A stretch of 64,000 bases of DNA. It comes from Beijerinckiaceae bacterium. GTDB taxonomy: Bacteria > Pseudomonadota > Alphaproteobacteria > Rhizobiales > Beijerinckiaceae. A program made the translations under genes and the position numbers. The stretch lies in the NCBI GenBank assembly GCA_024304885.1, contig JALJOM010000003.1, positions 1,832,110 to 1,896,109 of the forward strand, written 5' to 3'. Positions 1 to 64,000 of the stretch are shown here, in pieces. Position 1 is the first letter of the stretch. Each line of letters opens with the position of its first letter. Under the pieces are notes generated by a model. That model was given only the letters and a program-made list of their open reading frames with translations, was not told the DNA's origin and ran no database searches.

Positions 1-868
1 CCCAGAGATGCGCACCCGTGGCCGCGTCGATGAGCTGGCCGGTGATGCGAACCCGGTTTCCGGTCTTGCGCACGCTGCCTTCGAGCACATAACGGACGCC
101 GAGCGCGCGACCGACCTCCTTCACGTCGACGGCGCGCCCCTTGTAGGTGAAGCTCGAGTTGCGCGCGATCACGAAGAGCCAGTGGTTGCGCGCGAGCGCG
201 GTGATGATGTCCTCGACGATCCCGTCGGCGAAATAATCCTGCTCCGGGTCCCCGCTCATGTTCTGGAACGGCAGGACCGCGATCGACGGCTTGTCCGGCA
301 GCGCGAGCGCGGTCTTGGCGCGCGGCTCGGCTCCTGTGCTGCGTGGGCGCACCCGATAGACCGGAACGAGCCGGCCCATGTTCTTGAAGTTGCGGAGCCC
401 GGCATCCTCGAAGGCGACGTCGAGAGCGCCTTCGGCATCCTCTCGAACCCGGCCCGAGACGCAGATGCCGCCCGGCTCGGCGACCGACTCGAGCCGCGCC
501 GCGACGTTCACTCCGTCACCGAGGAGGTCGTCGCCGTCGATGATGATGTCGCCGACATTCACGCCGATGCGGAACTCGATCCGAAGGTCGGGTGCGATCG
601 CGGCGTTGCGCACGCTCATGCCCTCCTGGATCTCGACCGCGCAGCGCAAGGCATCGACGGCGCTCGTGAACTCGGCGAGGAGCCCGTCCCCGGTCGTCTT
701 GACGATGCGGCCCCTGTGCTCCCCGATCTTGGGATCGACGAGGCTGCGCCGATGGGCCTTCAGCTGCGCCACCGTGCCTTCGTCGTCGGCGTGCACGAGC
801 CGGCTGAATCCCGCGACATCCGCCACGAGGATCGCTGTCAGCCGTCGCTCGAGGCGCTCGCTGCTCAC
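1..868 (-). CDS. Class III nucleotide cyclase-like protein, TolB-like region (partial, 3' end outside window)
   Basis: The reverse strand reads an N-terminal class III adenylate/guanylate cyclase catalytic domain (residues about 1-170) followed by the start of a TolB-N/CadC-like region (PSIAVLPFQNMSGDPEQ). Visible cyclase signatures are ILVADVAGFSRL with the first metal-binding Asp, TTGDGLLAEF with the second, and the FRIGVNVGD strand. The proposed GTG start at 868 has GAGG 8 nt upstream and aligns with the start of the second copy; no in-frame ATG lies further upstream. The gene continues beyond base 1, where TPR repeats are expected from the neighbouring paralogue. Known family members make cAMP or cGMP from NTPs; activity here is inferred. 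Confidence 0.8.
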   Translation of the reverse strand, partial: MSSERLERRLTAILVADVAGFSRLVHADDEGTVAQLKAHRRSLVDPKIGEHRGRIVKTTGDGLLAEFTSAVDALRCAVEIQEGMSVRNAAIAPDLRIEFRIGVNVGDIIIDGDDLLGDGVNVAARLESVAEPGGICVSGRVREDAEGALDVAFEDAGLRNFKNMGRLVPVYRVRPRSTGAEPRAKTALALPDKPSIAVLPFQNMSGDPEQDYFADGIVEDIITALARNHWLFVIARNSSFTYKGRAVDVKEVGRALGVRYVLEGSVRKTGNRVRITGQLIDAATGAHLW

Positions 869-959
869 GTCTTCTGCCTCGGTGAGTTCGGGACGCGCCG
901 GCCAGCGCTTTGCCTCCTCCGAGGGAGGCCGGCAATGCGTAGGGGCGCGAGCGCTCGTC

Positions 960-1128
960 TAGAGCGCTTTCCGATCCAATTGGATCGAAAGGAGCTCTAC
1001 ATCTGTGTAGTGTCGCACTTTCGCACCGACGTCGCATCGATGTCGATCTATCGAAACATCGAGATCGAATGAGCGAAACATCGCCAGCGAAATGCGAACC
1101 GATGGCCACTTCGCCAGAAAATGCTCTA
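960..1128. repeat. Type A palindromic intergenic element, long copy
   Basis: The element begins TAGAGC at a CTAG and ends GCTCTA, so its termini are inverted repeats. It holds the A1 hairpin (TTTCCGATCC / GGATCGAAA), a TGTCGCA-type middle, the motif GATCTATCGAAACATCGAG shared with the copy at 63630, and the A2 arm (GCGAACCGATGG / CTTCGCCAGAAAATGC). Its right edge supplies the TAG stop codon of the cyclase gene at 1126. It fills most of the 257 bp gap between the two cyclase paralogues. Confidence 0.75.
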
Positions 1129-2904
1129 CTCGGGGAGGCCGGCGACGCGCAGGCCCCTCGCCCATTTCTCGGCGTCCTCGGCGCGGCGGAGCGGGAGGAT
1201 CCTGTGGAGATTGGAGAGGCGCAGCCCGGGATCGAGCCGGCGCAACCGCTCCATGAGAGCCCCCGCCCTCTCGACGCGTCCGGCGAGCGCGTGGCTCGCC
1301 GCCGCGAATCGCGTGGCCGGCACGAAGTTCGGCTGCGCGCGATAAGACTTCTCCGCCCACGTCACGGACTCGTCGTAGCGGCCGGCGAAGAAATGGGCCG
1401 CCGCGAGAGCCGCATGCGCGGCATATTCGAGGGGATCGAGGGGGCTGAGCCTGAGCGCGGTCTCGAGATGCGCCACGGCGACATCGGGCGCGCCGAGGAA
1501 CGTCCGAAGCCAGCCGCTGAAGAGCCAGGCCGGTGCGTGATTCGGGTCGAGCCTCAGCGCCTTGTCGACGAGATCGGCGCCATCGTCGAGATATCCGCAA
1601 ACGGTGGCCAAGGCCATGCCGGACAAGGCCAAGGCCACGGCATCGTCCGATCCGAGCTCGGCCGCCCGTCGCGCGAGGCGCTCGCATTCGGCGACGTCCT
1701 CGGCGTCGAGGTGGAAACCGTTGGCCAGGTACAAGATGTAGCAGCCGGCGGCTCGAGCATGGGCGGCGGCGAATTCCGGATCGCCCTCGATCGCGAGCTT
1801 GTAGAAATGGAGCGCCTCGGCGATCGCCTCCTTGGTGTTGCGATGCACTCCGGCGACACCACGGAGGTAGAAGTCGTATGAATCGAGGCTCTCCGTCGGC
1901 TTGCGCCTGGCACGCTGGATTTCCGCCTGGAGCAGCTTCGGCGCGATCCGGCCGGCCACCCGCGCGGTGACCTCGTCCTGGAGATCGAAGATATGCTCGA
2001 GCGTGCCGTCGAAATAATCCGCCCAGAGATGCACGCCGGTGGCCGCGTCGATGAGCTGGCCGGTGATGCGCACCCGGTTTCCGGTCTTGCGCACGCTCCC
2101 TTCGAGCACATAACGGACGCCGAGCGCGCGGCCGACCTCCTTCACGTCGACGGCGCGCCCCTTGTAGGTGAAGCTCGAGTTGCGCGCGATCACGAAGAGC
2201 CAGCGGTTGCGGGCGAGCGCGGTGATGATGTCCTCGACGATCCCGTCGGCGAAATATTCCTGCTCCGGGTCCCCGCTCATGTTCTGGAACGGCAGCACAG
2301 CGATCGACGGCTTGTCCGGCAGCGCCGGCACCGGCTCGGCGCGAGACCGGGCGCGGCGTCCCGGACGGACGCGATAGACCGAGACGAGGCGGCTGCGGTT
2401 GCCGAGGCTCTCGACGCCGGCATCGTCGAAGGCGAGGTCGAGTGCGCTTTCGGCGTCCTCGCGGACCCGACCCGAGACGCAGATGCCGCCCGGCTCGGCG
2501 AAAGATTCGAGTCGTGCCGCGACATTCACGCCGTCGCCCGCGATGGTGTCGCCGTCGATGACGATGTCGCCGACGTTCACGCCGATGCGATATTGGATAC
2601 GCCGGTCCGGCGCGATCATGGCATTGCGCGCGCTCATGCCGTCCTGGACCTCGACCGCGCAGCGCAAGGCATCGACGGCGCTCGCGAACTCGGCGAGCAG
2701 CCCGTCCCCGGTCGTCTTGACGATCCGGCCGCGATGCTGCTCGATCTTCGGATCGACGAGGCTTCGCCGATGGGCCTCGATCTGCACCGCCGTGTCATCG
2801 TCGTCGGAAGTCGCGGAATCGCTGCAAGGCACGAGCCGGCCGACTCCCGCGACATCCGCCACGAGGATCGCCGTCAGCCGCCTCTCGATGCGTTCGGTCG
2901 TCAC
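1126..2904 (-). CDS. Class III nucleotide cyclase-like protein with TolB-like and TPR regions
   Basis: This 592-residue protein has an N-terminal class III cyclase domain (about 1-175; ILVADVAG, TTGDGLLAEF and IGVNVGDIVIDG visible), a TolB-N/CadC-like segment (about 195-320; SIAVLPFQNMSGDPEQ, LEGSVRKTGNRVRI) and about six C-terminal TPR-like helical pairs. Proteins of this layout are annotated as adenylate cyclase-TPR fusions, probably soluble. The GTG start at 2904 is preceded by AAGG and matches the paralogue at 868; an upstream ATG at 3024 would add 40 residues with no counterpart there. Next to the first Asp the usual F/Y-S pair is V-G and an acidic SDDDD insertion follows, so catalysis is uncertain. 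The TAG stop lies in the type A repeat. Confidence 0.85.
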   Translation of the reverse strand: MTTERIERRLTAILVADVAGVGRLVPCSDSATSDDDDTAVQIEAHRRSLVDPKIEQHRGRIVKTTGDGLLAEFASAVDALRCAVEVQDGMSARNAMIAPDRRIQYRIGVNVGDIVIDGDTIAGDGVNVAARLESFAEPGGICVSGRVREDAESALDLAFDDAGVESLGNRSRLVSVYRVRPGRRARSRAEPVPALPDKPSIAVLPFQNMSGDPEQEYFADGIVEDIITALARNRWLFVIARNSSFTYKGRAVDVKEVGRALGVRYVLEGSVRKTGNRVRITGQLIDAATGVHLWADYFDGTLEHIFDLQDEVTARVAGRIAPKLLQAEIQRARRKPTESLDSYDFYLRGVAGVHRNTKEAIAEALHFYKLAIEGDPEFAAAHARAAGCYILYLANGFHLDAEDVAECERLARRAAELGSDDAVALALSGMALATVCGYLDDGADLVDKALRLDPNHAPAWLFSGWLRTFLGAPDVAVAHLETALRLSPLDPLEYAAHAALAAAHFFAGRYDESVTWAEKSYRAQPNFVPATRFAAASHALAGRVERAGALMERLRRLDPGLRLSNLHRILPLRRAEDAEKWARGLRVAGLPE

Positions 2905-3260
2905 ACGTTTGCCTTGAGGTTCGCCGGTTTTTTTACCAGATTTTCGTGTCTTGCCAAGGAGATTCGTGCCGGATCGCGGTCGTGGCAAGCCCGGCTGCGG
3001 CTCCGCGGCTCTCGGAGCCTGCACTTCATGCGTGTGACGCTCGCGGGGCCAGCGTCGAGCTCGCCGTCACGACAGCTCGACGTCGCCGCGACATTACGCC
3101 GTGACACGAATCGTGAGCGAGCTCGAGCGGACCGCAAGGCCTCGATCGGCGTGCGATCCGATCCGCCGGGATAGGACGTCACCGCGCCAGACCGAAACCG
3201 TACACGCGGCTCGGATTCATGATCGTGGAGACTCGAATCGCTTGCTGTGGCTCCGTGCCC
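2905..3260. other. Intergenic region upstream of the cyclase gene
   Basis: This gap separates the cyclase start (2904) from the aminotransferase end and should hold the cyclase promoter. I see no gene, palindromic element or recognisable operator in it. Confidence 0.5.
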
Positions 3261-3281
3261 GACCGGCCACGTGGGCCGGTC
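3261..3281 (-). terminator. Hairpin directly downstream of the ornithine aminotransferase gene
   Basis: GACCGGCC, a 5-nt loop (ACGTG) and GGCCGGTC form a perfect 8-bp GC-rich stem abutting the aminotransferase stop codon. No U-tract follows on the minus strand, so it may stabilise the transcript end rather than act as a classical terminator. Confidence 0.45.
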
Positions 3282-4511
3282 TCAGACGCAGCTCAAGGTA
3301 TGCGCGGGACAAACGTCCTCGAGCGCGTCATGGAAGATGCTCACCGCTTCGAGCATGTCGGCTTCCTCGATGACGAGCGGCGGCGCGAAGCGTAGGACGG
3401 TCTCGTGCGTATCCTTCGTGAGCGCGCCTCGCCGCAGCATGGCGAGGCAGACGTCCCTCGCCCGGGCGCGGGCCGGGTCGAGCTCGACGCCCACCCAGAG
3501 CCCCTTGCCGCGAACGTCGACGATCGCGGGGTGCGGGATCGCCCGCAGGGCGTCGATCAAGGTCTTGCCGAGGATACGGCTGCGTAGGGCGAGCTCCTCG
3601 TCCTGGAGCACACGGATCGCCTCGCGCGCGACGGCGGCCGCGAGCGGATTGCCGCCGAAGGTCGAGCCGTGGCTCCCGGGCTCGAACACGTCCATCACGG
3701 CGCGCCGCGCGACGAAGGCGGAGACGGGCAGGAGCCCTCCGCCCAGCGCCTTGCCGAGGACGAGCCCATCGGGCCGCGCCTCCTCGTGCTCGAAGCAGAA
3801 ATTGCGGCCGGTGCGGCCAAAGCCGGACTGGACCTCGTCGAGGACGAGAAGGATGCCGTGCCGGTCGCAGATGCGCCGGAGGGTCGCGAGATAGCCGGCG
3901 GGCGGCACGATGATGCCGGCCTCGCCCTGGATCGGCTCGACGAGCACGCCCGCGGTCCGCGGCCCGATCGCGGCCTCGAGCGCTCGTGCGTCGCCGAAAG
4001 GCACGGTGACGAAGCCCGGCGCGAAGGGGCCGAAGCCGCGCCTGTTCGCGGGCTCGGTGGAGAAGCCGACGATCGTCGTCGTGCGGCCGTGGAAGTTCCC
4101 GGCGGCGACGATGATCTCCGCTTGCCCTTCGGGGATGCCGAGCCGGTCGGTGCCGTAGCGGCGCAAGGCCTTGATCGCCGTCTCGACCGCTTCCGCACCC
4201 GTGTTCATCGGCAAGCAGGAGTCGAGGCCGGTGAGGCCTGCGAGCTCCTCGCAGAGCGGCCCGAGATGCTCGGAATGATAGGCGCGGGAGACGAGGTCGA
4301 GCCGGTCGAGCTGACGCCTCATGGCCGCAACGAGGCGGGGATGCAGGTGGCCGAAGCTAGCCGCCGAATAGGCGCTCATCATGTCGATATAGCGCTTGCC
4401 GTCCGTGTCGAAGAGCCGAGCGCCCCGGCCCTTGGCGAGGACCACGGGGAGGGGCGCGTAGTTGCGCGCGCCGAAGCGCTCCTCGAGCGCCATGATGTCT
4501 TGCCCTGACAT
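3282..4511 (-). CDS. rocD: Ornithine aminotransferase (ornithine-oxo-acid transaminase)
   Basis: The 409-residue protein is a PLP fold-type I class III aminotransferase that converts ornithine plus 2-oxoglutarate to glutamate-5-semialdehyde plus glutamate (arginine and ornithine catabolism, cytosol). Support comes from the ornithine-transaminase signatures NYAPLPVVLAKG, MMSAYSAASFGHLHP and MNTGAEAVETAIKA, the LLVLDEVQSGFGRTG loop, and LGKALGGG with the Schiff-base Lys at about 254. Length matches the family (about 400). The ATG at 4511 has AAGGA about 8 nt upstream; the reading frame is open much further upstream but without similarity. No other arginine genes are adjacent. Confidence 0.93.
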   Translation of the reverse strand: MSGQDIMALEERFGARNYAPLPVVLAKGRGARLFDTDGKRYIDMMSAYSAASFGHLHPRLVAAMRRQLDRLDLVSRAYHSEHLGPLCEELAGLTGLDSCLPMNTGAEAVETAIKALRRYGTDRLGIPEGQAEIIVAAGNFHGRTTTIVGFSTEPANRRGFGPFAPGFVTVPFGDARALEAAIGPRTAGVLVEPIQGEAGIIVPPAGYLATLRRICDRHGILLVLDEVQSGFGRTGRNFCFEHEEARPDGLVLGKALGGGLLPVSAFVARRAVMDVFEPGSHGSTFGGNPLAAAVAREAIRVLQDEELALRSRILGKTLIDALRAIPHPAIVDVRGKGLWVGVELDPARARARDVCLAMLRRGALTKDTHETVLRFAPPLVIEEADMLEAVSIFHDALEDVCPAHTLSCV

Positions 4512-4858
4512 GATCGAGTTCCTTGTCGAGACTCGGCGATCGGCGGATCTTACGAGCCGCATCCTGCTCTTCACGTCGATGTCGAGCGACGGGATCTTCG
4601 GCCTCATGGGTGCCGAGACGCCGCTATCCCCCGGTTTTACGCCGGGAAGCTCCCGCGAGCCTGACCTCGACGGCCGATCGGGTCTATGATCGGATAATGT
4701 GGGGGTGTCGGTGCGCAATGCCAATGCCGTCGCGGCACGCCGGGAGCGAGGCCGGTGCTGCAATTGTCGCCTGGCATCAGTGGGATTGGCGGCACGAGCC
4801 CGGCGCCGTGGCGACGACCCATTGCCCGTCAGTAGCACTACGAAAGGAGAACGAGAGC
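4512..4858. other. Divergent intergenic region
   Basis: This 347 bp lies between the starts of the aminotransferase (minus) and a small membrane protein (plus), so both promoters should be here. No gene, repeat element or named operator was recognised. Confidence 0.4.
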
Positions 4859-5017
4859 GTGACGAAAGATCATCCACGTGAAGCCGCGCCGCGGCCGACG
4901 ATCGAGCGGCGCCATATCCGCCATTCGCCGCTGTTCTGGGTCGGTGCACTGATGTTCCTGGCCGCGACCGTAATCTATCTGTGGTCCGAGGATCTCGCGC
5001 AGCTGCCGTGGGGTTGA
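4859..5017 (+). CDS. Small single-pass membrane protein, 52 aa
   Basis: The protein has a charged N-terminal half, one hydrophobic helix (FWVGALMFLAATVIYLW, about residues 26-42) and a short acidic tail ending in LPWG. The GTG start at 4859 is chosen because AAGGAG lies about 9 nt upstream. I do not recognise a family. The DUF4239 membrane protein follows on the same strand after about 200 bp, so the two may be co-transcribed. Codon pattern resembles the neighbours. Function unknown. Confidence 0.6.
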   Translation: MTKDHPREAAPRPTIERRHIRHSPLFWVGALMFLAATVIYLWSEDLAQLPWG

Positions 5018-5216
5018 GGACCGGCATCGGACTTCGCGCCGATCTCCGGCTGTGCCGTTCGCCGAGCGGCCTGCACTGCGAGGACGTCCCGCAGGCGGGA
5101 CCCGTCTCGTCGGCGAGACGGGCGGCAGGACGACGAGATCGGCCCCTGGTTCGGCGACCAACCGGCAAGGGCGGAGCCGCAACGAGGCACGGCACCGACG
5201 AGAGGAACGGCCAGGA

Positions 5217-6032
5217 ATGATGTATTGGATCTACGATTACCCGACCTTGCTCGTCGCGGTCTTGTTCTGCACTGTTTTCGTCGTCGTGACCTGGGCCGGA
5301 ATTTTCCTCGTCCGCACGACGCTTCATCCCTGGATTCATCGCGACAAGCGCGCGAACGACATGATCGCGTCGGCATTGTCGAGCTTTTTCGTGCTCTACG
5401 GGCTTTTGCTCGGTCTCGTCGCCGTCGCGACCTACCAGGATTTTTCCGTTGTCAACGATCTCATCGACACAGAGGCCTCCAGCCTCGGTGCGCTCTATCG
5501 CGACTTTTCCACCTATCCGGAGCCGATCCGGAGCCAATTGCAGGACTGCTTGCGCGACTATGCCCGCGTCACCATCGAGGACGGCTGGGCCGAGCAGCGC
5601 AAAGGCATCGTGCCGACCGGCGGAAGCGAGCGCATAGCCTCGCTGTTCACGATCATGGCGCCTTTCGAGCCCGCCAGGAAAAGCGAGGAGATTCTCCACA
5701 CCGAAGCCCTGAGGCAGCTGAACCATCTCGTCGAGGCTCGCAGGTCACGGCTCGCCAATGTGGATATGGGCTTGCCCGCGGTCCTGTGGTGGGTGGTGGC
5801 GTTCGGCGCCCTGCTGAACATCGTCTTGATCTGGCTTCAGGACATGGACATTCATGTCCACTTGGTCCTCGGTGGAATCCTCGCCTCGATCCTGGGGGTC
5901 GTCATTTTCCTGATCGCGGCGCTCGACAACCCGTTTCGAGGCGAGGAAAGCGTCAGCCCGGATCCGATCGTGCTCGTCTACGAGACATTGATGCAGCCGA
6001 AGGGCCCCGCCGCTTCCGCGTCGAGCCGTTGA
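5217..6032 (+). CDS. DUF4239 (bestrophin-like domain) membrane protein
   Basis: The 271-residue protein has two N-terminal membrane helices (about 8-32 and 48-70), a soluble helical middle of about 110 residues, and two C-terminal helices (about 185-205 and 215-237). This arrangement and the motif SALSSFFVLYGLLLGLVAVATYQ fit the DUF4239 family, whose function is unknown. The ATG at 5217 is preceded by GAGGAA at suitable spacing; a second ATG follows immediately. The N-terminal extension open to 5052 has no membrane character and is not favoured. Confidence 0.8.
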   Translation: MMYWIYDYPTLLVAVLFCTVFVVVTWAGIFLVRTTLHPWIHRDKRANDMIASALSSFFVLYGLLLGLVAVATYQDFSVVNDLIDTEASSLGALYRDFSTYPEPIRSQLQDCLRDYARVTIEDGWAEQRKGIVPTGGSERIASLFTIMAPFEPARKSEEILHTEALRQLNHLVEARRSRLANVDMGLPAVLWWVVAFGALLNIVLIWLQDMDIHVHLVLGGILASILGVVIFLIAALDNPFRGEESVSPDPIVLVYETLMQPKGPAASASSR

Positions 6033-6204
6033 CGCGCGCCGGCTCGCGCCCTCCCGCCGTCAAATAGGGCAGCTCACGCTCGAGACGGTCGCCGGACGTG
6101 CGTTGACAGGATCGACCCCGCACGGAATGAATGGCGTGCTTCGCCCGGCTCCGGCGATCCGCTCCCGCGTGGTCGCTTCTTTCGAGGGCGTCGGAGGCTC
6201 GGAA

Positions 6205-6540
6205 ATGACCGCGTTGAAACGGACACTCGTGCTGATCGCCTCGGTCGGCTTCGTGACGACAGCGAGGGCGCAAACCGCCGATCCCACGATCGGCCGGAGG
6301 CTCGCCGAGACGACCTGCGCCGAATGCCATCAGATCGACGCCGCTGCGCCCGATCCCGGGCCTCGTACCGGTGCACCGAGCTTCGTCGCCGTCAGCCGGA
6401 TGTCGGCCATGACCGAACTCGCGATCAAGGTGTTTCTCCAGACCTCGCATCCGACGATGCCGAACTTCGTCCTGACGCCAGACGAGATCGATTCGATCGC
6501 GGCCTACATCAAAGGCCTCGCGCGCAAGGAACGTCCGTGA
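6205..6540 (+). CDS. Small periplasmic c-type cytochrome
   Basis: The 111-residue protein has a Sec signal peptide (about residues 1-22, ending TTARAQ), one CxxCH haem c motif (CAECH, residues 38-42) and a plausible distal ligand Met85 in SHPTMPNF, so it looks like a single-haem class I cytochrome exported to the periplasm. The ATG at 6205 has GGAGG about 8 nt upstream, and only this start places the signal peptide at the N terminus; the frame is open from 6103. Electron-transfer partners are not visible nearby. Confidence 0.88.
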   Translation: MTALKRTLVLIASVGFVTTARAQTADPTIGRRLAETTCAECHQIDAAAPDPGPRTGAPSFVAVSRMSAMTELAIKVFLQTSHPTMPNFVLTPDEIDSIAAYIKGLARKERP

Positions 6541-6670
6541 CGTCGTAGCTTCGCAGGGCGCAGGTTCGGGCATTCGAATGCTTCGGTCTCGGAACCCGAT
6601 CCAAGTGCCTCTTCTCGCCTTGCCGAGACGTGCCCGTTTCGATCCGTAACGCCGGTGGCGACACGGGAGG

Positions 6671-7111
6671 TCACGACGCCTCTCCCGCGGCTCGCACGTT
6701 CGAGGGCCGCGTACCGATCGGGTAAAGCCACCAAGCGAGCACGCCGTAGATGCAAAATTCGGCGAACCCGAAAAGAAACCAAGAGAGCGCCAAGGTTCCG
6801 GGAACCGGATACATCAGGAATTGGTCGAGATCGACCAGAAGTCCCGCCAGCACCGCGAAGAACGCGCCGTAACTTATAGCGGCCCTCAACCCACCCGAGC
6901 GCACGAACGAGGCGTAGGATGCAACAAAGAGAAGCGCGATGCCGGCGGTGAGCAGAAGTGACAGCGGGAAGCTCCTTTCGGCCGCCGGTCTCGTAATCCC
7001 GTCGAGTGCCATATTGGCCTCGCGCAGGATGACCATGTGCACCATTCCGTTCCACAAGAGCGCGAACAGCGTGATGGCCGCGGTTGCGATGATCAAGCGT
7101 CCTACATTCAT
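6671..7111 (-). CDS. Four-helix membrane protein of unknown function
   Basis: The 146-residue product has four hydrophobic segments (about 5-25, 52-70, 80-100 and 108-130). Asp-Leu-Asp-Gln lies between helices 3 and 4 and Trp-Trp near the C terminus. The ATG at 7111 has GGAG 9 nt upstream. It lies downstream of uvrA on the same strand after 186 bp and is convergent with the cytochrome c gene. I do not recognise a family and assign no function. Confidence 0.7.
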   Translation of the reverse strand: MNVGRLIIATAAITLFALLWNGMVHMVILREANMALDGITRPAAERSFPLSLLLTAGIALLFVASYASFVRSGGLRAAISYGAFFAVLAGLLVDLDQFLMYPVPGTLALSWFLFGFAEFCIYGVLAWWLYPIGTRPSNVRAAGEAS

Positions 7112-7297
7112 GGATTTGCTCCGGCAAAAGACTGGATCGCGATGACAGGCAGGGCTCGACCCTCGGCGGCTCCCGGCCCTTCGTCGAAATCCATCGGGAA
7201 CACGTGCCTCCGCCCGCCCGCATGAAAGGTGCTCGAGCGCACTCTGCAAGAGGCACGCTCGTGGTCCCTCGGGACGAGGCCACAAGGCCAGGTGGAC

Positions 7298-10261
7298 CTA
7301 CTCCGCGGCCATCTTGCCCTTGGCTGCGGGCCGACGCTGCAGCACCTCCTTCAAGTAGCGACCCGTGTGGCTCCCCTTGACCTTCACGATCGCTTCCGGA
7401 GTGCCGGAGGCCACGATCTCGCCGCCGCCGTCGCCCCCTTCCGGACCGAGGTCGATGATCCAATCGGCCGTCTTCACCACCTCGAGATTATGCTCGATCA
7501 CCACCACCGTATTGCCTTGGTCGACGAGCTCGTGCAGCACCTCGAGCAGCTTCGCCACATCGTGGAAATGCAGGCCTGTCGTCGGCTCGTCGAGGATGTA
7601 GAGCGTGCGGCCTGTGGTGCGCTTCGAGAGTTCTTTTGCGAGCTTCACCCGCTGCGCCTCGCCGCCCGACAAGGTGTTGGCCTGCTGGCCGACATGGATA
7701 TAGTCGAGGCCGACCCGCGCCAGCGTCTCCATCTTGTCGCGGATCGCGGGCACGGCCTTGAACAGCACTGCCGCCTCCTCGACCGTCATGTCGAGCACGT
7801 CGGCGATCGATTTGTCGCGATATCTCACCTCGAGCGTCTCGCGATCGTAGCGCTTGCCCTTGCAGACGTCGCAGGTGACATAGACGTCCGGCAGGAAATG
7901 CATCTCGATCTTGATCACGCCATCGCCCTGGCAAGCTTCGCAGCGCCCACCCTTGACGTTGAACGAGAAGCGACCCGGCAGGTAGCCGCGCGCCTTGGCC
8001 TCGGGAAGCCCCGCATACCATTCGCGGATCGGCGTGAAGGCCCCCGTGTAGGTGGCGGGATTGGAGCGCGGCGTGCGCCCGATCGGCGATTGGTCGATGT
8101 CGATGACCTTGTCGAGAAACTCGAGGCCGAGGATCGCTTCGTGGGGTGATGGATGCTCGAGCGCGCCGTTGAGACGCCGTGCGGCCGCCTTGTACAAGGT
8201 ATCGATGATCAACGTGGATTTGCCGCCGCCCGACACGCCGGTGACACAGGTGAAAAGCCCGAGCGGGATCGTCGCCGACGCCTTCTTCAGGTTGTTGCCG
8301 GTAGCGCCGACGATCTCGAGCTTGCGCACGGGGTCCGGAATGCGGCGCGGGCGAAGGCTCGCGACCTCGCGCGCGCCGGTGAGATATTGCCCGGTCAGCG
8401 AGGCCGGGTCCGCCATGATCTCCGCCGGCGTTCCCTGCGAGACGATCTCGCCGCCGTGGATGCCGGCACCTGGCCCCACATCGACGACATGATCGGCGGC
8501 GAGAATCGCATCCTCGTCGTGCTCGACGACGATCACGCTGTTGCCGAGATCGCGCAATCGCCGCAACGTGTCGAGGAGCCGCGCATTGTCGCGCTGGTGG
8601 AGCCCGATCGAGGGCTCGTCGAGGACATAGAGCACGCCGGTGAGGCCCGACCCGATCTGGGACGCGAGCCGGATGCGTTGGCTCTCGCCGCCCGACAGGG
8701 TCCCCGAGGAGCGGGCGAGCGTGAGATAATCGAGCCCCACATCGACGAGGAAGGACAGCCGCTCTCGGATTTCCTTCAAGACGCGATGGGCGATCTCGGT
8801 TCGCTTGGCGTCGAGCTTTGCCGGCAGCGCCGCGAACCATTCATGCGCGGCGCGGACCGAGAGCGCGGTGATCTCCCCGATGTGGCACCCGTCGATCTTG
8901 ACCGCGAGCGCCTCGGGCTTCAGCCGGTTGCCGTCGCAGGCGCTGCAGGGCGAGGCGGTCATGTAGCGAGAGATCTCCTCGCGGGCCCATTCGCTCTCGG
9001 TCTCCTTGAACCGCCGCTCGAGGTTTCGCACCACGCCTTCGAAGGGCTTGTCGATCACGTAGCCGCGGCTGCCGTCCTCGTAGCTGAAATGCACCACCTC
9101 CGTGCCCGAGCCGTAGAGGAGCAGATGCTTGACGGTTCCGGGAAGCGCCTCGTAGCGTGTATCGAGGCGAAACTTGAAGTGGCGCGCGAGCGCCTCGAGC
9201 GTCTGCTGGTAGTAGGGCGAGGTGGAGCGTGCCCAGGGCGCGATCGCGCCCTTGCGGAGGGTGAGCGTCGGATCGGGAACGACGAGGCCGGGATCGACGA
9301 CCTGCTCGACCCCGAGCCCGCCGCAATGGGGGCAGGCGCCGAACGGATTGTTGAAGGAGAAAAGCCGCGACTCGATCTCCGCGATCGTGAAGCCCGACAC
9401 CGGGCAGGCGAACTTGGAGGAGAAGGTGATGCGCCGTGGCGCGCCCGTTTCGTCCGTCTCGTCCGCGAACCGAGCGATGGCGATCCCGTCGGCGAGCTCG
9501 AGGGCGGTCTCGAAGCTCTCGGCGAGCCGCGCGCCGATGTCGGGTCGCACCGCGATCCGATCGACGACGACGCTGATATCGTGCTTCAGCTTCTTGTCGA
9601 GCACGGGCGTGTCGGCGATCTCGTAGAATTCCCCGTCGATCTCGAGGCGCTGGAAGCCGCGCTTCATGAAATCGGCGATCTCCTTGCGGTACTCTCCCTT
9701 GCGGCCGCGGATCACCGGGGCGAGCAGGTAGAGCCGCGTGCGCTCGGGGAGCTCCAGCACACGATCGACCATCTGGCTCACGGTCTGGCTCTCGATCGGC
9801 AGGCCGGTCGCCGGCGAATAGGGAATCCCGATGCGCGCATAGAGAAGGCGCAAGTAATCGTAGATTTCCGTGACGGTACCGACGGTCGAGCGCGGATTTT
9901 TCGAGGTCGTCTTCTGCTCGATCGAGATCGCCGGCGACAGCCCGTCGATCTGATCGACATCGGGCTTTTGCATCATCTCGAGGAACTGGCGCGCATAGGC
10001 CGAAAGCGATTCGACATAACGCCGCTGGCCCTCGGCATAGATCGTGTCGAAGGCGAGCGAGGATTTCCCAGATCCCGACAGGCCGGTGAAGACGACGAGC
10101 TCGTCGCGCGGGATCGTGAGGTCGATATTCTTGAGGTTGTGCTCGCGGGCGCCGCGGATCACGATCGACCGGCCGAGGGGGGTGGGCTCCTTCGCGTGCC
10201 GGGCGTTTCTCGCCTCCCTCGGCTTGCCGGCCGAGCGCTTCGGTGTCTTCATCTCGTCCAT
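7298..10261 (-). CDS. uvrA: UvrABC system protein A (excinuclease ATPase subunit)
   Basis: UvrA is the DNA-damage-recognising ATPase of nucleotide excision repair. Two ABC modules are visible: Walker [10 protein letters not shown] (residues 60-68) and GVSGGGKST, with signature/Walker B blocks [12 protein letters not shown]...[11 protein letters not shown] and [12 protein letters not shown]...[11 protein letters not shown]. The C-terminal zinc module reads CEACQGDG...CDVCKGKRY. In the first zinc module the usual CxxC start is CPVS, followed by CPHC. The length of about 987 aa exceeds E. coli UvrA (940), mainly from a basic N-terminal tail. The start at 10261 (MDEM) is one option; 10252 and 10309 are also possible. 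An SOS box lies upstream. Confidence 0.95.
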
Positions 10262-10418
10262 CTGGCCAAGCCGCCGCGAGTATAGAAAGACATGGGAGCC
10301 TCGCCGCACCGGCTACCCGGCCGAGTTTAACCTTCAGACCGCGCTTTGCACCCGAATTCTGCCGTCGGCCGGAGCCCGTCCGTGATTTCGGTCTTGCCCG
10401 TCGCGCGAGAAGAAGCTA

Positions 10419-10433
10419 GAACAAAAAAGGAAC
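10419..10433. promoter_or_regulatory. Alphaproteobacterial LexA (SOS) box between uvrA and ssb
   Basis: The sequence GAAC, seven bases (AAAAAAG), GAAC is the reverse complement of the alphaproteobacterial LexA site GTTC-N7-GTTC. It lies 158 bp upstream of uvrA and 113 bp upstream of ssb, in the position expected for SOS control of uvrA and possibly ssb. Matching is exact at all eight consensus bases. Confidence 0.85.
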
Positions 10434-10546
10434 AATAGCAAAAAGTCAAAATTTCGTGGACAAAGGCGCGGCTTGCGCGCACGAGCGGTCGCCGGTCGGC
10501 CATTGTCGTATAGTCGCCTTTCCTCTCGCAGTCACGGAGCAAGCTC

Positions 10547-11056
10547 ATGTCGGGGAGCGTCAACAAGGTCATCCTCATCGGCAATCTCGGCCGCGACCCC
10601 GAGGTGCGTCGGACGGGCTCGGGCGATCCGGTCGTGAGCTTCAGCGTGGCGACGACGGAATCCTGGCGGGACAAGGCGACGGGCGAGCGCAAGGATCGGA
10701 CCGAATGGCACAATGTCGTGATCTTCAACGAGAATCTCGGGAAGATCGCCGAGCAATATTGCAAGAAGGGCTCGAAAGTCTACCTCGAGGGCCAGCTGCA
10801 GACGCGGGAATTTACCGATCGCGACGGCAACCAGCGCAAGACGACCGAGGTCGTGCTTCAAAGGTTCCGCGGCGAGCTGACGCTTCTCGACAGCAGAGGG
10901 CGCGGGGACAGTGCCGACATGGACAGAGGCTCCTTCGAGCCCTCGAAAGGATCGGGCTTCGGGCGTTCCTCACCCATGGAACGCGGCGGCGAGCGTCCGG
11001 CGACGGCCGGCTCGGGCCGTATCTCCGACATGATCGACGACGATATCCCGTTCTGA
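10547..11056 (+). CDS. ssb: Single-stranded DNA-binding protein
   Basis: The 169-residue protein has an N-terminal OB fold (about 1-112; NKVILIGNLGRDPEVR, TEWHNVVIFNENLG and KKGSKVYLEGQLQTR visible), a Gly/Ser/Arg-rich flexible linker, and the acidic C-terminal tip DDDIPF that binds partner proteins. It works as a tetramer coating ssDNA in replication, recombination and repair. The ATG at 10547 has GGAG 7 nt upstream. It is divergent from uvrA across a LexA box and lies just ahead of gyrA, a conserved order in Rhizobiales. Confidence 0.96.
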   Translation: MSGSVNKVILIGNLGRDPEVRRTGSGDPVVSFSVATTESWRDKATGERKDRTEWHNVVIFNENLGKIAEQYCKKGSKVYLEGQLQTREFTDRDGNQRKTTEVVLQRFRGELTLLDSRGRGDSADMDRGSFEPSKGSGFGRSSPMERGGERPATAGSGRISDMIDDDIPF

Positions 11057-11106
11057 TAGGCGATCTGACGTTCTGACCATGGTTTCCGACCCATACGGAC
11101 CCGATC

Positions 11107-13875
<2,769 letters not shown>

Positions 13876-13934
13876 GCTGTCGAGACGACGATGGCCGTCG
13901 GTCCTTCCCTAGTCCGTGCCGGCGAGGCCACGGG

Positions 13935-14708
13935 GTGAAGCCCCCCGATAGGAACCGAGCCGCTGTCGTGCGCCCGCGCATCAAGGCCGTGCATCCCGTG
14001 CGCCGGATCCATCATGTCGTGCACGAGCATCTCGGCCGCGCCCGAGACCGCTTGGCCGATCCTCTGCTCACGGCCCTCACGGTCCTGCTCGTCGTCTTGA
14101 TGTTCGTGCTCGCGCCGCTGCACGCCGCGGAGGTCATCCACGCCGAGACCTTGGGCTTCGCCGTTGTTCTCGTCGTGATCGGCTGCGTCCTCGTCGTCTC
14201 GGCGAGCCCTGTCGCCGCGGCTCTGATGCTCACGGCCGTGGGGCTCGCCGCGACGGCCGCCGTGCTCCGTCTCGATCGGCGATCTTCGCTCGACGTGCTT
14301 CTCGACGCCAGCGCCTGGGCGATCATCGGCCTCGTGCTCATCTGGGCCGTGGCCCGCGCGGTCTTCGGTCCCGGCCGGGTGACCTATCACCGGGTCATCG
14401 GCGCGGTACTGCTCTACCTGACGCTTGGGCTGACCTTCGTTGCGGCCTATACTTTCGTCGGCCTGCTCGACCCCGATGCGTTCACCGGCCTCACGGTCAC
14501 CGACAGCCCAGCGCTTGCCAGCGACCTCGTCTATTTCAGCTTCGTGACGCTGACGACGATCGGCTACGGCGATATCCTGCCGGTCCATCCGGTGGCGCGG
14601 AGCCTCGCCAACCTCGAAGGGATCCTCGGCCAGCTCTATCCCGCGACCCTGCTCGCGCGGCTCGTCACGCTCGAGCTCGAGCACCGCCGCAACAACCGCA
14701 CAGAGTGA
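13935..14708 (+). CDS. Potassium-channel-like membrane protein (Ion_trans_2)
   Basis: The C-terminal third has the pore layout of two-helix potassium channels: helix, pore loop with the selectivity filter TIGYGD, then a final helix. About four further hydrophobic helices precede it. Filter sequence TIGYGD indicates K+ selectivity; no cytosolic RCK/TrkA-N domain follows. The GTG at 13935 has GAGG upstream; a GTG at 13968 is an alternative. The frame is open back into gyrA, so the start is uncertain. In related genomes coaD often follows gyrA; here this channel occupies that place. Confidence 0.82.
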   Translation: MKPPDRNRAAVVRPRIKAVHPVRRIHHVVHEHLGRARDRLADPLLTALTVLLVVLMFVLAPLHAAEVIHAETLGFAVVLVVIGCVLVVSASPVAAALMLTAVGLAATAAVLRLDRRSSLDVLLDASAWAIIGLVLIWAVARAVFGPGRVTYHRVIGAVLLYLTLGLTFVAAYTFVGLLDPDAFTGLTVTDSPALASDLVYFSFVTLTTIGYGDILPVHPVARSLANLEGILGQLYPATLLARLVTLELEHRRNNRTE

Positions 14709-14777
14709 CGGATCGCCGAGGGGCAGCTGCTGGCGACGGCCCGTGACCCTTGCCCCGGCCAGGGTGCAACACCGCTG

Positions 14778-14848
14778 GATCACGATGACTTTGGAGCGAT
14801 TCGATCCAAAGTCATCGTGATCGAGTCCAAAAGTCTATCCTGCTCTAG
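14778..14848. repeat. Type B palindrome plus C' arm (composite element, truncated)
   Basis: Perfect 18-bp inverted arms (GATCACGATGACTTTGGA and its complement) flank a 9-nt centre, followed by TCCAAAAGTCTATCCTGCTCTAG, which matches the C' arm of the elements at 60473 and 63766. It lies between the convergent channel and toxin-like genes and ends in CTAG. Confidence 0.8.
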
Positions 14849-14862
14849 GCGAAGAACTTGTC

Positions 14863-15240
14863 TTACTCGGTGTGGTGTCCGATCCAGAGCCACTGTGCGC
14901 CCTCGAGAACCGGTACGCCGAGAGCACGGTAATGGATAGCGACCCGGACGTTCCGGAACCGTCCGCCGCCCACATATTTGAACCTCGGGGACGGATGCGC
15001 CGGATCGTGCTCGAGCAGAGCGAAGCTCCTTCTGGTAAGCACCTGAACCTCGGTCGGCAAAGCGTCGAAGCAGTGCCAAGATCGAGCCGGTGCGAATGGA
15101 GCCCTCTTTTTCGACGTAGCTCGGGTTACTGCCTTGCTCCATAGCCGGAGTCTATCCCCTCGCGCCGGTCCATCGGACCGGCGCTCACTCCCCAGGGAGT
15201 GTAGGTATCCGGGTGCGTCACTCCACCTCCACCAACACAC
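14863..15240 (-). CDS. RelE/ParE-superfamily toxin-like protein, probably degenerate at its 5' end
   Basis: The C-terminal 70 residues ([19 protein letters not shown], then [19 protein letters not shown] and IHYRALGV...WLWIGHHTE) resemble the compact RelE/ParE-type ribonuclease toxins. No good start exists in this frame: the GTG at 15240 overlaps the end of lolD and adds about 45 residues without toxin similarity, while the ATG with a plausible ribosome-binding site at 15142 is in another frame. A frameshift near the N terminus is therefore likely, and the usual last few residues after the GxH motif are missing. No antitoxin gene is adjacent. Confidence 0.5.
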
Positions 15241-15901
15241 CTTCCTGGAGCGTGACGCGGCGATCCATGCAGGACGCGAGCTCCATGTTGTGGGTCGCGA
15301 TCAGGGTCGCGAGCCCCGTCGCGCGCACGAGGGACTCCAATGCCTCGAACACGTGATGCGCGGTCTTCGGATCGAGGTTCCCGGTCGGCTCGTCGGCGAG
15401 CAGGATCCCCGGTGCGTTGGCGACCGCGCGGGCGATCGCCACGCGCTGCTGCTCGCCGCCCGAAAGCTCCGCCGGGCGGTGCTTCGCCCGTCCCGAGAGG
15501 CCGAGATAATCGAGGAGCTGCCGGGCTCGATCCGTCGCTTCCCCTCGCGAAAGGCCCGCGATCATCTGCGGCAGCGCGATGTTCTCCTCTGCGGAGAACT
15601 CCGGCAGCAGATGATGGAATTGATAGACGAAGCCGATCTCGCTCCGTCGCAAGGCGGTGCGGGCCGCATCGTCCATGGTCGTGGTCGCGGATCCGGCGAC
15701 GAGGACCTCGCCCGCATCGGGCTTCTCCAGAAGTCCCGCGATATGGAGGAGCGTGGACTTGCCGGCTCCCGACGGCGCGATCAGGGCGACGGATTGCCCC
15801 GGCCAGAGGCGGAGATCGACGCCACGCAAGACCTCGAGCGGCGCGCCCGCCTGCGCATAGCGCCGTTCGATCGTGTCGAGCTGCAACGCCGGAGCCGACA
15901 T
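15218..15901 (-). CDS. lolD: Lipoprotein-releasing system ATPase
   Basis: This 227-residue ABC ATPase powers LolC/E, which extracts outer-membrane lipoproteins from the inner membrane. Walker [10 protein letters not shown] (42-50), the LolD-typical Q-loop [20 protein letters not shown], signature [14 protein letters not shown] and Walker [12 protein letters not shown] are present, with the switch His in ATHN. The ATG overlaps the lolC stop (TAATG), indicating translational coupling in proS-lolC-lolD. Confidence 0.95.
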
Positions 15902-17169
15902 TATTCGTACCTGAGCGCTTCGACGGGATCGAGCCGTGCCGCCCGCCAGGACGGATAGATCGTCGCGAGCACCGAGAGCGCGAGCGCGGTCAGGACGACC
16001 GCGGCGACATCGCGCGGATCGACCACGGAGGGCAGGCGCGAGAGGAAATAGAGCTCGGCGGGGAAGAAATTCGCATGGAGGAGGCGGTTCAGGAGCTGGC
16101 GGACCCCTTCGACATTGCTCGCGACGAGAATGCCGAGCACGAAGCCCGCGATCGTGCCGGCGACGCCGATCGAGGCCCCCGTCACGAGAAAGATGCGCAT
16201 GATGGCGCCGCGCGTCGCGCCCATGGTGCGCAGGATCGCGATGTCGTGACCCTTGTCCTTGACGAGCATGATGAGGCCCGAGATCGTGTTCAGCGCGGCG
16301 ACGAGGATGATGAGCGTGAGGATCACGAACATGACGTTGCGCTCGACCGCGAGCGCCTCGAAATAGGTCCGGTTGCGCTCGCGCCAATCGGTCATGATCA
16401 TCGGCCGCGTCACGACCTTGTCGATCTCGCCGCGCACCGCGTCGAGCTCCTCCGGGTCGCGGACGAAAATCTCGATCACGCTCGCCTCGTTGTCGCGATC
16501 GAAGAAGGCCTGCGCCTCGGGGAGCGGCAAATAGACGAAGAGATTGTCGAACTCGCTCATGCCGATCTGGAAGATCGCCGTGATCGGATAGACCTTGCTG
16601 CGCGGCGTGACCCCGAAGGGCGTCTGCGCGCCGTTGGCGATCAGGACCTTGATCCTGTCGCCGACGCGAAGCCCGAGGTTCTCGGCGAGGCGCACGCCGA
16701 TCGCGGCGCCCCCCGCCGTATCGAAGCCGTCGAGCGTGCCGGATCTGATGTTACCGGCGATCCCCGGCAGGCGCTTGATATCGGCCTCGCGAACGCCGCG
16801 CACGAGCGCGAAAGCCATGTTGGTGGTCGAGACTGCGGCCGGCCCCTCGACCAGAGGCAGCGCAAGCTCGACGCCCTTCGCCATGGAGACCGAGTCGGTC
16901 ACGTCGTCGTAATCGGTGAGCGGCACCTCCACGGGCTGAAGGAAGATGTGGCCGTTGATGCCGATGATCTTGTCCAGCAATTCCTTGTGGAAGCCGTTCA
17001 TGACACTCATCACCACGATGAGCGTCGCGACGCCCAGCATGATGCCGAGGAAGGAGAAGAGCGCGATGACCGAGACGAAGCTCGTCTTGCGCCGCGCCCG
17101 GAGATAGCGCAGCGCGATCATCCATTCGAAGGGCGCGAAAGGCCGGGTGGCGCCGCTCGAGGCCAGCAT
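15901..17169 (-). CDS. lolC: Lipoprotein-releasing system transmembrane protein LolC/LolE
   Basis: The 422-residue permease has an N-terminal helix ([21 protein letters not shown]), a large periplasmic domain (about 55-275) and three C-terminal helices of the FtsX fold. [15 protein letters not shown] at the N terminus and the [14 protein letters not shown] loop are LolC/E hallmarks. Alphaproteobacteria usually have one such protein, thought to form a homodimer with two LolD. Its ATG shares a base with the proS stop (TGATG), so the operon is proS-lolC-lolD. Confidence 0.94.
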
Positions 17170-18491
17170 CAGACGTCCGTGAATCGCGCGATCGCCGCGG
17201 CGACCGAGACAGCTTCACGCTTCCCTCCGGCCCGGGTCTTGATCTCGACCGTGCCCTCGGCGAGGCCCTTCGGCCCGACGATGATCTGGAAAGGCAATCC
17301 GATCAGGTCGAGCTTGGCGAATTTCGCGCCCGGGCGCTCGTCGGTATCGTCGTAGAGCACCTCGACCCCCGCCTCCTCGAGCGCCGCGTAGATTTCCGTG
17401 CAGGCCGCGTCGGTCGCCTCGTCGCCGACCTTGAGATTGGCGAGCCCCACCTCGAACGGCGCCACCGACCGCGGCCACATGATTCCGTTCTCGTCGTGGT
17501 GCGCCTCGATCAGCGCGGCGACGAGGCGCGAGACTCCGACCCCGTAGGACCCGCCGTGGAACGGCCGCTCGACGCCGTCCGGCCCCGTGATCAGGGCCTG
17601 CATCGGCCGCGAATATTTCTCGCCGAAATAGAACACCTGGCCCACCTCGATTCCCCGCGTGTGGATGCGCTTCTCGGGCGGAGTCTCGCGCTCGAATCGG
17701 GCCGCATCATGCACGTCCTCGGTCGCCGCATAAAGGCTCGTCCAGTCGCGGATCACCTCCGAGAGGTCGCCGTCGTAGTCGATCGAGGCCGAAGGGATCG
17801 GCAGGTCGAGCACGTCGGCATGGCAATAGACGCCGGATTCCCCGGTCTCGGCGAGGACGATGAACTCGTGGGAAAGATCGCCGCCGATCGGCCCGGTCTC
17901 GGCGCGCATCGGGATCGCGGTGAGGCCCATCCGCGCGAAAATGCGGAGATAGGCGACGAACATCTTGTTGTAGGAGATCCGTGCGGCCGCCTCGTCGATA
18001 TCGAAGGAATAGGCGTCCTTCATCAGGAACTCGCGCCCGCGCATGACGCCGAAGCGCGGCCTCTGCTCGTCGCGGAACTTCCACTGGATATGATAGAGAT
18101 TCTTCGGGAGGTCCCGATAGGACTTCACGCTGGCACGAAAAATTTCCGTGATCATCTCCTCGTTGGTCGGTCCGTAGAGAAGCTCGCGCTCGTGGCGGTC
18201 CTTGATCCGCAGCATCTCCGGGCCATAGGCCTCGTAGCGGCCGCTCTCGCGCCAGAGATCGGCGAGCTGGAGCGTGGGCATCAGGACCTCGATGGCCCCT
18301 GCCCTGTCCATCTCCTCGCGCACGATCTGCGCGACCTTCTGGAGCACGCGATTGCCGAGCGGCAGCCAGACATAGATTCCGGCCGCCTCCTGGCGGATCA
18401 GGCCGGCGCGCAGCATCAGCCGATGCGAGACGATCTCGGCTTCCTTCGGGGTCTCGCGCAGGATCGGCAGGAAGTAGCGGGAGAGGCGCAT
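17169..18491 (-). CDS. proS: Prolyl-tRNA synthetase, short form
   Basis: This class IIa synthetase charges tRNA-Pro. Motif 2 ([17 protein letters not shown]), the [16 protein letters not shown] segment, motif 3 ([16 protein letters not shown]) and a C-terminal anticodon-binding domain are visible. At 440 residues it lacks the roughly 180-residue INS editing domain of E. coli ProRS, as is usual in alphaproteobacteria, where editing is done in trans. It is the first gene of proS-lolC-lolD. The ATG at 18491 is at the start of family similarity; its ribosome-binding site is weak. Confidence 0.95.
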
Positions 18492-18604
18492 GGGTGCTCG
18501 GAACGGGTCGGGAGAAGCGAAGGCCGCGCGGCTTCGTCGCGGCAGACGGGTTTAAGGCGCTGCGCCGCGAAACGCAAAGGGGCGTCGATAGGAGGTGCCG
18601 GTCC

Positions 18605-19189
18605 TCAGCTCTTGCGCATCATGCGGCGGATCACGGTCTCGAAGCCCATCTCCTCGTAGAGCGCGATCGCGCCCGCGTTGAATTCGTTGACGGCGACCTC
18701 GAGGCTCGCGATCCCATGCGCCTCTGCCCAGGCGAAGGCCTCCTCGAGCAAGGCCCGCGCGATGCCGCCGCGGCGCGCCTGCGGCCGGACGGCGAGCTTG
18801 TCGATCTCCACGAAGCGGCGCGCATAGCAGACGCTGCTCGCCGGAAGATCGCAGATCATCAGGACGACGAAGCCTTGGAGCCGCTCCGAACGCGCGTCCT
18901 GAGCGACGAGGATCGTCGTCGCATGGCTCCGGATCAGGCCGAGGACGATCGACCTCGAGCGCGGCGGCGCCGAAGGCCGGTCGAAGAGATCAGGTCGCGC
19001 GCGACGATGAAAAAAATCGAGCTCCTCGTAGAGCTCGCAAATCTGCTGGTAGTCTTGCTTCGTCGCCGGCCGGATCCGGACCGGCGGCTGCGTCGGATGC
19101 AGCGTGCCCGTCGGCTCGGCGGCGGCGCGCTCGGCCTCCCGGAGGCCCGGCCAGAGCCGGCCGAAAGCAAGGACAAGGCTTCGAATCAT
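18605..19189 (-). CDS. GNAT-family N-acetyltransferase
   Basis: The 194-residue protein has a GNAT fold: VRIRPATKQDYQQICELY at the first strand (about 37-54), motif A IDKLAVRPQARRGGIARALLEEA binding acetyl-CoA (R/Q-x-x-G-x-G/A type), and NEFNAGAIALYEEMGFE near the end. The substrate cannot be told. The ATG at 19189 has AGGAG 7 nt upstream but overlaps the start of the divergent flavodoxin-like gene by 2 nt; the GNAT fold itself begins about 36 residues later, so a shorter form is possible. Confidence 0.85.
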   Translation of the reverse strand: MIRSLVLAFGRLWPGLREAERAAAEPTGTLHPTQPPVRIRPATKQDYQQICELYEELDFFHRRARPDLFDRPSAPPRSRSIVLGLIRSHATTILVAQDARSERLQGFVVLMICDLPASSVCYARRFVEIDKLAVRPQARRGGIARALLEEAFAWAEAHGIASLEVAVNEFNAGAIALYEEMGFETVIRRMMRKS

Positions 19190-19880
19190 GCACGCGCTCC
19201 TCGTCGTCGCTCATCCGCTCGACGATTCCTTCACCAAGGCCGCGGCTCGGCGCATCGAGGCGACGCTCCTGCACCGCGACATCGAGGTCGATGTCCTCGA
19301 CCTCTATGCCGAAGGCTTCGACCCGTGCCTCACCGCGGCAGAACGACGGTCCTACTTCACCACGTCCTACGATTCGAGCGCCGTCGCTCCCTATGTCGAA
19401 AGGCTGCGACGGGCGGAGAAGCTCGTTCTCGTCTTCCCGCAATGGTGGTTCGGCGTCCCGGCCATCCTGAAAGGATTTTTCGACAGGGTCCTCGTTCCGG
19501 GCGTCGCTTTCGAGCAGCCGCCGAGAATGCCATCCGCATCTACCGGATCGGATGGCGATTCTCGCTCCTTGTTTCCTCGCATTTTCCCGACGAGATCCGG
19601 GTTCCGGCTCGCCGGAAAATGCTCCCGCGGCGGCATGCCGATCCCCCGCCTCGGCCGGATCGACGCGTTCACTGTGGTGAGCTCGACGGGCGCGCCCTGG
19701 TGGATCACCCGGCTCGCTATGGGCGATCCGGTCCGCCGCCAAATCGTGCGCGGGATCAAGCCTTTCGTCTGCCCGAAGGCGCGCTTTCGCATGCTCACCT
19801 TGCACGACATGGATCATATGAAGGAGGCGCGGGCCCGCGCCTTCCTCGACGGTCTCGACAGAGCCTTCGAATCCTTCTGA
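19188..19880 (+). CDS. Flavodoxin-like NAD(P)H oxidoreductase (MdaB/KefF type) with a repeat-derived insert
   Basis: The protein has the flavodoxin-2 fold of NAD(P)H:quinone oxidoreductases: MHALLVVAHPLDDSFTKAAA at the N terminus, LVLVFPQWWFGVPAILKGFFDRV for the FMN/substrate loop, and TGAPWWITRLAMGDPVRR in the second half. Between FEQPP and GGMPIPRLG lies a segment of about 35 residues (about 112-147), rich in Ser, Arg and Pro, that related proteins lack. At DNA level it matches a type A palindromic element (19523-19625). AAGG lies 9 nt before the ATG at 19188. Whether the insert is tolerated or inactivating is unknown. Confidence 0.82.
   Translation: MHALLVVAHPLDDSFTKAAARRIEATLLHRDIEVDVLDLYAEGFDPCLTAAERRSYFTTSYDSSAVAPYVERLRRAEKLVLVFPQWWFGVPAILKGFFDRVLVPGVAFEQPPRMPSASTGSDGDSRSLFPRIFPTRSGFRLAGKCSRGGMPIPRLGRIDAFTVVSSTGAPWWITRLAMGDPVRRQIVRGIKPFVCPKARFRMLTLHDMDHMKEARARAFLDGLDRAFESF
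19523..19625. repeat. Type A palindromic element inside a coding sequence
   Basis: The sequence repeats the type A layout: A1 hairpin GAGAATGCCATCCG / CGGATGGCGATTCTC around CATCTAC, the middle CTTGTTTCCTCGCATTTTC, then GATCCGGGTTCCGGCTCGCC and GGAAAATGCTCC. It keeps the reading frame open, adding about 34-35 codons to the flavodoxin-like gene, and lies where the family has a short loop. Confidence 0.7.
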
Positions 19881-20140
19881 GCCATGAAAGCGCACGGGGC
19901 ACCCGGCGGCGGCGCAATTGCGCGCGGTCTCGACGCCCACGATGGAGCGCGCTATACCTCGAGCGGTCGAACGTATCTGTGGTTGCGCACCGGCAACATG
20001 CCGGAAGCGGCTTCGCGCACGTTGAATCGTTCAAATCCGGGTCTGGTCAACTCGGAGCGAAACCTCTACCATGAGACTGAAACGTGCCGCCGGCCTAACG
20101 ATTCGGCCGTCGAAACTCGCCGGTCTGGGAGGATCTGGTC

Positions 20141-20713
20141 ATGGAAGATGTTCTCAAAAAGCTCGTCGAAACGATCGAGAAGCTCTACGGCGCCCTGGCG
20201 CTCGGCGCCGCGGCGGCGGTCCTGCTGCTCCTGCTGCTCCACCACGGCGACCTCACCGGCGGCTATATCGGACCCTTCTTCACCTACCTTCATGTGATCT
20301 CGGGTGTCCTCTGGATCGGGCTGCTCTATTACTTCAATATAGTACAAATTCCCACGATGCCGAAGATTCCCGCCGAGCTGAAACCCGCGATCGGCAAGTA
20401 TATCGCTCCGGAAGCCCTGTTCTGGTTCCGCTGGTCCGCGGCCTCGACGGTCGTGACGGGCATCATCGTCTTCTTGAGCGGGTCGGCCGTCATGAACTGG
20501 ACGATCTTCCTCGGCGCGATCCTCGGCCTGATCATGGCCTATAATGTCTGGTTCATCATCTGGCCCAACCAGCAGATCGCGCTCGGGATGGTGTCCGCCG
20601 ACGATGCCGCCAAGGCCAAGGCCGCACGAACCGCGATGCTGACCTCGCGGACCAACTTCGTGCTCTCGATCCCGATGCTCTATTGCATGGTGACCGCCCG
20701 CTTGGTCGGCTGA
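20141..20713 (+). CDS. Membrane protein with PuuD-type (Urate_ox_N) domain
   Basis: The 190-residue protein has four membrane helices and matches the Urate_ox_N family pattern: HVISGVLWIGLLYYFN near residues 50-65, RWSAASTVVTGIIVFLSGS, IMAYNVWFIIWPNQQ and RTNFVLSIPMLYCMV. The family is the membrane part of urate hydroxylase PuuD, but stand-alone versions like this one lack the cytochrome c domain and no purine-catabolism genes are near, so the role is open. GGAGG lies 8 nt before the ATG. Confidence 0.8.
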   Translation: MEDVLKKLVETIEKLYGALALGAAAAVLLLLLLHHGDLTGGYIGPFFTYLHVISGVLWIGLLYYFNIVQIPTMPKIPAELKPAIGKYIAPEALFWFRWSAASTVVTGIIVFLSGSAVMNWTIFLGAILGLIMAYNVWFIIWPNQQIALGMVSADDAAKAKAARTAMLTSRTNFVLSIPMLYCMVTARLVG

Positions 20714-20762
20714 ACCCGCCACAAAATGCCGAGCGGACCAGCGGCACGGAAACCAAGAGCGG

Positions 20763-21482
20763 TTACCGTGCCGGACCATCTAATCGCGACGACCAATCCT
20801 CCACGCGCCCGCGCGCGAGCCGGCCTTCGACGAGCTTCGTCCAGGAGGGCGGCAGAGGCAGCGTCACGGCCTCGCGCAAGAGGTCACGGTCGAGGCTGTT
20901 CTTGTAGAGAAGCTCGACCAGCTTGCGGATCGGCCAGCCGGGAAAGGGGCGCTCGAGCAGCGTGAGGCTGTCGCCCGCCGCGACGGAGCCGGGCTCGAGG
21001 ACACGATAGTACCAGCCGGTGCGCACCCGGTCCTGGACGAGGCGCGGCATCAGCTTCAGGCCGAAGCGATCCGCGAGCTTCCAGCACGGCTGGCGAGGCT
21101 GCGAGATCTCGAGCACCGCGCTCCCGGCCTGCAGCCGATCTCCGAGGCAGACATCCGCCTCCGTCGTGCCGCGCGTGCTCAAATTCTCGCCGAACGCGCC
21201 CGGCCGCTCGAGGAGAGCGAGGTCGCCGAGCTCGGTGCGCCAGGCGGCATAATGGTCGAACGGGTAATGGTGCACGGCCTTGTCCCGGCCGCCGTGCACG
21301 CTGGGGTCACCTTGCTCGTCGCCTTCGATCCCGAGCACCCCGATGCGGACCGGGCCGGTCACGACTTCCTTGGCGATCGCGCTCGAGGTTCCCTCGCGCG
21401 TATAGGGCACGGCACGCCCCACGAGCAGCGCATCGATGGGGCCGAGCCTGCGCGGCAGGCTCTCGAGTCCTCGGGTATTCAT
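20763..21482 (-). CDS. MOSC domain protein (YiiM-like)
   Basis: The 239-residue protein has a MOSC domain (about 50-165) with VLGIEGDEQGDPSVHGGRDK, GENLSTRGTTEADVCLGDR and the conserved Cys in ISQPRQPCWKL, plus a C-terminal 3-alpha domain. YiiM-type MOSC proteins are linked to molybdenum cofactor-dependent reduction of N-hydroxylated compounds. It begins 13 nt after glmS on the same strand and is probably co-transcribed. The ATG at 21482 has no clear ribosome-binding site. Confidence 0.85.
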   Translation of the reverse strand: MNTRGLESLPRRLGPIDALLVGRAVPYTREGTSSAIAKEVVTGPVRIGVLGIEGDEQGDPSVHGGRDKAVHHYPFDHYAAWRTELGDLALLERPGAFGENLSTRGTTEADVCLGDRLQAGSAVLEISQPRQPCWKLADRFGLKLMPRLVQDRVRTGWYYRVLEPGSVAAGDSLTLLERPFPGWPIRKLVELLYKNSLDRDLLREAVTLPLPPSWTKLVEGRLARGRVEDWSSRLDGPAR

Positions 21483-21495
21483 GCGACGGTGACGC

Positions 21496-23334
21496 TCATT
21501 CCACGGTGACGCTCTTGGCGAGATTGCGCGGCTGGTCAGCGTCCTTTCCCATGACAACGGCCGTATGATAGGCGAGGAGCTGGATCGGGACGGCATAGAC
21601 GATCGCGGCGAAATCCTCCGTGACCTCGGGCATCACGATCACCGACTCCGCCTCCTCCGCGAGCTCGCGCGCGAGCGACTGGTCGCAGACGAGAACGAGC
21701 CGGCCGCCGCGGGCCGCGACCTCCTGCATGTTCGAGACCGTCTTCTCGCGCAGGCTGTCCTTCGGCGCGAGGACGATAACCGGCATCGCCTCGTCGATCA
21801 ACGCGATCGGCCCGTGCTTCAGCTCACCCGCCGCATAGCCTTCCGCGTGAATATAGGAAAGCTCCTTGAGCTTCAGCGCTCCTTCGAGCGCGAGCGGAAA
21901 GGAGGTGCCGCGTCCGAGATAGAGCACGTCGCGGACCTTGCCGATCTCCCGGGCGAGGCGCTCGATCTCGGGCTCGCAGGAGAGAGCCCGGGCGAGGACG
22001 CCCGGCACCGCTATGAGCTCCGAAACGAGCCGTGCTTCCGCGTCGTCGTCGAGGACATTGCGGGCACGGCCGAAGGCGATCGCGATCGAAGCCAGCACCG
22101 CGAGCTGGCAGGTGAAGGCCTTGGTCGAGGCGACGCCGATCTCCGGCCCGGCGAGGGTCGGCGCGACGACGTCGCTCTCGCGGGCCATGGTGGAGGTCAC
22201 GACATTGACGACAGAGAGGACCTTTTGGCCGGCCGCCTTGGCGAAGCGCAGCGAGGCGAGCGTGTCCGCGGTCTCGCCCGATTGCGAGACGAGCAAGGTG
22301 AGGCCGCCCGGCTCGAGCGGGGGCTCGCGATAGCGAAACTCGGACCCGATCTCGATATCGACGGGAAGGCGCGCGAAACGCTCGAACCAATATTTCGCGG
22401 TGAGCCCGGCGAGATAGGCGGTGCCGCAGCCGCAGATCGTCAGGCGGGTCAAGCGCGCGGGATCGACCGGGAGGTCGAAAGGCAAAGCGATCCGCCCCGA
22501 GGCCATGTCGAGATAATGCGCGAGGGTGCGTCCGACCACCTCTGGCTGCTCGTGGATCTCCTTCGCCATGAAATGGCGATGGTTCCCCTTGTCGATCAGG
22601 AAGGCCGAGGCGAGGGTCTTGACCTTGCGACGCTCGACCGGGGCTCCGGAAAAGTCGAAGAAGGCCGCCCCTTCGCAGCGGAGGACGACGAGGTCGCCGC
22701 TCTCGAGATAGGTGACGGTCTCGGTGAACGGCACGAGCGCGAGAGCATCGGATCCGAGATACATCTCGCCCGACCGCTCGCCTTCCCCATAGCCGACCGC
22801 GAGGGGCGCGCCGCGGGAAGCGCCGACGAGGAGGTCCTCCTCGCCCTCGAAAGCGATGGCGAAGGCGAAGGCCCCCGCGAGCCGCGGCAAGCAGGCGGTG
22901 ACCGCCGCGACAGGGCCCTGCCCCGCTTGCAGGGCATCCGTGACGAGGTGGGCGATGACCTCGGAATCCGTGTCCGACGCGAAGACATGCCCCTTGGCGC
23001 GCAGCTCGTCGCGAAGGGCGCGAAAATTCTCGATGATCCCGTTGTGGACGACGGCGACCTTCGCGGTCGAATGCGGATGGGCATTGGTCTCGGTCGGCTT
23101 GCCGTGGGTCGCCCAGCGCGTGTGGCCGATGCCGATCCGGCCCGCGAGCGGCTCCTCGGCGAGGCGCTTCTCGAGATTGACGAGCTTGCCGCTCACCTTG
23201 AGGCTCGTCAGCCGCCCGGCCTCGAGCGTCGCGATTCCTGCCGAGTCATAGCCGCGATATTCCAGGCGCTTCAGTGCCTCGAGGATCGCTCCCGCGACCG
23301 GCCTGCGGCCGATCATGCCGACGATTCCACACAT
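21496..23334 (-). CDS. glmS: Glutamine-fructose-6-phosphate aminotransferase (isomerizing)
   Basis: GlmS makes glucosamine-6-phosphate from fructose-6-phosphate and glutamine, the first step to UDP-GlcNAc for peptidoglycan and LPS. The N-terminal Ntn glutaminase starts MCGIVGMIG with catalytic Cys2; HTRWATHG and the phosphosugar isomerase (SIS) motifs SQSGETADT and ASTKAFTCQ are visible, and the protein ends LAKSVTVE as usual. It is 612 residues, the family length. It lies 59 bp downstream of glmU in the same direction. Confidence 0.96.
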   Translation of the reverse strand: MCGIVGMIGRRPVAGAILEALKRLEYRGYDSAGIATLEAGRLTSLKVSGKLVNLEKRLAEEPLAGRIGIGHTRWATHGKPTETNAHPHSTAKVAVVHNGIIENFRALRDELRAKGHVFASDTDSEVIAHLVTDALQAGQGPVAAVTACLPRLAGAFAFAIAFEGEEDLLVGASRGAPLAVGYGEGERSGEMYLGSDALALVPFTETVTYLESGDLVVLRCEGAAFFDFSGAPVERRKVKTLASAFLIDKGNHRHFMAKEIHEQPEVVGRTLAHYLDMASGRIALPFDLPVDPARLTRLTICGCGTAYLAGLTAKYWFERFARLPVDIEIGSEFRYREPPLEPGGLTLLVSQSGETADTLASLRFAKAAGQKVLSVVNVVTSTMARESDVVAPTLAGPEIGVASTKAFTCQLAVLASIAIAFGRARNVLDDDAEARLVSELIAVPGVLARALSCEPEIERLAREIGKVRDVLYLGRGTSFPLALEGALKLKELSYIHAEGYAAGELKHGPIALIDEAMPVIVLAPKDSLREKTVSNMQEVAARGGRLVLVCDQSLARELAEEAESVIVMPEVTEDFAAIVYAVPIQLLAYHTAVVMGKDADQPRNLAKSVTVE

Positions 23335-23393
23335 AATGACTTTCCCGATGAATTTCCTGTTCAGCCGGCGGGGCCCGCGGCGGCACGGGCAGC

Positions 23394-24761
23394 TTACGAT
23401 TTTCCGTCACGAAGCCGCTTGACCCATCCGGGCTTTGCGACCTGGCGGGCGCGGCCGAGCGCGAGCGCATCGGCCTCGACGTCCTCCGTGATCACGGAGC
23501 CCGACCCGATATAGGCCCCGTTGCCGATCTCGACCGGAGCGACGAGCGCGCTGTTCGAGCCGATGAAGGCGCCCTCGCCGATCACGGTCCTGTGCTTGTG
23601 GAACCCGTCGTAGTTGCAGGTGATGGTGCCGGCGCCGACATTGGTCCGCGCGCCGATGCTCGCATCGCCGATATAGCTCAGATGATTGATCTTGGCCCCG
23701 GCGCCGACCTCTGCGGCCTTCACCTCGACGAAATTGCCGATATGGACCTTTTCCGCGAGCTTCGCGCCGGGCCGCAAGCGCGCGAAGGGACCGATCGTGA
23801 CGCGCTGCCCCACGGTCGCGCCTTCGAGATGGGAGAAGGATCGGATGCGGGTGCCGTCGCCGACGGTGACGCCCGGTCCGAAGACGACATGGGGCTCGAT
23901 GACGACATCGCGGCCGAGCCGCGTGTCATGGGACAAGGTGACGCTCGAAGGATCGAGCATCGTGACGCCCGCGCGCATCGCGGCCTCGCGCAGCCGACGC
24001 TGCACGAGGGCCTCGGCAGCGGCGAGCTGCACCCTGTCGTTCACGCCCATGACCTCGGCCTCGGCGGCGACCACGACGCCCGCCGTGAGTCCCTTCGCGG
24101 CGGCGAGGGCGACGCAGTCAGTCAGGTAATATTCGCCCTTGGCGTTGGCATTGCCGATCGCCTCGAGCAAGGACAAGGCGAGGCGGCCGTCGAGCGCCAT
24201 CAGGCCGGCATTGCAGAGCGTCAGCGTCCGCTCGGCCGGGCTCGCGTCGCGCTCCTCCCTGATGGCGAGGAGCCTGCCCGCCTCGACGAGGAGGCGGCCA
24301 TAGCCCGAGGGATCCGAGGCCTCGAAGCCGAGGACGGCGACCGCATGACCTTCTGTCGCGAGACAGCTGCGCAGCCTCGCGAAGCTTTCCGGTGCGACGA
24401 GTGGCGTATCGGCGAAGCAGACGAGCAGATCGTCGAACCCTTCGGCGATGATCTCGCGTGCGGCGAGCACGGCATGGGCGGTGCCCTTCCGCTCGGCCTG
24501 GACGACGATCTTTGCGGTCGGGACGGCGGCCCGTGCTTCCGCCGCGACCTCGTCGTGATCCGGGCCGACGACGACTGCGACCCGACCGGTGCCGGCCGCG
24601 GTGACGGCGGCCAAGACCTGCGCGAGCATGGAGCGACCCGCCAGCTCGTGAAGCACCTTCGGGATCGCCGAGCGCATGCGGGTCCCTTCGCCGGCGGCGA
24701 GCACGACGGCGAGGCAGCTACGGGGTGCGGACGGACCGGGATCGAGACGCACTGAATTCAT
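23394..24761 (-). CDS. glmU: Bifunctional GlmU: N-acetylglucosamine-1-P uridyltransferase / glucosamine-1-P acetyltransferase
   Basis: GlmU acetylates glucosamine-1-phosphate and then forms UDP-GlcNAc. The N-terminal pyrophosphorylase has [19 protein letters not shown]; the C-terminal left-handed beta-helix has hexapeptide repeats ending with the acetyl-CoA site region [14 protein letters not shown]...GSNSALVAP. The length of 455 aa equals E. coli GlmU (456). The ATG at 24761 has GGAGG about 11 nt upstream; the frame is open to 25100 but overlaps the divergent opgG. With glmS downstream it supplies cell-wall precursor. Confidence 0.96.
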
Positions 24762-24924
24762 CGAAATGGAAGCCTCCGGGAAAAAGCTCGCGGCAAAAGC
24801 GCACGCTGTCGCAGCCGGGTTGCATGCGCTGCTTTTGCACCTTATCGCCGCCGCATTATCCGCTATACGATAAACCTCCTGGAATTTCTCGCCGAAGCGG
24901 TGCCGGAGCGCATCGACAGGGGTC

Positions 24925-26472
24925 ATGATCCGACGTCGGGAGGTCTTGAAGCTCGCCCTCGGCCTGCCGGCCGCGGGCCTCGGGTCGGTCGTGCCGACGC
25001 GCGCCGCGCTCGGCGAGGCGACCTCTGCGGGCTTCGGCCTCGGCGAGCCGGCCCCGTTCGGCCCGGCCATGGTCACGGAGCGGGCGAGAGCCCTCGCCAA
25101 GCAGGCCTACAAGCCCGTGCCGGCCGACATCCCGGACATTTTTCGCAACCTCGGCTACGAGCAATATGTCGGAATTCGGCACCGTCCCGGCACCGCGATC
25201 TGGGCCCAGGACGGGGTCGGCTTCGCGCTCGAGCCGCTCCATCGCGGCTTCATCTTCTCGACCCCGATCCAGATCCATCTCGTGAGCCAGGGCGAGGCGC
25301 GCCGCGTGCTCTATGATCCGAGCCTCTACGACTTCGGCCAACTCGCGGTGCCGCCGCAGATCGGCGACATGGGATTTTCGGGCTTTCGCGTGCTCGCACA
25401 GCGCGAGGCGGGAGGATTTGCCGAGCTCGCCACCTTTCAAGGCGCGAGCTTCTTCCGTGCCGTCGCGCGAGGGCAAAATCCCGGCACGATGGCGAGAGCC
25501 ATGTCGATCAAGACGGCGGATGCTCGCGGCGAGGAATTTCCGGCGATCCGGACGGTCTGGATCGAGCGCCCGACGCTCGCGGAAAACCGGCTGGTCATTC
25601 ACGCCCTCATCGATTCCGAGAGCCTCACCGGGGCCTATCGCTTCACCCTGAGGCCCGGCGAGGTGACCCTGATCGACACCGAATGCACCTTGTTCCCGCG
25701 CGCCGCGGTCGACAGCTACGGCCTCGCCACCATGAGCGCCACCGTCGTCTCGGGTCCCTTGGGCCTGCGCCGCTGCACCGACCTGCGGCCGACGGTCGCG
25801 GAGATCTCCGGCGTGCAGATGCTGACCGGCAAGGGCGAATGGATCTGGCGCCCGGTCGCCAACCGCGAAACCTTGCAGATCTCGACCTTCGTCGACGAGA
25901 AGCCGCGCGGGTTCGGGTTTCTCCAGCGCGACCGTGCATTCGAGCATTACCAGGACGACGACCAGCATTGGGAGGCTCGGCCGTCGCTGTGGATCGAGCC
26001 GATCGGCGAATGGGCGGCCGGAGGCGTGCAGCTCGTCGAGATCCCCTCCGACTCCGAGGTTAACGACAATATCATCGCCTTCTGGAAGCCGCGCGAGCCG
26101 CTCGCGGCGGGGAGTGAAACCAGCGTCGCCTATCGGCAGTTCTGGTGCTGGAACCCGCCCGAGCGTCCGGATCTCGCCGTTGCCGTCTTCTCGCGGGAAG
26201 GTCGCGGGGCGTCGGCCAAGCGACGCCGCTTTGTCGTCGAGTTCAACGGCGATGCTCTCGCCGGCCTCACGAACGCGGATGTCGTGCCGAAGCTCTCCGC
26301 GACGCCCGGCTCGATCCCGTCGCTGCGCCTCTTCCTGTCGAAGGAGCGCAAATCCTGCCGGGTCCTGTTCGAGCTCGACCCCGAGGGCGAATCCTTTTCC
26401 GAGCTGCGTCTCGTGATCGAGGCGGCAGGGAAACCGATCAGCGAGACATGGCTCTATCGATGGACAGCGTGA
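24925..26472 (+). CDS. opgG: Glucans biosynthesis protein G, periplasmic
   Basis: OpgG (MdoG) is a periplasmic beta-sandwich protein needed to make branched osmoregulated periplasmic glucans. The 515-residue product begins with a twin-arginine-like signal ([20 protein letters not shown]) and shows family motifs [28 protein letters not shown] and [13 protein letters not shown]-like [11 protein letters not shown]. It is transcribed divergently from glmU and overlaps opgH by 25 nt, forming an opgGH operon. Confidence 0.93.
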
Positions 26473-28679
26473 CCCGTGACGAGACCCGGATGCGGGAGGC
26501 GCCGTCCTTCGCATCCGCGCCCGCGTGGGACTCGACCGAGATTTTCGCCTGCATGCCGCCCGAGGCCCCACTCGCCATGCCGGCCCAGAGCCTCGTCCAT
26601 TTTTCCGCAAGCGAGCGCCACCATCCACAGAAGCGGTCGGCCTCGTTCGGCTGCTGGCTCGCCCGGCTCCTCGTCTACGGTGGAGGCCTCGCGCTCACGG
26701 CATATGGCGCGACGGAGATGCACGGCGTCGTCTCGGTCGGCGGCGTGACCTTCCTCGAATGGGCGCTGCTCGTGCTCTTCGTCGCGAACTTCTCCTGGAT
26801 CGCTCTCGCCTTCACCGGGGCTCTCGCCGGCTTCCTCTGGATGCTGTTCCTCTCGCCGAGGCCTTCGCCCGTCCCGGCCACCCTGCGCGAGAAGAACGCG
26901 ATCGTCATGCCGATCTACAACGAGGATCCGCCGCGGGTCTTCGGCGCGGTCGAAGCCATGCTCGAGGAGGTCGAGGCCACAGGGCTAGGCGCCGCCTTCG
27001 ACTGGTTCTTCCTGTCGGACACGACCGACCCGGAGACATTCGTCGCCGAGGAGCGCGCCTTTCTCGAGATGCGCCGCAGGCTCGCGCCGCGAACCGACAT
27101 CTACTACCGGCACCGGCCGAAGAACACCCACCGTAAAGCGGGGAACATCGAGGATTTCGTCAGCCGCTGGGGCGGCCGCTATGCGCATATGGTCGTGCTC
27201 GACGCCGACAGCCTCATGACCGGCGCGACCATCGTCACGCTCGCGGCGACGATGGAGACGGATCCCGACGCGGGGATCATCCAGACGCTTCCGCTGATCG
27301 TCAACCGCAACACGCTGTTCGCCCGCGTCCAGCAATTCGCCGCGCGGATCTACGGACCCGTGATCGCCGCGGGCCTTGCGATCTGGATGGGGCGCGACGG
27401 CAACTATTGGGGCCACAACGCGATCATCCGCACCCGCGCCTTCGCGGCTCATTGCGGGCTGCCGGTGCTGAAGGGCCGCCCGCCCTTCGGCGGCCATGTG
27501 CTGAGCCACGACTTCGTCGAGGCCGCGCTCATGCGACGCGCGGGCTATGCCGTCTACATGCTCCCCCGAGCCGGCGGCAGCTACGAGGAGAGCCCGCCCT
27601 CGCTCATCGATCTCGCCGCGCGCGACCGGCGCTGGTGCCAAGGCAACCTGCAGCACTTGAGGATCCTCCCCGCCAAGGGCCTGCATTGGGCCTCGCGGCA
27701 GCATTTCGCGACCGGGATCATGGGCTATGTGACGTCGCCCTTGTGGATGCTGCAGCTCGTGATCGGCATCGCGATCGTCGTGCAAGCGAGCTATATCAGG
27801 CCGGAATATTTCACGAGCGAGTTCACGCTGTTTCCGGCCTGGCCGCGCTTCGACGCCGAGCGGTCGCTCGCGCTGTTCGGCCTGACCATGGTGATCCTCC
27901 TGATGCCGAAGCTCTTCGGCCTCGTGCTCGCCCTGGTCCAGAAGGAGACGCGGCGCGGCTGCGGCGGCGCGCTTCGGCTCCTCCTCTCGACCTTGTTCGA
28001 GGTCTTGATGTCGGCCTTGCTGGCGCCGAGCATGATGCTGATCCAGACCGGGCACGTGATGCATTTCGTGTTCGGGCTCGACACCGGCTGGAACCCGCAG
28101 CGGCGCGACGACGGCTCGGTGCCGTTCAAGTCCATCGTGCGGCGGCACAGGTCCCATGTCGCCCTCGGCGCCGCCATGCTTGTCGCGGGCCTCATGATCT
28201 CGCCCTCGCTCGTCGCCTGGATGTCGCCGACGATCCTCGGGCTGCTTCTCGCGATCGTCCTGTCCTGGGGGACCGGGCTCCTCTCGGTCGGGCTCTCGAC
28301 ACGGCGGATCGGGCTCTTGACCACGCCCGAGGAGCGCGCGCGGCCCACGGTGGTCGCAAGGGCCAATGTCCTCGCCGAGGAGCTCGCCCGTGACGCGGCG
28401 GACGCCCCGGCAGGCCTCGCGGCTCTCCACGGCGATCCGAGGCTGCGGGCGTTTCACTCGGCCTGGCTGCCGCCGGCTCACAGCCGCAAGCGCGGCGACG
28501 TCTCCGCGGAGCATGCGCTGGCAGAGGTGAAGCTCGCCGAAGCCGAGACGCTCGACGAGGCGCTCGCCTGGCTCCATCCCAAGGAACGGATGGCGGTCCT
28601 GCAGGACCCGACCCTCGTCGCGGCCGTGTCCAGGCTGCCGGAGGGGCCGGTGGCGTCGGCGGTTCGGGCGGTGGGTTAA
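26448..28679 (+). CDS. opgH: Glucans biosynthesis glucosyltransferase H
   Basis: OpgH (MdoH) is the inner-membrane GT2 enzyme that polymerises UDP-glucose into beta-1,2-glucan backbone and exports it. Motifs IVMPIYNEDPPRVF, VLDADSLM, SHDFVEAALMRRAGY and RDRRWCQGNLQH supply the D, DxD, D and Q/RxxRW catalytic set. Two N-terminal and about five C-terminal membrane helices flank it. At 743 aa it is slightly shorter than E. coli MdoH. The start may be ATG 26448 or 26460, both inside opgG; translational coupling is likely. Confidence 0.93.
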   Translation: MALSMDSVTRDETRMREAPSFASAPAWDSTEIFACMPPEAPLAMPAQSLVHFSASERHHPQKRSASFGCWLARLLVYGGGLALTAYGATEMHGVVSVGGVTFLEWALLVLFVANFSWIALAFTGALAGFLWMLFLSPRPSPVPATLREKNAIVMPIYNEDPPRVFGAVEAMLEEVEATGLGAAFDWFFLSDTTDPETFVAEERAFLEMRRRLAPRTDIYYRHRPKNTHRKAGNIEDFVSRWGGRYAHMVVLDADSLMTGATIVTLAATMETDPDAGIIQTLPLIVNRNTLFARVQQFAARIYGPVIAAGLAIWMGRDGNYWGHNAIIRTRAFAAHCGLPVLKGRPPFGGHVLSHDFVEAALMRRAGYAVYMLPRAGGSYEESPPSLIDLAARDRRWCQGNLQHLRILPAKGLHWASRQHFATGIMGYVTSPLWMLQLVIGIAIVVQASYIRPEYFTSEFTLFPAWPRFDAERSLALFGLTMVILLMPKLFGLVLALVQKETRRGCGGALRLLLSTLFEVLMSALLAPSMMLIQTGHVMHFVFGLDTGWNPQRRDDGSVPFKSIVRRHRSHVALGAAMLVAGLMISPSLVAWMSPTILGLLLAIVLSWGTGLLSVGLSTRRIGLLTTPEERARPTVVARANVLAEELARDAADAPAGLAALHGDPRLRAFHSAWLPPAHSRKRGDVSAEHALAEVKLAEAETLDEALAWLHPKERMAVLQDPTLVAAVSRLPEGPVASAVRAVG

Positions 28680-28728
28680 CGAGGACCGGTCACCAAAAAC
28701 CCCGGGGAGCGGACGCCGCGCGAGGAAG

Positions 28729-29009
28729 ATGAAAAACCCGGCACATCCCGGCGAGCAGGTGGCCGCGAACCTCGAAGAGATCGGCCTGAGCGTCGCCGAA
28801 GCTGCAAAGCACTCGGCGTCACGCGCCAGCAGCTCTACAATGTTCTCAACGGCAAGAGCGCCGTGACCCCGGTAATGGCCGTGCGCTTCGAAAAGGCCTT
28901 CGGTGGTAGCGCCGACATGCGGCTGCGGATGCAAGCCGCCTACGATCTCGCGAAAGTGTGCTTGCGCGAGCATGAAATCCCCGTGCAAAGGCTCGCACGA
29001 GTTTCGTAG
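28729..29009 (+). pseudogene. higA: HigA-family antitoxin, broken by a 1-nt deletion
   Basis: The N-terminal 27 codons read MKNPAHPGEQVAANLEEIGL...EAAK, the HigA antitoxin start, and the downstream frame reads ALGVTRQQLYNVLNGKSAVT, then MAVRFEKAFGGSADMRLRMQ and AAYDLAKV, the XRE helix-turn-helix and family tail. A single base is missing after codon AAG near 28809: the span is 281 nt where 282 would be an intact 93-residue gene. GAGGA precedes the ATG. No higB toxin lies in the 50 bp upstream. Confidence 0.8.
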
Positions 29010-29023
29010 ACGATAGCCCTCCC

Positions 29024-29752
29024 TCACGTCGCGTCGTGGAAGATGAGCCCTGCGACGAAGCGCTCGCCCGACCGCACGAGGCTGACGCCGTGCTTCATCA
29101 CCGCTCGTGAGGTGCCGCGCGGTCCCTCCACCGGCCGATGACGGACCGCGAGGATCACCGCGTCTCCGAGCCCGAGCGGGACCACCTCCCCCCGCGCTTG
29201 CCGGCGCTGCCTCTGCTCGAGGACGAGGAACTCGCCGCCGGTGAAATCGACGCCCGGCTCCGAGAGCTGGATCGCGACCTGGAAGGGAAAGGCCAGCGCC
29301 CCATAAAGGTCCTGGTGGAGGCAATTATAGTCGCCCGCGCGATAGCGCAGGAGAAGCGGCGTCGGGCGCAGCTGCCCCGCCTCGTGGCAGAGCGTCCGAA
29401 AGTCCTCGTGCGCGGACGGATAGCGCCGCTCCGTGCCGAGGCGCGCGCTCCAGTCGTCGGCGACCGGCGCGAGCCGAGCGTAGAGCGCCGCCCTCAATTC
29501 CGCGACCGGCTCGGGCAGCGGATCGGCGAAATATTTGTACTCGCCTCGCCCGTAGCCGTGCTGCGCCATGACGACGGTCCGGCGAAACCTTCTGTCGTCG
29601 CCATAGAGCGCGGCGAGGCTCCGGCAGTCCCGCGGGGACAAGAGTCCGTCCTCGACCGCATAGCCTCGCGCGGCGAGGTCGCCGGCAATCCGGTCCCAAT
29701 CGGCGCGGCCGACGCGATCGGAGAGGCGCGATTCCGCCGGCTGGAGTGTCAT
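29024..29752 (-). CDS. 2-oxoglutarate/Fe(II)-dependent oxygenase (prolyl-hydroxylase-like)
   Basis: The 242-residue protein has the double-stranded beta-helix iron site HxD (NCLHQDLYG), and a C-terminal MKHGVSLVRSGER giving the distal His and the 2OG-binding Arg. LRYRAGDYN and PFQVAIQLSEP...FTGGEFLVLEQ complete the fold. Substrate unknown. It is convergent with the higA remnant and 64 bp downstream of the next membrane-anchored protein on the same strand. Confidence 0.85.
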   Translation of the reverse strand: MTLQPAESRLSDRVGRADWDRIAGDLAARGYAVEDGLLSPRDCRSLAALYGDDRRFRRTVVMAQHGYGRGEYKYFADPLPEPVAELRAALYARLAPVADDWSARLGTERRYPSAHEDFRTLCHEAGQLRPTPLLLRYRAGDYNCLHQDLYGALAFPFQVAIQLSEPGVDFTGGEFLVLEQRQRRQARGEVVPLGLGDAVILAVRHRPVEGPRGTSRAVMKHGVSLVRSGERFVAGLIFHDAT

Positions 29753-29816
29753 GGGTCCGCTCGCCGTTCGAGGCAGCCGCGCATCGGCCGATCCGAGTCG
29801 CGGCTTCGACGTGGGC

Positions 29817-30290
29817 CTATCGCAGCGTCATCTCGCGGCTCCGGAAGATACGGCCGGAGACATCGCGGAACTCGACAGAGATCGCCTCGGCCTCGGCCAG
29901 CGCCTGCTTGAAGGTTTCCCCGCTCACGGGGGTCGCCGTGATCTTGTGGCCGGCCTCGACGACCGGCTTCAGGCGATCCTCGTAGAACCGCGCCGCGAAG
30001 ACCTGAACCTCGATGAACTCGTCGTGGCTCTTGCGACGGATGTGGAAATGCGACGTATCGAGCGCGACCCGACCATCGTTGACGACGAAAGTCCCTTGAT
30101 AGACCGGATCGGATTGCTCGTCGGCCTCGCCGCGGTGCCGGCGTTTCTTGTCGGTCACGGTACCGATCTTGACCTCCGTGTTCAGGGGCTTCGCCGCCGC
30201 GAGCTGCTTCTTGCTTCGGTGGTTCAGATAGAGGCTCGCCACGATCGCGAAGACCAAGGCGAAGCCTGCAACGAGGTCCGAGAACCGCAT
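29817..30290 (-). CDS. Membrane-anchored protein of unknown function, 157 aa
   Basis: One N-terminal hydrophobic helix (about 6-22, LVAGFALVFAIVASLYL) is followed by a basic stretch and a soluble, mixed alpha/beta domain. There is no lipobox. The ATG at 30290 has AGGA about 11 nt upstream. I recognise no family. It precedes the 2OG oxygenase on the same strand. Confidence 0.65.
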   Translation of the reverse strand: MRFSDLVAGFALVFAIVASLYLNHRSKKQLAAAKPLNTEVKIGTVTDKKRRHRGEADEQSDPVYQGTFVVNDGRVALDTSHFHIRRKSHDEFIEVQVFAARFYEDRLKPVVEAGHKITATPVSGETFKQALAEAEAISVEFRDVSGRIFRSREMTLR

Positions 30291-30563
30291 GTTCTAGTTT
30301 TCCTTGCCTTTTCTAGGATCCAGGTGACCCGCGCTGCGTTCCGCGCGCCTTTGTCGTGGGGCCGCGATTTCGGGACGCGAAGCGGGCTCCGCGTCACCCG
30401 AAGCTGCTCCCGCGCCGCGGCTCGGACGACCTGCGCGTGCGCGGCTTGACGCGAAACGCGATTTTGACCACGACTAGTCTAGACCTTTCGGAGCGGCATT
30501 GCGAAACGATCCGCGGATTTTTCGTCTGCCCTCGCACCTTCACCAGATCTGGACGATTCTCGC
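30291..30563. other. Intergenic region upstream of ispG
   Basis: This 273 bp separates the divergent membrane-anchored gene and ispG and should carry both promoters. No palindromic element or known operator was recognised. Confidence 0.4.
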
Positions 30564-31859
30564 ATGGACATCGGCTCGGAAGCGCTCGCCGTCTCGGATA
30601 CGATTGCGGCCGACGGCCCCTTGCCCCGACGTCGCTCGATCGGGGTTCGCGTCGGAACCGGTCCGGGGGCGATCCTGGTCGGCGGCGGCGCGCCGATCGT
30701 CGTCCAGTCGATGACCAATACCGATACCGCCGACGTCGAGGCGACGGCGGCCCAGGTCGCGGCCTTGGCGAGGGCGGGCTCCGAACTCGTCCGCATCACG
30801 GTCGATCGCGACGAGGCCGCGGCGGCCGTGCCGCATATTCGCGACCGGCTCGCGCAATCGGGCTGTACCGTCCCCCTCGTCGGGGATTTCCATTACATCG
30901 GCCACAAGCTTCTCGCCGATCACCCGGCGTGCGCGCAGGCCCTCGACAAGTATCGCATCAACCCGGGCAATGTCGGCTTCAAGGACAAGAGGGACAGCCA
31001 GTTCTCTTCGATCGTCGAGATCGCGCTGAAGCACGGCAAGCCGGTCAGGATCGGCGTCAACTGGGGCTCTCTCGACCAGGATCTTCTCACCGCGCTCATG
31101 GACGCGAACGCGCGCTCCTCGACGCCTCTGTCCACCGGCGCCGTGACGCGCGAGGCCATGGTCCGATCGGCCCTGCTGTCGGCTGCCCGCGCCGAGCAGC
31201 TCGGGCTTTCGCGCGACAGGATCATCCTGTCGGCCAAGGTCTCCGACGTGCAGCATCTGATCGCGGTCTATCGCATGCTCGCCGCGCGCAGCGATTACGC
31301 GCTCCACCTCGGCTTGACGGAAGCAGGCATGGGCTCGAAGGGGATCGTCGCCTCCTCCGCCGCAATGGGGATCCTATTGCAGGAGGGGATCGGCGATACG
31401 ATCAGGGTCTCGCTGACGCCCGAGCCCGGCGGCGACCGCACCGTCGAGGTGAAGGTCGGCCAGGAACTCCTGCAGACCATGGGCTTTCGCACCTTCGTGC
31501 CGCTCGTCGCCGCCTGCCCCGGCTGCGGTCGCACGACCTCGACCGTCTTCCAGGAGCTCGCGCGCGATATCCAAGCCTATATTCGCGACGAGATGCCGCT
31601 CTGGCGCAGCCGCTATCCGGGCGTCGAGACCCTCAACGTCGCGGTGATGGGCTGCATCGTCAACGGGCCCGGCGAATCGAAGCATGCCGACATCGGCATC
31701 TCCCTGCCCGGCACCGGCGAGGCGCCGGCGGCACCGGTCTTCATCGACGGCGAGAAGGCCATGACTTTGCGCGGCGAAGGCATCGCCGCGGAATTCAAGG
31801 CGCTCGTGGTCGATTACATCGAGCGGCGGTTCGGCGGGGCGCGGAGCGCCGCGGAATAG
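30564..31859 (+). CDS. ispG: 4-hydroxy-3-methylbut-2-en-1-yl diphosphate synthase (IspG/GcpE)
   Basis: IspG converts MEcPP to HMBPP in the MEP isoprenoid pathway using a [4Fe-4S] cluster. The N-terminal TIM barrel has [27 protein letters not shown] and [11 protein letters not shown]; the C-terminal cluster domain has [17 protein letters not shown] and [11 protein letters not shown], with the cluster Cys. The 431-residue length is typical. The ATG at 30564 has only a weak ribosome-binding site. No other MEP genes are present in the window. Confidence 0.95.
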
Positions 31860-31875
31860 CACGCGTGCGGCCCTG

Positions 31876-32580
31876 TCACGCTCGACCGTCGAGGAAATCG
31901 ATCATCTCGCGCAAGGAAATGTCGCTTCTGCCGTCGAAATGCTGGAGGATCTCGGCGATCCTCTCGAGATCCGCGTCGCGGCAGAGCTCGAAATCGAGGT
32001 CCGGCCGGGCGAGGCCGTCCTCCGCCGCGACGGCGAGCAGGCGATAGAGACGCGAGTTCTGCCGCAGATGGGCTGCGGCGTCGCGCCGGGCCTCGAAGTC
32101 GGCGCAGCGCCGGTCGGCATCATCGAGGGCGGCGACCGTGCACGCTTCGACGCCCATTCCCCGCGGATAGCTCTGCGCGAGCGTCGTCCCGACGAAATCG
32201 ACCATGCCGTCCGTCATGGCGACGAGATCGACGACGCGTTGCAGGATCGCCGGATCGAGCAAAGGCTGATCGGGCCGGACCAGAAGCACCGCGCCCGCAT
32301 CCATCGATCTCGCGGCGGCGAGGACGAGCCCGAGCCGGTCCTCTGCGCCCTCTGGCTCGCCGCGGAAGCAGGCGATCTCCCGCGCCCGGCAAAACGCCTC
32401 GACCGGATCGTCCGATGCGCGCGAGGTCGTCGCCACGACGAGGCCGGCGAGCGCGGCGACCCGCGCCACTCGTGCGAGGAGGTGGTCGAGCGCCGGCCGC
32501 CCCGCGAGCTTCCGATCGAGCCAGAGCGAGACCGCCTCGTTCTCGGACGAGATCAGGGGCAGCACCGCCGCCACTTTCAT
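31876..32580 (-). CDS. Cytidylyltransferase-like protein (SpsF/KdsB-type)
   Basis: The 234-residue protein resembles the nucleotide-sugar cytidylyltransferase fold: RKLAGRPALDHLLARVARV near residues 23-41, a second strand LAGLVVATTSRASDDPVEAFC, and LLVRPDQPLLDPAILQRVVD where the nucleotide-binding Asp sits. The usual N-terminal P-loop-like segment is poorly kept (VAAVLPLISSENEAV), so it may be a non-catalytic or divergent relative. It converges on ispG, 16 bp apart. The ATG at 32580 has AAGAG upstream. Confidence 0.6.
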   Translation of the reverse strand: MKVAAVLPLISSENEAVSLWLDRKLAGRPALDHLLARVARVAALAGLVVATTSRASDDPVEAFCRAREIACFRGEPEGAEDRLGLVLAAARSMDAGAVLLVRPDQPLLDPAILQRVVDLVAMTDGMVDFVGTTLAQSYPRGMGVEACTVAALDDADRRCADFEARRDAAAHLRQNSRLYRLLAVAAEDGLARPDLDFELCRDADLERIAEILQHFDGRSDISLREMIDFLDGRA

Positions 32581-32711
32581 GGAATCTCTTTCGGCAGGTG
32601 GGGGACTCGCGCGGTCGAGGCCTTCGCAGGCTGAAATGGAAGCGCCAAAGCTCTCGGTGCGGTCCGGCATGTCGGCATCGGAATTTTCCCCTGCTTTCGA
32701 GCACGACGCAG

Positions 32712-32737
32712 GGAACAAATCATGGCTTTTTTTCGTT
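32712..32737 (+). promoter_or_regulatory. EcfG-type (general stress response) promoter
   Basis: GGAAC (32712-32716), a 17-nt spacer and CGTT (32734-32737) match the alphaproteobacterial EcfG sigma consensus GGAAC-N16/17-CGTT exactly. It points toward the NepR-like gene about 190 bp downstream. No closer promoter was recognised in the 344 bp gap 32581-32924. Confidence 0.6.
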
Positions 32738-32924
32738 TGTACCCCGTGATCCTCGCCGAACGGTTCGGCTCACGCCCATTCTCTCTCGATTGCACGAGAT
32801 GCTGACCTAGGAGCCCGAGACGTGCCGGCCCGCACGCTTTCGGAGCGGCGAAGTCGTGCGACGAACCCCGCTGCGCGGCACGGACGCCGCCGAGACCTCG
32901 GTGAGATTGAAGACGCGAACCTCG

Positions 32925-33140
32925 ATGAACAAGATGACGAAGACGACGGGACTGCGCGCGAAGCTGGTTTCGAGCTACGACAGCCGCTTCGAGCCGCTCG
33001 AAACGGCGGTGGGGCCGAGCAAGTCGATTCAAGCTCATCTCGGCGGCAAGCTGCGCAAGGTGTTCGCCCTGCCGACCACGGACAGCACGCCGGACCTCGT
33101 CCAACGTCTCCTCCGCGAGCTCGAGGGCAAGACCGACTAG
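32925..33140 (+). CDS. NepR-like small protein (possible anti-sigma factor)
   Basis: The 71-residue protein ends in IQAHLGGKLRKVFALPTTDS followed by TPDLVQRLLRELE. This resembles NepR, the anti-sigma factor of EcfG, in which a helix (I..xLG.xLR.vy) is followed by P-D-x-x-x-x-L-L-x-x-L. NepR sequesters EcfG until phospho-PhyR binds it. No phyR or ecfG gene is adjacent, so this would be an orphan. An upstream EcfG-type promoter agrees with the idea. The start is uncertain (GTG 32856 with GGAG upstream is an alternative). The TAG stop is the edge of a type A repeat. Confidence 0.5.
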   Translation: MNKMTKTTGLRAKLVSSYDSRFEPLETAVGPSKSIQAHLGGKLRKVFALPTTDSTPDLVQRLLRELEGKTD

Positions 33141-33242
33141 AGCAAGTTCCAGCGAACCGGATACCGCTTCGCGTCGTAAAATTGCGACAACACAAGGGTG
33201 TAGAGCGGCTTTCCGATTCCGCTGGATCGGAAAGCGGCCCTA
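33138..33242. repeat. Type A palindromic element, reverse orientation
   Basis: It starts TAGAGCAAGTTCCAGCGAAC, continues through AAAATTGCGACAACACAAG, and ends in the A1 hairpin CTTTCCGATTCC / GGATCGGAAAG followed by CGGCCCTA. Its first bases are the stop codon of the NepR-like gene. Confidence 0.8.
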
Positions 33243-33958
33243 TTTCTTTGCTTTGTCGCATTGTCACGACGAGAACTCACGCAGCGATCCGGTAGGTCTG
33301 AAATGGTCTTCGAGACGACATCCGACGCGGGTCGATCCCCGTTCGGCGCCTGATCCTCGCGCGCCGACACCTCGGCCGCACCCGCTTCGACGCGCCCGGG
33401 AAGAGCGGGCCGTCGCCCCGCCCCCCGGATACACGAAGTCAAAGGACGAGAGCGATTTTCGATGCAATCGAATAGGAAAACAGTTCTACGTTACACTTTT
33501 GTAGCGCTTTCGCATCGATGTGATCATTCTAGTCATTGCTACAACGCTGCCGCGAAAGATCGCAGGCAACTCAATCTCGCCGTTGCGTGAGCCCGCCCGC
33601 CGAAAGGTCTGCGAACCAGGCGACACGGAATCCGGTCTACTTCGTCGACTTGTCTTTATATTGTCGCAATTTCGGATCGATATAGGCAGCGAAAGGCGAA
33701 CCATCGTCCACGTCGCCGGAAGACGGCCAGGCTCGCGCCGAGCACCAACCTGCACGGCGCCGATGGCTGCTGCGCTTCGTCTGGAAGCCGGTCGATCAGA
33801 GGACATAGCGTCGCACCTTCCGGCACGGCACGTGTGCCGCCATGTCCCGAGATCCAAGCGATAACTATTAGTTGTGCTTGTCCGGCAAGAAAGCTTTGGT
33901 ATAGCCGCTCGACCAACTCGGCCTGCGCCGATGTCAGCTCTCCAGGAGGACGCAGCTC
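33243..33958. other. Gene-free region with decayed repeats upstream of the two-propeller gene
   Basis: About 700 bp without a supported gene. It contains a degenerate type A copy at 33449-33533 (AGAGCGATTTTCGATGC, CGCTTTCGCATCGATG, ending near CTAG) and a fragment at 33628-33690 (CTTGTCTTTATATTGTCGCA). GC content is lower here than in the flanking genes. The promoter of the gene at 33959 should lie here. Confidence 0.6.
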
Positions 33959-36247
33959 GTGCCCACGATCTATTTCGCCAAGGCGAACGGCGACAATGTC
34001 GAGCTTTGGACCAGCGACGGTACCTCGGGCGGCACACAGCTCGTGAAGCTTCTGAACACGGGCGGGGCCCCCCTGCAACAGCTCACGGCGTTCGCAGGCG
34101 GCGTCGCCTTCGTCGCCGAGGACGCGACGAACGGAAACGAGCTGTGGTTTTCCGACGGAACCTCGGCCGGCACCCGGCTCGTCGAGGACATCAGCCCCGG
34201 TGCAAGCAATTCCTCGCCTTCCGATCTCGCGATCCTCGGCGAGACCTTGTATTTCATCGCCGACAATGGGGCGCTCGGGACCGAGCTGTGGAAATCCGAC
34301 GGTACCGCGGACGGCACCCAGATCGTCAAGGACATCCGGCCCGGTGCGAGCAGCTCCTCGCCTTCCGAGCTCACGGTCCTCGGCGGAACCTTGTATTTCG
34401 CTGCCGACGACGGGACGAACGGAATCGAGCTGTGGAAATCCGACGGTACCGCGGACGGCACCAGGCTCGTCCGAGATATCCAGGCCGGCGGAGAGTCCTC
34501 GTTTCCTTCGCAACTGACTGTCGCCAATGGGATCTTGTACTTCACGGCGGTTGACGGGATCAACGGGCAGGAACTCTGGAGATCCGACGGAACCCCCGAG
34601 GGTACCCGGCTCGTCAAGAACATTGGCGCTGGCGGGTTCGGCTCGGAACCTACCGCGCTCACGGCAGTGGGCGGAACCTTGTACTTCGTAGCCAACGACG
34701 GAGTGACGGGCTTCGAGCTGTGGAAGTCCGACGGGACGAGCGACGGCACCCAGCGCGTCAAGGACATAAACCCGGGCCTCGGCTCCTTCCCGTCGAATCT
34801 GACCGCGTTCAACGGGGCCTTGTATTTCACCGCCGATAACGGGACCAATGGGATCGAATTGTGGAAGTCGGACGGCACCGCGCTCGGCACCACTCTTCTG
34901 GCCGATCTAAACCCGGGGATCGCCGGCTCCTTTCCAGATCAGCTGACCGTGGTCGACGGCGCACTCTACTTCGTCGCCGACGACGGGACGCGCGGACGCG
35001 AGCTCTGGGTCACCGACGGAACAGCGGCCGGCACGCATATCGTCAAGGACCTCGACCCGACGCTGCTCGAAGGCTCGAATCCGGATCTTCTCACGAATAT
35101 CGACGGGGCCCTGTATTTCGAGGCCTTCGACGGGACGGGCGTCAACCTCTATCGCACCGACGGCACGGCCGCGGGGACGATCGAACTCGCCTCCGATGTC
35201 GATCCGTTTGCCGGGATCGTAGGCGCAGGCCAAGGTACTCCGCCGGTACCGCCGCCGGAGCCTCCGCCTGGCACTCCGTCTGGCACTCCGCCTCAAAACG
35301 ACTTCAACGGGGACGGGTTGTCGGACATCCTCTGGCAGGCCAATGATGGCACGTTGGTGATCTGGGAGCTGAACGGCACCACCGCGATCGGCGGGGGATT
35401 TGTCGGCTTCACCCCGGGCACGGCCTACAACCCGGGAACGGGCTGGAAGGCGATCGGCACCGGAGACTTCAACGGCGACGACAAGTCCGACATCCTGTTC
35501 CGGCACACGGATGGCCAGGTCGCGACCTGGGAGGTGAACGGCACCACCATCACCGGCGGGGGAACTGTCGGGCATAATCCAGGCCCGGAATGGCAGGTGA
35601 TCGGTACCGGCGACTTCAACGGCGACGACAAGTCCGACATCCTGCTCCAGCACACGGATGGCGTGGTCGCGATCTGGGAGGTGAACGGCACCACCATCAC
35701 CGGCGGGGGATTTGTCGGGCATGATCCAGGTGTGGCCTACTATCCGGGAACGAACTGGAACGCGATCGGCACCGGAGACTTCAACGGCGACGACAAGTCC
35801 GACATCCTGTTCCAGCACACGGATGGCCGGGTCGCGATCTGGGAGCTGAACGGCACCACCATCATCGGCGGGGGATTTGTCGGCTTAGAGCCGAACGTGG
35901 CCTACAACCCGGGCACGGGCTGGAAAGCGATCGGCACCGGAGACTTCAACGGCGACAACAAGTCCGACATCCTGTTCCAGCACATGGATGGCCAGGTCGC
36001 GATCTGGGAGCTGAACGGCACCGCCATCACCGGCGGGGGATTTGTCGGCTTAGAGCCGGGCGTGGCCTACAATCCTGGCACGGAGTGGAAGGTGATCGGC
36101 ACCGGCTACTTCAACGCCGACGACAAGTCCGACATCTTGTTCCAGAGCACAGCTGGCCAAGCCGCGATCTGGGAGCTGAACGGGACCGCCATCATCGGCG
36201 GCGGAAATGTCGAGCACAATCCCGGCACGGACTGGCTCGTCGTCTAG
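33959..36247 (+). CDS. Two-propeller repeat protein: ELWxSDGT repeats plus FG-GAP/VCBS-like repeats
   Basis: The 762-residue protein has an N-terminal array of about nine units (residues about 1-425) carrying the ELWxSDGTxxGT motif with LYFxAxDGTNG strands, as in hyalin/ELW-repeat adhesins. A Pro/Gly linker (about 427-446, PPVPPPEPPPGTPSG) leads to six units starting at residues 448, 503, 552, 607, 662 and 717 with DFNGDDKSDILFQHTDG, an FG-GAP/VCBS-like calcium-binding loop. There is no Sec signal; such proteins are often exported by type I secretion, but no transporter is nearby. The GTG at 33959 has AGGAGG upstream. Function is inferred as an extracellular adhesin or surface protein. Confidence 0.85.
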   Translation: MPTIYFAKANGDNVELWTSDGTSGGTQLVKLLNTGGAPLQQLTAFAGGVAFVAEDATNGNELWFSDGTSAGTRLVEDISPGASNSSPSDLAILGETLYFIADNGALGTELWKSDGTADGTQIVKDIRPGASSSSPSELTVLGGTLYFAADDGTNGIELWKSDGTADGTRLVRDIQAGGESSFPSQLTVANGILYFTAVDGINGQELWRSDGTPEGTRLVKNIGAGGFGSEPTALTAVGGTLYFVANDGVTGFELWKSDGTSDGTQRVKDINPGLGSFPSNLTAFNGALYFTADNGTNGIELWKSDGTALGTTLLADLNPGIAGSFPDQLTVVDGALYFVADDGTRGRELWVTDGTAAGTHIVKDLDPTLLEGSNPDLLTNIDGALYFEAFDGTGVNLYRTDGTAAGTIELASDVDPFAGIVGAGQGTPPVPPPEPPPGTPSGTPPQNDFNGDGLSDILWQANDGTLVIWELNGTTAIGGGFVGFTPGTAYNPGTGWKAIGTGDFNGDDKSDILFRHTDGQVATWEVNGTTITGGGTVGHNPGPEWQVIGTGDFNGDDKSDILLQHTDGVVAIWEVNGTTITGGGFVGHDPGVAYYPGTNWNAIGTGDFNGDDKSDILFQHTDGRVAIWELNGTTIIGGGFVGLEPNVAYNPGTGWKAIGTGDFNGDNKSDILFQHMDGQVAIWELNGTAITGGGFVGLEPGVAYNPGTEWKVIGTGYFNADDKSDILFQSTAGQAAIWELNGTAIIGGGNVEHNPGTDWLVV
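35300..36247 (+). repeat. Six tandem 165-bp coding repeats (FG-GAP-like)
   Basis: Units begin at 35300, 35465, 35612, 35777, 35942 and 36107, spaced 165, 147, 165, 165 and 165 bp. Units 3-5 are nearly identical at the DNA level, so they arose by recent duplication or are kept alike by gene conversion. The second unit lacks six codons and the last ends the protein. Confidence 0.85.
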
Positions 36248-36349
36248 ACCGATGACCAGCGAACCGGAGAGCGGTTCGCGTCGTGAAATTGCGACAAGAC
36301 AAGAAATCGGAGCTGCTTTCCGATTCCCTCGGATCGAAAAGCGCTCTCG
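36245..36349. repeat. Type A palindromic element, reverse orientation
   Basis: The element reads TAGACC...CCAGCGAACCGGAGAGCGG, then GTGAAATTGCGACAAGACAAG and the A1 hairpin TTTCCGATTCC / CGGATCGAAAAGCGCTCT. The leading TAG is the stop codon of the two-propeller gene. The rest of the gap to 36555 shows no gene. Confidence 0.75.
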
Positions 36350-36555
36350 AGCCAAACGGCGCTTGCCAGCGCTCGACGGAAGGCGCAAGATTCCTCGCCT
36401 CCCCATGGTCGAATTGCCGCGCGACCCTAGATTGTCTCGGGGCGAAAGCGCACCATTGTTGCTTCGGTTTCGGATCGCGCCGTAACGGGGGAGATTTTGT
36501 CCGCTCTCGGCCGTCGGGAGCCACGCGCCGGCGTGCGAGCACGCGAGTTCGAGAC

Positions 36556-37224
36556 ATGACGATCAACAATATCTACCACGCGCCGGACGAGCTTCCCCAA
36601 GTCCTCCCGGTCTTCCCGCTGTCCCAAGCGCTCCTCCTCCCGCGTGGCCAGTTGCCGTTGAACATTTTCGAGCCGCGCTACCTCGCCATGATCGACGACG
36701 CGCTCCGCGGCTCGCGGGTGATCGGGATGATCCAGCCGGACCCGGAAGCGCAGTGGAGCAGCTTGGAACCGGCGCTTTTCTCGGTCGGCTGTGCCGGCCG
36801 CATCACCCAGCTCGCCGAGACCGGAGACGGACGCTACCTCATCACGCTCACGGGGATCGCGCGCTTCAAGATCGTCGAGGAGCTCGCCGTCGTCACGCCC
36901 TATCGGCAGTGCCGGGTGGACTTCGGCCCGTTTCTCGTCGATTTCAGCCCCCGCGCCGGAGAGGACCTGGTCGATCGCGATGGAATTTTGCGGGCGCTGC
37001 GCGACTTTGCCGAGACGAACGATCTCCAGATCGACTGGGGCAGCATCAACGAGGCGCCGAACGAGGCCCTGGTCAATGCCTTGTCCATGATGAGCCCGTT
37101 CGGGCCGAAGGAGAAGCAGGCCCTTCTCGAGGCGCACGACCTCAAGGGTCGCGCCGATGTGCTCGTCGCGATCACCGAGTTCGAGATCGCGCGGGGCAAG
37201 AGCACATCGACGCCGTTGCAGTGA
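36556..37224 (+). CDS. LON N-terminal (substrate-binding) domain protein
   Basis: The 222-residue protein consists of a Lon-type substrate-binding domain only: [20 protein letters not shown] and [16 protein letters not shown] at the N terminus, [20 protein letters not shown] in the middle, and no ATPase or protease domain. Stand-alone versions are widespread in alphaproteobacteria and their role is unclear. The Trm112-like gene follows after 16 bp, a conserved pair. The ATG at 36556 is where family similarity begins. Confidence 0.88.
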
Positions 37225-37240
37225 CGAACGGGATCGAGAG

Positions 37241-37462
37241 ATGATCGACAAATCACAGAAGCCGACGAGCGCCGCCGCACCGGAACCCTCGCGGATCGAT
37301 CCGAGGCTGCTCGAGATCCTCGTCTGCCCCCAGACGAAGGACACCCTCGAATACGACGCCGAGAAGCAGGAGCTGATCTCGCGCGCCGCAAAGCTCGCCT
37401 ACCCGATCCGGGACGGCATCCCCATCATGCTGCCCGAGGAGGCCCGCCGGCTAGAGGATTGA
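37241..37462 (+). CDS. Trm112 family protein (UPF0434)
   Basis: The 73-residue protein has the Trm112/YcaR pattern [20 protein letters not shown], then [20 protein letters not shown]. The zinc-binding CxxC of archaeal and eukaryotic Trm112 is reduced to one Cys (CPQT), as usual in bacterial members. Trm112 activates methyltransferases in other domains; the bacterial partner is not known from this sequence. It probably forms an operon with the LON-domain gene. Confidence 0.88.
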
Positions 37463-37585
37463 GCGAGGGCACGTGCTCTCGAACGATGCCGACGGGCAGC
37501 GCGAAACATCCCCGCCGCACGTGAATGTGGCCGCCGCGGCGACGTGCCCGTTCCGAGGCGTGCCGCGATCGACGGACACCCACCG

Positions 37586-38383
37586 ATGCCCAGCTCACGG
37601 CTTGCACGCACGTCCTTGCTCGCGCTCACGGTGATTTGCTCGGCTGTGGCGCCGGTTTCGGCGAAAGACCGCTTTGCCGACGTGAGCAAGGCCGTCGCGA
37701 GCGCCGACCTCGGCAAGGAATTCGGCCGATACGATCCCGCACGCAGATGTCGCCGTGTGACGGCCCATTCCGATGGCGCAGCCCTTTCGACTTGCTTGAA
37801 GATCACCAAGACGGTCCGGGTCGTTACCCCGAGCGGACCGCAGATCCATGTCCTGCTCGCGGGCGACGACCCGAAAAAGGATTGCCACGCCTGCGCCGGG
37901 GTGATCGCCTTTGCGACCTTCGCTCCGGACGAGCCCGCCTGGCGCCTCGTGGCGAGAAGCGTGCCCATGATCGACGGATCCTGGGGTCGTGCCAATCCGC
38001 CGGAGAATTTCGAGGTTCGCAAGCTCGGGACCGACCTTTGGGGTTGGGTCGAGACGACGAGCTACATGGGCCAAGGCGTGACCGAAGGGCGCCTGAACCT
38101 CTACCTCCCACGCGACGGGACAATCGTCGAGGCCGGATCGCTGCCCGGCGATCACGACAACATGGGGACTTGTGAAGACGGCAAGCTGAAGACCTTCAGC
38201 GGCGAGGACTGCAACGAGGTGAAGATTTCGCTCGGCGTCGATACGTCACGTCCAGAGGCGACGCATTATCCGATCGTCTTGACGGCAGAGAGCAGGATCG
38301 GCGCACGGCACGCCACCGGTCGCTACATCGCTCCCTTCGATCCGCAATCCTTCAAATATGTAGAGCCGAACGGCATCCCCTGA
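37586..38383 (+). CDS. Secreted protein of unknown function
   Basis: The 265-residue protein has a Sec signal peptide (about 1-27, SLLALTVICSAVAPVSA then K) and no further membrane segment. A Cys pair KDCHACAG and other Cys at CRRV, CLKI, CEDG and DCNE suggest disulfides in the periplasm. I do not recognise the family. The ATG at 37586 puts the signal peptide at the N terminus; a GTG at 37544 would add 14 residues. Confidence 0.7.
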   Translation: MPSSRLARTSLLALTVICSAVAPVSAKDRFADVSKAVASADLGKEFGRYDPARRCRRVTAHSDGAALSTCLKITKTVRVVTPSGPQIHVLLAGDDPKKDCHACAGVIAFATFAPDEPAWRLVARSVPMIDGSWGRANPPENFEVRKLGTDLWGWVETTSYMGQGVTEGRLNLYLPRDGTIVEAGSLPGDHDNMGTCEDGKLKTFSGEDCNEVKISLGVDTSRPEATHYPIVLTAESRIGARHATGRYIAPFDPQSFKYVEPNGIP

Positions 38384-38428
38384 GCCTGCGGCTCTGGCCT
38401 GCGCGCCCCCGACGAAAACGGAGCCTCG

Positions 38429-39295
38429 ATGTCCGCTGCGATCGCCGAGCTTCTGACCATCCTCGATCTCGAGCGCATCGAGGAGAATATCTTTCGCGGC
38501 CGCAGCCCGCAGGTGGGCTGGCAGCGTGTCTTCGGCGGCCTCGTCATCGCCCAGGCGCTGGTCGCCTCGGCCCGAACGGTCGAGGGCCGCGCGCCGCACT
38601 CGCTCCATGCCTATTTCCTGCTTCCGGGCGACCCCGCCGTGCCGATCGTCTACGAGGTCGATCGGCTGCGCGACGGCAAGAGCTTCACGACTCGCCGCTG
38701 CAACGCGATCCAGCACGGGCGCGCGATCTTCTCGCTCTCGGCATCGTTCCAGGCCGAGGAAGAGGGTCTCCAGCACGAGGCCGCGATGCCCGATGTTCCG
38801 ATGCCCGACGATCTCGCCAGCGAGGCCGAGATGCTCGCCCGGTTCGGCGATGCCATGCCGGAGCCGGTCCGGCGCTGGTTCACGCGCGAGCGGCCGATCG
38901 AGATCCGCCCGGTCGATCTCTCCCGCTATGTGCGGCGGGCCGCGGGGCCGCCGGAGCAGAACGTCTGGCTCCGGGCGACCGGCCGGCTGCCCGACGATCC
39001 CGGCATCCACCGCGCCGTTCTCGCCTATTTGTCCGACATGACCCTGCTCGATACCGCCTTGATGGCCCATGGCCACAGCCTGTTCGATCCGAGCTTCCAG
39101 GTCGCGAGCCTCGATCACGCCTTGTGGTTCCACCGGCCGCTCCGCGCCGACGAATGGCTTCTCTACGCCCAGGACAGCCCGAGCTCCGGCGGCGCGAGGG
39201 GCCTGACGCGCGGGTTCCTGTTCTCGCACGATGGCCGGCTGGTCGCCTCGGTCGTCCAGGAAGGCTTGATCCGCAGGCGCACGCCGCGAGCGTGA
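38429..39295 (+). CDS. tesB: Acyl-CoA thioesterase II
   Basis: TesB hydrolyses medium- and long-chain acyl-CoA. The double hot-dog fold is visible with GRSPQVGWQRVFGGLVIAQA near the N terminus, HSLHAYFLLPGDPAVPIVYE, LAYLSDMTLLDTAL with the catalytic Asp, ASLDHALWFHR, and the C-terminal SVVQEGLIR with the catalytic Gln. The 288-residue length fits. No close operon partner. Confidence 0.93.
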   Translation: MSAAIAELLTILDLERIEENIFRGRSPQVGWQRVFGGLVIAQALVASARTVEGRAPHSLHAYFLLPGDPAVPIVYEVDRLRDGKSFTTRRCNAIQHGRAIFSLSASFQAEEEGLQHEAAMPDVPMPDDLASEAEMLARFGDAMPEPVRRWFTRERPIEIRPVDLSRYVRRAAGPPEQNVWLRATGRLPDDPGIHRAVLAYLSDMTLLDTALMAHGHSLFDPSFQVASLDHALWFHRPLRADEWLLYAQDSPSSGGARGLTRGFLFSHDGRLVASVVQEGLIRRRTPRA

Positions 39296-39390
39296 AGGCC
39301 GCACATCCGGCTCGCCTACGCGAGGAGGGGCGCCGGATCGGCCAGGCGCGTGTGATCGTGTCCCGGCCTGCGCATCGCGTGACCGAGCTG

Positions 39391-39540
39391 GAGCGGGAAG
39401 AGGAAAAGTGGATAGCGGTGGTCGGGCGCAATCGAGTTTACGCAGATTGCATAAACTGATCTGCTTATCTCGCGCTAAGTCTTTAGAATCGATCACGTTC
39501 ATGAATTTGGATCGGTTCGATCCAAATTCATCGTGATCTA
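39391..39540. repeat. Composite C-D-C'-B palindromic element
   Basis: In order: GAGCGGGAAGAGGAAAAGTG (C), the D palindrome GTTTACGCAGATTGCATAAAC, TCTGCTTATCTCGCGCTAAG (C'), GAATCGATCACG, and the B hairpin ATGAATTTGGATCG / CGATCCAAATTCAT ending GATCTAG. It is the reverse-orientation equivalent of 63766-63919. Its last bases are the stop codon of the Fae-like gene. Confidence 0.85.
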
Positions 39541-40077
39541 GGGCTCGAGCACGCCCTCCAAGGCGTAATGGCTGACGGTCTTGCGGTTGGCGATCAACTC
39601 CTCGATCGTGGGCTCGCCTTTCATCGCGCGGGAGATCGCGAGCTTCGTGGCCTCGTAGTTCGTGCGATAGAGGTCGCGCTTGTCGAGGGACTCGTGGGTC
39701 GCGCAGCGCGGGTCGAGCCAGACCATGACGATCATGCAGAGCTGATCGATTCCCGGTTGCGGCAAGATGCCCTCGGCGACGCAATCGACGACGGCATCTC
39801 CGATCGCCCCCTGCACGACCCCGCCGAGAAGCTCGACATAGGCCTCGGACCGCACGGTCATCTTGGTCGTCATCATCGTCGGCGGACGCACCATCTGGTT
39901 GCAGTCCCGGATGACGAACATGCGCGGATGCCCGGCGACCTGGCCCGCCATGGCGGCGAAGGCATGGCCGACCGGACCCTTGATGTGGCCGATAATCACC
40001 TCCGGCATCGCATCGGTGAACTGCCCTTCGGCGGCGAGAACCGTCGCCTCCCCGGCACGCAGCCAAATCTCGCTCAT
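39538..40077 (-). CDS. Formaldehyde-activating enzyme (Fae) homologue lacking the catalytic His
   Basis: The 179-residue protein follows the Fae fold: EVIIGHIKGPVGHAFAAMAG, QGAIGDAVVDCVAEGILPQP and YRTNYEATKLAISRAMKGEP, EELIANRKTVSHY. Fae condenses formaldehyde with tetrahydromethanopterin in methylotrophs. The catalytic His17 of Methylorubrum Fae (in VAHIDLIIG) aligns with Met24 here (DAMPEVIIG), so this is a Fae2/Fae3-like paralogue of unknown activity. GAGGG lies 7 nt before the ATG. No methylotrophy genes adjoin it. The stop TAG lies in a repeat. Confidence 0.82.
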   Translation of the reverse strand: MSEIWLRAGEATVLAAEGQFTDAMPEVIIGHIKGPVGHAFAAMAGQVAGHPRMFVIRDCNQMVRPPTMMTTKMTVRSEAYVELLGGVVQGAIGDAVVDCVAEGILPQPGIDQLCMIVMVWLDPRCATHESLDKRDLYRTNYEATKLAISRAMKGEPTIEELIANRKTVSHYALEGVLEP

Positions 40078-40230
40078 GCGCAACCCTCGTTTCTTCACGG
40101 CGCCGCTCGCATAGCATCGGCGGCGCCCGCCAGGAAGGGCTATTGAACGAGGCCGCGAGCCCGAAGTTTCGCTTGCGCTGCCGCTCGACCCCCTCGAAAA
40201 TGCTGCGACATCGCCGAGAAGGAAAGCTCG

Positions 40231-41667
40231 ATGCTGACTCGTCGCAAGCTCCTGGAACTGTCGCTCGCCGCCGGCGCCACCCCCTTCACCCGAGCCTCGG
40301 CGAACGACACTCCGCCGCTCGTTCTCCGGCTGGAGCGGCGCCGCATCGAGGTGAACGGCAAGGCGGCGTCGCGCCTCGCTATCCGGCAGCCGGATGGGGT
40401 TCAGGGCGTCATGACGGAGCTCGGCGTGCCCTATCGTGTCCGGGTCGAAAATCGCCTCGACGTGCCGAGCCTCGTCCATTGGCACGGACTCACGCCGCCG
40501 TGGCGGCAGGACGGCGTCCCCGGCATCTCGGCGCCGCCGATCCCTCCCGGTGGAAGTGCCGACTATGATTTTCCGCTGACCTTCGCCGGCACGTTCTTCA
40601 TGCATTCGCACGAGGGATTCCAGGAGCAGCTTCTCATGGCCGCCCCTCTCGTCATTCGCGATCCCCACGGGCCGCGCGACGAGCAAGACGTCGTCATGCT
40701 GCTCAACGATTTCAGCTTCACGCCGCCCGCCGAGATCTATGCGAAGCTCCGTAAGCCCAAGTCCATGGCTATGGGCGACGACGCCCATGCTGGGCATTCA
40801 TCCTCGATGGGACCTATGCCGGGCATGGCCATGGCGATGCCCGTGCCGCAGGAGGGACCCGACCTCAACGACGTGCAATACGACGCATTTCTCGCCAACG
40901 ACCGGACCCTCGCGGATCCCGAGGTCGTCAAGGTCGAGCCGGGCGGCAAGGTGCGGCTTCGGGTGATCAACGCCTCGGCCATGACCAATTTTCACCTCGA
41001 CCTCGGCGAGCACGAGGGCGAGCTGATCGCCGTGGACGGCCACGACGTGCACCCCGTGAAAGGCCGAACCTTCCCGATCGCCGTCGCGCAGCGCCTCGAC
41101 ATCAGGCTCACGATCCCGCGCGAGCCCGCCGCGCATCCGATCCTCGCCGTGGTCGAGGGCGAGCGCAACCGAACCGGGATCATCCTCGAGGCCGGACGCG
41201 CCGTGGTGAAGCGGATCCCGGAAACCATAGAGTTCACGTCGGCGGCGCTGACTCTCGATCTCGAGCACAAGCTCCGCGCCGTGCGACCCCTCGCGGATCG
41301 GCCGACCGATCGAACCCACACGCTCGACCTGACCGGGAACATGGCCGGCTACCAATGGTCGATCAACGACATCGAATGGACGAAAGAGACCCCGCCGTTT
41401 CCTGTCAAGGAGGGCGAGCGGGTCGAGCTGGTCTTCGTCAACAAGACGATGATGCCGCACCCCATGCATCTGCACGGCCACGTCTTCCAGGTGGTCGGAA
41501 TCGATGGACGCCGGTTCGCCGGCGCGAAGCGCGACACCGTGCTCGTGCCCCCGAGAACCAGCGTCACGGTGGCTTTCGATGCCGACAATGCGGGCTGGTG
41601 GGCGCTGCACTGCCACCTGCTCTACCATATGGAAGCCGGCATGTTCGCGACTGTCCGCTACGTGTGA
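40231..41667 (+). CDS. Multicopper oxidase, exported
   Basis: The 478-residue protein has a twin-arginine-type signal (RRKLLELSLAAGATP) and three cupredoxin domains. Copper ligands are in HWHG (83-86), HSHEGFQEQ, HPMHLHGHVF and HCHLLYHMEAGM, giving T1, T2 and T3 sites with an axial Met. A Met/His-rich insert at about 175-208 (SMAMGDDAHAGH, SMGPMPGMAMAMPVP) resembles those of CueO/CopA-type cuprous oxidases, so copper detoxification is likely. Periplasmic. No other copper genes are adjacent. Confidence 0.92.
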   Translation: MLTRRKLLELSLAAGATPFTRASANDTPPLVLRLERRRIEVNGKAASRLAIRQPDGVQGVMTELGVPYRVRVENRLDVPSLVHWHGLTPPWRQDGVPGISAPPIPPGGSADYDFPLTFAGTFFMHSHEGFQEQLLMAAPLVIRDPHGPRDEQDVVMLLNDFSFTPPAEIYAKLRKPKSMAMGDDAHAGHSSSMGPMPGMAMAMPVPQEGPDLNDVQYDAFLANDRTLADPEVVKVEPGGKVRLRVINASAMTNFHLDLGEHEGELIAVDGHDVHPVKGRTFPIAVAQRLDIRLTIPREPAAHPILAVVEGERNRTGIILEAGRAVVKRIPETIEFTSAALTLDLEHKLRAVRPLADRPTDRTHTLDLTGNMAGYQWSINDIEWTKETPPFPVKEGERVELVFVNKTMMPHPMHLHGHVFQVVGIDGRRFAGAKRDTVLVPPRTSVTVAFDADNAGWWALHCHLLYHMEAGMFATVRYV

Positions 41668-41788
41668 GCCAGCCGGGATCGATCCGATTCCTGGCTTACG
41701 GTCGGATCGCAGGCGGCGCGGCGTCGGCTCGGTAGCGTAAGACCCACGTCTCGACGGAACGAGACGGACGCACCCACGTTAGCCGGCC

Positions 41789-42703
41789 ATGGGCGCGCAC
41801 GGCAGGATCCGCATCGGCATTTCCGGATGGAGCTATCCGCCCTGGCGTGGCCGTTTCTACCCTGCCGGCCTGCCGCAGCGCCAGGAGCTCGCCTATGCCA
41901 GCCAGAGCTTCCCCTCGATCGAGATCAACGGCACCTTCTACGGCCTGCAAAAGCCCGACGCTTTCGCGCGTTGGGCCGCGGAGACGCCGGACGATTTCGT
42001 CTTCGCGGTGAAGGCGCCGCGCTTCATCACCCACATGAAGCGCCTGCGCGAGCCGCGCGTCCCCCTCGCCAATTTTCTCGCCTCCGGCCTGTTGCGGCTC
42101 GGAGCCAAGCTCGGCCCGATCCTGTGGCAATTTCCGCCGAGCTTTCGTTTCGACCCTGAACCTCTCTGCGAGTTTCTCGCCCTTCTGCCCCATGATACGC
42201 AGGCAGCCGCGAGCCTCTCCCGCGAGCACGACCACCGCCTCGATGGAAGGGCTTGGCTCGAGACCGACGCCATCCGGCCGCTGCGCCATGCCGTCGAAAT
42301 CCGTCACGAGAGCTTTCGCGACAAGGCTTTCGTCCGGCTTCTCCGCAGCCTCGATATCGCGCTCGTCTGCGCCGATACCGTCACATGGCCGCGGCTCATG
42401 GATATCACCTCGGATTTCGTCTATTGCAGGCTCCACGGTTCCGAGGAGCTCTACCGCAGCGGCTATGATGCTGCGGCGATCGCCACGTGGGCGGCACGCG
42501 CGCGGGCGTGGTCGCGAGGCGAGCCGATGCTCGACGGCGACTTCATAGAGGCGTCGACGCCGCCGCCCGGATGCCGTGACGTGTTCCTTTATTTCGACAA
42601 CACGGACAAGTCGCGCGCACCACACGACGCCCGAGCGCTGATGCGACGGCTGGACCAGCCGGTCACGCCCCATCCCACGCGGCGGGCCAGCGCCAATCCT
42701 TGA
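41789..42703 (+). CDS. DUF72 (YecE-like) protein
   Basis: The 304-residue protein is a DUF72 TIM barrel: [18 protein letters not shown] at the N terminus, [37 protein letters not shown] and [14 protein letters not shown], and [36 protein letters not shown] at the end. The biochemical role of DUF72 is unknown. Its 3' end overlaps the convergent phosphoketolase gene by 41 nt. Confidence 0.93.
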
Positions 42704-45062
42704 CTTCCGGCATATCGTCTCCGTGGGTGCGAATATAGGCCGTGTGCTCGATCAGCTTGTCGCGAGCCATCTGCTTGATATAGGCCGCCGCGGCGCCGAG
42801 CTGCGGCAGCCGGTCGACGACATCGGCAACGAGATGGAACCGGTCGAGGTCGTTGCGCACGACCATGTCGAAGGGCGTCGTCGTGGTGCCCTCCTCCTTG
42901 TAGCCGCGCACATGGATGTTCGCATGGTTGGTGCGCCGATAGGTCAATCGATGGATCAGCCAAGGATAGCCGTGATAGGCGAAGATCACCGGCTTGTCCT
43001 TGGTGAACAGCACGTCGAAATCGCGATCCGCGAGCCCGTGGGGATGCTCCTCCCGCGGCAGGAGGGTCATGAGATCGACGACGTTCACCACGCGAATTCG
43101 CAGCTCCGGAAGGTGACGTCTCAGGATATCGGTCGCGGCGAGGGTCTCGAGGGTCGGCACATCGCCGGCGCAAGCCATGACCACGTCGGGCTCGGTGCCG
43201 CGGTCGTTGCTCGCCCATTCGAAGATGCCGATCCCGGCGGTGCAATGCTTGATCGCGGCATCCATCGAGAGCCATTGCGCCGCGGGCTGCTTGCCGGCGA
43301 CGATGACGTTGATGCGGTTCCAGCTCCTCAGGCAATGATCCGCGACGAAGAGCAAGGAGTTGGCGTCCGGCGGCAGGTAGACCCGCACGATCTCCGGCTT
43401 CTTGTTGCAGACATGATCGATGAAGCCCGGATCCTGGTGGCTGAACCCGTTGTGGTCCTGGCGCCAGACATGCGAGGTCAACAGGTAGACGAGGGACGGG
43501 ATCGGCCGCCGCCAAGGGATCTCGCGGCACGACTTGAGCCATTTGGCGTGCTGGTTCAACATCGAATCGACGATGTGGATGAAGGCCTCGTAGCAGGAAA
43601 ACAGGCCGTGGCGCCCGGTGAGGAGATAGCCTTCGAGCCAGCCCTGGCACGTATGCTCGCTCAGGATCTCCATGACTCGTCCGCCCGGCGCGAGATGCTC
43701 GTCGTAGGGAAGGGTCGTAGCGTTCCACGCGCGATCGGTGGCCTCGAAGACGCGCGACAATCGGTTGGATGCGGTCTCGTCCGGCCCGAACAGGCGAAAG
43801 TTGCGAGAATGAGCGGTCATCACGAGGACGTCGCGGAGATAGGTCGCGAGGACGGCGGTCGCTTCAGCCATGACGCTGCCGGGCGTCGTCACCTCGACGG
43901 CGTAGCTCTCGACCTCCGGCAGATCGAGCCCACACATGCGGCAGCGGCCGCCATTGGCATGAGGATTGGCGCTCATGCGCCGCTCGCCGACGGGAGCGAG
44001 CGCGGCGACCGCAGGATCGAGCCTGCCGTCGGCATCGAAGAGCTCGTGGGGCCGATAGCTCCGCATCCAGCTCTCGAGCAGCGCGATATGCTCGGGCCTT
44101 TGCGCGATCTCCGCGATGGGCACTTGGTGCGAACGCCAGAATCCTTCCGTCTTGTGGCCGTCCACTTCCCGAGGCCCGGTCCAGCCTTTCGGCGTCCGGA
44201 GCACGATCATGGGCCAGATCGGCCGATCGCGCTTCACGCGGGCTTCGGACTTGATGGCGGCGATCTCGTCGAGCACCCTGTCGAGGGTCGCCGCCATGGC
44301 CTGATGCATGACTATCGGATCGTCCCCCTCGACGACGTAGGGACGATAGCCGCACCCTTCGAGATAGCTCTCGAGCTCGCGGGCGCTGATCCGGGCGAGG
44401 ATCGTGGGATTGGCGATCTTGTAGCCGTTGAGGTGGAGGATCGGGATGACGACGCCATCGGTCACGGGATCGAGGAACTTGTTCGAATGCCAGGCGGCCG
44501 CGAGCGGGCCCGTCTCGGCCTCGCCGTCGCCGATGATCGCGGCGACCACGAGCCCCGGGTTGTCGAAGGCCGCACCATAGGCATGCGAGAGCGCGTAGCC
44601 GAGCTCGCCGCCCTCGTGGATCGATCCGGGGATCTCGGGCGCCACATGGCTCGGAATTCCGCCGGGGAAGCTGAACTGCTTGAAGAGCCTCTGCATCCCG
44701 CGCGCGTCCTGCCCGACCTCGGGATAGAACTCGCTGTAGGTGCCCTCGAGCCAGCAATTCGCGACGATACCGGGTCCGCCGTGGCCGGGACCGGCGATGT
44801 AGATCATGTCGAGGTCGCGTTGCTTGATGACGCGGTTGAGGTGCACGTAGACGAAGTTGAGTCCGGGCGTCGTCCCCCAATGGCCGAGCAACCGCGGCTT
44901 GATATGGGCGAGCTCGAGCGGCGCGGCGAGGAGCGGGTTGTCGAGCAGATAGATTTGGCCGACCGAGAGATAGTTCGCGGCGCGCCACCAGGCATCCATG
45001 AGCGCGAGTTCGTCCCTCGCGAGAGGCCCCGGCAGCGCCGGCGTGCGAGCGTCCTCGGTCAT
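42663..45062 (-). CDS. xfp: Xylulose-5-phosphate/fructose-6-phosphate phosphoketolase
   Basis: This 799-residue thiamine-diphosphate enzyme splits xylulose-5-P or fructose-6-P to acetyl-P plus GAP or E4P. Signatures [27 protein letters not shown] and [20 protein letters not shown], the ThDP motif [20 protein letters not shown], and [14 protein letters not shown] in the second domain are present. GGAGG lies about 6 nt before the ATG, next to a truncated type A repeat. No acetate kinase or phosphotransacetylase gene follows in the window. Confidence 0.96.
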
Positions 45063-45080
45063 CGCGCCCTCCTCGACGGC

Positions 45081-45154
45081 AGCTCTACATTATTGAAGTT
45101 TTTGCGTTTTCTCGACTCGAAGTGGTTCCCGCTTCGCCGGAAAAAAATGCTCTA
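45081..45154. repeat. Type A element, 5'-truncated
   Basis: It keeps the second half of type A: GCTCTACATTATTG, TTTTTGCGTTTTCTCGACTC, GAAGTGGTTCCCGCTTCGCC and GGAAAAAAATGCTCTA. It abuts the ribosome-binding site of the phosphoketolase gene. Confidence 0.65.
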
Positions 45155-45218
45155 AGCTCGAGAATTGCCGTGCGAGCCGCGCGGCCCCGAACGAGGCGCA
45201 CGAGCCTTCGCAAGAACG

Positions 45219-45240
45219 AGGGGCCGTCGAAACGGCCCCT
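45219..45240 (-). terminator. Hairpin terminator, left copy
   Basis: AGGGGCCGT / ACGGCCCCT inverted repeat, 36 nt downstream of the PRC-derived stop codon on the minus strand. It is nearly identical to the hairpin at 48475-48496 behind the intact PRC-barrel gene. Confidence 0.7.
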
Positions 45241-45275
45241 CGGTATCGTCGGAACGGTCTCGGCGGGCCGACGGC

Positions 45276-45548
45276 TCAGTCGGCCTTGACCTTGCCTTTC
45301 ATCCCCTGGTAGGCCGGCGCCTTCTCGAGGTCCTGCTTGGTCCGCCCGGCCGAGAGTCTTGGATCCTCCTCGTCGGCCATGTCGTACACATCGCGGGTTG
45401 GAAGCCCGCGTGCGCGCCTCCACCCGTTGTAAGTCGCCTGCGTCACGCCTTGGTTCGTGCGCCCGCCAGGATCCTGCGGATCATCTACCTTGCCACCCTC
45501 CCATTAGAGGACGAACTTGATGCACGCTGGATAATTATCGGATGCCAT
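45276..45548 (-). pseudogene. GH108 lysozyme fragment fused to a PRC-barrel gene 3' end
   Basis: From an ATG at 45548 with GGGGA upstream the frame reads MASDNYPACIKFVL, then a TAA stop (45504-45506), then WEGGKVDDPQDPGGRTNQGV and TQATYNGWRRARGLPTRDVY. This is the N terminus of a GH108 phage lysozyme/secretion activator, with the catalytic Glu in EGG. After about 70 codons it switches to RTKQDLEKAPAYQGMKGKVK and a stop, which is the C terminus of a PRC-barrel protein like the one at 48522. It is a non-functional recombination product, 91 codons long. Confidence 0.8.
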
Positions 45549-45580
45549 ACAATCCCCATGGTTGCGCCGCCTTGCGGCTG

Positions 45581-47191
45581 TTACGGCGACTCGATCAAGA
45601 TCGGATCGGCGCCGATCGAAACAGACGCGCCGGGAGATGTCGCGGTCTCGGTCCCCGCCATGTCGAAGCGCTTGGAAGTCCACTCAGGCGCGGTATGCGT
45701 GCCGGCGCCACCTGATATCGTCCACACGCCACGAAGGCGTCGCCCCTGTGCATTGGCGAAGTCGGCATAGATCGTGTCACCTGAGACCACCGGAGCTCCG
45801 AGCGATCGGAACCCGAGAAGCCGCGCTCGTAGTGTGAGGTACATCGTGCCATAGTCGTTCGTCGGTCCGGACGGCTGAGTCGCCATTTCCCAACCTGCGG
45901 CGTCCATCGCATATGGAATCTGGTACGAAAACCCGTGCGCAGCAAGCAAGATCAAGCGTGGCGCTACGTACGTGAGACGCTGCGCAGCCGTGCCGCCCGC
46001 ACTATAGGAATATTCGCTAATTGCGAACGGACCTTTGAACCCGCGCTTGTAGAAATAGTCCTTGAACAGCGGGAGGTCGCCGTTGAAATCCGCTGTCGTC
46101 TGCCCATCGATCGGATAGGCGTGGATACTCGCGACCCCGGTGCATGGCAGCGCCAACGTGTCGAAAAATTGCGTATAGTAGATACCCCCAGAACCGCCGG
46201 ACCGACCCATGGTATTCGGCGGGGCGAGGAAGATTTTGGCTTTCGGCGCCGCACTGGTCCGCACCGCATCGGCAATCGCGCATTGGATGGCGGCGACATC
46301 CGGTCCGCCATTGGCCGGATCGGTCTCTAGAGCCGGTTGGAAGAAGTCCTGTAGATTCGGCTCGTTCGGCCCCTCATAGCCGACGACTTCCATGCCGTTC
46401 GCGACGAACCGCGCGATGACAGCGCGGACATAGGCTTTCAGATTGTCGAGGTTTCCGGGGATCGAGCGCCGAAGGAGGATCGAGATGGTGCCAGAGCTAT
46501 TCCCACTCGGGACGATCGCGGCGCCGCCAAAAGAGTTCGAGAGCTGAATGCTGTTCGCGGTGCGGCCGACAACCCAATAGGCCGAACCGAAGGCAAATCC
46601 AGTGCCTGTAAGGTTTCCGCCGCTCACATTGTAGAAGGTGATACGCTCGTTGTTCGCGAGGTTGTTTCCTGTCGCTGTTATCGTCGCGTTTCCATTGACA
46701 ATCGAGACATTCTGGACCTCATACTTGTTCCCGACGAGCGCCCAGTCCGGCGCAGATTGATAGGCGATGATGACCTTCGTGATGCCTCTCTCCTTGTACC
46801 GTGTCGCGGCAGCATCGATGAGCGCGAAGCGGTGGGTTCCAGGCGTTTGCTCGACGCGGTGCCAAATATCGATACCGCAACCCGTGGTATCGTCGTATCC
46901 TGAATTTGCCGCCCCATCCCCGCACCCGGTCGGATGCGCATCGCTCAGTGTGCCAGCGCCACCGAATGCGGAGATGATCCGTACCGTGTCGAATGTGCCG
47001 CTCGTGGGCTTTGCGGCGATGGCATCGTCTGCCCCGAGGTCGTGGACCGCGAAGAAGCTGTTGTCGAGATACTGCGGCGCGGCGCGATCGATAATCGCCC
47101 GCTGCTGCATAAGAGAGAAGGCGCCCTGCCCCATGGCGGCGCCACTGCAACATGCGCCTAGGACGCAGGCTATAGCAAGACGCGCGATCAT
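45581..47191 (-). CDS. Secreted glycoside-hydrolase-like (clan GH-A fold) protein with a phage tail-like insert
   Basis: The 536-residue protein has a Sec signal peptide (about 1-22, MIARLAIACVLGACCSGAAM). The body resembles a (beta/alpha)8 glycosidase: KVIIAYQSAPDWA, then YEGPNEPN with Glu277 as candidate acid/base and FAISEYSYS with Glu393 as candidate nucleophile, plus ASIHAYP. Residues about 158-240 form an inserted beta-rich unit (VNGNATITATGNNLANNERI, YWVVGRTANSIQLS) like adaptor domains in phage tail fibres. It starts 5 nt after the next gene upstream, so the two form an operon. The ATG at 47191 is chosen for the signal peptide. Substrate unknown. Confidence 0.65.
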   Translation of the reverse strand: MIARLAIACVLGACCSGAAMGQGAFSLMQQRAIIDRAAPQYLDNSFFAVHDLGADDAIAAKPTSGTFDTVRIISAFGGAGTLSDAHPTGCGDGAANSGYDDTTGCGIDIWHRVEQTPGTHRFALIDAAATRYKERGITKVIIAYQSAPDWALVGNKYEVQNVSIVNGNATITATGNNLANNERITFYNVSGGNLTGTGFAFGSAYWVVGRTANSIQLSNSFGGAAIVPSGNSSGTISILLRRSIPGNLDNLKAYVRAVIARFVANGMEVVGYEGPNEPNLQDFFQPALETDPANGGPDVAAIQCAIADAVRTSAAPKAKIFLAPPNTMGRSGGSGGIYYTQFFDTLALPCTGVASIHAYPIDGQTTADFNGDLPLFKDYFYKRGFKGPFAISEYSYSAGGTAAQRLTYVAPRLILLAAHGFSYQIPYAMDAAGWEMATQPSGPTNDYGTMYLTLRARLLGFRSLGAPVVSGDTIYADFANAQGRRLRGVWTISGGAGTHTAPEWTSKRFDMAGTETATSPGASVSIGADPILIESP

Positions 47192-47196
47192 GGTAT

Positions 47197-48084
47197 TCAA
47201 TCCCGCACCACACGCATGATGAACTCGGCATCGTTCTCCGCCGTCGTTACCGACGTTTCGGTCACGATGCAAGCGTAGAGGTTCATCGTCGTCACCGTGT
47301 CCCTATTCATCACAGGGTCCGCCAATTTCAGAGCCGCGAATGTCATCGTCGTGTTAGTAGATGTCGTCGGAACAAGAGAGTAGACATCAACTTGCGTTCT
47401 GACGTTCTCGGCCTTGTTGTTGAATGCAGCGGCATTCGCGCACGTCGGCGTGCCGGTCTGGTCAGGCGCGGCCTCCCAAACATAGACCTTCAGGGACGGC
47501 GTTTGGTTCGCGCCCTTGAAAGCGATGCTAATCCTAGCTAGAGTCCCCGAGCTTTTCGTCGTGCTTTCAAAAACAGGAGCCGTAATCAGGCCCCCGAGCG
47601 ACTGGTTTGCGGTGTAGGTTGTCGCCGTTGTCGGGACCGTCGTCGCGCCATGGACAGAGCGCAACTTCGATCCATCAACCGATAGTGCGCCGCTCGACGA
47701 GACGGTCGCCGCGTTTCCGCCCTGGGATAGTGTGACAGGGATCGCGCTCTGTTTGCTTTCAAATGCGACGGGCATCGAGGCCGCCATTGTCGTCTGTCCG
47801 AGCCCGGCTGGAATGCCGGCATCGATCGCAGCAAGGGAATTGTTGCCAGTGACCTGATTTGCGGCCGTTGCATCGCCGCCACCACCGCCGCCACCGAGCA
47901 GGCGCATATGGCCGTTCACATCGGTCGCGAGAACAACAGGTTTATCGACATCGCCAGGAGTTGCCAGACCATCACCCCAATTTGCGACGCCCCTGGCGTA
48001 TAGCAGCACGGCCTGTTGCGCATTCGCCGATCCGCAGGCAATAAAAAAGGCCGCTGACGCGACCGCGAGAAGATAGGCTTTCAT
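47197..48084 (-). CDS. Phage-derived secreted protein with tail-protein-like N-terminal region
   Basis: From the ATG at 48084 the protein (295 aa) has a signal peptide (MKAYLLAVASAAFFIACGSANA). Then follow a glycine tract (LLGGGGGGGDATAANQV) and the phrase GNNSLAAIDAGIPAGLGQTT and MAASMPVAFESKQSAIPVTL, which is characteristic of tail and baseplate-associated phage proteins. The C-terminal half is beta-rich. AGG precedes this ATG. The frame is open to an ATG at 48231 with a good ribosome-binding site, giving 344 aa with the signal peptide internal; I favour the shorter form. Confidence 0.65.
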   Translation of the reverse strand: MKAYLLAVASAAFFIACGSANAQQAVLLYARGVANWGDGLATPGDVDKPVVLATDVNGHMRLLGGGGGGGDATAANQVTGNNSLAAIDAGIPAGLGQTTMAASMPVAFESKQSAIPVTLSQGGNAATVSSSGALSVDGSKLRSVHGATTVPTTATTYTANQSLGGLITAPVFESTTKSSGTLARISIAFKGANQTPSLKVYVWEAAPDQTGTPTCANAAAFNNKAENVRTQVDVYSLVPTTSTNTTMTFAALKLADPVMNRDTVTTMNLYACIVTETSVTTAENDAEFIMRVVRD

Positions 48085-48231
48085 TCCAGACCTCATTGCG
48101 GCGGCGTGCCCGCCAGTATCTCGGACGGTTGACTGCTCCATGCGCGTGTAGTCACCGCTGGCCGCAAGCGTGATCGACTCGCCGCCAGCGTAAGCGGCCT
48201 GGTCGAAGGTCAGAATTACATTCGAAGCCAT
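48085..48231 (-). other. In-frame upstream extension, possible phage ORF remnant
   Basis: An ATG at 48231 with GAGG 8 nt upstream opens MASNVILTFDQAAYAGGESI, TLAASGDYTRMEQSTV, in frame with the gene below and without a stop. It looks like a truncated beta-sandwich phage protein whose stop was lost, or a genuine N-terminal extension. Confidence 0.4.
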
Positions 48232-48474
48232 GATCGATCCTCTGGATTGTGTTGCTGTAGTCTACTCAGATAGCCTCGTGACCGTGCATCGTCTTCCAAG
48301 ACACGTCGCGGGCAGGCTCGGCAGCAATCGGCGAGGAACCGCAACACGCGAGCGCCGCAGCCTTCTTCTCAAGAATCGGAGATCGAAGCAACGAACGAAT
48401 GACATCCGCGCGCTCCCGGCCGCCCCTCCGGATGCGAAGCCTCGAAGAGAGGCGCATGGGCTTCGGCAAACGCA

Positions 48475-48496
48475 AGGGGCCGTCGTAACGGCCCCT
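48475..48496 (-). terminator. Hairpin terminator of the PRC-barrel gene, right copy
   Basis: AGGGGCCGT / ACGGCCCCT inverted repeat, 26 nt beyond the PRC-barrel stop codon, matching the left copy at 45219. Confidence 0.75.
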
Positions 48497-48521
48497 CGCT
48501 ATTTTCGAAGATCTCGACGGC

Positions 48522-48935
48522 TCAATCGTTCCTGATCTTGCCCTTCATGCCCTTATAGGAGGGCATCTTCTCGAGATCTTGCTTGGTCCGGTCGAGAACG
48601 AGCCAAGATTTGCCGTCCTTGGAAGCGACCTTCAAATCCGAGAACGGCACCGCTACTTCCTTCTCGCCCGCGCCCAGGAAGCCGCCGACCCCGATGACGG
48701 CCGATTTGACGATGCCGGCATTGTCGATCACGAGGTCGTTGACGTCGCCGATCTTCTTTTCGGCAGTGTCGTAGATCGCGGCTTTATAGACATCGGAAGC
48801 GAGCCAGCTCGACGTCGCGAGCGAGGACGGGGCCGTCGCGACGGACCGACCGCTCTGGCCTTCGTGCGAGCCGGCAAGCGCGAGACCGCTGCCGAGAACC
48901 AGGACACAGGCAGATAAACCGAGATTTTTCAACAT
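48522..48935 (-). CDS. Exported PRC-barrel domain protein
   Basis: The 137-residue protein has a signal peptide (about 1-22, CVLVLGSGLALA then G) and a PRC-barrel: WLASDVYKAAIYDTAEKKIG, DVNDLVIDNAGIVKSAVIGV and GGFLGAGEKEVAVPFSDLKV. PRC-barrels are small beta-barrels found in RimM and photosynthetic reaction centre H subunits; the exported type is common in Rhizobiales with unknown function. GGAG lies just before the ATG at 48935. The final 22 codons are duplicated at 45276. Confidence 0.85.
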   Translation of the reverse strand: MLKNLGLSACVLVLGSGLALAGSHEGQSGRSVATAPSSLATSSWLASDVYKAAIYDTAEKKIGDVNDLVIDNAGIVKSAVIGVGGFLGAGEKEVAVPFSDLKVASKDGKSWLVLDRTKQDLEKMPSYKGMKGKIRND

Positions 48936-49053
48936 GCTCCGTTTCCTCTGTGCTGTTCGAACCCATCTCGGGGCCCGCTGGCAAACGTCGCATATGGACC
49001 GCGGTTCCTTCCGCGCGTCGGACGGCGCCCACGCCGTCCGGCAACGAAAAAGC

Positions 49054-49623
49054 TCAATCCTTGGCGCGCTCGACGTAGCTCCCGTCCTCGGTCTGGACCA
49101 CGATCCTCGTCCCGGTCGTAATATGCGGCGGCACCATGACCCGCGCACCATTCGCGAGCTTCGCCGGCTTGTAGGAGGAGGAAGCGGTCTGGCCTTTCAT
49201 CGCGGGCTCGGTCTCGGTGATCTCGAGGGTGACGCGAGCCGGCAGCTGGATCGCGACGGCGGTGCCGTTGAAGATCGAGAGCACGCAGGTCATGCCTTCC
49301 TGCAACCATTGCGCCTGGTCGCCGATCACTTCGGGCGGCACGATGATCTGGTCGTAGGTCTCGGCATTCATGAACGTATAGCCGTCGCCGTCCTGGTAGA
49401 GGTAGCTGAAGTTGGAATCCTCCACATAGGCCCGCTCGACCTGCTCGGTCGTCTTGTAGCGCTCCGTGGTCTTGACGCCGTCGGAGAGGCGTCGCATGTC
49501 GATCTGCGTCGTCGGCGTCCCCTTGCCGGGATGAAAGCTCTCCGCGGTCAGAACGACATAGAGCTGGCCGTCTTCCTTCTCGATGATATTGCCTTTACGA
49601 ATCGAGCTCGCGATGACTTTCAC
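49054..49623 (-). CDS. efp: Translation elongation factor P
   Basis: EF-P rescues ribosomes stalled at polyproline. Its three domains span 189 residues. The tip loop [11 protein letters not shown] places Lys34 at the beta-lysylation site, matching the presence of epmA and epmB directly across a 128-bp divergent promoter region. The family C-terminal signature ([20 protein letters not shown]) is intact. Confidence 0.96.
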
Positions 49624-49751
49624 TGATTTCCCTCGGCATGGCTGTGCGATCCGGGAGGCTCGGGGAGGCCGAGCCCGCCTGGATGCGAAACGGCAATGGT
49701 CGGCACCATCGCTAGCCGCGTTCCGGCTCCGGTTTCAAGCGAAATAGCACG

Positions 49752-50816
49752 ATGAGCGAGCCGCTTCCGCCACGCTCCCCGTGGTGGTCCCCGCAGGTGC
49801 ACAAGGACAGGCGGCCGTTCCTGGAGGCGCGGGCGCGGATGGTCGCGCGGGCGCGGGGCTTCTTTTCCGGGATGTCCTTCACCGAGGTAGACACCGCGAT
49901 CCTCCAGGTCTCGCCCGGCAACGAGGCCCATATCAGCGCCTTCGCGACGAAGCTCTGCGATCCATCGAGCCGGGACTCGACGCTTTATCTTCATTCCTCG
50001 CCGGAATTTGCGGCCAAGAAGCTGCTCGCGGCGGGCGAGGAGCGGATTTTCACCTTCGCCCACGTGTTCCGCAATCGCGAGCGCGACAAGCTGCATCATC
50101 CCGAATTCACCATGCTCGAATGGTACCGTGCGAACGAGCCCTATTCGCGCTTGGTCGAGGATTGCGCGGGGCTTCTCGTTGCGACTGCAGAGGCGGCCGG
50201 GACGCGGGTCCTGACCTTCGGCGGCCGTGTCGCCGACCCTTTCGCGGAGCCGCAGATCCTGAGCGTCGCCGAAGCCTTCGAGCGTCATGTCGGCATCGAT
50301 CTCCTCGCGACACTCCCCGGCGGCGAGCCCGATCGCGAGGCGCTCGCGCGCCACGCTCGAGACTGCGGGATGCGGGTCGCCCCGGACGACAGCTGGTCGG
50401 ATCTTTTCAGCAAGCTGCTCTCGGACAAGATCGAGCCGAACCTCGGGCACGGGCGCGCCACGATCCTCATGGGCTATCCGGCCTGCGAGGCGGCGCTCGC
50501 ACGCCTGTCCTCCGACCCGCGGCTCGCGGAGCGCTTCGAGCTCTATGCCTGCGGGGTCGAGCTCGCGAACGGCTTCGGTGAACTGACCGACCCGGCCGAG
50601 CAGCGTCTCAGGTTCGAGGCGGAAATGACCGAGCGGCAGCGGATTTACGGCGATGCCTATCCGATCGACGAGGACTTTCTCGCCGCGCTCGCGATCATGC
50701 CCGAGGCCTGCGGCATTGCGCTCGGCTTCGACCGTCTCGTGATGCTCGCGACCGGTGCCATGCGGATCGAGCAGGTCCTGTGGACGCCGGTCGCCGAGGT
50801 CGGGACGACGCCATGA
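49752..50816 (+). CDS. epmA: EF-P--(R)-beta-lysine ligase EpmA
   Basis: EpmA (PoxA/GenX) is a class II lysyl-tRNA-synthetase paralogue without the anticodon-binding domain that attaches beta-lysine to EF-P Lys34. FTEVDTAILQVSPGNEAHIS, LYLHSSPEFAAKKLLAAGEE, IFTFAHVFRNRERDKLHHPE FTMLEWYRA (motif 2) and GIALGFDRLVML (motif 3) are visible; 354 aa. epmB overlaps its stop by 4 nt (ATGA). Confidence 0.95.
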   Translation: MSEPLPPRSPWWSPQVHKDRRPFLEARARMVARARGFFSGMSFTEVDTAILQVSPGNEAHISAFATKLCDPSSRDSTLYLHSSPEFAAKKLLAAGEERIFTFAHVFRNRERDKLHHPEFTMLEWYRANEPYSRLVEDCAGLLVATAEAAGTRVLTFGGRVADPFAEPQILSVAEAFERHVGIDLLATLPGGEPDREALARHARDCGMRVAPDDSWSDLFSKLLSDKIEPNLGHGRATILMGYPACEAALARLSSDPRLAERFELYACGVELANGFGELTDPAEQRLRFEAEMTERQRIYGDAYPIDEDFLAALAIMPEACGIALGFDRLVMLATGAMRIEQVLWTPVAEVGTTP

Positions 50817-51877
50817 CGGAGCCGAGGGGTGGGCTTTCCAGCGTGGCCGATCTCGTCGCCGCCGGCCTCGTCCCGGAGGAAGTCCGGGACGACATCGAGA
50901 AAGTCGCGAAACGCTATGCGATCGGGCTCACACCGGCGGTCACCGAGCTGATCGACCGCGCCGATCCGGCCGATCCGATCGCTCGGCAATTCGTCCCCGA
51001 TCCCGCCGAGCTCGAGGCCGCAGCTTGGGAGAAGCCCGACCCGATCGGCGACGCGGCGTTCAGCCCGGTCGAGGGAATAGTCCATCGCTACCCCGATCGC
51101 GTGCTTCTGAAGCTCTTGCACGTCTGCCCGGTCTATTGCCGATTCTGCTTCCGCCGGGAGGTCGTCGGGCCGGGAAGTCCCACGCATCTCGCACCGGACG
51201 TGCTCGACGCGGCCTTCGCCTATGTCGCCGCGAGGCCGGCGATCTGGGAGGTCATCCTCACCGGCGGCGATCCTTTGATGCTGTCATTGCGCAGGCTCGC
51301 GGATGTCCTGGCTCGGCTCGACGCGATCGCGCATGTGAAGATCGTCAGGATTCACACGCGAGTCCCCGCCGTCGATCCGGCGCGCGTCACGGACGCGCTT
51401 GTCGCGCTCTTCCGATCCTGCGAAAAGTCAGTCTATGTCGTGCTCCACGCCAATCATCCGCGCGAGCTTTCGGCGCCGGCGCGGGAGGCCTGCGCACGCC
51501 TCGTGGATGCCGGAATTCCGATGCTGAGCCAGAGCGTGCTGCTCGCCAGCGTCAACGACGATATCGCAACGCTCGAGGCCTTGATGCGGGCCTTCGTCGA
51601 GGCGAGGATCAAGCCCTACTACTTGCACCAGCTCGATGCGGCGCCGGGGACCGCGCGATTTTTCGTCCCGATGGAACGCGGGCGAGCCTTGATGCGGGAG
51701 CTGCTCGGAAGGGTCTCGGGGCTCTGCCGCCCGGAATATATGCTCGATCTTCCCGGCGGGTTCGGCAAAGTCCCGATCGGGCCGAGCTATCTCGCGGAAA
51801 CGCGACGAGACGACGTCGTGGAAATCCATGACTATCTCGGCCGCACGCATATTTACCGGCCGCCCGAGGAGGCATGA
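50813..51877 (+). CDS. epmB: EF-P lysine 2,3-aminomutase EpmB
   Basis: EpmB (YjeK) is a radical-SAM, PLP-dependent enzyme making (R)-beta-lysine for EpmA. The cluster motif CPVYCRFC has Cys105, Cys109 and Cys112; HRYPDRVLLKLLHVC precedes it and KPYYLHQLDAAPGTARFFVP carries the PLP-binding part. Its ATG lies in the epmA stop (ATGA), so the two are translationally coupled. 354 aa. Confidence 0.95.
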   Translation: MTEPRGGLSSVADLVAAGLVPEEVRDDIEKVAKRYAIGLTPAVTELIDRADPADPIARQFVPDPAELEAAAWEKPDPIGDAAFSPVEGIVHRYPDRVLLKLLHVCPVYCRFCFRREVVGPGSPTHLAPDVLDAAFAYVAARPAIWEVILTGGDPLMLSLRRLADVLARLDAIAHVKIVRIHTRVPAVDPARVTDALVALFRSCEKSVYVVLHANHPRELSAPAREACARLVDAGIPMLSQSVLLASVNDDIATLEALMRAFVEARIKPYYLHQLDAAPGTARFFVPMERGRALMRELLGRVSGLCRPEYMLDLPGGFGKVPIGPSYLAETRRDDVVEIHDYLGRTHIYRPPEEA

Positions 51878-52199
51878 TCGAGAGCCGCCCTCAGGCGACT
51901 CGAGCATTCTCGGCTTGCCCTACAAGGCCCCGCACAGGATCGAAGGCAACTGGATCCTGATAATGACCATTTCCACCACCGCCGCATGTATCCCTGACGC
52001 TCGTCCCGAGTCCCGCACCGTGGCGGCTCGATCAACGCGTTCCCCCGATCGGGAGGCCTGCCGCCGTACCGCCTCGATTCCCGCGGAGGCTCGTCCCGAA
52101 TCCATTCCGAGACCTGCGAGGCTTCGGGCTTGCGGTCCCGCGAACTCGATGCCAGAGGGAGTGCACCCCCGGAGGTTTCGAGCCAGCTCGAGGATCACA
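51878..52199. other. Intergenic region upstream of the MscS-family gene
   Basis: This 322 bp shows no separate gene or repeat. The mscS-family frame stays open here and could start at an ATG at 52149, but the stretch has no similarity that I recognise. Confidence 0.4.
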
Positions 52200-54707
52200 T
52201 TGGCGAAACGCCTTGTCGGCATGGTTCTGGCCGCTTTGACCTTTCTCGCGGCTCCGGCGTTCGCCCAGCCCGCGGGTCAGGCGCCGCCTGCCGCCCAGCA
52301 GGACATCGACAAGCTCCAAGCCAGCCTGGCCGAGGTGGAAAAGAGCCTCGCGCGTCAGCATGTGCTGGACGCCGATCTCGTCGCGCTGCGCGCCGCGCTC
52401 GATCCGATTGCCGCCGGAGCCCAGGAGGCCATCGCGGAGCTCGAGCCGAAGCTCACGGCGATCAAGGCTCGCATCGCGCAGCTCGGCCCCAAACCCGACG
52501 ACAAGGCGCCGGACGGCGAGGCGCACACCGAAGATCCGGCCATCACCACAGAGCGGGCGGACCAGCTCGAGGCCTTCAGCGCCGTCGAAGGCCAGTTGAA
52601 GCGCGCGCGCCTCATCGCGGTCAGCGCGGAGCAGGCGGCTTCCAGCATCACCGCGCGACGGCGTGCCCTGTTCGCGAAATCCCTGTTCGAGCAGGTCACG
52701 ACGCTCGCAAGCCCACAGCTCTGGTCCGACGTCGCGCGGGAGCTTCCACGCCATCTTTCGGCTATCGCAGCGGCCTTCGCCGAATGGCTCGCCGGGGTGA
52801 ACGGCAGGCTCGGTGAGCAGAGGCTCCCGATCTTTTGGGGCAGCGTCGCGCTCGTCCTCGCCGCGTGCCTCGGGATCCCGCTGGCGGCTCGCCGCATCCT
52901 GTCCCGTGATCCCGCTCTCGTGGAGCCGAGCCGGCTCAGGAAGTGCCTCGGAGCCTGGTGGGTCACCTTGTCGATCACGCTTCCTGCGGTCGCCGCCGTC
53001 GGCCTTTTGAGGCTCGACTACGCGTTCTTCGCTCTGAACAACGCCCGGATGACGCCCTTCTGGGAAGCGCTCGGCGTCGGCATCGTCCGGGTCGCCGTGA
53101 TCGCCGGCATCACCCGCGGGGTCTTCGCACCGACGCGGCCCAATTGGCGTCTCCTGGACCGCACGGATACCGAAGCCGCCCGAGCCTATGGCCTCGCGGT
53201 CACGGTCGGCGCGCTCGTCTCCGCGACGCGATTGCTCGAAGCCCTGAACGAAATCGTGGGGTCCTCGCTCGCCTTCTCGGTCGCGACCCGCGGCCTCCAC
53301 GCGGTCGTCGTGGCCGTCATCCTTTGCGTCGGGCTCTGGCGTCTCAACGGACGGGCTTCTGACGAGTCCTGCCTCGGGCCGCCGGTCACGAGGCAAAGGG
53401 ACTGGTTCGGACTGTTTCGTCTCGCGACCTGGCCGGTGATGCTGGCCATCGTCACCGCGGTCCTGATCGGCTACATCACCTTCGCGAGCTTCCTCGTCGA
53501 CCAATTGGTCTTCGTCGGCGTGACCCTCTGCGTCCTCTTCATGTCCATGACCCTCGTGGACGAGGGGATCGGCGCCGTCGTGGCCCCGACTAGCAGCTTC
53601 GGCAACCGCCTGCGCGCCACTCTCGGCCTGAGCCAGAACGGTTTCGTGCTGCTCGGGGCCGTGATGTCCGGACTCTTGCGTCTGGCCATCTACGCGCTCG
53701 CAATCTTGCTCGTCGTCGCGCCTTGGGGGCTGCAATCGAGCGACGTCTCCTTCGATGTCGCCGCGGCCTTCTTCGGCTTCCGGCTCGGCGACATCACGAT
53801 CTCGCCGGCAAGCATCCTCGTCGCGATCGCCATCTTCGTCGTGCTCTCGGGCCTCGCCCGATCCGCGCTCGGCTGGCTCGACAAGAGCCTCTTGCCCCAT
53901 ACCGGTCTCGACGTCGGGCTTCGCAACTCGATCCGAACCAGCCTCGGCTATCTCGGCTTCGTCGTCGCGGCGTCCCTCGCCCTCGGCTACCTCGGGCTCG
54001 GTGTCGAGAAGCTCGCAATCGTCGCCGGCGCTCTGTCGGTCGGCATCGGTTTCGGCCTGCAATCGATCGTCAACAACTTCGTCTCGGGCCTGATCCTTTT
54101 GTGGGAGCGCGCTGTACGGGTCGGCGACTGGATCATCGTCGGCGCCGACCAGGGCTATGTGCGGCGGATCAATGTCCGCTCGACCGAGATCGAGACCTTC
54201 GACCGGTCGCAGGTCATCATCCCGAACTCTAGCCTGGTCACGGGGGTGGTGAAGAATCTCGTGCGCAACGATCGGACCGGACGGATCGTCATCCCGATCA
54301 CGGTCGCGGGATCCGCCGACCCGGAGAAAGTGCGCGAGGTCCTGTTCGCGATCGCCAAGGCGCACGAGCTCGTCATGAAGTTTCCCGCGCCGCAGATCCT
54401 CTTCACGAGCATGTCGGCCTCCGCGCTGACCTTCGAGCTCGTCGCCTATGTGGCCGACGTCGAGTCGGCGGTCAGGGTCCGGAGCGATCTCCATTTCGAG
54501 ATCCACAAGCGGTTCAAGACGGAGAAGTTCTTCGTCTCACCGGGGCCGGACCCGACCAAGATCGAGATCACCGGACTCGACGATCTCGCGGCACGGTTCG
54601 GGCCCACGGTCGAGATGGTTGCCGACCCGCCGCGCCGCGCGCCCGCTCGGCGCCGGTCGTCCCGCGCCGAGGCCGTTGCCACCGATGGTCCAACGGACGA
54701 CCCATGA
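52200..54707 (+). CDS. Large MscS-family mechanosensitive channel (DUF3772 type)
   Basis: The 835-residue protein has a signal peptide (RLVGMVLAALTFLAAPAFAQ), a periplasmic coiled-coil-rich region (about 30-200, DUF3772-like), about nine membrane helices, and the MscS pore module with GALSVGIGFGLQSIVNNFVS GLILLWERAVRVGD and the beta domain RINVRSTEIETFDRSQVIIP NSSLV. It should release solutes under hypo-osmotic shock. The TTG at 52200 has CGAGG about 8 nt upstream and starts directly at the signal peptide; ATG 52149 would add 17 residues. Confidence 0.88.
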   Translation: MAKRLVGMVLAALTFLAAPAFAQPAGQAPPAAQQDIDKLQASLAEVEKSLARQHVLDADLVALRAALDPIAAGAQEAIAELEPKLTAIKARIAQLGPKPDDKAPDGEAHTEDPAITTERADQLEAFSAVEGQLKRARLIAVSAEQAASSITARRRALFAKSLFEQVTTLASPQLWSDVARELPRHLSAIAAAFAEWLAGVNGRLGEQRLPIFWGSVALVLAACLGIPLAARRILSRDPALVEPSRLRKCLGAWWVTLSITLPAVAAVGLLRLDYAFFALNNARMTPFWEALGVGIVRVAVIAGITRGVFAPTRPNWRLLDRTDTEAARAYGLAVTVGALVSATRLLEALNEIVGSSLAFSVATRGLHAVVVAVILCVGLWRLNGRASDESCLGPPVTRQRDWFGLFRLATWPVMLAIVTAVLIGYITFASFLVDQLVFVGVTLCVLFMSMTLVDEGIGAVVAPTSSFGNRLRATLGLSQNGFVLLGAVMSGLLRLAIYALAILLVVAPWGLQSSDVSFDVAAAFFGFRLGDITISPASILVAIAIFVVLSGLARSALGWLDKSLLPHTGLDVGLRNSIRTSLGYLGFVVAASLALGYLGLGVEKLAIVAGALSVGIGFGLQSIVNNFVSGLILLWERAVRVGDWIIVGADQGYVRRINVRSTEIETFDRSQVIIPNSSLVTGVVKNLVRNDRTGRIVIPITVAGSADPEKVREVLFAIAKAHELVMKFPAPQILFTSMSASALTFELVAYVADVESAVRVRSDLHFEIHKRFKTEKFFVSPGPDPTKIEITGLDDLAARFGPTVEMVADPPRRAPARRRSSRAEAVATDGPTDDP

Positions 54708-54780
54708 CGCACTGCTTTAACGCGCAATCGATGCCGGAGCCGGCGTGCCCTGCCGGCTCCTCGGGAAAACGGAGGTTCAT

Positions 54781-55284
54781 GTGACGCTCAGCTTGCTCGA
54801 CCGCCGCCGTATCGAGGCAGAGTTCGCGAAGGGCATTTTCGACGTCCTCGCGGAGGAGGTCGGCCGCGCGCGGGCAGTAGAAATTCTGAAGAAGGCCGTC
54901 GTGCGGCTCGCGGAGGCTGCGGGCGCGCGCTTCGCCGAAGGCAGGTCAGGCGGCCGGACGGATCTCTTGGCCTATGCCGAGATCCTGCCGGTCTGGCAGG
55001 AAGGCGGCGCGCTCGAGGTCGAGCTTTCGGTCGCCGAGCCGGGCCGGCTCGAGTTCGATGTCACGCGCTGCCGCTATGCCGAGATGTACCGGGAGCTCGG
55101 GATCCCCGAGCTCGGCGCGGTCTTGTCCTGCAATCGCGACGGCGCCTTCTGCACGGGCTTCAACCCCGCGATCGACCTGACCCGCACCAAGACGATCATG
55201 CAAGGCGCCGAATGCTGCAATTTTCGCTACGTCGCGGCCCCCGTGCCCGACACAGCTGCGGAACACGGATCGAAGACGCCCTGA
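54781..55284 (+). CDS. L-2-amino-thiazoline-4-carboxylic acid hydrolase (ATC_hydrolase) family protein
   Basis: The 167-residue protein shows DVTRCRYAEMYRELGIPELG, LSCNRDGAFCTGFNPAIDL and TKTIMQGAECCNFRY, the conserved Cys-rich end of the ATC hydrolase family, which makes cysteine from ATC in some pseudomonads. Stand-alone homologues in alphaproteobacteria are not proven to do this. The GTG at 54781 has GGAGG 5 nt upstream; an overlapping ATG at 54778 is out of frame. It is upstream of cysE, which fits a sulfur role. Confidence 0.8.
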   Translation: MTLSLLDRRRIEAEFAKGIFDVLAEEVGRARAVEILKKAVVRLAEAAGARFAEGRSGGRTDLLAYAEILPVWQEGGALEVELSVAEPGRLEFDVTRCRYAEMYRELGIPELGAVLSCNRDGAFCTGFNPAIDLTRTKTIMQGAECCNFRYVAAPVPDTAAEHGSKTP

Positions 55285-55375
55285 AGTGCCGAGCGCGTCG
55301 CAGCCGGTGACGTGACCCTCGAGAGCATCGACTTTTCCTTCCCCCTCATGGCCGCCTATCGGACCACGAGGCTCG

Positions 55376-55445
55376 CTTATAATTCTTGATATATTACATT
55401 AAATCAATTAGTTACTTTAATCTTTTAGGATGTTACCTTGAGGGA
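55376..55445. promoter_or_regulatory. AT-rich island upstream of cysE
   Basis: About 70 bp of strongly AT-rich sequence in otherwise GC-rich DNA, with TATAAT at 55378-55383 and further TA-rich blocks (GATATATTACATTAAATC). It lies 100-170 bp upstream of cysE and is the best promoter or regulator-binding candidate for the cysE-metY group. No named operator was recognised. Confidence 0.4.
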
Positions 55446-55546
55446 TGCGAGTGTCTCTCGATGAACGCCACCCCCTGTCCGCGATCTGGCACGAGCCTTG
55501 AACCGTCACGTTCGACCTCGCTGAGCGACGCCTCTTCCGGCATCGC

Positions 55547-56431
55547 ATGGTCGAACCGACGGATGTTCGGCGCATGATTTCCACGACACGATCGGTTGCC
55601 GACGAGCTGCTGCGCGACCCGGCCTGCGGTTCCGCGGCCTTGTGGGATCGGCTGCGGCGCGAGGCCGAGGAAGCGCTCGCGCGCGACTCCGCGCTCGCCC
55701 CCTTCCTCGCCCGCGCGATTCTCGATCGCCGAAGCTTCGAGGACGCGGTGATCCATCGCCTCGCGAGCAGGCTCGGCAGCACCTCCATGCCGGCCTTCCA
55801 GATCGAGGACATCTTCCGCCAGGCCGTCCTCGCGGATCCCATGATCGGCGAGGCGTTTCTTGCCGACCTCGCCATGGTGCGCGAGCGTGACCCGACCTGC
55901 GAGCGGCTGATCGAGCCCTTGCTCTATTTCAAGGGCTACCACGCGATCGAGACCCACCGGATCGCGCATCGGCTCTGGATGCGAGGTCGGCCAGAAATCG
56001 CATTCCATCTCCAGAGCCGCGCCTCGGAGGTGTTCCAGGCCGACATCCATCCCGGGGCTCGGTTCGGCAAGGGCATCTTTCTCGATCATGCGACGGGGCT
56101 CGTCGTCGGCGCGACAACGGTCGTCGAGGACGATGTATCGATCCTGCAGAACGTCACGCTCGGCGGAACCGGCAAGGAGGTCGGCGATCGTCACCCCAAG
56201 GTGCGGCGCGGCGTGCGGATCGGTGCGGGGGCCAAGGTCCTCGGCAATATCGAGATCGGCGCCGGCGCATGCATCGCCGTCGGTTCCGTCGTGCTCCGTC
56301 CGGTCCCGGCCGGCGCGACCGTGGCGGGAGTCCCTGCCCGGATCATCGGGAGCGACCGCGCGCAACCGAAGCATGGCGCGGCACAGGCCATGATCCGCCC
56401 CGCCTACGAGGCTTTTGCCTATACGATTTGA
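55547..56431 (+). CDS. cysE: Serine O-acetyltransferase
   Basis: CysE makes O-acetylserine from serine and acetyl-CoA, the first step of cysteine synthesis. The N-terminal helical domain (about 25-150) is followed by a left-handed beta-helix with DIHPGARFGKGIFLDHATGL, LQNVTLGGTGKEVGDRHPKV and ATVAGVPARIIG. Catalytic His and Asp are in LDHATG and HP. 294 aa; the C terminus ends AFAYTI, the tail that inserts into CysK. ATG 55547 or 55574 may be the start. Confidence 0.94.
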   Translation: MVEPTDVRRMISTTRSVADELLRDPACGSAALWDRLRREAEEALARDSALAPFLARAILDRRSFEDAVIHRLASRLGSTSMPAFQIEDIFRQAVLADPMIGEAFLADLAMVRERDPTCERLIEPLLYFKGYHAIETHRIAHRLWMRGRPEIAFHLQSRASEVFQADIHPGARFGKGIFLDHATGLVVGATTVVEDDVSILQNVTLGGTGKEVGDRHPKVRRGVRIGAGAKVLGNIEIGAGACIAVGSVVLRPVPAGATVAGVPARIIGSDRAQPKHGAAQAMIRPAYEAFAYTI

Positions 56432-56627
56432 TTCCTATCTAAGGGGAGCATGGACGCGAGATCGGCCGAGTCCTCGCAGGCCGCGAATATCGCAATTATT
56501 TCATATTCTTTATAGACATTAAGCAGAAAAGCTCGGCTCGCGGCGGGCGGCAATCTCTGCCGACCATTGCCGGATCGGCTCCGCTCTGGTTCACTGCTGC
56601 CGCGAATATTCCTCGAGGAGGCCAAGG

Positions 56628-57941
56628 ATGGCGCCGCAATCGCAAAGACCCGAGACTCTCGCTCTGCACGCCGGCTGGCGCGCGGATCCGGCGACCGGCG
56701 CTGTCGCGGTGCCGATCTATCAGACGACGTCCTACCAGTTCCGCGACACCCAGCATGCCGCCGATCTGTTCGCGCTGAAGGAACTCGGCAATATCTATAC
56801 GCGCATCGGTAACCCGACGGTCGATGTGCTCGAACAGCGTGTCGCCGCGCTCGAAGGCGGCGTCGCGGCTTTGGCGCTGGCCTCGGGCCAGGCGGCGTCG
56901 GCCTTCGCGGTCCAGAACATCGCCCGTGTAGGCGACAATATCGTAAGTTCGACAGACCTTTATGGTGGAACCTGGAACCTTTTTGCGAATACGCTGAAGG
57001 ATCAAGGCATCGAGGTCCGGTTCGTCGATCCGGCCGATCCCGAGGCATTCCGCCGTGCGAGCGACGCGCGCACCCGCGCCTATTACGCCGAGACCCTTCC
57101 CAATCCGAAGCTGCATGTCTTTCCGATCGCCGAGGTCGCGGCGATCGGGCGCGAGCTCGGGATCCCGCTCATCGTCGACAATACGGCCTCGCCCGTCCTG
57201 TGCCATCCCCTCGCGCACGGGGCGGCGATCGTCGTCTACTCGGCGACGAAATATCTCGGCGGGCACGGCAATTCCATCGGCGGCCTGATCGTGGACGGCG
57301 GGAGCTTCGATTGGGAGAGCTTCAAGGAGCGGCAACCCGCGCTGAACACTCCCGATCCGAGCTATCATGGCGCAATCTGGACCGAAGCAGTCAAGCCGCT
57401 CGGTCCGGTCGCCTATATCATCAAGGCCCGGGCCACCCTGCTACGCGACCTCGGCGCCCCGCTCGCGCCCTTCAACGCCTTCCTCCTGCTGCAGGGGATC
57501 GAGACCGTCGCGCTTCGCATCGAGCGCCATTCGCAGAATGCCCGGACGGTCGCCGACTGGCTGACGAAGCGGCCGGAAGTGAGCAAGGTCATCTATCCTT
57601 CCCTGCAGGCCGGGTTCGTGCGCGAGCGCGCGGACAAGTATCTGTCGGGCGGCTATGGCGGCCTCGTCGGGTTCGAGCTCCATGGCGGCGCCGACGCCGG
57701 GCGGAAGTTCATCGACCATCTCGAGCTCTTCTATCACGTCGCCAATATCGGCGACGCACGCAGCCTCGCCATTCATCCGGCGACGACCACGCATTCGCAG
57801 CTCACGCCCGAGGAGCAGCTCGCGACGGGAGTCTCGCCGGGCTATGTCCGGCTGTCCATCGGGATCGAGCATATCGACGACATTCTCGCGGACCTGGACA
57901 AGGCCCTGACCGCAGCGGGCACGCTCGCGCGCGCGGCCTGA
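56628..57941 (+). CDS. metY: O-acetylhomoserine aminocarboxypropyltransferase (sulfhydrylase)
   Basis: MetY makes homocysteine from O-acetylhomoserine and sulfide, and can act with other thiols. PLP-binding fold type I with LALHAGWRADPATGAVAVPI, YTRIGNPTVDVLEQRVAALE, VVDNT-like LIVDNTASPVLCHP and YSATKYLGGHGNS, with Lys208 as the Schiff-base residue. The 437-residue length distinguishes it from the shorter CGS/MetB type. GAGGAGG precedes the ATG. AT-rich sequence at 56490-56525 may be its promoter. Confidence 0.95.
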   Translation: MAPQSQRPETLALHAGWRADPATGAVAVPIYQTTSYQFRDTQHAADLFALKELGNIYTRIGNPTVDVLEQRVAALEGGVAALALASGQAASAFAVQNIARVGDNIVSSTDLYGGTWNLFANTLKDQGIEVRFVDPADPEAFRRASDARTRAYYAETLPNPKLHVFPIAEVAAIGRELGIPLIVDNTASPVLCHPLAHGAAIVVYSATKYLGGHGNSIGGLIVDGGSFDWESFKERQPALNTPDPSYHGAIWTEAVKPLGPVAYIIKARATLLRDLGAPLAPFNAFLLLQGIETVALRIERHSQNARTVADWLTKRPEVSKVIYPSLQAGFVRERADKYLSGGYGGLVGFELHGGADAGRKFIDHLELFYHVANIGDARSLAIHPATTTHSQLTPEEQLATGVSPGYVRLSIGIEHIDDILADLDKALTAAGTLARAA

Positions 57942-58341
57942 GAAGGACGCGAGATCGCCGAGGCATGGACCTGGAACCGTTCCATGCCACGCTTTTCATT
58001 GTTGACAGAAAGGCTGGACTTTATACTCTGGACCCCGAGACCGCTCGGCAAGGCTCGAGCATCGGCCCGGGGCGCGCCCGATCTTTCCTCGGGCGCGGAG
58101 GGGCGAGAATTCGAACATCGAAACGGCCCTCGCCGCAGGGGTGAAGGCGCGGACCGAGACAGGAAGAACTTCGTCGCCGACGGTTCGGTCACGGGGCGTT
58201 TCCAGCGGACCTCCGCTCGCGGAACCGACCCGAGCCCGTGACCGAGCGCAGCCCCGCCGGCCGGCGGTATCGAGCTGCGCTGTGCCGACCTCGGAAATCA
58301 CGTAGGGGTGGCTCGATCAACCCCGAGGAGGAGACATCGAC
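57942..58341. other. Intergenic region upstream of the peroxiredoxin gene
   Basis: 400 bp without a supported gene. At about 58000-58030 TTGACA is followed 14 nt later by TATACT (or TTGTTG with 17-nt spacing), a weak sigma-70-like promoter candidate pointing to the peroxiredoxin gene. No repeat element was found. Confidence 0.4.
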
Positions 58342-58998
58342 ATGTCGCTCAGGATCAATTCGACGGCGCCGGACTTCACGGCGGAAACGACCCAGGGACC
58401 GATCAGCTTCCATCAATGGATCGGCGACGGCTGGGCCATCCTCTTCTCGCATCCGAAGGATTTCACGCCGGTCTGCACCACAGAGCTCGGCTACATGGCG
58501 AAGCTCGCCCCCGAATTCGAGAAGCGGGGCACCAAGGTGATCGGGCTCAGCGTCGACCCCGTCACGAACCACAGCGCCTGGGCCAAGGACATCGAGGAAA
58601 CACAAGGCGCCGCGGTAACCTATCCCATGATCGGCGATCCGAAGCTCGAGGTGGCCAAGCTCTACGACATGCTGCCGGCCGAAGCCGGCGAGACCTCTGA
58701 AGGCCGCACGCCCGCCGACAACGCCACGGTCCGCTCGGTCTTCCTCATCGGACCGGACAAGAAGATCAAGGCGATGCTGACCTATCCGATGACGAGCGGA
58801 CGCAACTTCGACGAGGTGCTCCGGCTCCTCGACTCCCTGCAGCTTTCCGCAAAGCATCCGGTCGCGACCCCGGTGAACTGGAAGCAGGGCGACGACGTCA
58901 TCATCGTGACATCGGTGACGGACGAACAAGCGAAAGAGAAATTTCCCAAAGGTTTCCGTGCTCTGAAGCCCTATCTTCGTCTTACGCCGCAACCGTGA
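58342..58998 (+). CDS. 1-Cys peroxiredoxin (Prx6 type)
   Basis: The 218-residue protein reduces peroxides through Cys45 in SHPKDFTPVCTTELGYMAKL. The long C-terminal domain with VATPVNWKQGDDVIIVTSV is typical of the Prx6/1-Cys group; no resolving Cys is visible. GAGGAGG lies upstream of the ATG. It sits between metY and cysK, a thiol-redox setting. Confidence 0.94.
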   Translation: MSLRINSTAPDFTAETTQGPISFHQWIGDGWAILFSHPKDFTPVCTTELGYMAKLAPEFEKRGTKVIGLSVDPVTNHSAWAKDIEETQGAAVTYPMIGDPKLEVAKLYDMLPAEAGETSEGRTPADNATVRSVFLIGPDKKIKAMLTYPMTSGRNFDEVLRLLDSLQLSAKHPVATPVNWKQGDDVIIVTSVTDEQAKEKFPKGFRALKPYLRLTPQP

Positions 58999-59409
58999 GC
59001 CGAAGATCGGCCCGGCACGGCTTCCCCGATGCCTCCGGTCTGGAGGCACGATGGATCCCCAGCGAAATGAAGATCGTTTCGCTGGGAGTTTCCACTACTA
59101 CAATAAGTTGGCTCGGAGTCTTGATTGAGCGGTTTCGGGAACTGCTCTAGGATGTTTGCGCGGTAGGATATTGTCGCCAACAATTTTTTTTTAGTTTTTT
59201 GAAAAGCATTCTAATCGAGACACGAGAGGTTTCTTGCAGGTTGTCGTTGCGGGCCATGGTGTGCCACGGCCCAATCTCGCGCCTTCGACGGCCGCGGGGT
59301 TTCGGCAGCCTGCGCCATCAGCCGCGGTGACCGAATTCCCTTCGAGACCCGCGAGCTTTCTCGATCTTCGGCTGGTTCGGCCGAAGCACCGAAGTCTGGA
59401 GCCCTGCCC
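58999..59409. other. Intergenic region between the peroxiredoxin and cysK
   Basis: 411 bp without a gene. It holds a 9-bp hairpin (CCAGCGAAA / TTTCGCTGG at 59059-59085), a CTAG after CTGCT at about 59137, and a T-rich run near 59180-59205. A cysK promoter should be in the right-hand part. Confidence 0.45.
59059..59085. terminator. Hairpin downstream of the peroxiredoxin gene
   Basis: CCAGCGAAA, 9-nt loop, TTTCGCTGG: a perfect 9-bp stem 61 bp after the stop codon. No U-tract directly follows, so the terminator role is inferred. Its arms share CCAGCGAA with type A elements. Confidence 0.4.
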
Positions 59410-60405
59410 ATGGCGCAAACCGCGATGAAACCGACCGAAAGCCCTGCCGCGGCGCCCCTGCAGGGTCGGGGACGGATCTACGACTCGATCATCGACACGA
59501 TCGGCGACACGCCGATCGTGCGCCTGAACAGGATCGCCGCGGCAAAGGGCGTCAAGGCCAATCTTCTCGCCAAGCTCGAGTTCTTCAACCCGATCGCGAG
59601 CGTGAAGGATCGGATCGGGGTCCACATGATCTCGGTCATGGAAGCCGCGGGGCGGATCACGCCGGGCAAGACGGTCTTGATCGAGCCGACCTCCGGCAAT
59701 ACCGGCATCGCGCTCGCCTTCGTCGCGGCGGCGCGAGGCTACCGGCTGATCCTCGTGATGCCCGAGTCGATGTCGATCGAGCGGCGCAAGATGCTCGCGC
59801 TGCTCGGCGCCGAGCTCGTGCTCACTCCTGCGCCACAAGGCATGAAGGGGGCCATCGCCAGGGCGCAAGAGCTGCTCGAGGCGACGCCGGATGCGGTCAT
59901 TCCCAAGCAGTTCGAGAATCCCGCAAATCCCGAGATCCACCGTCTCACGACCGCCGAGGAAATCTGGAACGACACGCAGGGCACGATCGACGCCTTCGTC
60001 GCGGGGGTCGGTACGGGCGGGACCATCACCGGCGTTGCGCAGGTGCTCAAGCCGCGGAAGCCCGGGCTGAAGGTCATCGCGGTCGAGCCCGAGGACTCGC
60101 CGGTCCTCTCCGGCGGGCAGGCGGGGCCGCACAAGATCCAGGGAATCGGTGCGGGCTTCGTGCCTTCGATCCTCGACCGCAGCCTCATCGACGAGGTTCT
60201 GACGGTCGGCAACCAGACCGCGTTCGACACGGCGCGCCTCGTCGCTCGCCTCGAAGGGGTTCCCGTCGGCATCTCCTCGGGCGCGGCCGTCGCGGCAGCC
60301 GTCGAGCTCGGGCTCAGGCCGGACTACGAAGGCAAGAATATCGTGCTGATCATCCCGTCCTTCGCCGAGCGCTATCTCTCGACCGCCCTTTTCGACGGCC
60401 TCTGA
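59410..60405 (+). CDS. cysK: Cysteine synthase (O-acetylserine sulfhydrylase)
   Basis: CysK makes cysteine from O-acetylserine and sulfide. Fold type II PLP enzyme with [26 protein letters not shown] (Schiff-base Lys66), [13 protein letters not shown] and [13 protein letters not shown]. 331 aa, slightly long because of an N-terminal tail. GGAG precedes the ATG. With CysE 4 kb upstream it completes the pathway. Confidence 0.95.
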
Positions 60406-60874
60406 CCTCCCGATCCGCTTTCCTTCCAGACCAGGACCGGCACGCCAGCCGAATCGTGCCGTCACGTCTCGCAGAGCGGGATGAAGAAAAGCGGACACCG
60501 ATTTTCTGCCCGCATCCCGCTCTGAACTTTTGGAATCGATCACGTTTCACGACCTTGGATCGATTCGATCCAAAGTCATCGTGTTCTAGCGGGCCAATTA
60601 CGCGTGCCGCACCTCGTGTTGCACTGCAAGACACGGGCGATCACCTCTGTATTCGCTCGTGAATGACCCAGAAGAATCTTGCGGAGCGAGGAAGAAGGCG
60701 CATATCCTGGCGACCGCCTGGGAAAAAGCTCAGGACTTGCCCTTGTCGCAACAAAGCCGGCACCCGGAGAGGGTCCGCGCGTACGTTCGCCTTCCCGCGA
60801 ATTCTATCGAATGCGGTAAGCGCCAGGCAATGCGACTGTGACAAGATAAAAGAACTCATCCGGGAGGCATCGAC
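60406..60874. other. Intergenic region downstream of cysK
   Basis: 469 bp without a supported gene. The repeat at 60473-60589 occupies the first part; the rest contains the promoter region of the small membrane protein at 60875, with no operator recognised. Confidence 0.45.
60473..60589. repeat. Composite C-C'-B element lacking module D
   Basis: AGAGCGGGATGAAGAAAAGC (C), CGCATCCCGCTCTGAAC (C'), TTTTGGAATCGATCACG, then the B hairpin CTTGGATCG / CGATCCAAAG and TCATCGTGTTCTAG. Module D, present at 39391 and 63766, is absent between C and C'. Confidence 0.85.
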
Positions 60875-61171
60875 ATGGGCGTTATGATCGTCGGAGGCAT
60901 ACTCTTCGGCACTGTTCTCGGCAGGTTCTTCAAGGTCTACATTCTCGTGCCCGCCAGCGCGCTTGCCGTCGTGCTGGTCCTGGCGAGCCCGGCTCCGCCG
61001 GAAGGGGGCTTGTGGTCTTCGATGCTCGAGATCGGCGTGCTCGTCACCAGCTTGCAAGTCGGCTACCTCGTCGGCCTCGTAGCCGGATTCGTGTTGCTTC
61101 AGGAAGGGAGCAGCAGGGCCTGGGGCCAGAGAGCGACGAGCAGCGTTTCACGCTCCTACCGCATTCGCTAG
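60875..61171 (+). CDS. Small membrane protein, 98 aa
   Basis: Two to three hydrophobic helices (about 3-15, 20-40, and 52-75) are followed by a basic Ser/Arg-rich tail of about 20 residues. GGGAGG lies 9 nt before the ATG. No family recognised. The stop codon TAG is the first base triplet of a type B element, and the last residues may therefore be shaped by the insertion. Confidence 0.65.
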   Translation: MGVMIVGGILFGTVLGRFFKVYILVPASALAVVLVLASPAPPEGGLWSSMLEIGVLVTSLQVGYLVGLVAGFVLLQEGSSRAWGQRATSSVSRSYRIR

Positions 61172-61219
61172 ATCATGATGACTTTGGATCGAATCGATCC
61201 AAAGTCATGAAACGTGATC
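61169..61219. repeat. Type B palindrome
   Basis: TAGATCATGATGACTTTGG, ATCGAATCGAT, CCAAAGTCATGAAACGTGATC: a near-perfect inverted repeat with arms of about 20 bp. It supplies the TAG of the preceding gene. Confidence 0.85.
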
Positions 61220-61438
61220 TCGTGCGACCTCGAGAGACCCACGTCGAACTTCGCCGTCTCGCCCGGAGCCTTCGACCGCCCGTCACCACGCCACACCAAC
61301 CTCGAACGACCGGATCGTCACCCTCGCAACCGGAATGCTTGCTCCGCGTTCTCGGGCGTGCGAGGGCGTTCCGAGCAAGGCACGGCAGAACGTCGGCCGC
61401 GTCACGGCAGGTTCCAGCCGCGAGACTCCGGAGGAAGA

Positions 61439-61855
61439 ATGAGACACGACAGGATTTTTTTCGTAGCGATCCTCGCCGCGAGCCTCCTCCCGCAGAGCAG
61501 TGCCCTTGCCGACCCGGTCGGCGACTGGCGGGTCGGCGACGGCAACGCGACAGTGCGCATCAGCAAATGCGGTGCTGCGCTCTGCGGCATCGTCGCGTCG
61601 ACGGCCTCCCCACCCGGCCGCGACTCCAAGAACCCGGACCCTGCCAAGCGACGTCGATCGGTGATCGGTATCCAGGTCTTGAGCAACATGAGGCCGGCCG
61701 GCGCGAACAGCTGGACCGGGACGAGCTACAACGCCGAGGACGGCCAAACCTATAACGCACGCATGTCGATGCAAGGGGAACGTACCATGCAACTTCAAGG
61801 ATGCGTGCCCAACGGCGGACTCTGCGGATCGGAAACCTGGACCAGGGTGAGATAA
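61439..61855 (+). CDS. DUF2147 secreted protein
   Basis: The 138-residue protein has a signal peptide (about 1-24, FFVAILAASLLPQSSALA) and a DUF2147 lipocalin-like domain: GDWRVGDGNATVRISKCGAA LCGIVAS, GIQVLSNMRPAGANSWTG and LQGCVPNGGLCGSETWTRV. The Cys pairs fit a periplasmic location. Function unknown. GGAGG lies 7 nt before the ATG. Confidence 0.88.
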   Translation: MRHDRIFFVAILAASLLPQSSALADPVGDWRVGDGNATVRISKCGAALCGIVASTASPPGRDSKNPDPAKRRRSVIGIQVLSNMRPAGANSWTGTSYNAEDGQTYNARMSMQGERTMQLQGCVPNGGLCGSETWTRVR

Positions 61856-62230
61856 CGCGCTAGTACCGGCAGTCGATGATTCCCGTTACGTCGGTTGTAT
61901 CGCCGTCTCCGCTTCCTCGCCATTGAAGCGTGGTTCTCTTCGTGGCTCACGCTGCGAAGGCGACGGATATTGGAGCGCTCTCGGATCCGATCAGCAAGCG
62001 CGCCACGGGGGCACGCCGTCGCAGGCGCGCGGCGCGAACCGGTCTTCGGTTCGCTGGAACTTGCTCCAAGGCGAAGGTCGGGATGCGACCGGTGGCACGC
62101 GAGGGCCGGCCGCGCTCCCGGCCGCCGTGCGGGTGAAGCATCTGCCGAGGCCAGCGAGCCGGGGCGCGGCGATTGCACCGGCCGGCTTCGTCGTGATCAC
62201 GGTTCCTCGAGCCGAGCAGTAAGGGTGAAG
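61856..62230. other. Leader region of prs with a degenerate repeat
   Basis: 375 bp without a gene, including the type A remnant at 61973-62067. The prs promoter should be here. The prs frame is open back to 61895 but the extension has no similarity. Confidence 0.45.
61973..62067. repeat. Type A element, diverged
   Basis: GAGCGCTCTCGGATCCGATC at the left and GCGAACCGGTCTTCGGTTCG CTGGAACTTGCTCC at the right keep the ends of type A; the middle is diverged. It lies in the prs leader. Confidence 0.55.
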
Positions 62231-63163
62231 ATGAAAATCCTGGCAGGCAATTCCAACCGCGCCCTCACCGAGGCGATCGCGGCCTATCTCGGCGTGCCTT
62301 TGACCAAGTGCCAGGTACGTCGCTTCGCCGACATGGAGATTTTCGTCGAGATCCAGGAAAACGTCCGAGGTCAGGACACGTTCATCGTGCAATCGACCTC
62401 GTACCCCGCGAATGATCACCTCATGGAAATGCTGATCATGACGGACGCCCTCCGACGCGCTTCGGCGCGCCGGATCACCGCGGTGCTCCCCTATTTCGGC
62501 TATGCGCGGCAAGACCGGAAGCCCGGGCCGAGGACCCCGATCTCCGCGAAGCTCGTCGCCAACCTCATCACGCGGGCCGGCGCCGACCGCGTCCTCACGG
62601 TCGATCTTCACGCCGGCCAGATCCAAGGCTTCTTCGACATCCCGACCGACAATCTCTTCTGCGCGCCGGTGCTCGTCCGCGACATCAAGGAGCGTCTGCC
62701 GCTCGACAATGTCATCGTGGTCTCCCCGGACGTGGGCGGCGTGGTGCGGGCGCGCGCCCTGGCGAAGCGCATCGACGCCCCGCTCGCCATCGTCGACAAG
62801 CGCCGCGAGCGCGCCGGCGATTCCGAGGTGATGAACATCATCGGCGACGTGGCCGGCAGGACCTGTATCCTGATCGACGACATCGTCGATTCCGGCGGCA
62901 CCTTGTGCAATGCGGCGGATGCCTTGCTGCGGTTCGGCGCGAAGGGGGTCTATGCCTATATCACTCACGGTGTCCTCTCGGGCGGCGCCGTGGCGCGTAT
63001 CGCGGCATCCCGTCTCGAGGAGCTCGTCATCACGGACTCGATCCAGTCCACCGAAGCGATCCGTGTCGCCGAAAACATCCGCATCGTCTCGGTCGCCCCG
63101 CTCATCGGCGAAGCCATCGCCCGCATTGCCAAGGAAGAAAGCGTCTCGAGCCTCTTCGACTGA
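62231..63163 (+). CDS. prs: Ribose-phosphate pyrophosphokinase (PRPP synthetase)
   Basis: Prs makes PRPP from ribose-5-P and ATP for nucleotides, His and Trp. [40 protein letters not shown], the ATP/Mg loop [20 protein letters not shown] and the PRPP-binding [13 protein letters not shown] are visible; 310 aa. ATG at 62231 follows AAGGG; a GTG 6 nt earlier is also in frame. Confidence 0.96.
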
Positions 63164-63362
63164 GGCCGAGCGCGGCAACGGCACCGACCCGCGGCTTGCA
63201 AACAAGGCATTCGCACCTATCTCTCCATCGGCAGGCCACGGCACCTCTCCCCAGGTGTCCTGTCGTGCTTTGGGGACCTCGCGCGTCTTCCCCACGAGAA
63301 ACCGATGCATCCACGCCTCCATCCGAGAGGCGCCGCGAAATTTTCGGCTGGACTAATTTGTC

Positions 63363-63393
63363 GATATAGTTGATAGATTAACATGACTATATC
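63363..63393. promoter_or_regulatory. Inverted repeat (operator candidate) upstream of a small protein gene
   Basis: GATATAGT (63363-63370) and ACTATATC (63386-63393) are perfect inverted repeats separated by 15 nt, in a short AT-rich stretch 17 bp before the start codon at 63411. The layout fits a dimeric repressor site or an RNA hairpin over the ribosome-binding region; the ribosome-binding AAGGA lies just after it. Confidence 0.45.
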
Positions 63394-63410
63394 CGAGAGA
63401 AGGAACCGCC

Positions 63411-63632
63411 ATGCCGGACGCCTACATCATCGAAGTCGCTGGTCGGACCGCGGGAATCGTGGCTCGTGATTCGCGTGACGACGCGTTCAGCTTCTACGCG
63501 GCCGCGCGCATGTTCGAGGAGATGGAGGGGCAAAGCTTCCAGGATCCGGTCGCCGCCGAAACTGCCGCGCGCGAGATGGCGCGGCGCGGGTCGTTGCCCC
63601 GCCGAGCCGAGCCGAGCCGCGAACGATCCTAG
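63411..63632 (+). CDS. Small protein of unknown function, 73 aa
   Basis: The protein starts MPDAYIIEVAGRTAGIVARD and has a helical Glu/Ala-rich middle and a basic, Arg-rich end. AAGGA lies 7 nt before the ATG. No family recognised. Its TAG stop is the left edge of a type A element, so the last residues could be altered by the insertion. Confidence 0.6.
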   Translation: MPDAYIIEVAGRTAGIVARDSRDDAFSFYAAARMFEEMEGQSFQDPVAAETAAREMARRGSLPRRAEPSRERS

Positions 63633-63768
63633 AGCGGATTTCCGATCCGATCGAATCGGAAACCCGCTCTACATTCTTGTCTTGTCGCAATTTCGCATCG
63701 ATGGCGATCTATCGAAACATCGAGATCGATATGCGAACCGGTGACCGCTTCGCTGGAAATTGGCCTAG
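63630..63768. repeat. Type A palindromic element, complete
   Basis: CTAGAGCGGATTTCCGATCC, GATCGAATCGGAAACCCGCTCT, CATTCTTGTCTTGTCGCAATT, GATCTATCGAAACATCGAG and CGAACCGGTGACCGCTTCG, ending GGAAATTGGCCTAG. It is the clearest A copy and shares the GATCTATCG block only with 960-1128. Confidence 0.85.
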
Positions 63769-63919
63769 ATCCCGATGACTTTGATTCGAGTCGATCCAAA
63801 GTCATGAAACGTGATCGATTCCAAAAGTTCAGAGCGGGATAGGCAGATAAGTTTACGCAATCTGCGTAAACTCGATTGCGCCGGAAAACCGCTGTACACC
63901 TTTCCTCATCCCGCTCTAG
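63766..63919. repeat. Composite B-C'-D-C palindromic element, complete
   Basis: It starts at the CTAG that ends the preceding A element: ATCCCGATGACTTTGATTCG, TCGATCCAAAGTCATGAAACG (B), GATTCCAAAAGTTCAGAGCG (C'), the D palindrome GTTTACGCAATCTGCGTAAAC, then CCTCATCCCGCTCTAG (C). Nothing else is seen up to base 64000. Confidence 0.85.
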
Positions 63920-64000
63920 CGCATTTCTCGTCTCGCCCGCGGCGGAAGCGCGGCACGGATCGCCTGCACCGACGCGAGGCGGGTCGGGCGCCGTATCTGC

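Follow-up and report, generated by a model that had tools for sequence, protein, structure and literature searches.

An in-frame palindromic repeat of CIR-like build in a quinone-reductase-like gene of a Beijerinckiaceae bacterium

Background

Within a stretch of 64,000 nucleotides from a Beijerinckiaceae bacterium (hereafter the window), an initial annotation pointed to a palindromic element lying in frame in a flavodoxin-like gene, which raises the question of whether the segment belongs to the enzyme or came in as a dispersed repeat and, if so, what became of the gene. The position and layout given there proved correct, with hairpin 1, linker and hairpin 2 at 19523-19624 (Table 1). We consider it very probable that a genome-wide repeat resembling the CIR class was inserted, once and on the host lineage, into a loop of a quinone-reductase-like gene that can still be read.

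Under the proposed mechanism, a copy of this non-autonomous palindromic repeat would have entered the gene of an FMN-dependent, quinone-reductase-like enzyme a single time; the insertion would fall in an enzyme loop and be tolerated at the surface, and the gene, still readable, would encode a protein enlarged by 35 residues. Three properties could have kept the gene readable, namely a repeat length of about 102 nt, several open frames in the repeat and a net insertion that is a multiple of three; to explain the survival of the gene, no more is needed than an open frame and a net length divisible by three.

Table 1. Positions of the element, its host gene and other copies within predicted genes (window coordinates, except for loci L198 and L165)
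Feature	Position	Strand	Evidence
CIR-like two-hairpin palindromic element, in frame; 35-codon net insertion with flanks	19523..19624	+	Leave-one-out profile; missing in 8 same-genus orthologues
Hairpin 1; 14 outer pairs kept, one bulged base	19523..19563	+	RNA folding; covariation analysis
GATTC (GANTC site), 3' arm of hairpin 1	19557..19561	+	Sequence
Linker joining both hairpins	19564..19578	+	Alignment A2
Hairpin 2, GCATTTTCC...GGAAAATGC; includes GGTTCCGGCTCGCC	19579..19622	+	Motif scan, RNA folding, alignment A2
Tryptic peptide from within the insert, MPSASTGSDGDSR (example, predicted)			
Host gene, Flavodoxin_2, 230 aa, FMN-dependent quinone-reductase-like (NQO1/KefF/MdaB clan)	19188..19880	+	Pfam, PDB profile matches, Foldseek, gene caller
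Next gene 3' of host gene, Urate_ox_N domain	20141..20713	+	Also 3' of insert-free orthologue in 3/8 relatives' loci
L198: TonB_C protein, repeat at residues 130-163, variable linker	copy 1453-1552, gene 1121-1939	minus	Flank scores 13.7, 13.9
L165: DUF3419 protein; domain ends at residue 422, residues 423-457 are repeat	1532-1635		

Results and discussion

The host gene and the element within it

The host protein matched Flavodoxin_2 (PF02525, E 3.2e-27) and FMN_red (PF03358, E 2.1e-12) in Pfam; the profile of its alignment matched 3lcm, NQO2 and NQO1 in the PDB, and Foldseek likewise placed 3lcm best, with NQO1 and NQO2 next. Its ORF was chosen on the right strand by a self-trained dicodon gene caller, used instead of a codon log-odds test that had picked the wrong strand for this gene. 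The reading frame is free of stops across the element, and the extra sequence occupies about residues 112-148, with RMPSASTGSDGDSRSLFPRIFPTRSGFRLAGKCS as the segment read from the repeat. The length of 103-105 bp proposed in the initial annotation holds as an in-frame net gain of 105 nt, but the element proper measures about 102 nt (GAG...CTC) and the remainder consists of flanks.

RNA folding of positions 19515-19635 gave -60.4 kcal/mol (z -4.4), and none of 200 shuffled sequences folded as well. An exact match to GGTTCCGGCTCGCC lies at 19600-19613 in hairpin 2, a motif that is uninformative alone, with 30 matches at up to three mismatches in the window against 25.7 expected. Searching the window against Rfam, we found no family reaching its gathering score. 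BLAST of positions 19500-19650 against the host genome returned at least 41 other places at E <= 1, with 40 of 148 candidates scored; 39 of the 41 stood at 4e-5 or better, the best at 7.1e-15. A covariance model built from 19 copies scored the element at 98.2 bits, a model that includes the in-gene copy, as do alignment A2 and the first profile. The profile was therefore rebuilt without that copy for its identification, and in the window search it matched positions 19524-19624 with an E value of 8.3e-20. The segment is thus a copy of the repeat, the furthest from the consensus among 163 copies at 64% identity, though the inclusion of the copy in the model may partly account for this rank.

Empty sites in orthologous genes

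A protein search over 99 genomes including the host gave a match in 41. Among the 14 other genomes of the genus, both halves of the protein were found in eight, only the second half in one (G002), and none in five, namely G001, G004, G007, G011 and G013, in which no match to the host protein was obtained at E <= 1e-10 (G013 is 77% complete). The nine sequences of the genus, from the host and the eight orthologues, form a single clade with a support of 100/100. Seven of the orthologous proteins are 195 aa long and one is 196 aa, compared with 230 aa in the host, so that the net gain is 35 codons against the seven and 34 against the eighth, in agreement with the 34-35 extra residues first counted. 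When the eight were aligned in two parts, the first part ended at residue 109-113 of the query and the second began at 145-152, leaving 0-21 nt between the two in the targets; the expectation that homologues are short at this place was thus borne out, and the orthologous sites are empty.

The element is missing from all eight same-genus orthologues with both halves and the segment from 19 further homologues of alignment A3, that is, from 27 of 27 aligned homologues; a conserved sequence at this position, sought as the observation that would place the segment in the enzyme family, was found in none of them. Altogether, 33 alignment columns are occupied by the host protein only. Loop length does vary slightly, with one orthologue carrying an additional codon and remote homologues occupying a few columns near the site, which is what a lineage-specific loop of the enzyme family, looking palindromic by chance, might also produce. 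Against such a loop stand the match to a profile that never contained this copy, the lack of the segment in every aligned homologue, and the presence of the same repeat at many other places, mostly between genes, and we regard this reading as having a negligible probability. A single gain on the host lineage would be the simplest history of the compared sequences.

Gene order around the site is partly shared. The downstream Urate_ox_N gene lies 3' of the orthologue in three of the eight loci (L035, L036 and L037) at 75-78% identity, and the upstream GNAT neighbour was not found at the corresponding place in the eight orthologous loci, which are short. One of the relatives, G005, has an empty site and also a repeat copy directly 3' of the stop codon of its orthologue (L036 about 2089-2200; G005:C1:597896-597997); this copy sits between the insert-free orthologue and the common downstream gene.

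The repeat family and its hairpins

The family consensus reads CTAGAGC-hairpin-linker-hairpin-GCTCTAG, with sharp edges at the terminal CTAG...CTAG; TA termini are present in the family and not in the in-gene copy. The model is 107 positions long, and 141 of 164 copies match it over 100-105 nt. Hairpin 1 contains GANTC in 121 of the 164 copies (25.4 in shuffles), most often at positions 20-23, and the in-gene copy departs from this usual position nearer the loop of hairpin 1, its GATTC lying in the 3' arm. Four of the six frames of the consensus are open, as are between two and six in each of the 164 copies.

Across 163 copies, changes on both sides of a pair numbered 79 in hairpin 1, compared with 36.0 in shuffles (maximum 46), and in the two parts of hairpin 2 they numbered 74 against 31.8 (maximum 39) and 81 against 50.9 (maximum 63), counts to which subfamilies contribute, since the shuffles leave relatedness in place. 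In the in-gene hairpin 1, six of the 14 kept outer pairs differ from the consensus on both sides, and the hairpin has no close match elsewhere in the host genome (the best other match covers 20 nt, E 0.03). This copy may stem from a subfamily since lost, or its two arms may have changed together. Template-switch correction of quasi-palindromes would change both arms together.

Copies are abundant in the host genome. The covariance model identified at least 150 full-length copies, all of the 150 scored from 4243 first-look candidates being matches, the weakest at 1.6e-12. Ten 20-kb stretches taken at round coordinates held 18 non-overlapping matches at E <= 0.001, a density that would correspond to about 340 copies in 3.8 Mb. 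Within the genus the repeat is amplified in three species, with at least 150 copies in the host, 124 in G005 and 95 in G007, and the other 12 genomes have 0-12. In a class-wide draw, the model was found in six of 142 genomes including the host, with 27 candidates scored per genome under stricter filters. Several copies lie close together or are compounded: L104 holds a head-to-tail run of three copies, repeating about every 102 nt, at 1527-1833 (G000:C3:2351725-2352034), further pairs lie at C3:610824-611032 and C3:1134402-1134611, and window positions 33137-33311 form a mosaic in which a full minus-strand element overlaps part of a plus-strand one.

Further afield, BLAST with the consensus matched plasmids of Bradyrhizobium, Methylobacterium, Xanthobacter and Asticcacaulis over 98-100% of its length, and the plasmid copy of Asticcacaulis (Caulobacteraceae) shares 75.7% identity with the typed consensus over 99%. 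With relatives as queries, partial matches covering 45-82% of the query were obtained in Sinorhizobium, Bosea and Martelella, among them a partial relative on a Sinorhizobium fredii replicon at 63% of the query. The best places in the named replicons overlap no annotated gene except in Xanthobacter, in which a few bases are shared with the end of a gene. Three of the named copies were inspected; all have GAATC in hairpin 1, and their arms differ between species.

Copies within genes are rare

Most copies lie between genes. We sampled 190 host copies from the surroundings of the 150 matches, from fifteen 20-kb stretches and from the window, defining a copy as a profile score of at least 45 over at least 60 positions in the fetched host DNA, with genes taken from the self-trained caller; because much of the sampling was around scored matches, diverged copies, intragenic ones included, are under-counted. 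Of these, 174 were intergenic, nine touched a gene by less than 30 nt, three by at least 30 nt, and four lay wholly within a predicted gene. At a coding fraction of 0.82 (from 244 of 264 kb, one copy-free 20-kb stretch being left out), about 156 of the 190 would be expected within genes at random. The frequency obtained is therefore about 2% of sampled copies within predicted genes against about 80% at random, a depletion suggesting that insertions of this kind are for the most part either avoided or lost afterwards. With the gene caller trained on the host and applied unchanged, none of 31 copies in G005 and none of 32 in G007 was inside a gene (30 loci fetched from each). Outside genes, the copies cluster at gene ends, with 77 of 175 stop sides within 30 nt compared with 26 of 181 start sides. 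Between gene pairs of the same direction in the fetched host loci, the repeat was antisense to transcription 73 times and along transcription 32 times.

Only two of the four copies within predicted genes are internal, those in the flavodoxin gene and in a TonB linker (Table 1). The latter, in L198, directly precedes the TonB_C part conserved among orthologues, and a clean empty site was not obtained there because the linker itself varies among them. In L165 the DUF3419 domain stops where the repeat starts, and the C-terminus is made of the repeat and 11 further codons; no orthologue was found in the genus at E <= 1e-10, hence no empty site. The fourth, L204, is a weak case in which the element stands at the predicted N-terminus of a protein with no Pfam domain, and the true start may simply be further down. 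A larger set of about 20 copies inside ORFs, obtained with the codon log-odds coding test, was rejected: Pfam found domains in just four of 20 such ORFs, all 3' of the element, which places the element in a spurious 5' extension.

The flavodoxin insert follows a plus-strand frame that the consensus also has open (RALSDPTESESGSTFLFCRIFATRTGIRFAGKCS), and a minus-strand frame (consensus LEHFPANRIPVRVAKMRQ...) is read in the TonB, DUF3419 and L204 cases. A wider proposal holds that protein-coding palindromes in Alphaproteobacteria have a second, independent source in CIR-like repeats, their frames resembling ready-made linkers, with at least two frames in use (one in the flavodoxin loop, another in the TonB linker and the DUF3419 C-terminus), and their palindromes kept matched within coding sequence so that one stretch would be held both as hairpin and as peptide. 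We put this forward as speculative and, on the present cases, rather doubtful.

State of the gene and of the insert

The frame is kept through the insert, and the conserved residues 3' of it are intact; in all 17 columns that are invariant among 28 sequences, the host protein conforms. In the 83 codons after the insert, comparisons with the eight orthologues gave dN of 0.22-0.40 and dS of 0.82-1.69, values that perhaps cover mostly the time preceding the insertion. Coding scores are +45.6 and +23.6 for the two flanks and -8.9 for the insert, which is thus unlike host coding DNA, as would be expected of a formerly non-coding sequence; the score lends no support for a function. A structure prediction, as proposed in the initial annotation, was made using AlphaFold2 with 28 sequences and gave a mean pLDDT of 88.0, with blocks from 121 to 150 at 49-57 and without a sizeable helix or strand. 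The fold is thus predicted to be retained and the insert to be disordered, and the model suggests that the insert is probably a floppy, exposed surface loop. We infer that the protein is made and active, with a neutral or mild effect of the insert.

It might instead be supposed that the insertion inactivated the gene, which would now be a pseudogene that has so far acquired no stops. The tip branch of the host protein is the longest in its clade (0.28 vs 0.05-0.23), so relaxed constraint is possible, and the gene is dispensable in the genus, judging from the five genomes with no match and from G002 with its second half only. Yet the ORF is intact and its C-terminal half is in frame, and a copy so far from the consensus has neither a stop nor a frameshift, an argument against a very recent insertion unless the source copy had already diverged. 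On balance, we find inactivation unlikely, and continue with a readable gene that tolerates its insert.

Slightly less likely again is that the insert has been kept for a function, either as a loop near the substrate site that alters specificity or as an mRNA hairpin that tunes translation. By a manual count on the PDB-profile alignment, the insert begins three residues beyond the one that pairs with Tyr128 of NQO1. In that enzyme, Tyr126 and Tyr128 form part of the active-site lining. Hairpin 1 also keeps its 14 pairs in spite of the six that differ from the consensus on both sides. Covarying arms are, however, typical of the whole repeat family, as the hairpin 1 counts indicate, and the arms differ between the named species too, so that selection specific to this gene is unnecessary to explain them; the loop, moreover, is predicted to be disordered. 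The enzyme family concerned is easy to assay.

Relation to known repeats and mode of spread

Chen and Shapiro reportedly described CIR, the CcrM-associated intergenic repeats, in 2003 from Caulobacter and other Alphaproteobacteria. A 2007 review portrays CIR as elements of about 110 bp in which two long inverted repeats form two arms joined by a linker, with a GANTC site in or close to the terminal loop of one arm and TA at the termini; it adds, citing unpublished work, that no CIR sequence had been found inside a gene and that each of the six frames carries several stops (PMC2229807). The host repeat is alike in its length of about 107 bp, two stem-loops and linker, GANTC in hairpin 1 and TA ends, but differs from that account in that its copies are open in two to six frames and that four of 190 lie within predicted genes. 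By build the repeat fits the alphaproteobacterial CIR class, a naming based on build rather than on identity with CIR1-CIR4.

The parallel with Rickettsia palindromic elements (RPE) drawn in the initial annotation stands for behaviour, an in-frame palindrome of similar size within a conserved protein gene, but not for frequent insertion into genes. Nearly half of the RPE first reported lie in ORFs (PMC2229807, PMC10969869), whereas insertion into genes is rare for the host repeat (4/190, and 0/31 and 0/32 in G005 and G007). The element may thus be said, by analogy, to work like an RPE, a statement about behaviour and not about family membership. It adds an example from outside Rickettsia to a long-standing question: do palindromic inserts ride along harmlessly, or do they supply proteins with raw material?

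A further lead is RIME, to which the repeat might belong. PMC2573895 names RIME as Rhizobium-specific intergenic mosaic elements (Osteras 1995). Like these dispersed intergenic repeats of rhizobia, the host repeat is dispersed and mostly intergenic, and a partial relative occurs in Sinorhizobium fredii. In a literature search at abstract level, with few subscription journals, we found no report of a CIR or RIME element within a gene.

In-gene palindromes of other kinds have been reported. ERIC/RU-1, RU-2 and the 107-bp Correia element are small non-autonomous repeats with open frames and in-frame gene fusions (PMC2229807, PMC2759123), and each is described as one stem-loop formed from both ends (PMC2229807), unlike the host repeat with its two arms and linker. 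REPs inside ORFs are read as amino acids in genes of several species; they are 20-40 bp long, tied to RAYT transposases and mostly near gene 3' ends (PMC3733652). The host repeat resembles them in being a palindrome read in a gene, with copies preferentially near gene 3' ends, and differs in its length of about 107 bp. In the sources compared, protein-coding palindromes were already known (RPE, ERIC/RU, Correia, REPs), and what is new is one from a class said not to be intragenic. The remark that no parallel was widely described in Rhizobiales is accordingly fair for the CIR class, but in-gene palindromes are documented in other bacteria. The present case, whose empty site is clean, indicates that repeats from a class regarded as intergenic are able to insert into the gene of a conserved enzyme and leave a frame that runs through the insert.

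Among the 163 copies there was no clear target-site duplication, the best excess being 29 against 16.4 expected, for 2-mers. We think it very improbable that the repeat belongs to the REP type and owes its movement to a RAYT (Y1) transposase. Hairpin 1 of the consensus does start with GTAGAGC on the minus strand, like GTAG-tagged REPs, the preference for gene 3' ends is shared with REPs (PMC3733652), and G007, one of the three repeat-rich genomes, has a Y1_Tnp match. PF01797, however, has no match at E <= 1e-5 in the host (G000) or in G005, the two genomes richest in copies, and G001 and G004 do have it with only one and four copies. Loss of a RAYT after amplification is possible.

The window also contains a second dispersed palindrome family, GATGACTTTGGATCGATTCGATCCAAAGTCAT-like and distinct from the element studied here, at 14775-14826, 60539-60590, 61168-61219 and 63765-63816. 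More dispersed inverted repeats pair 39387-39499 with 63808-63920, and 60473-60506 with 63884-63917.
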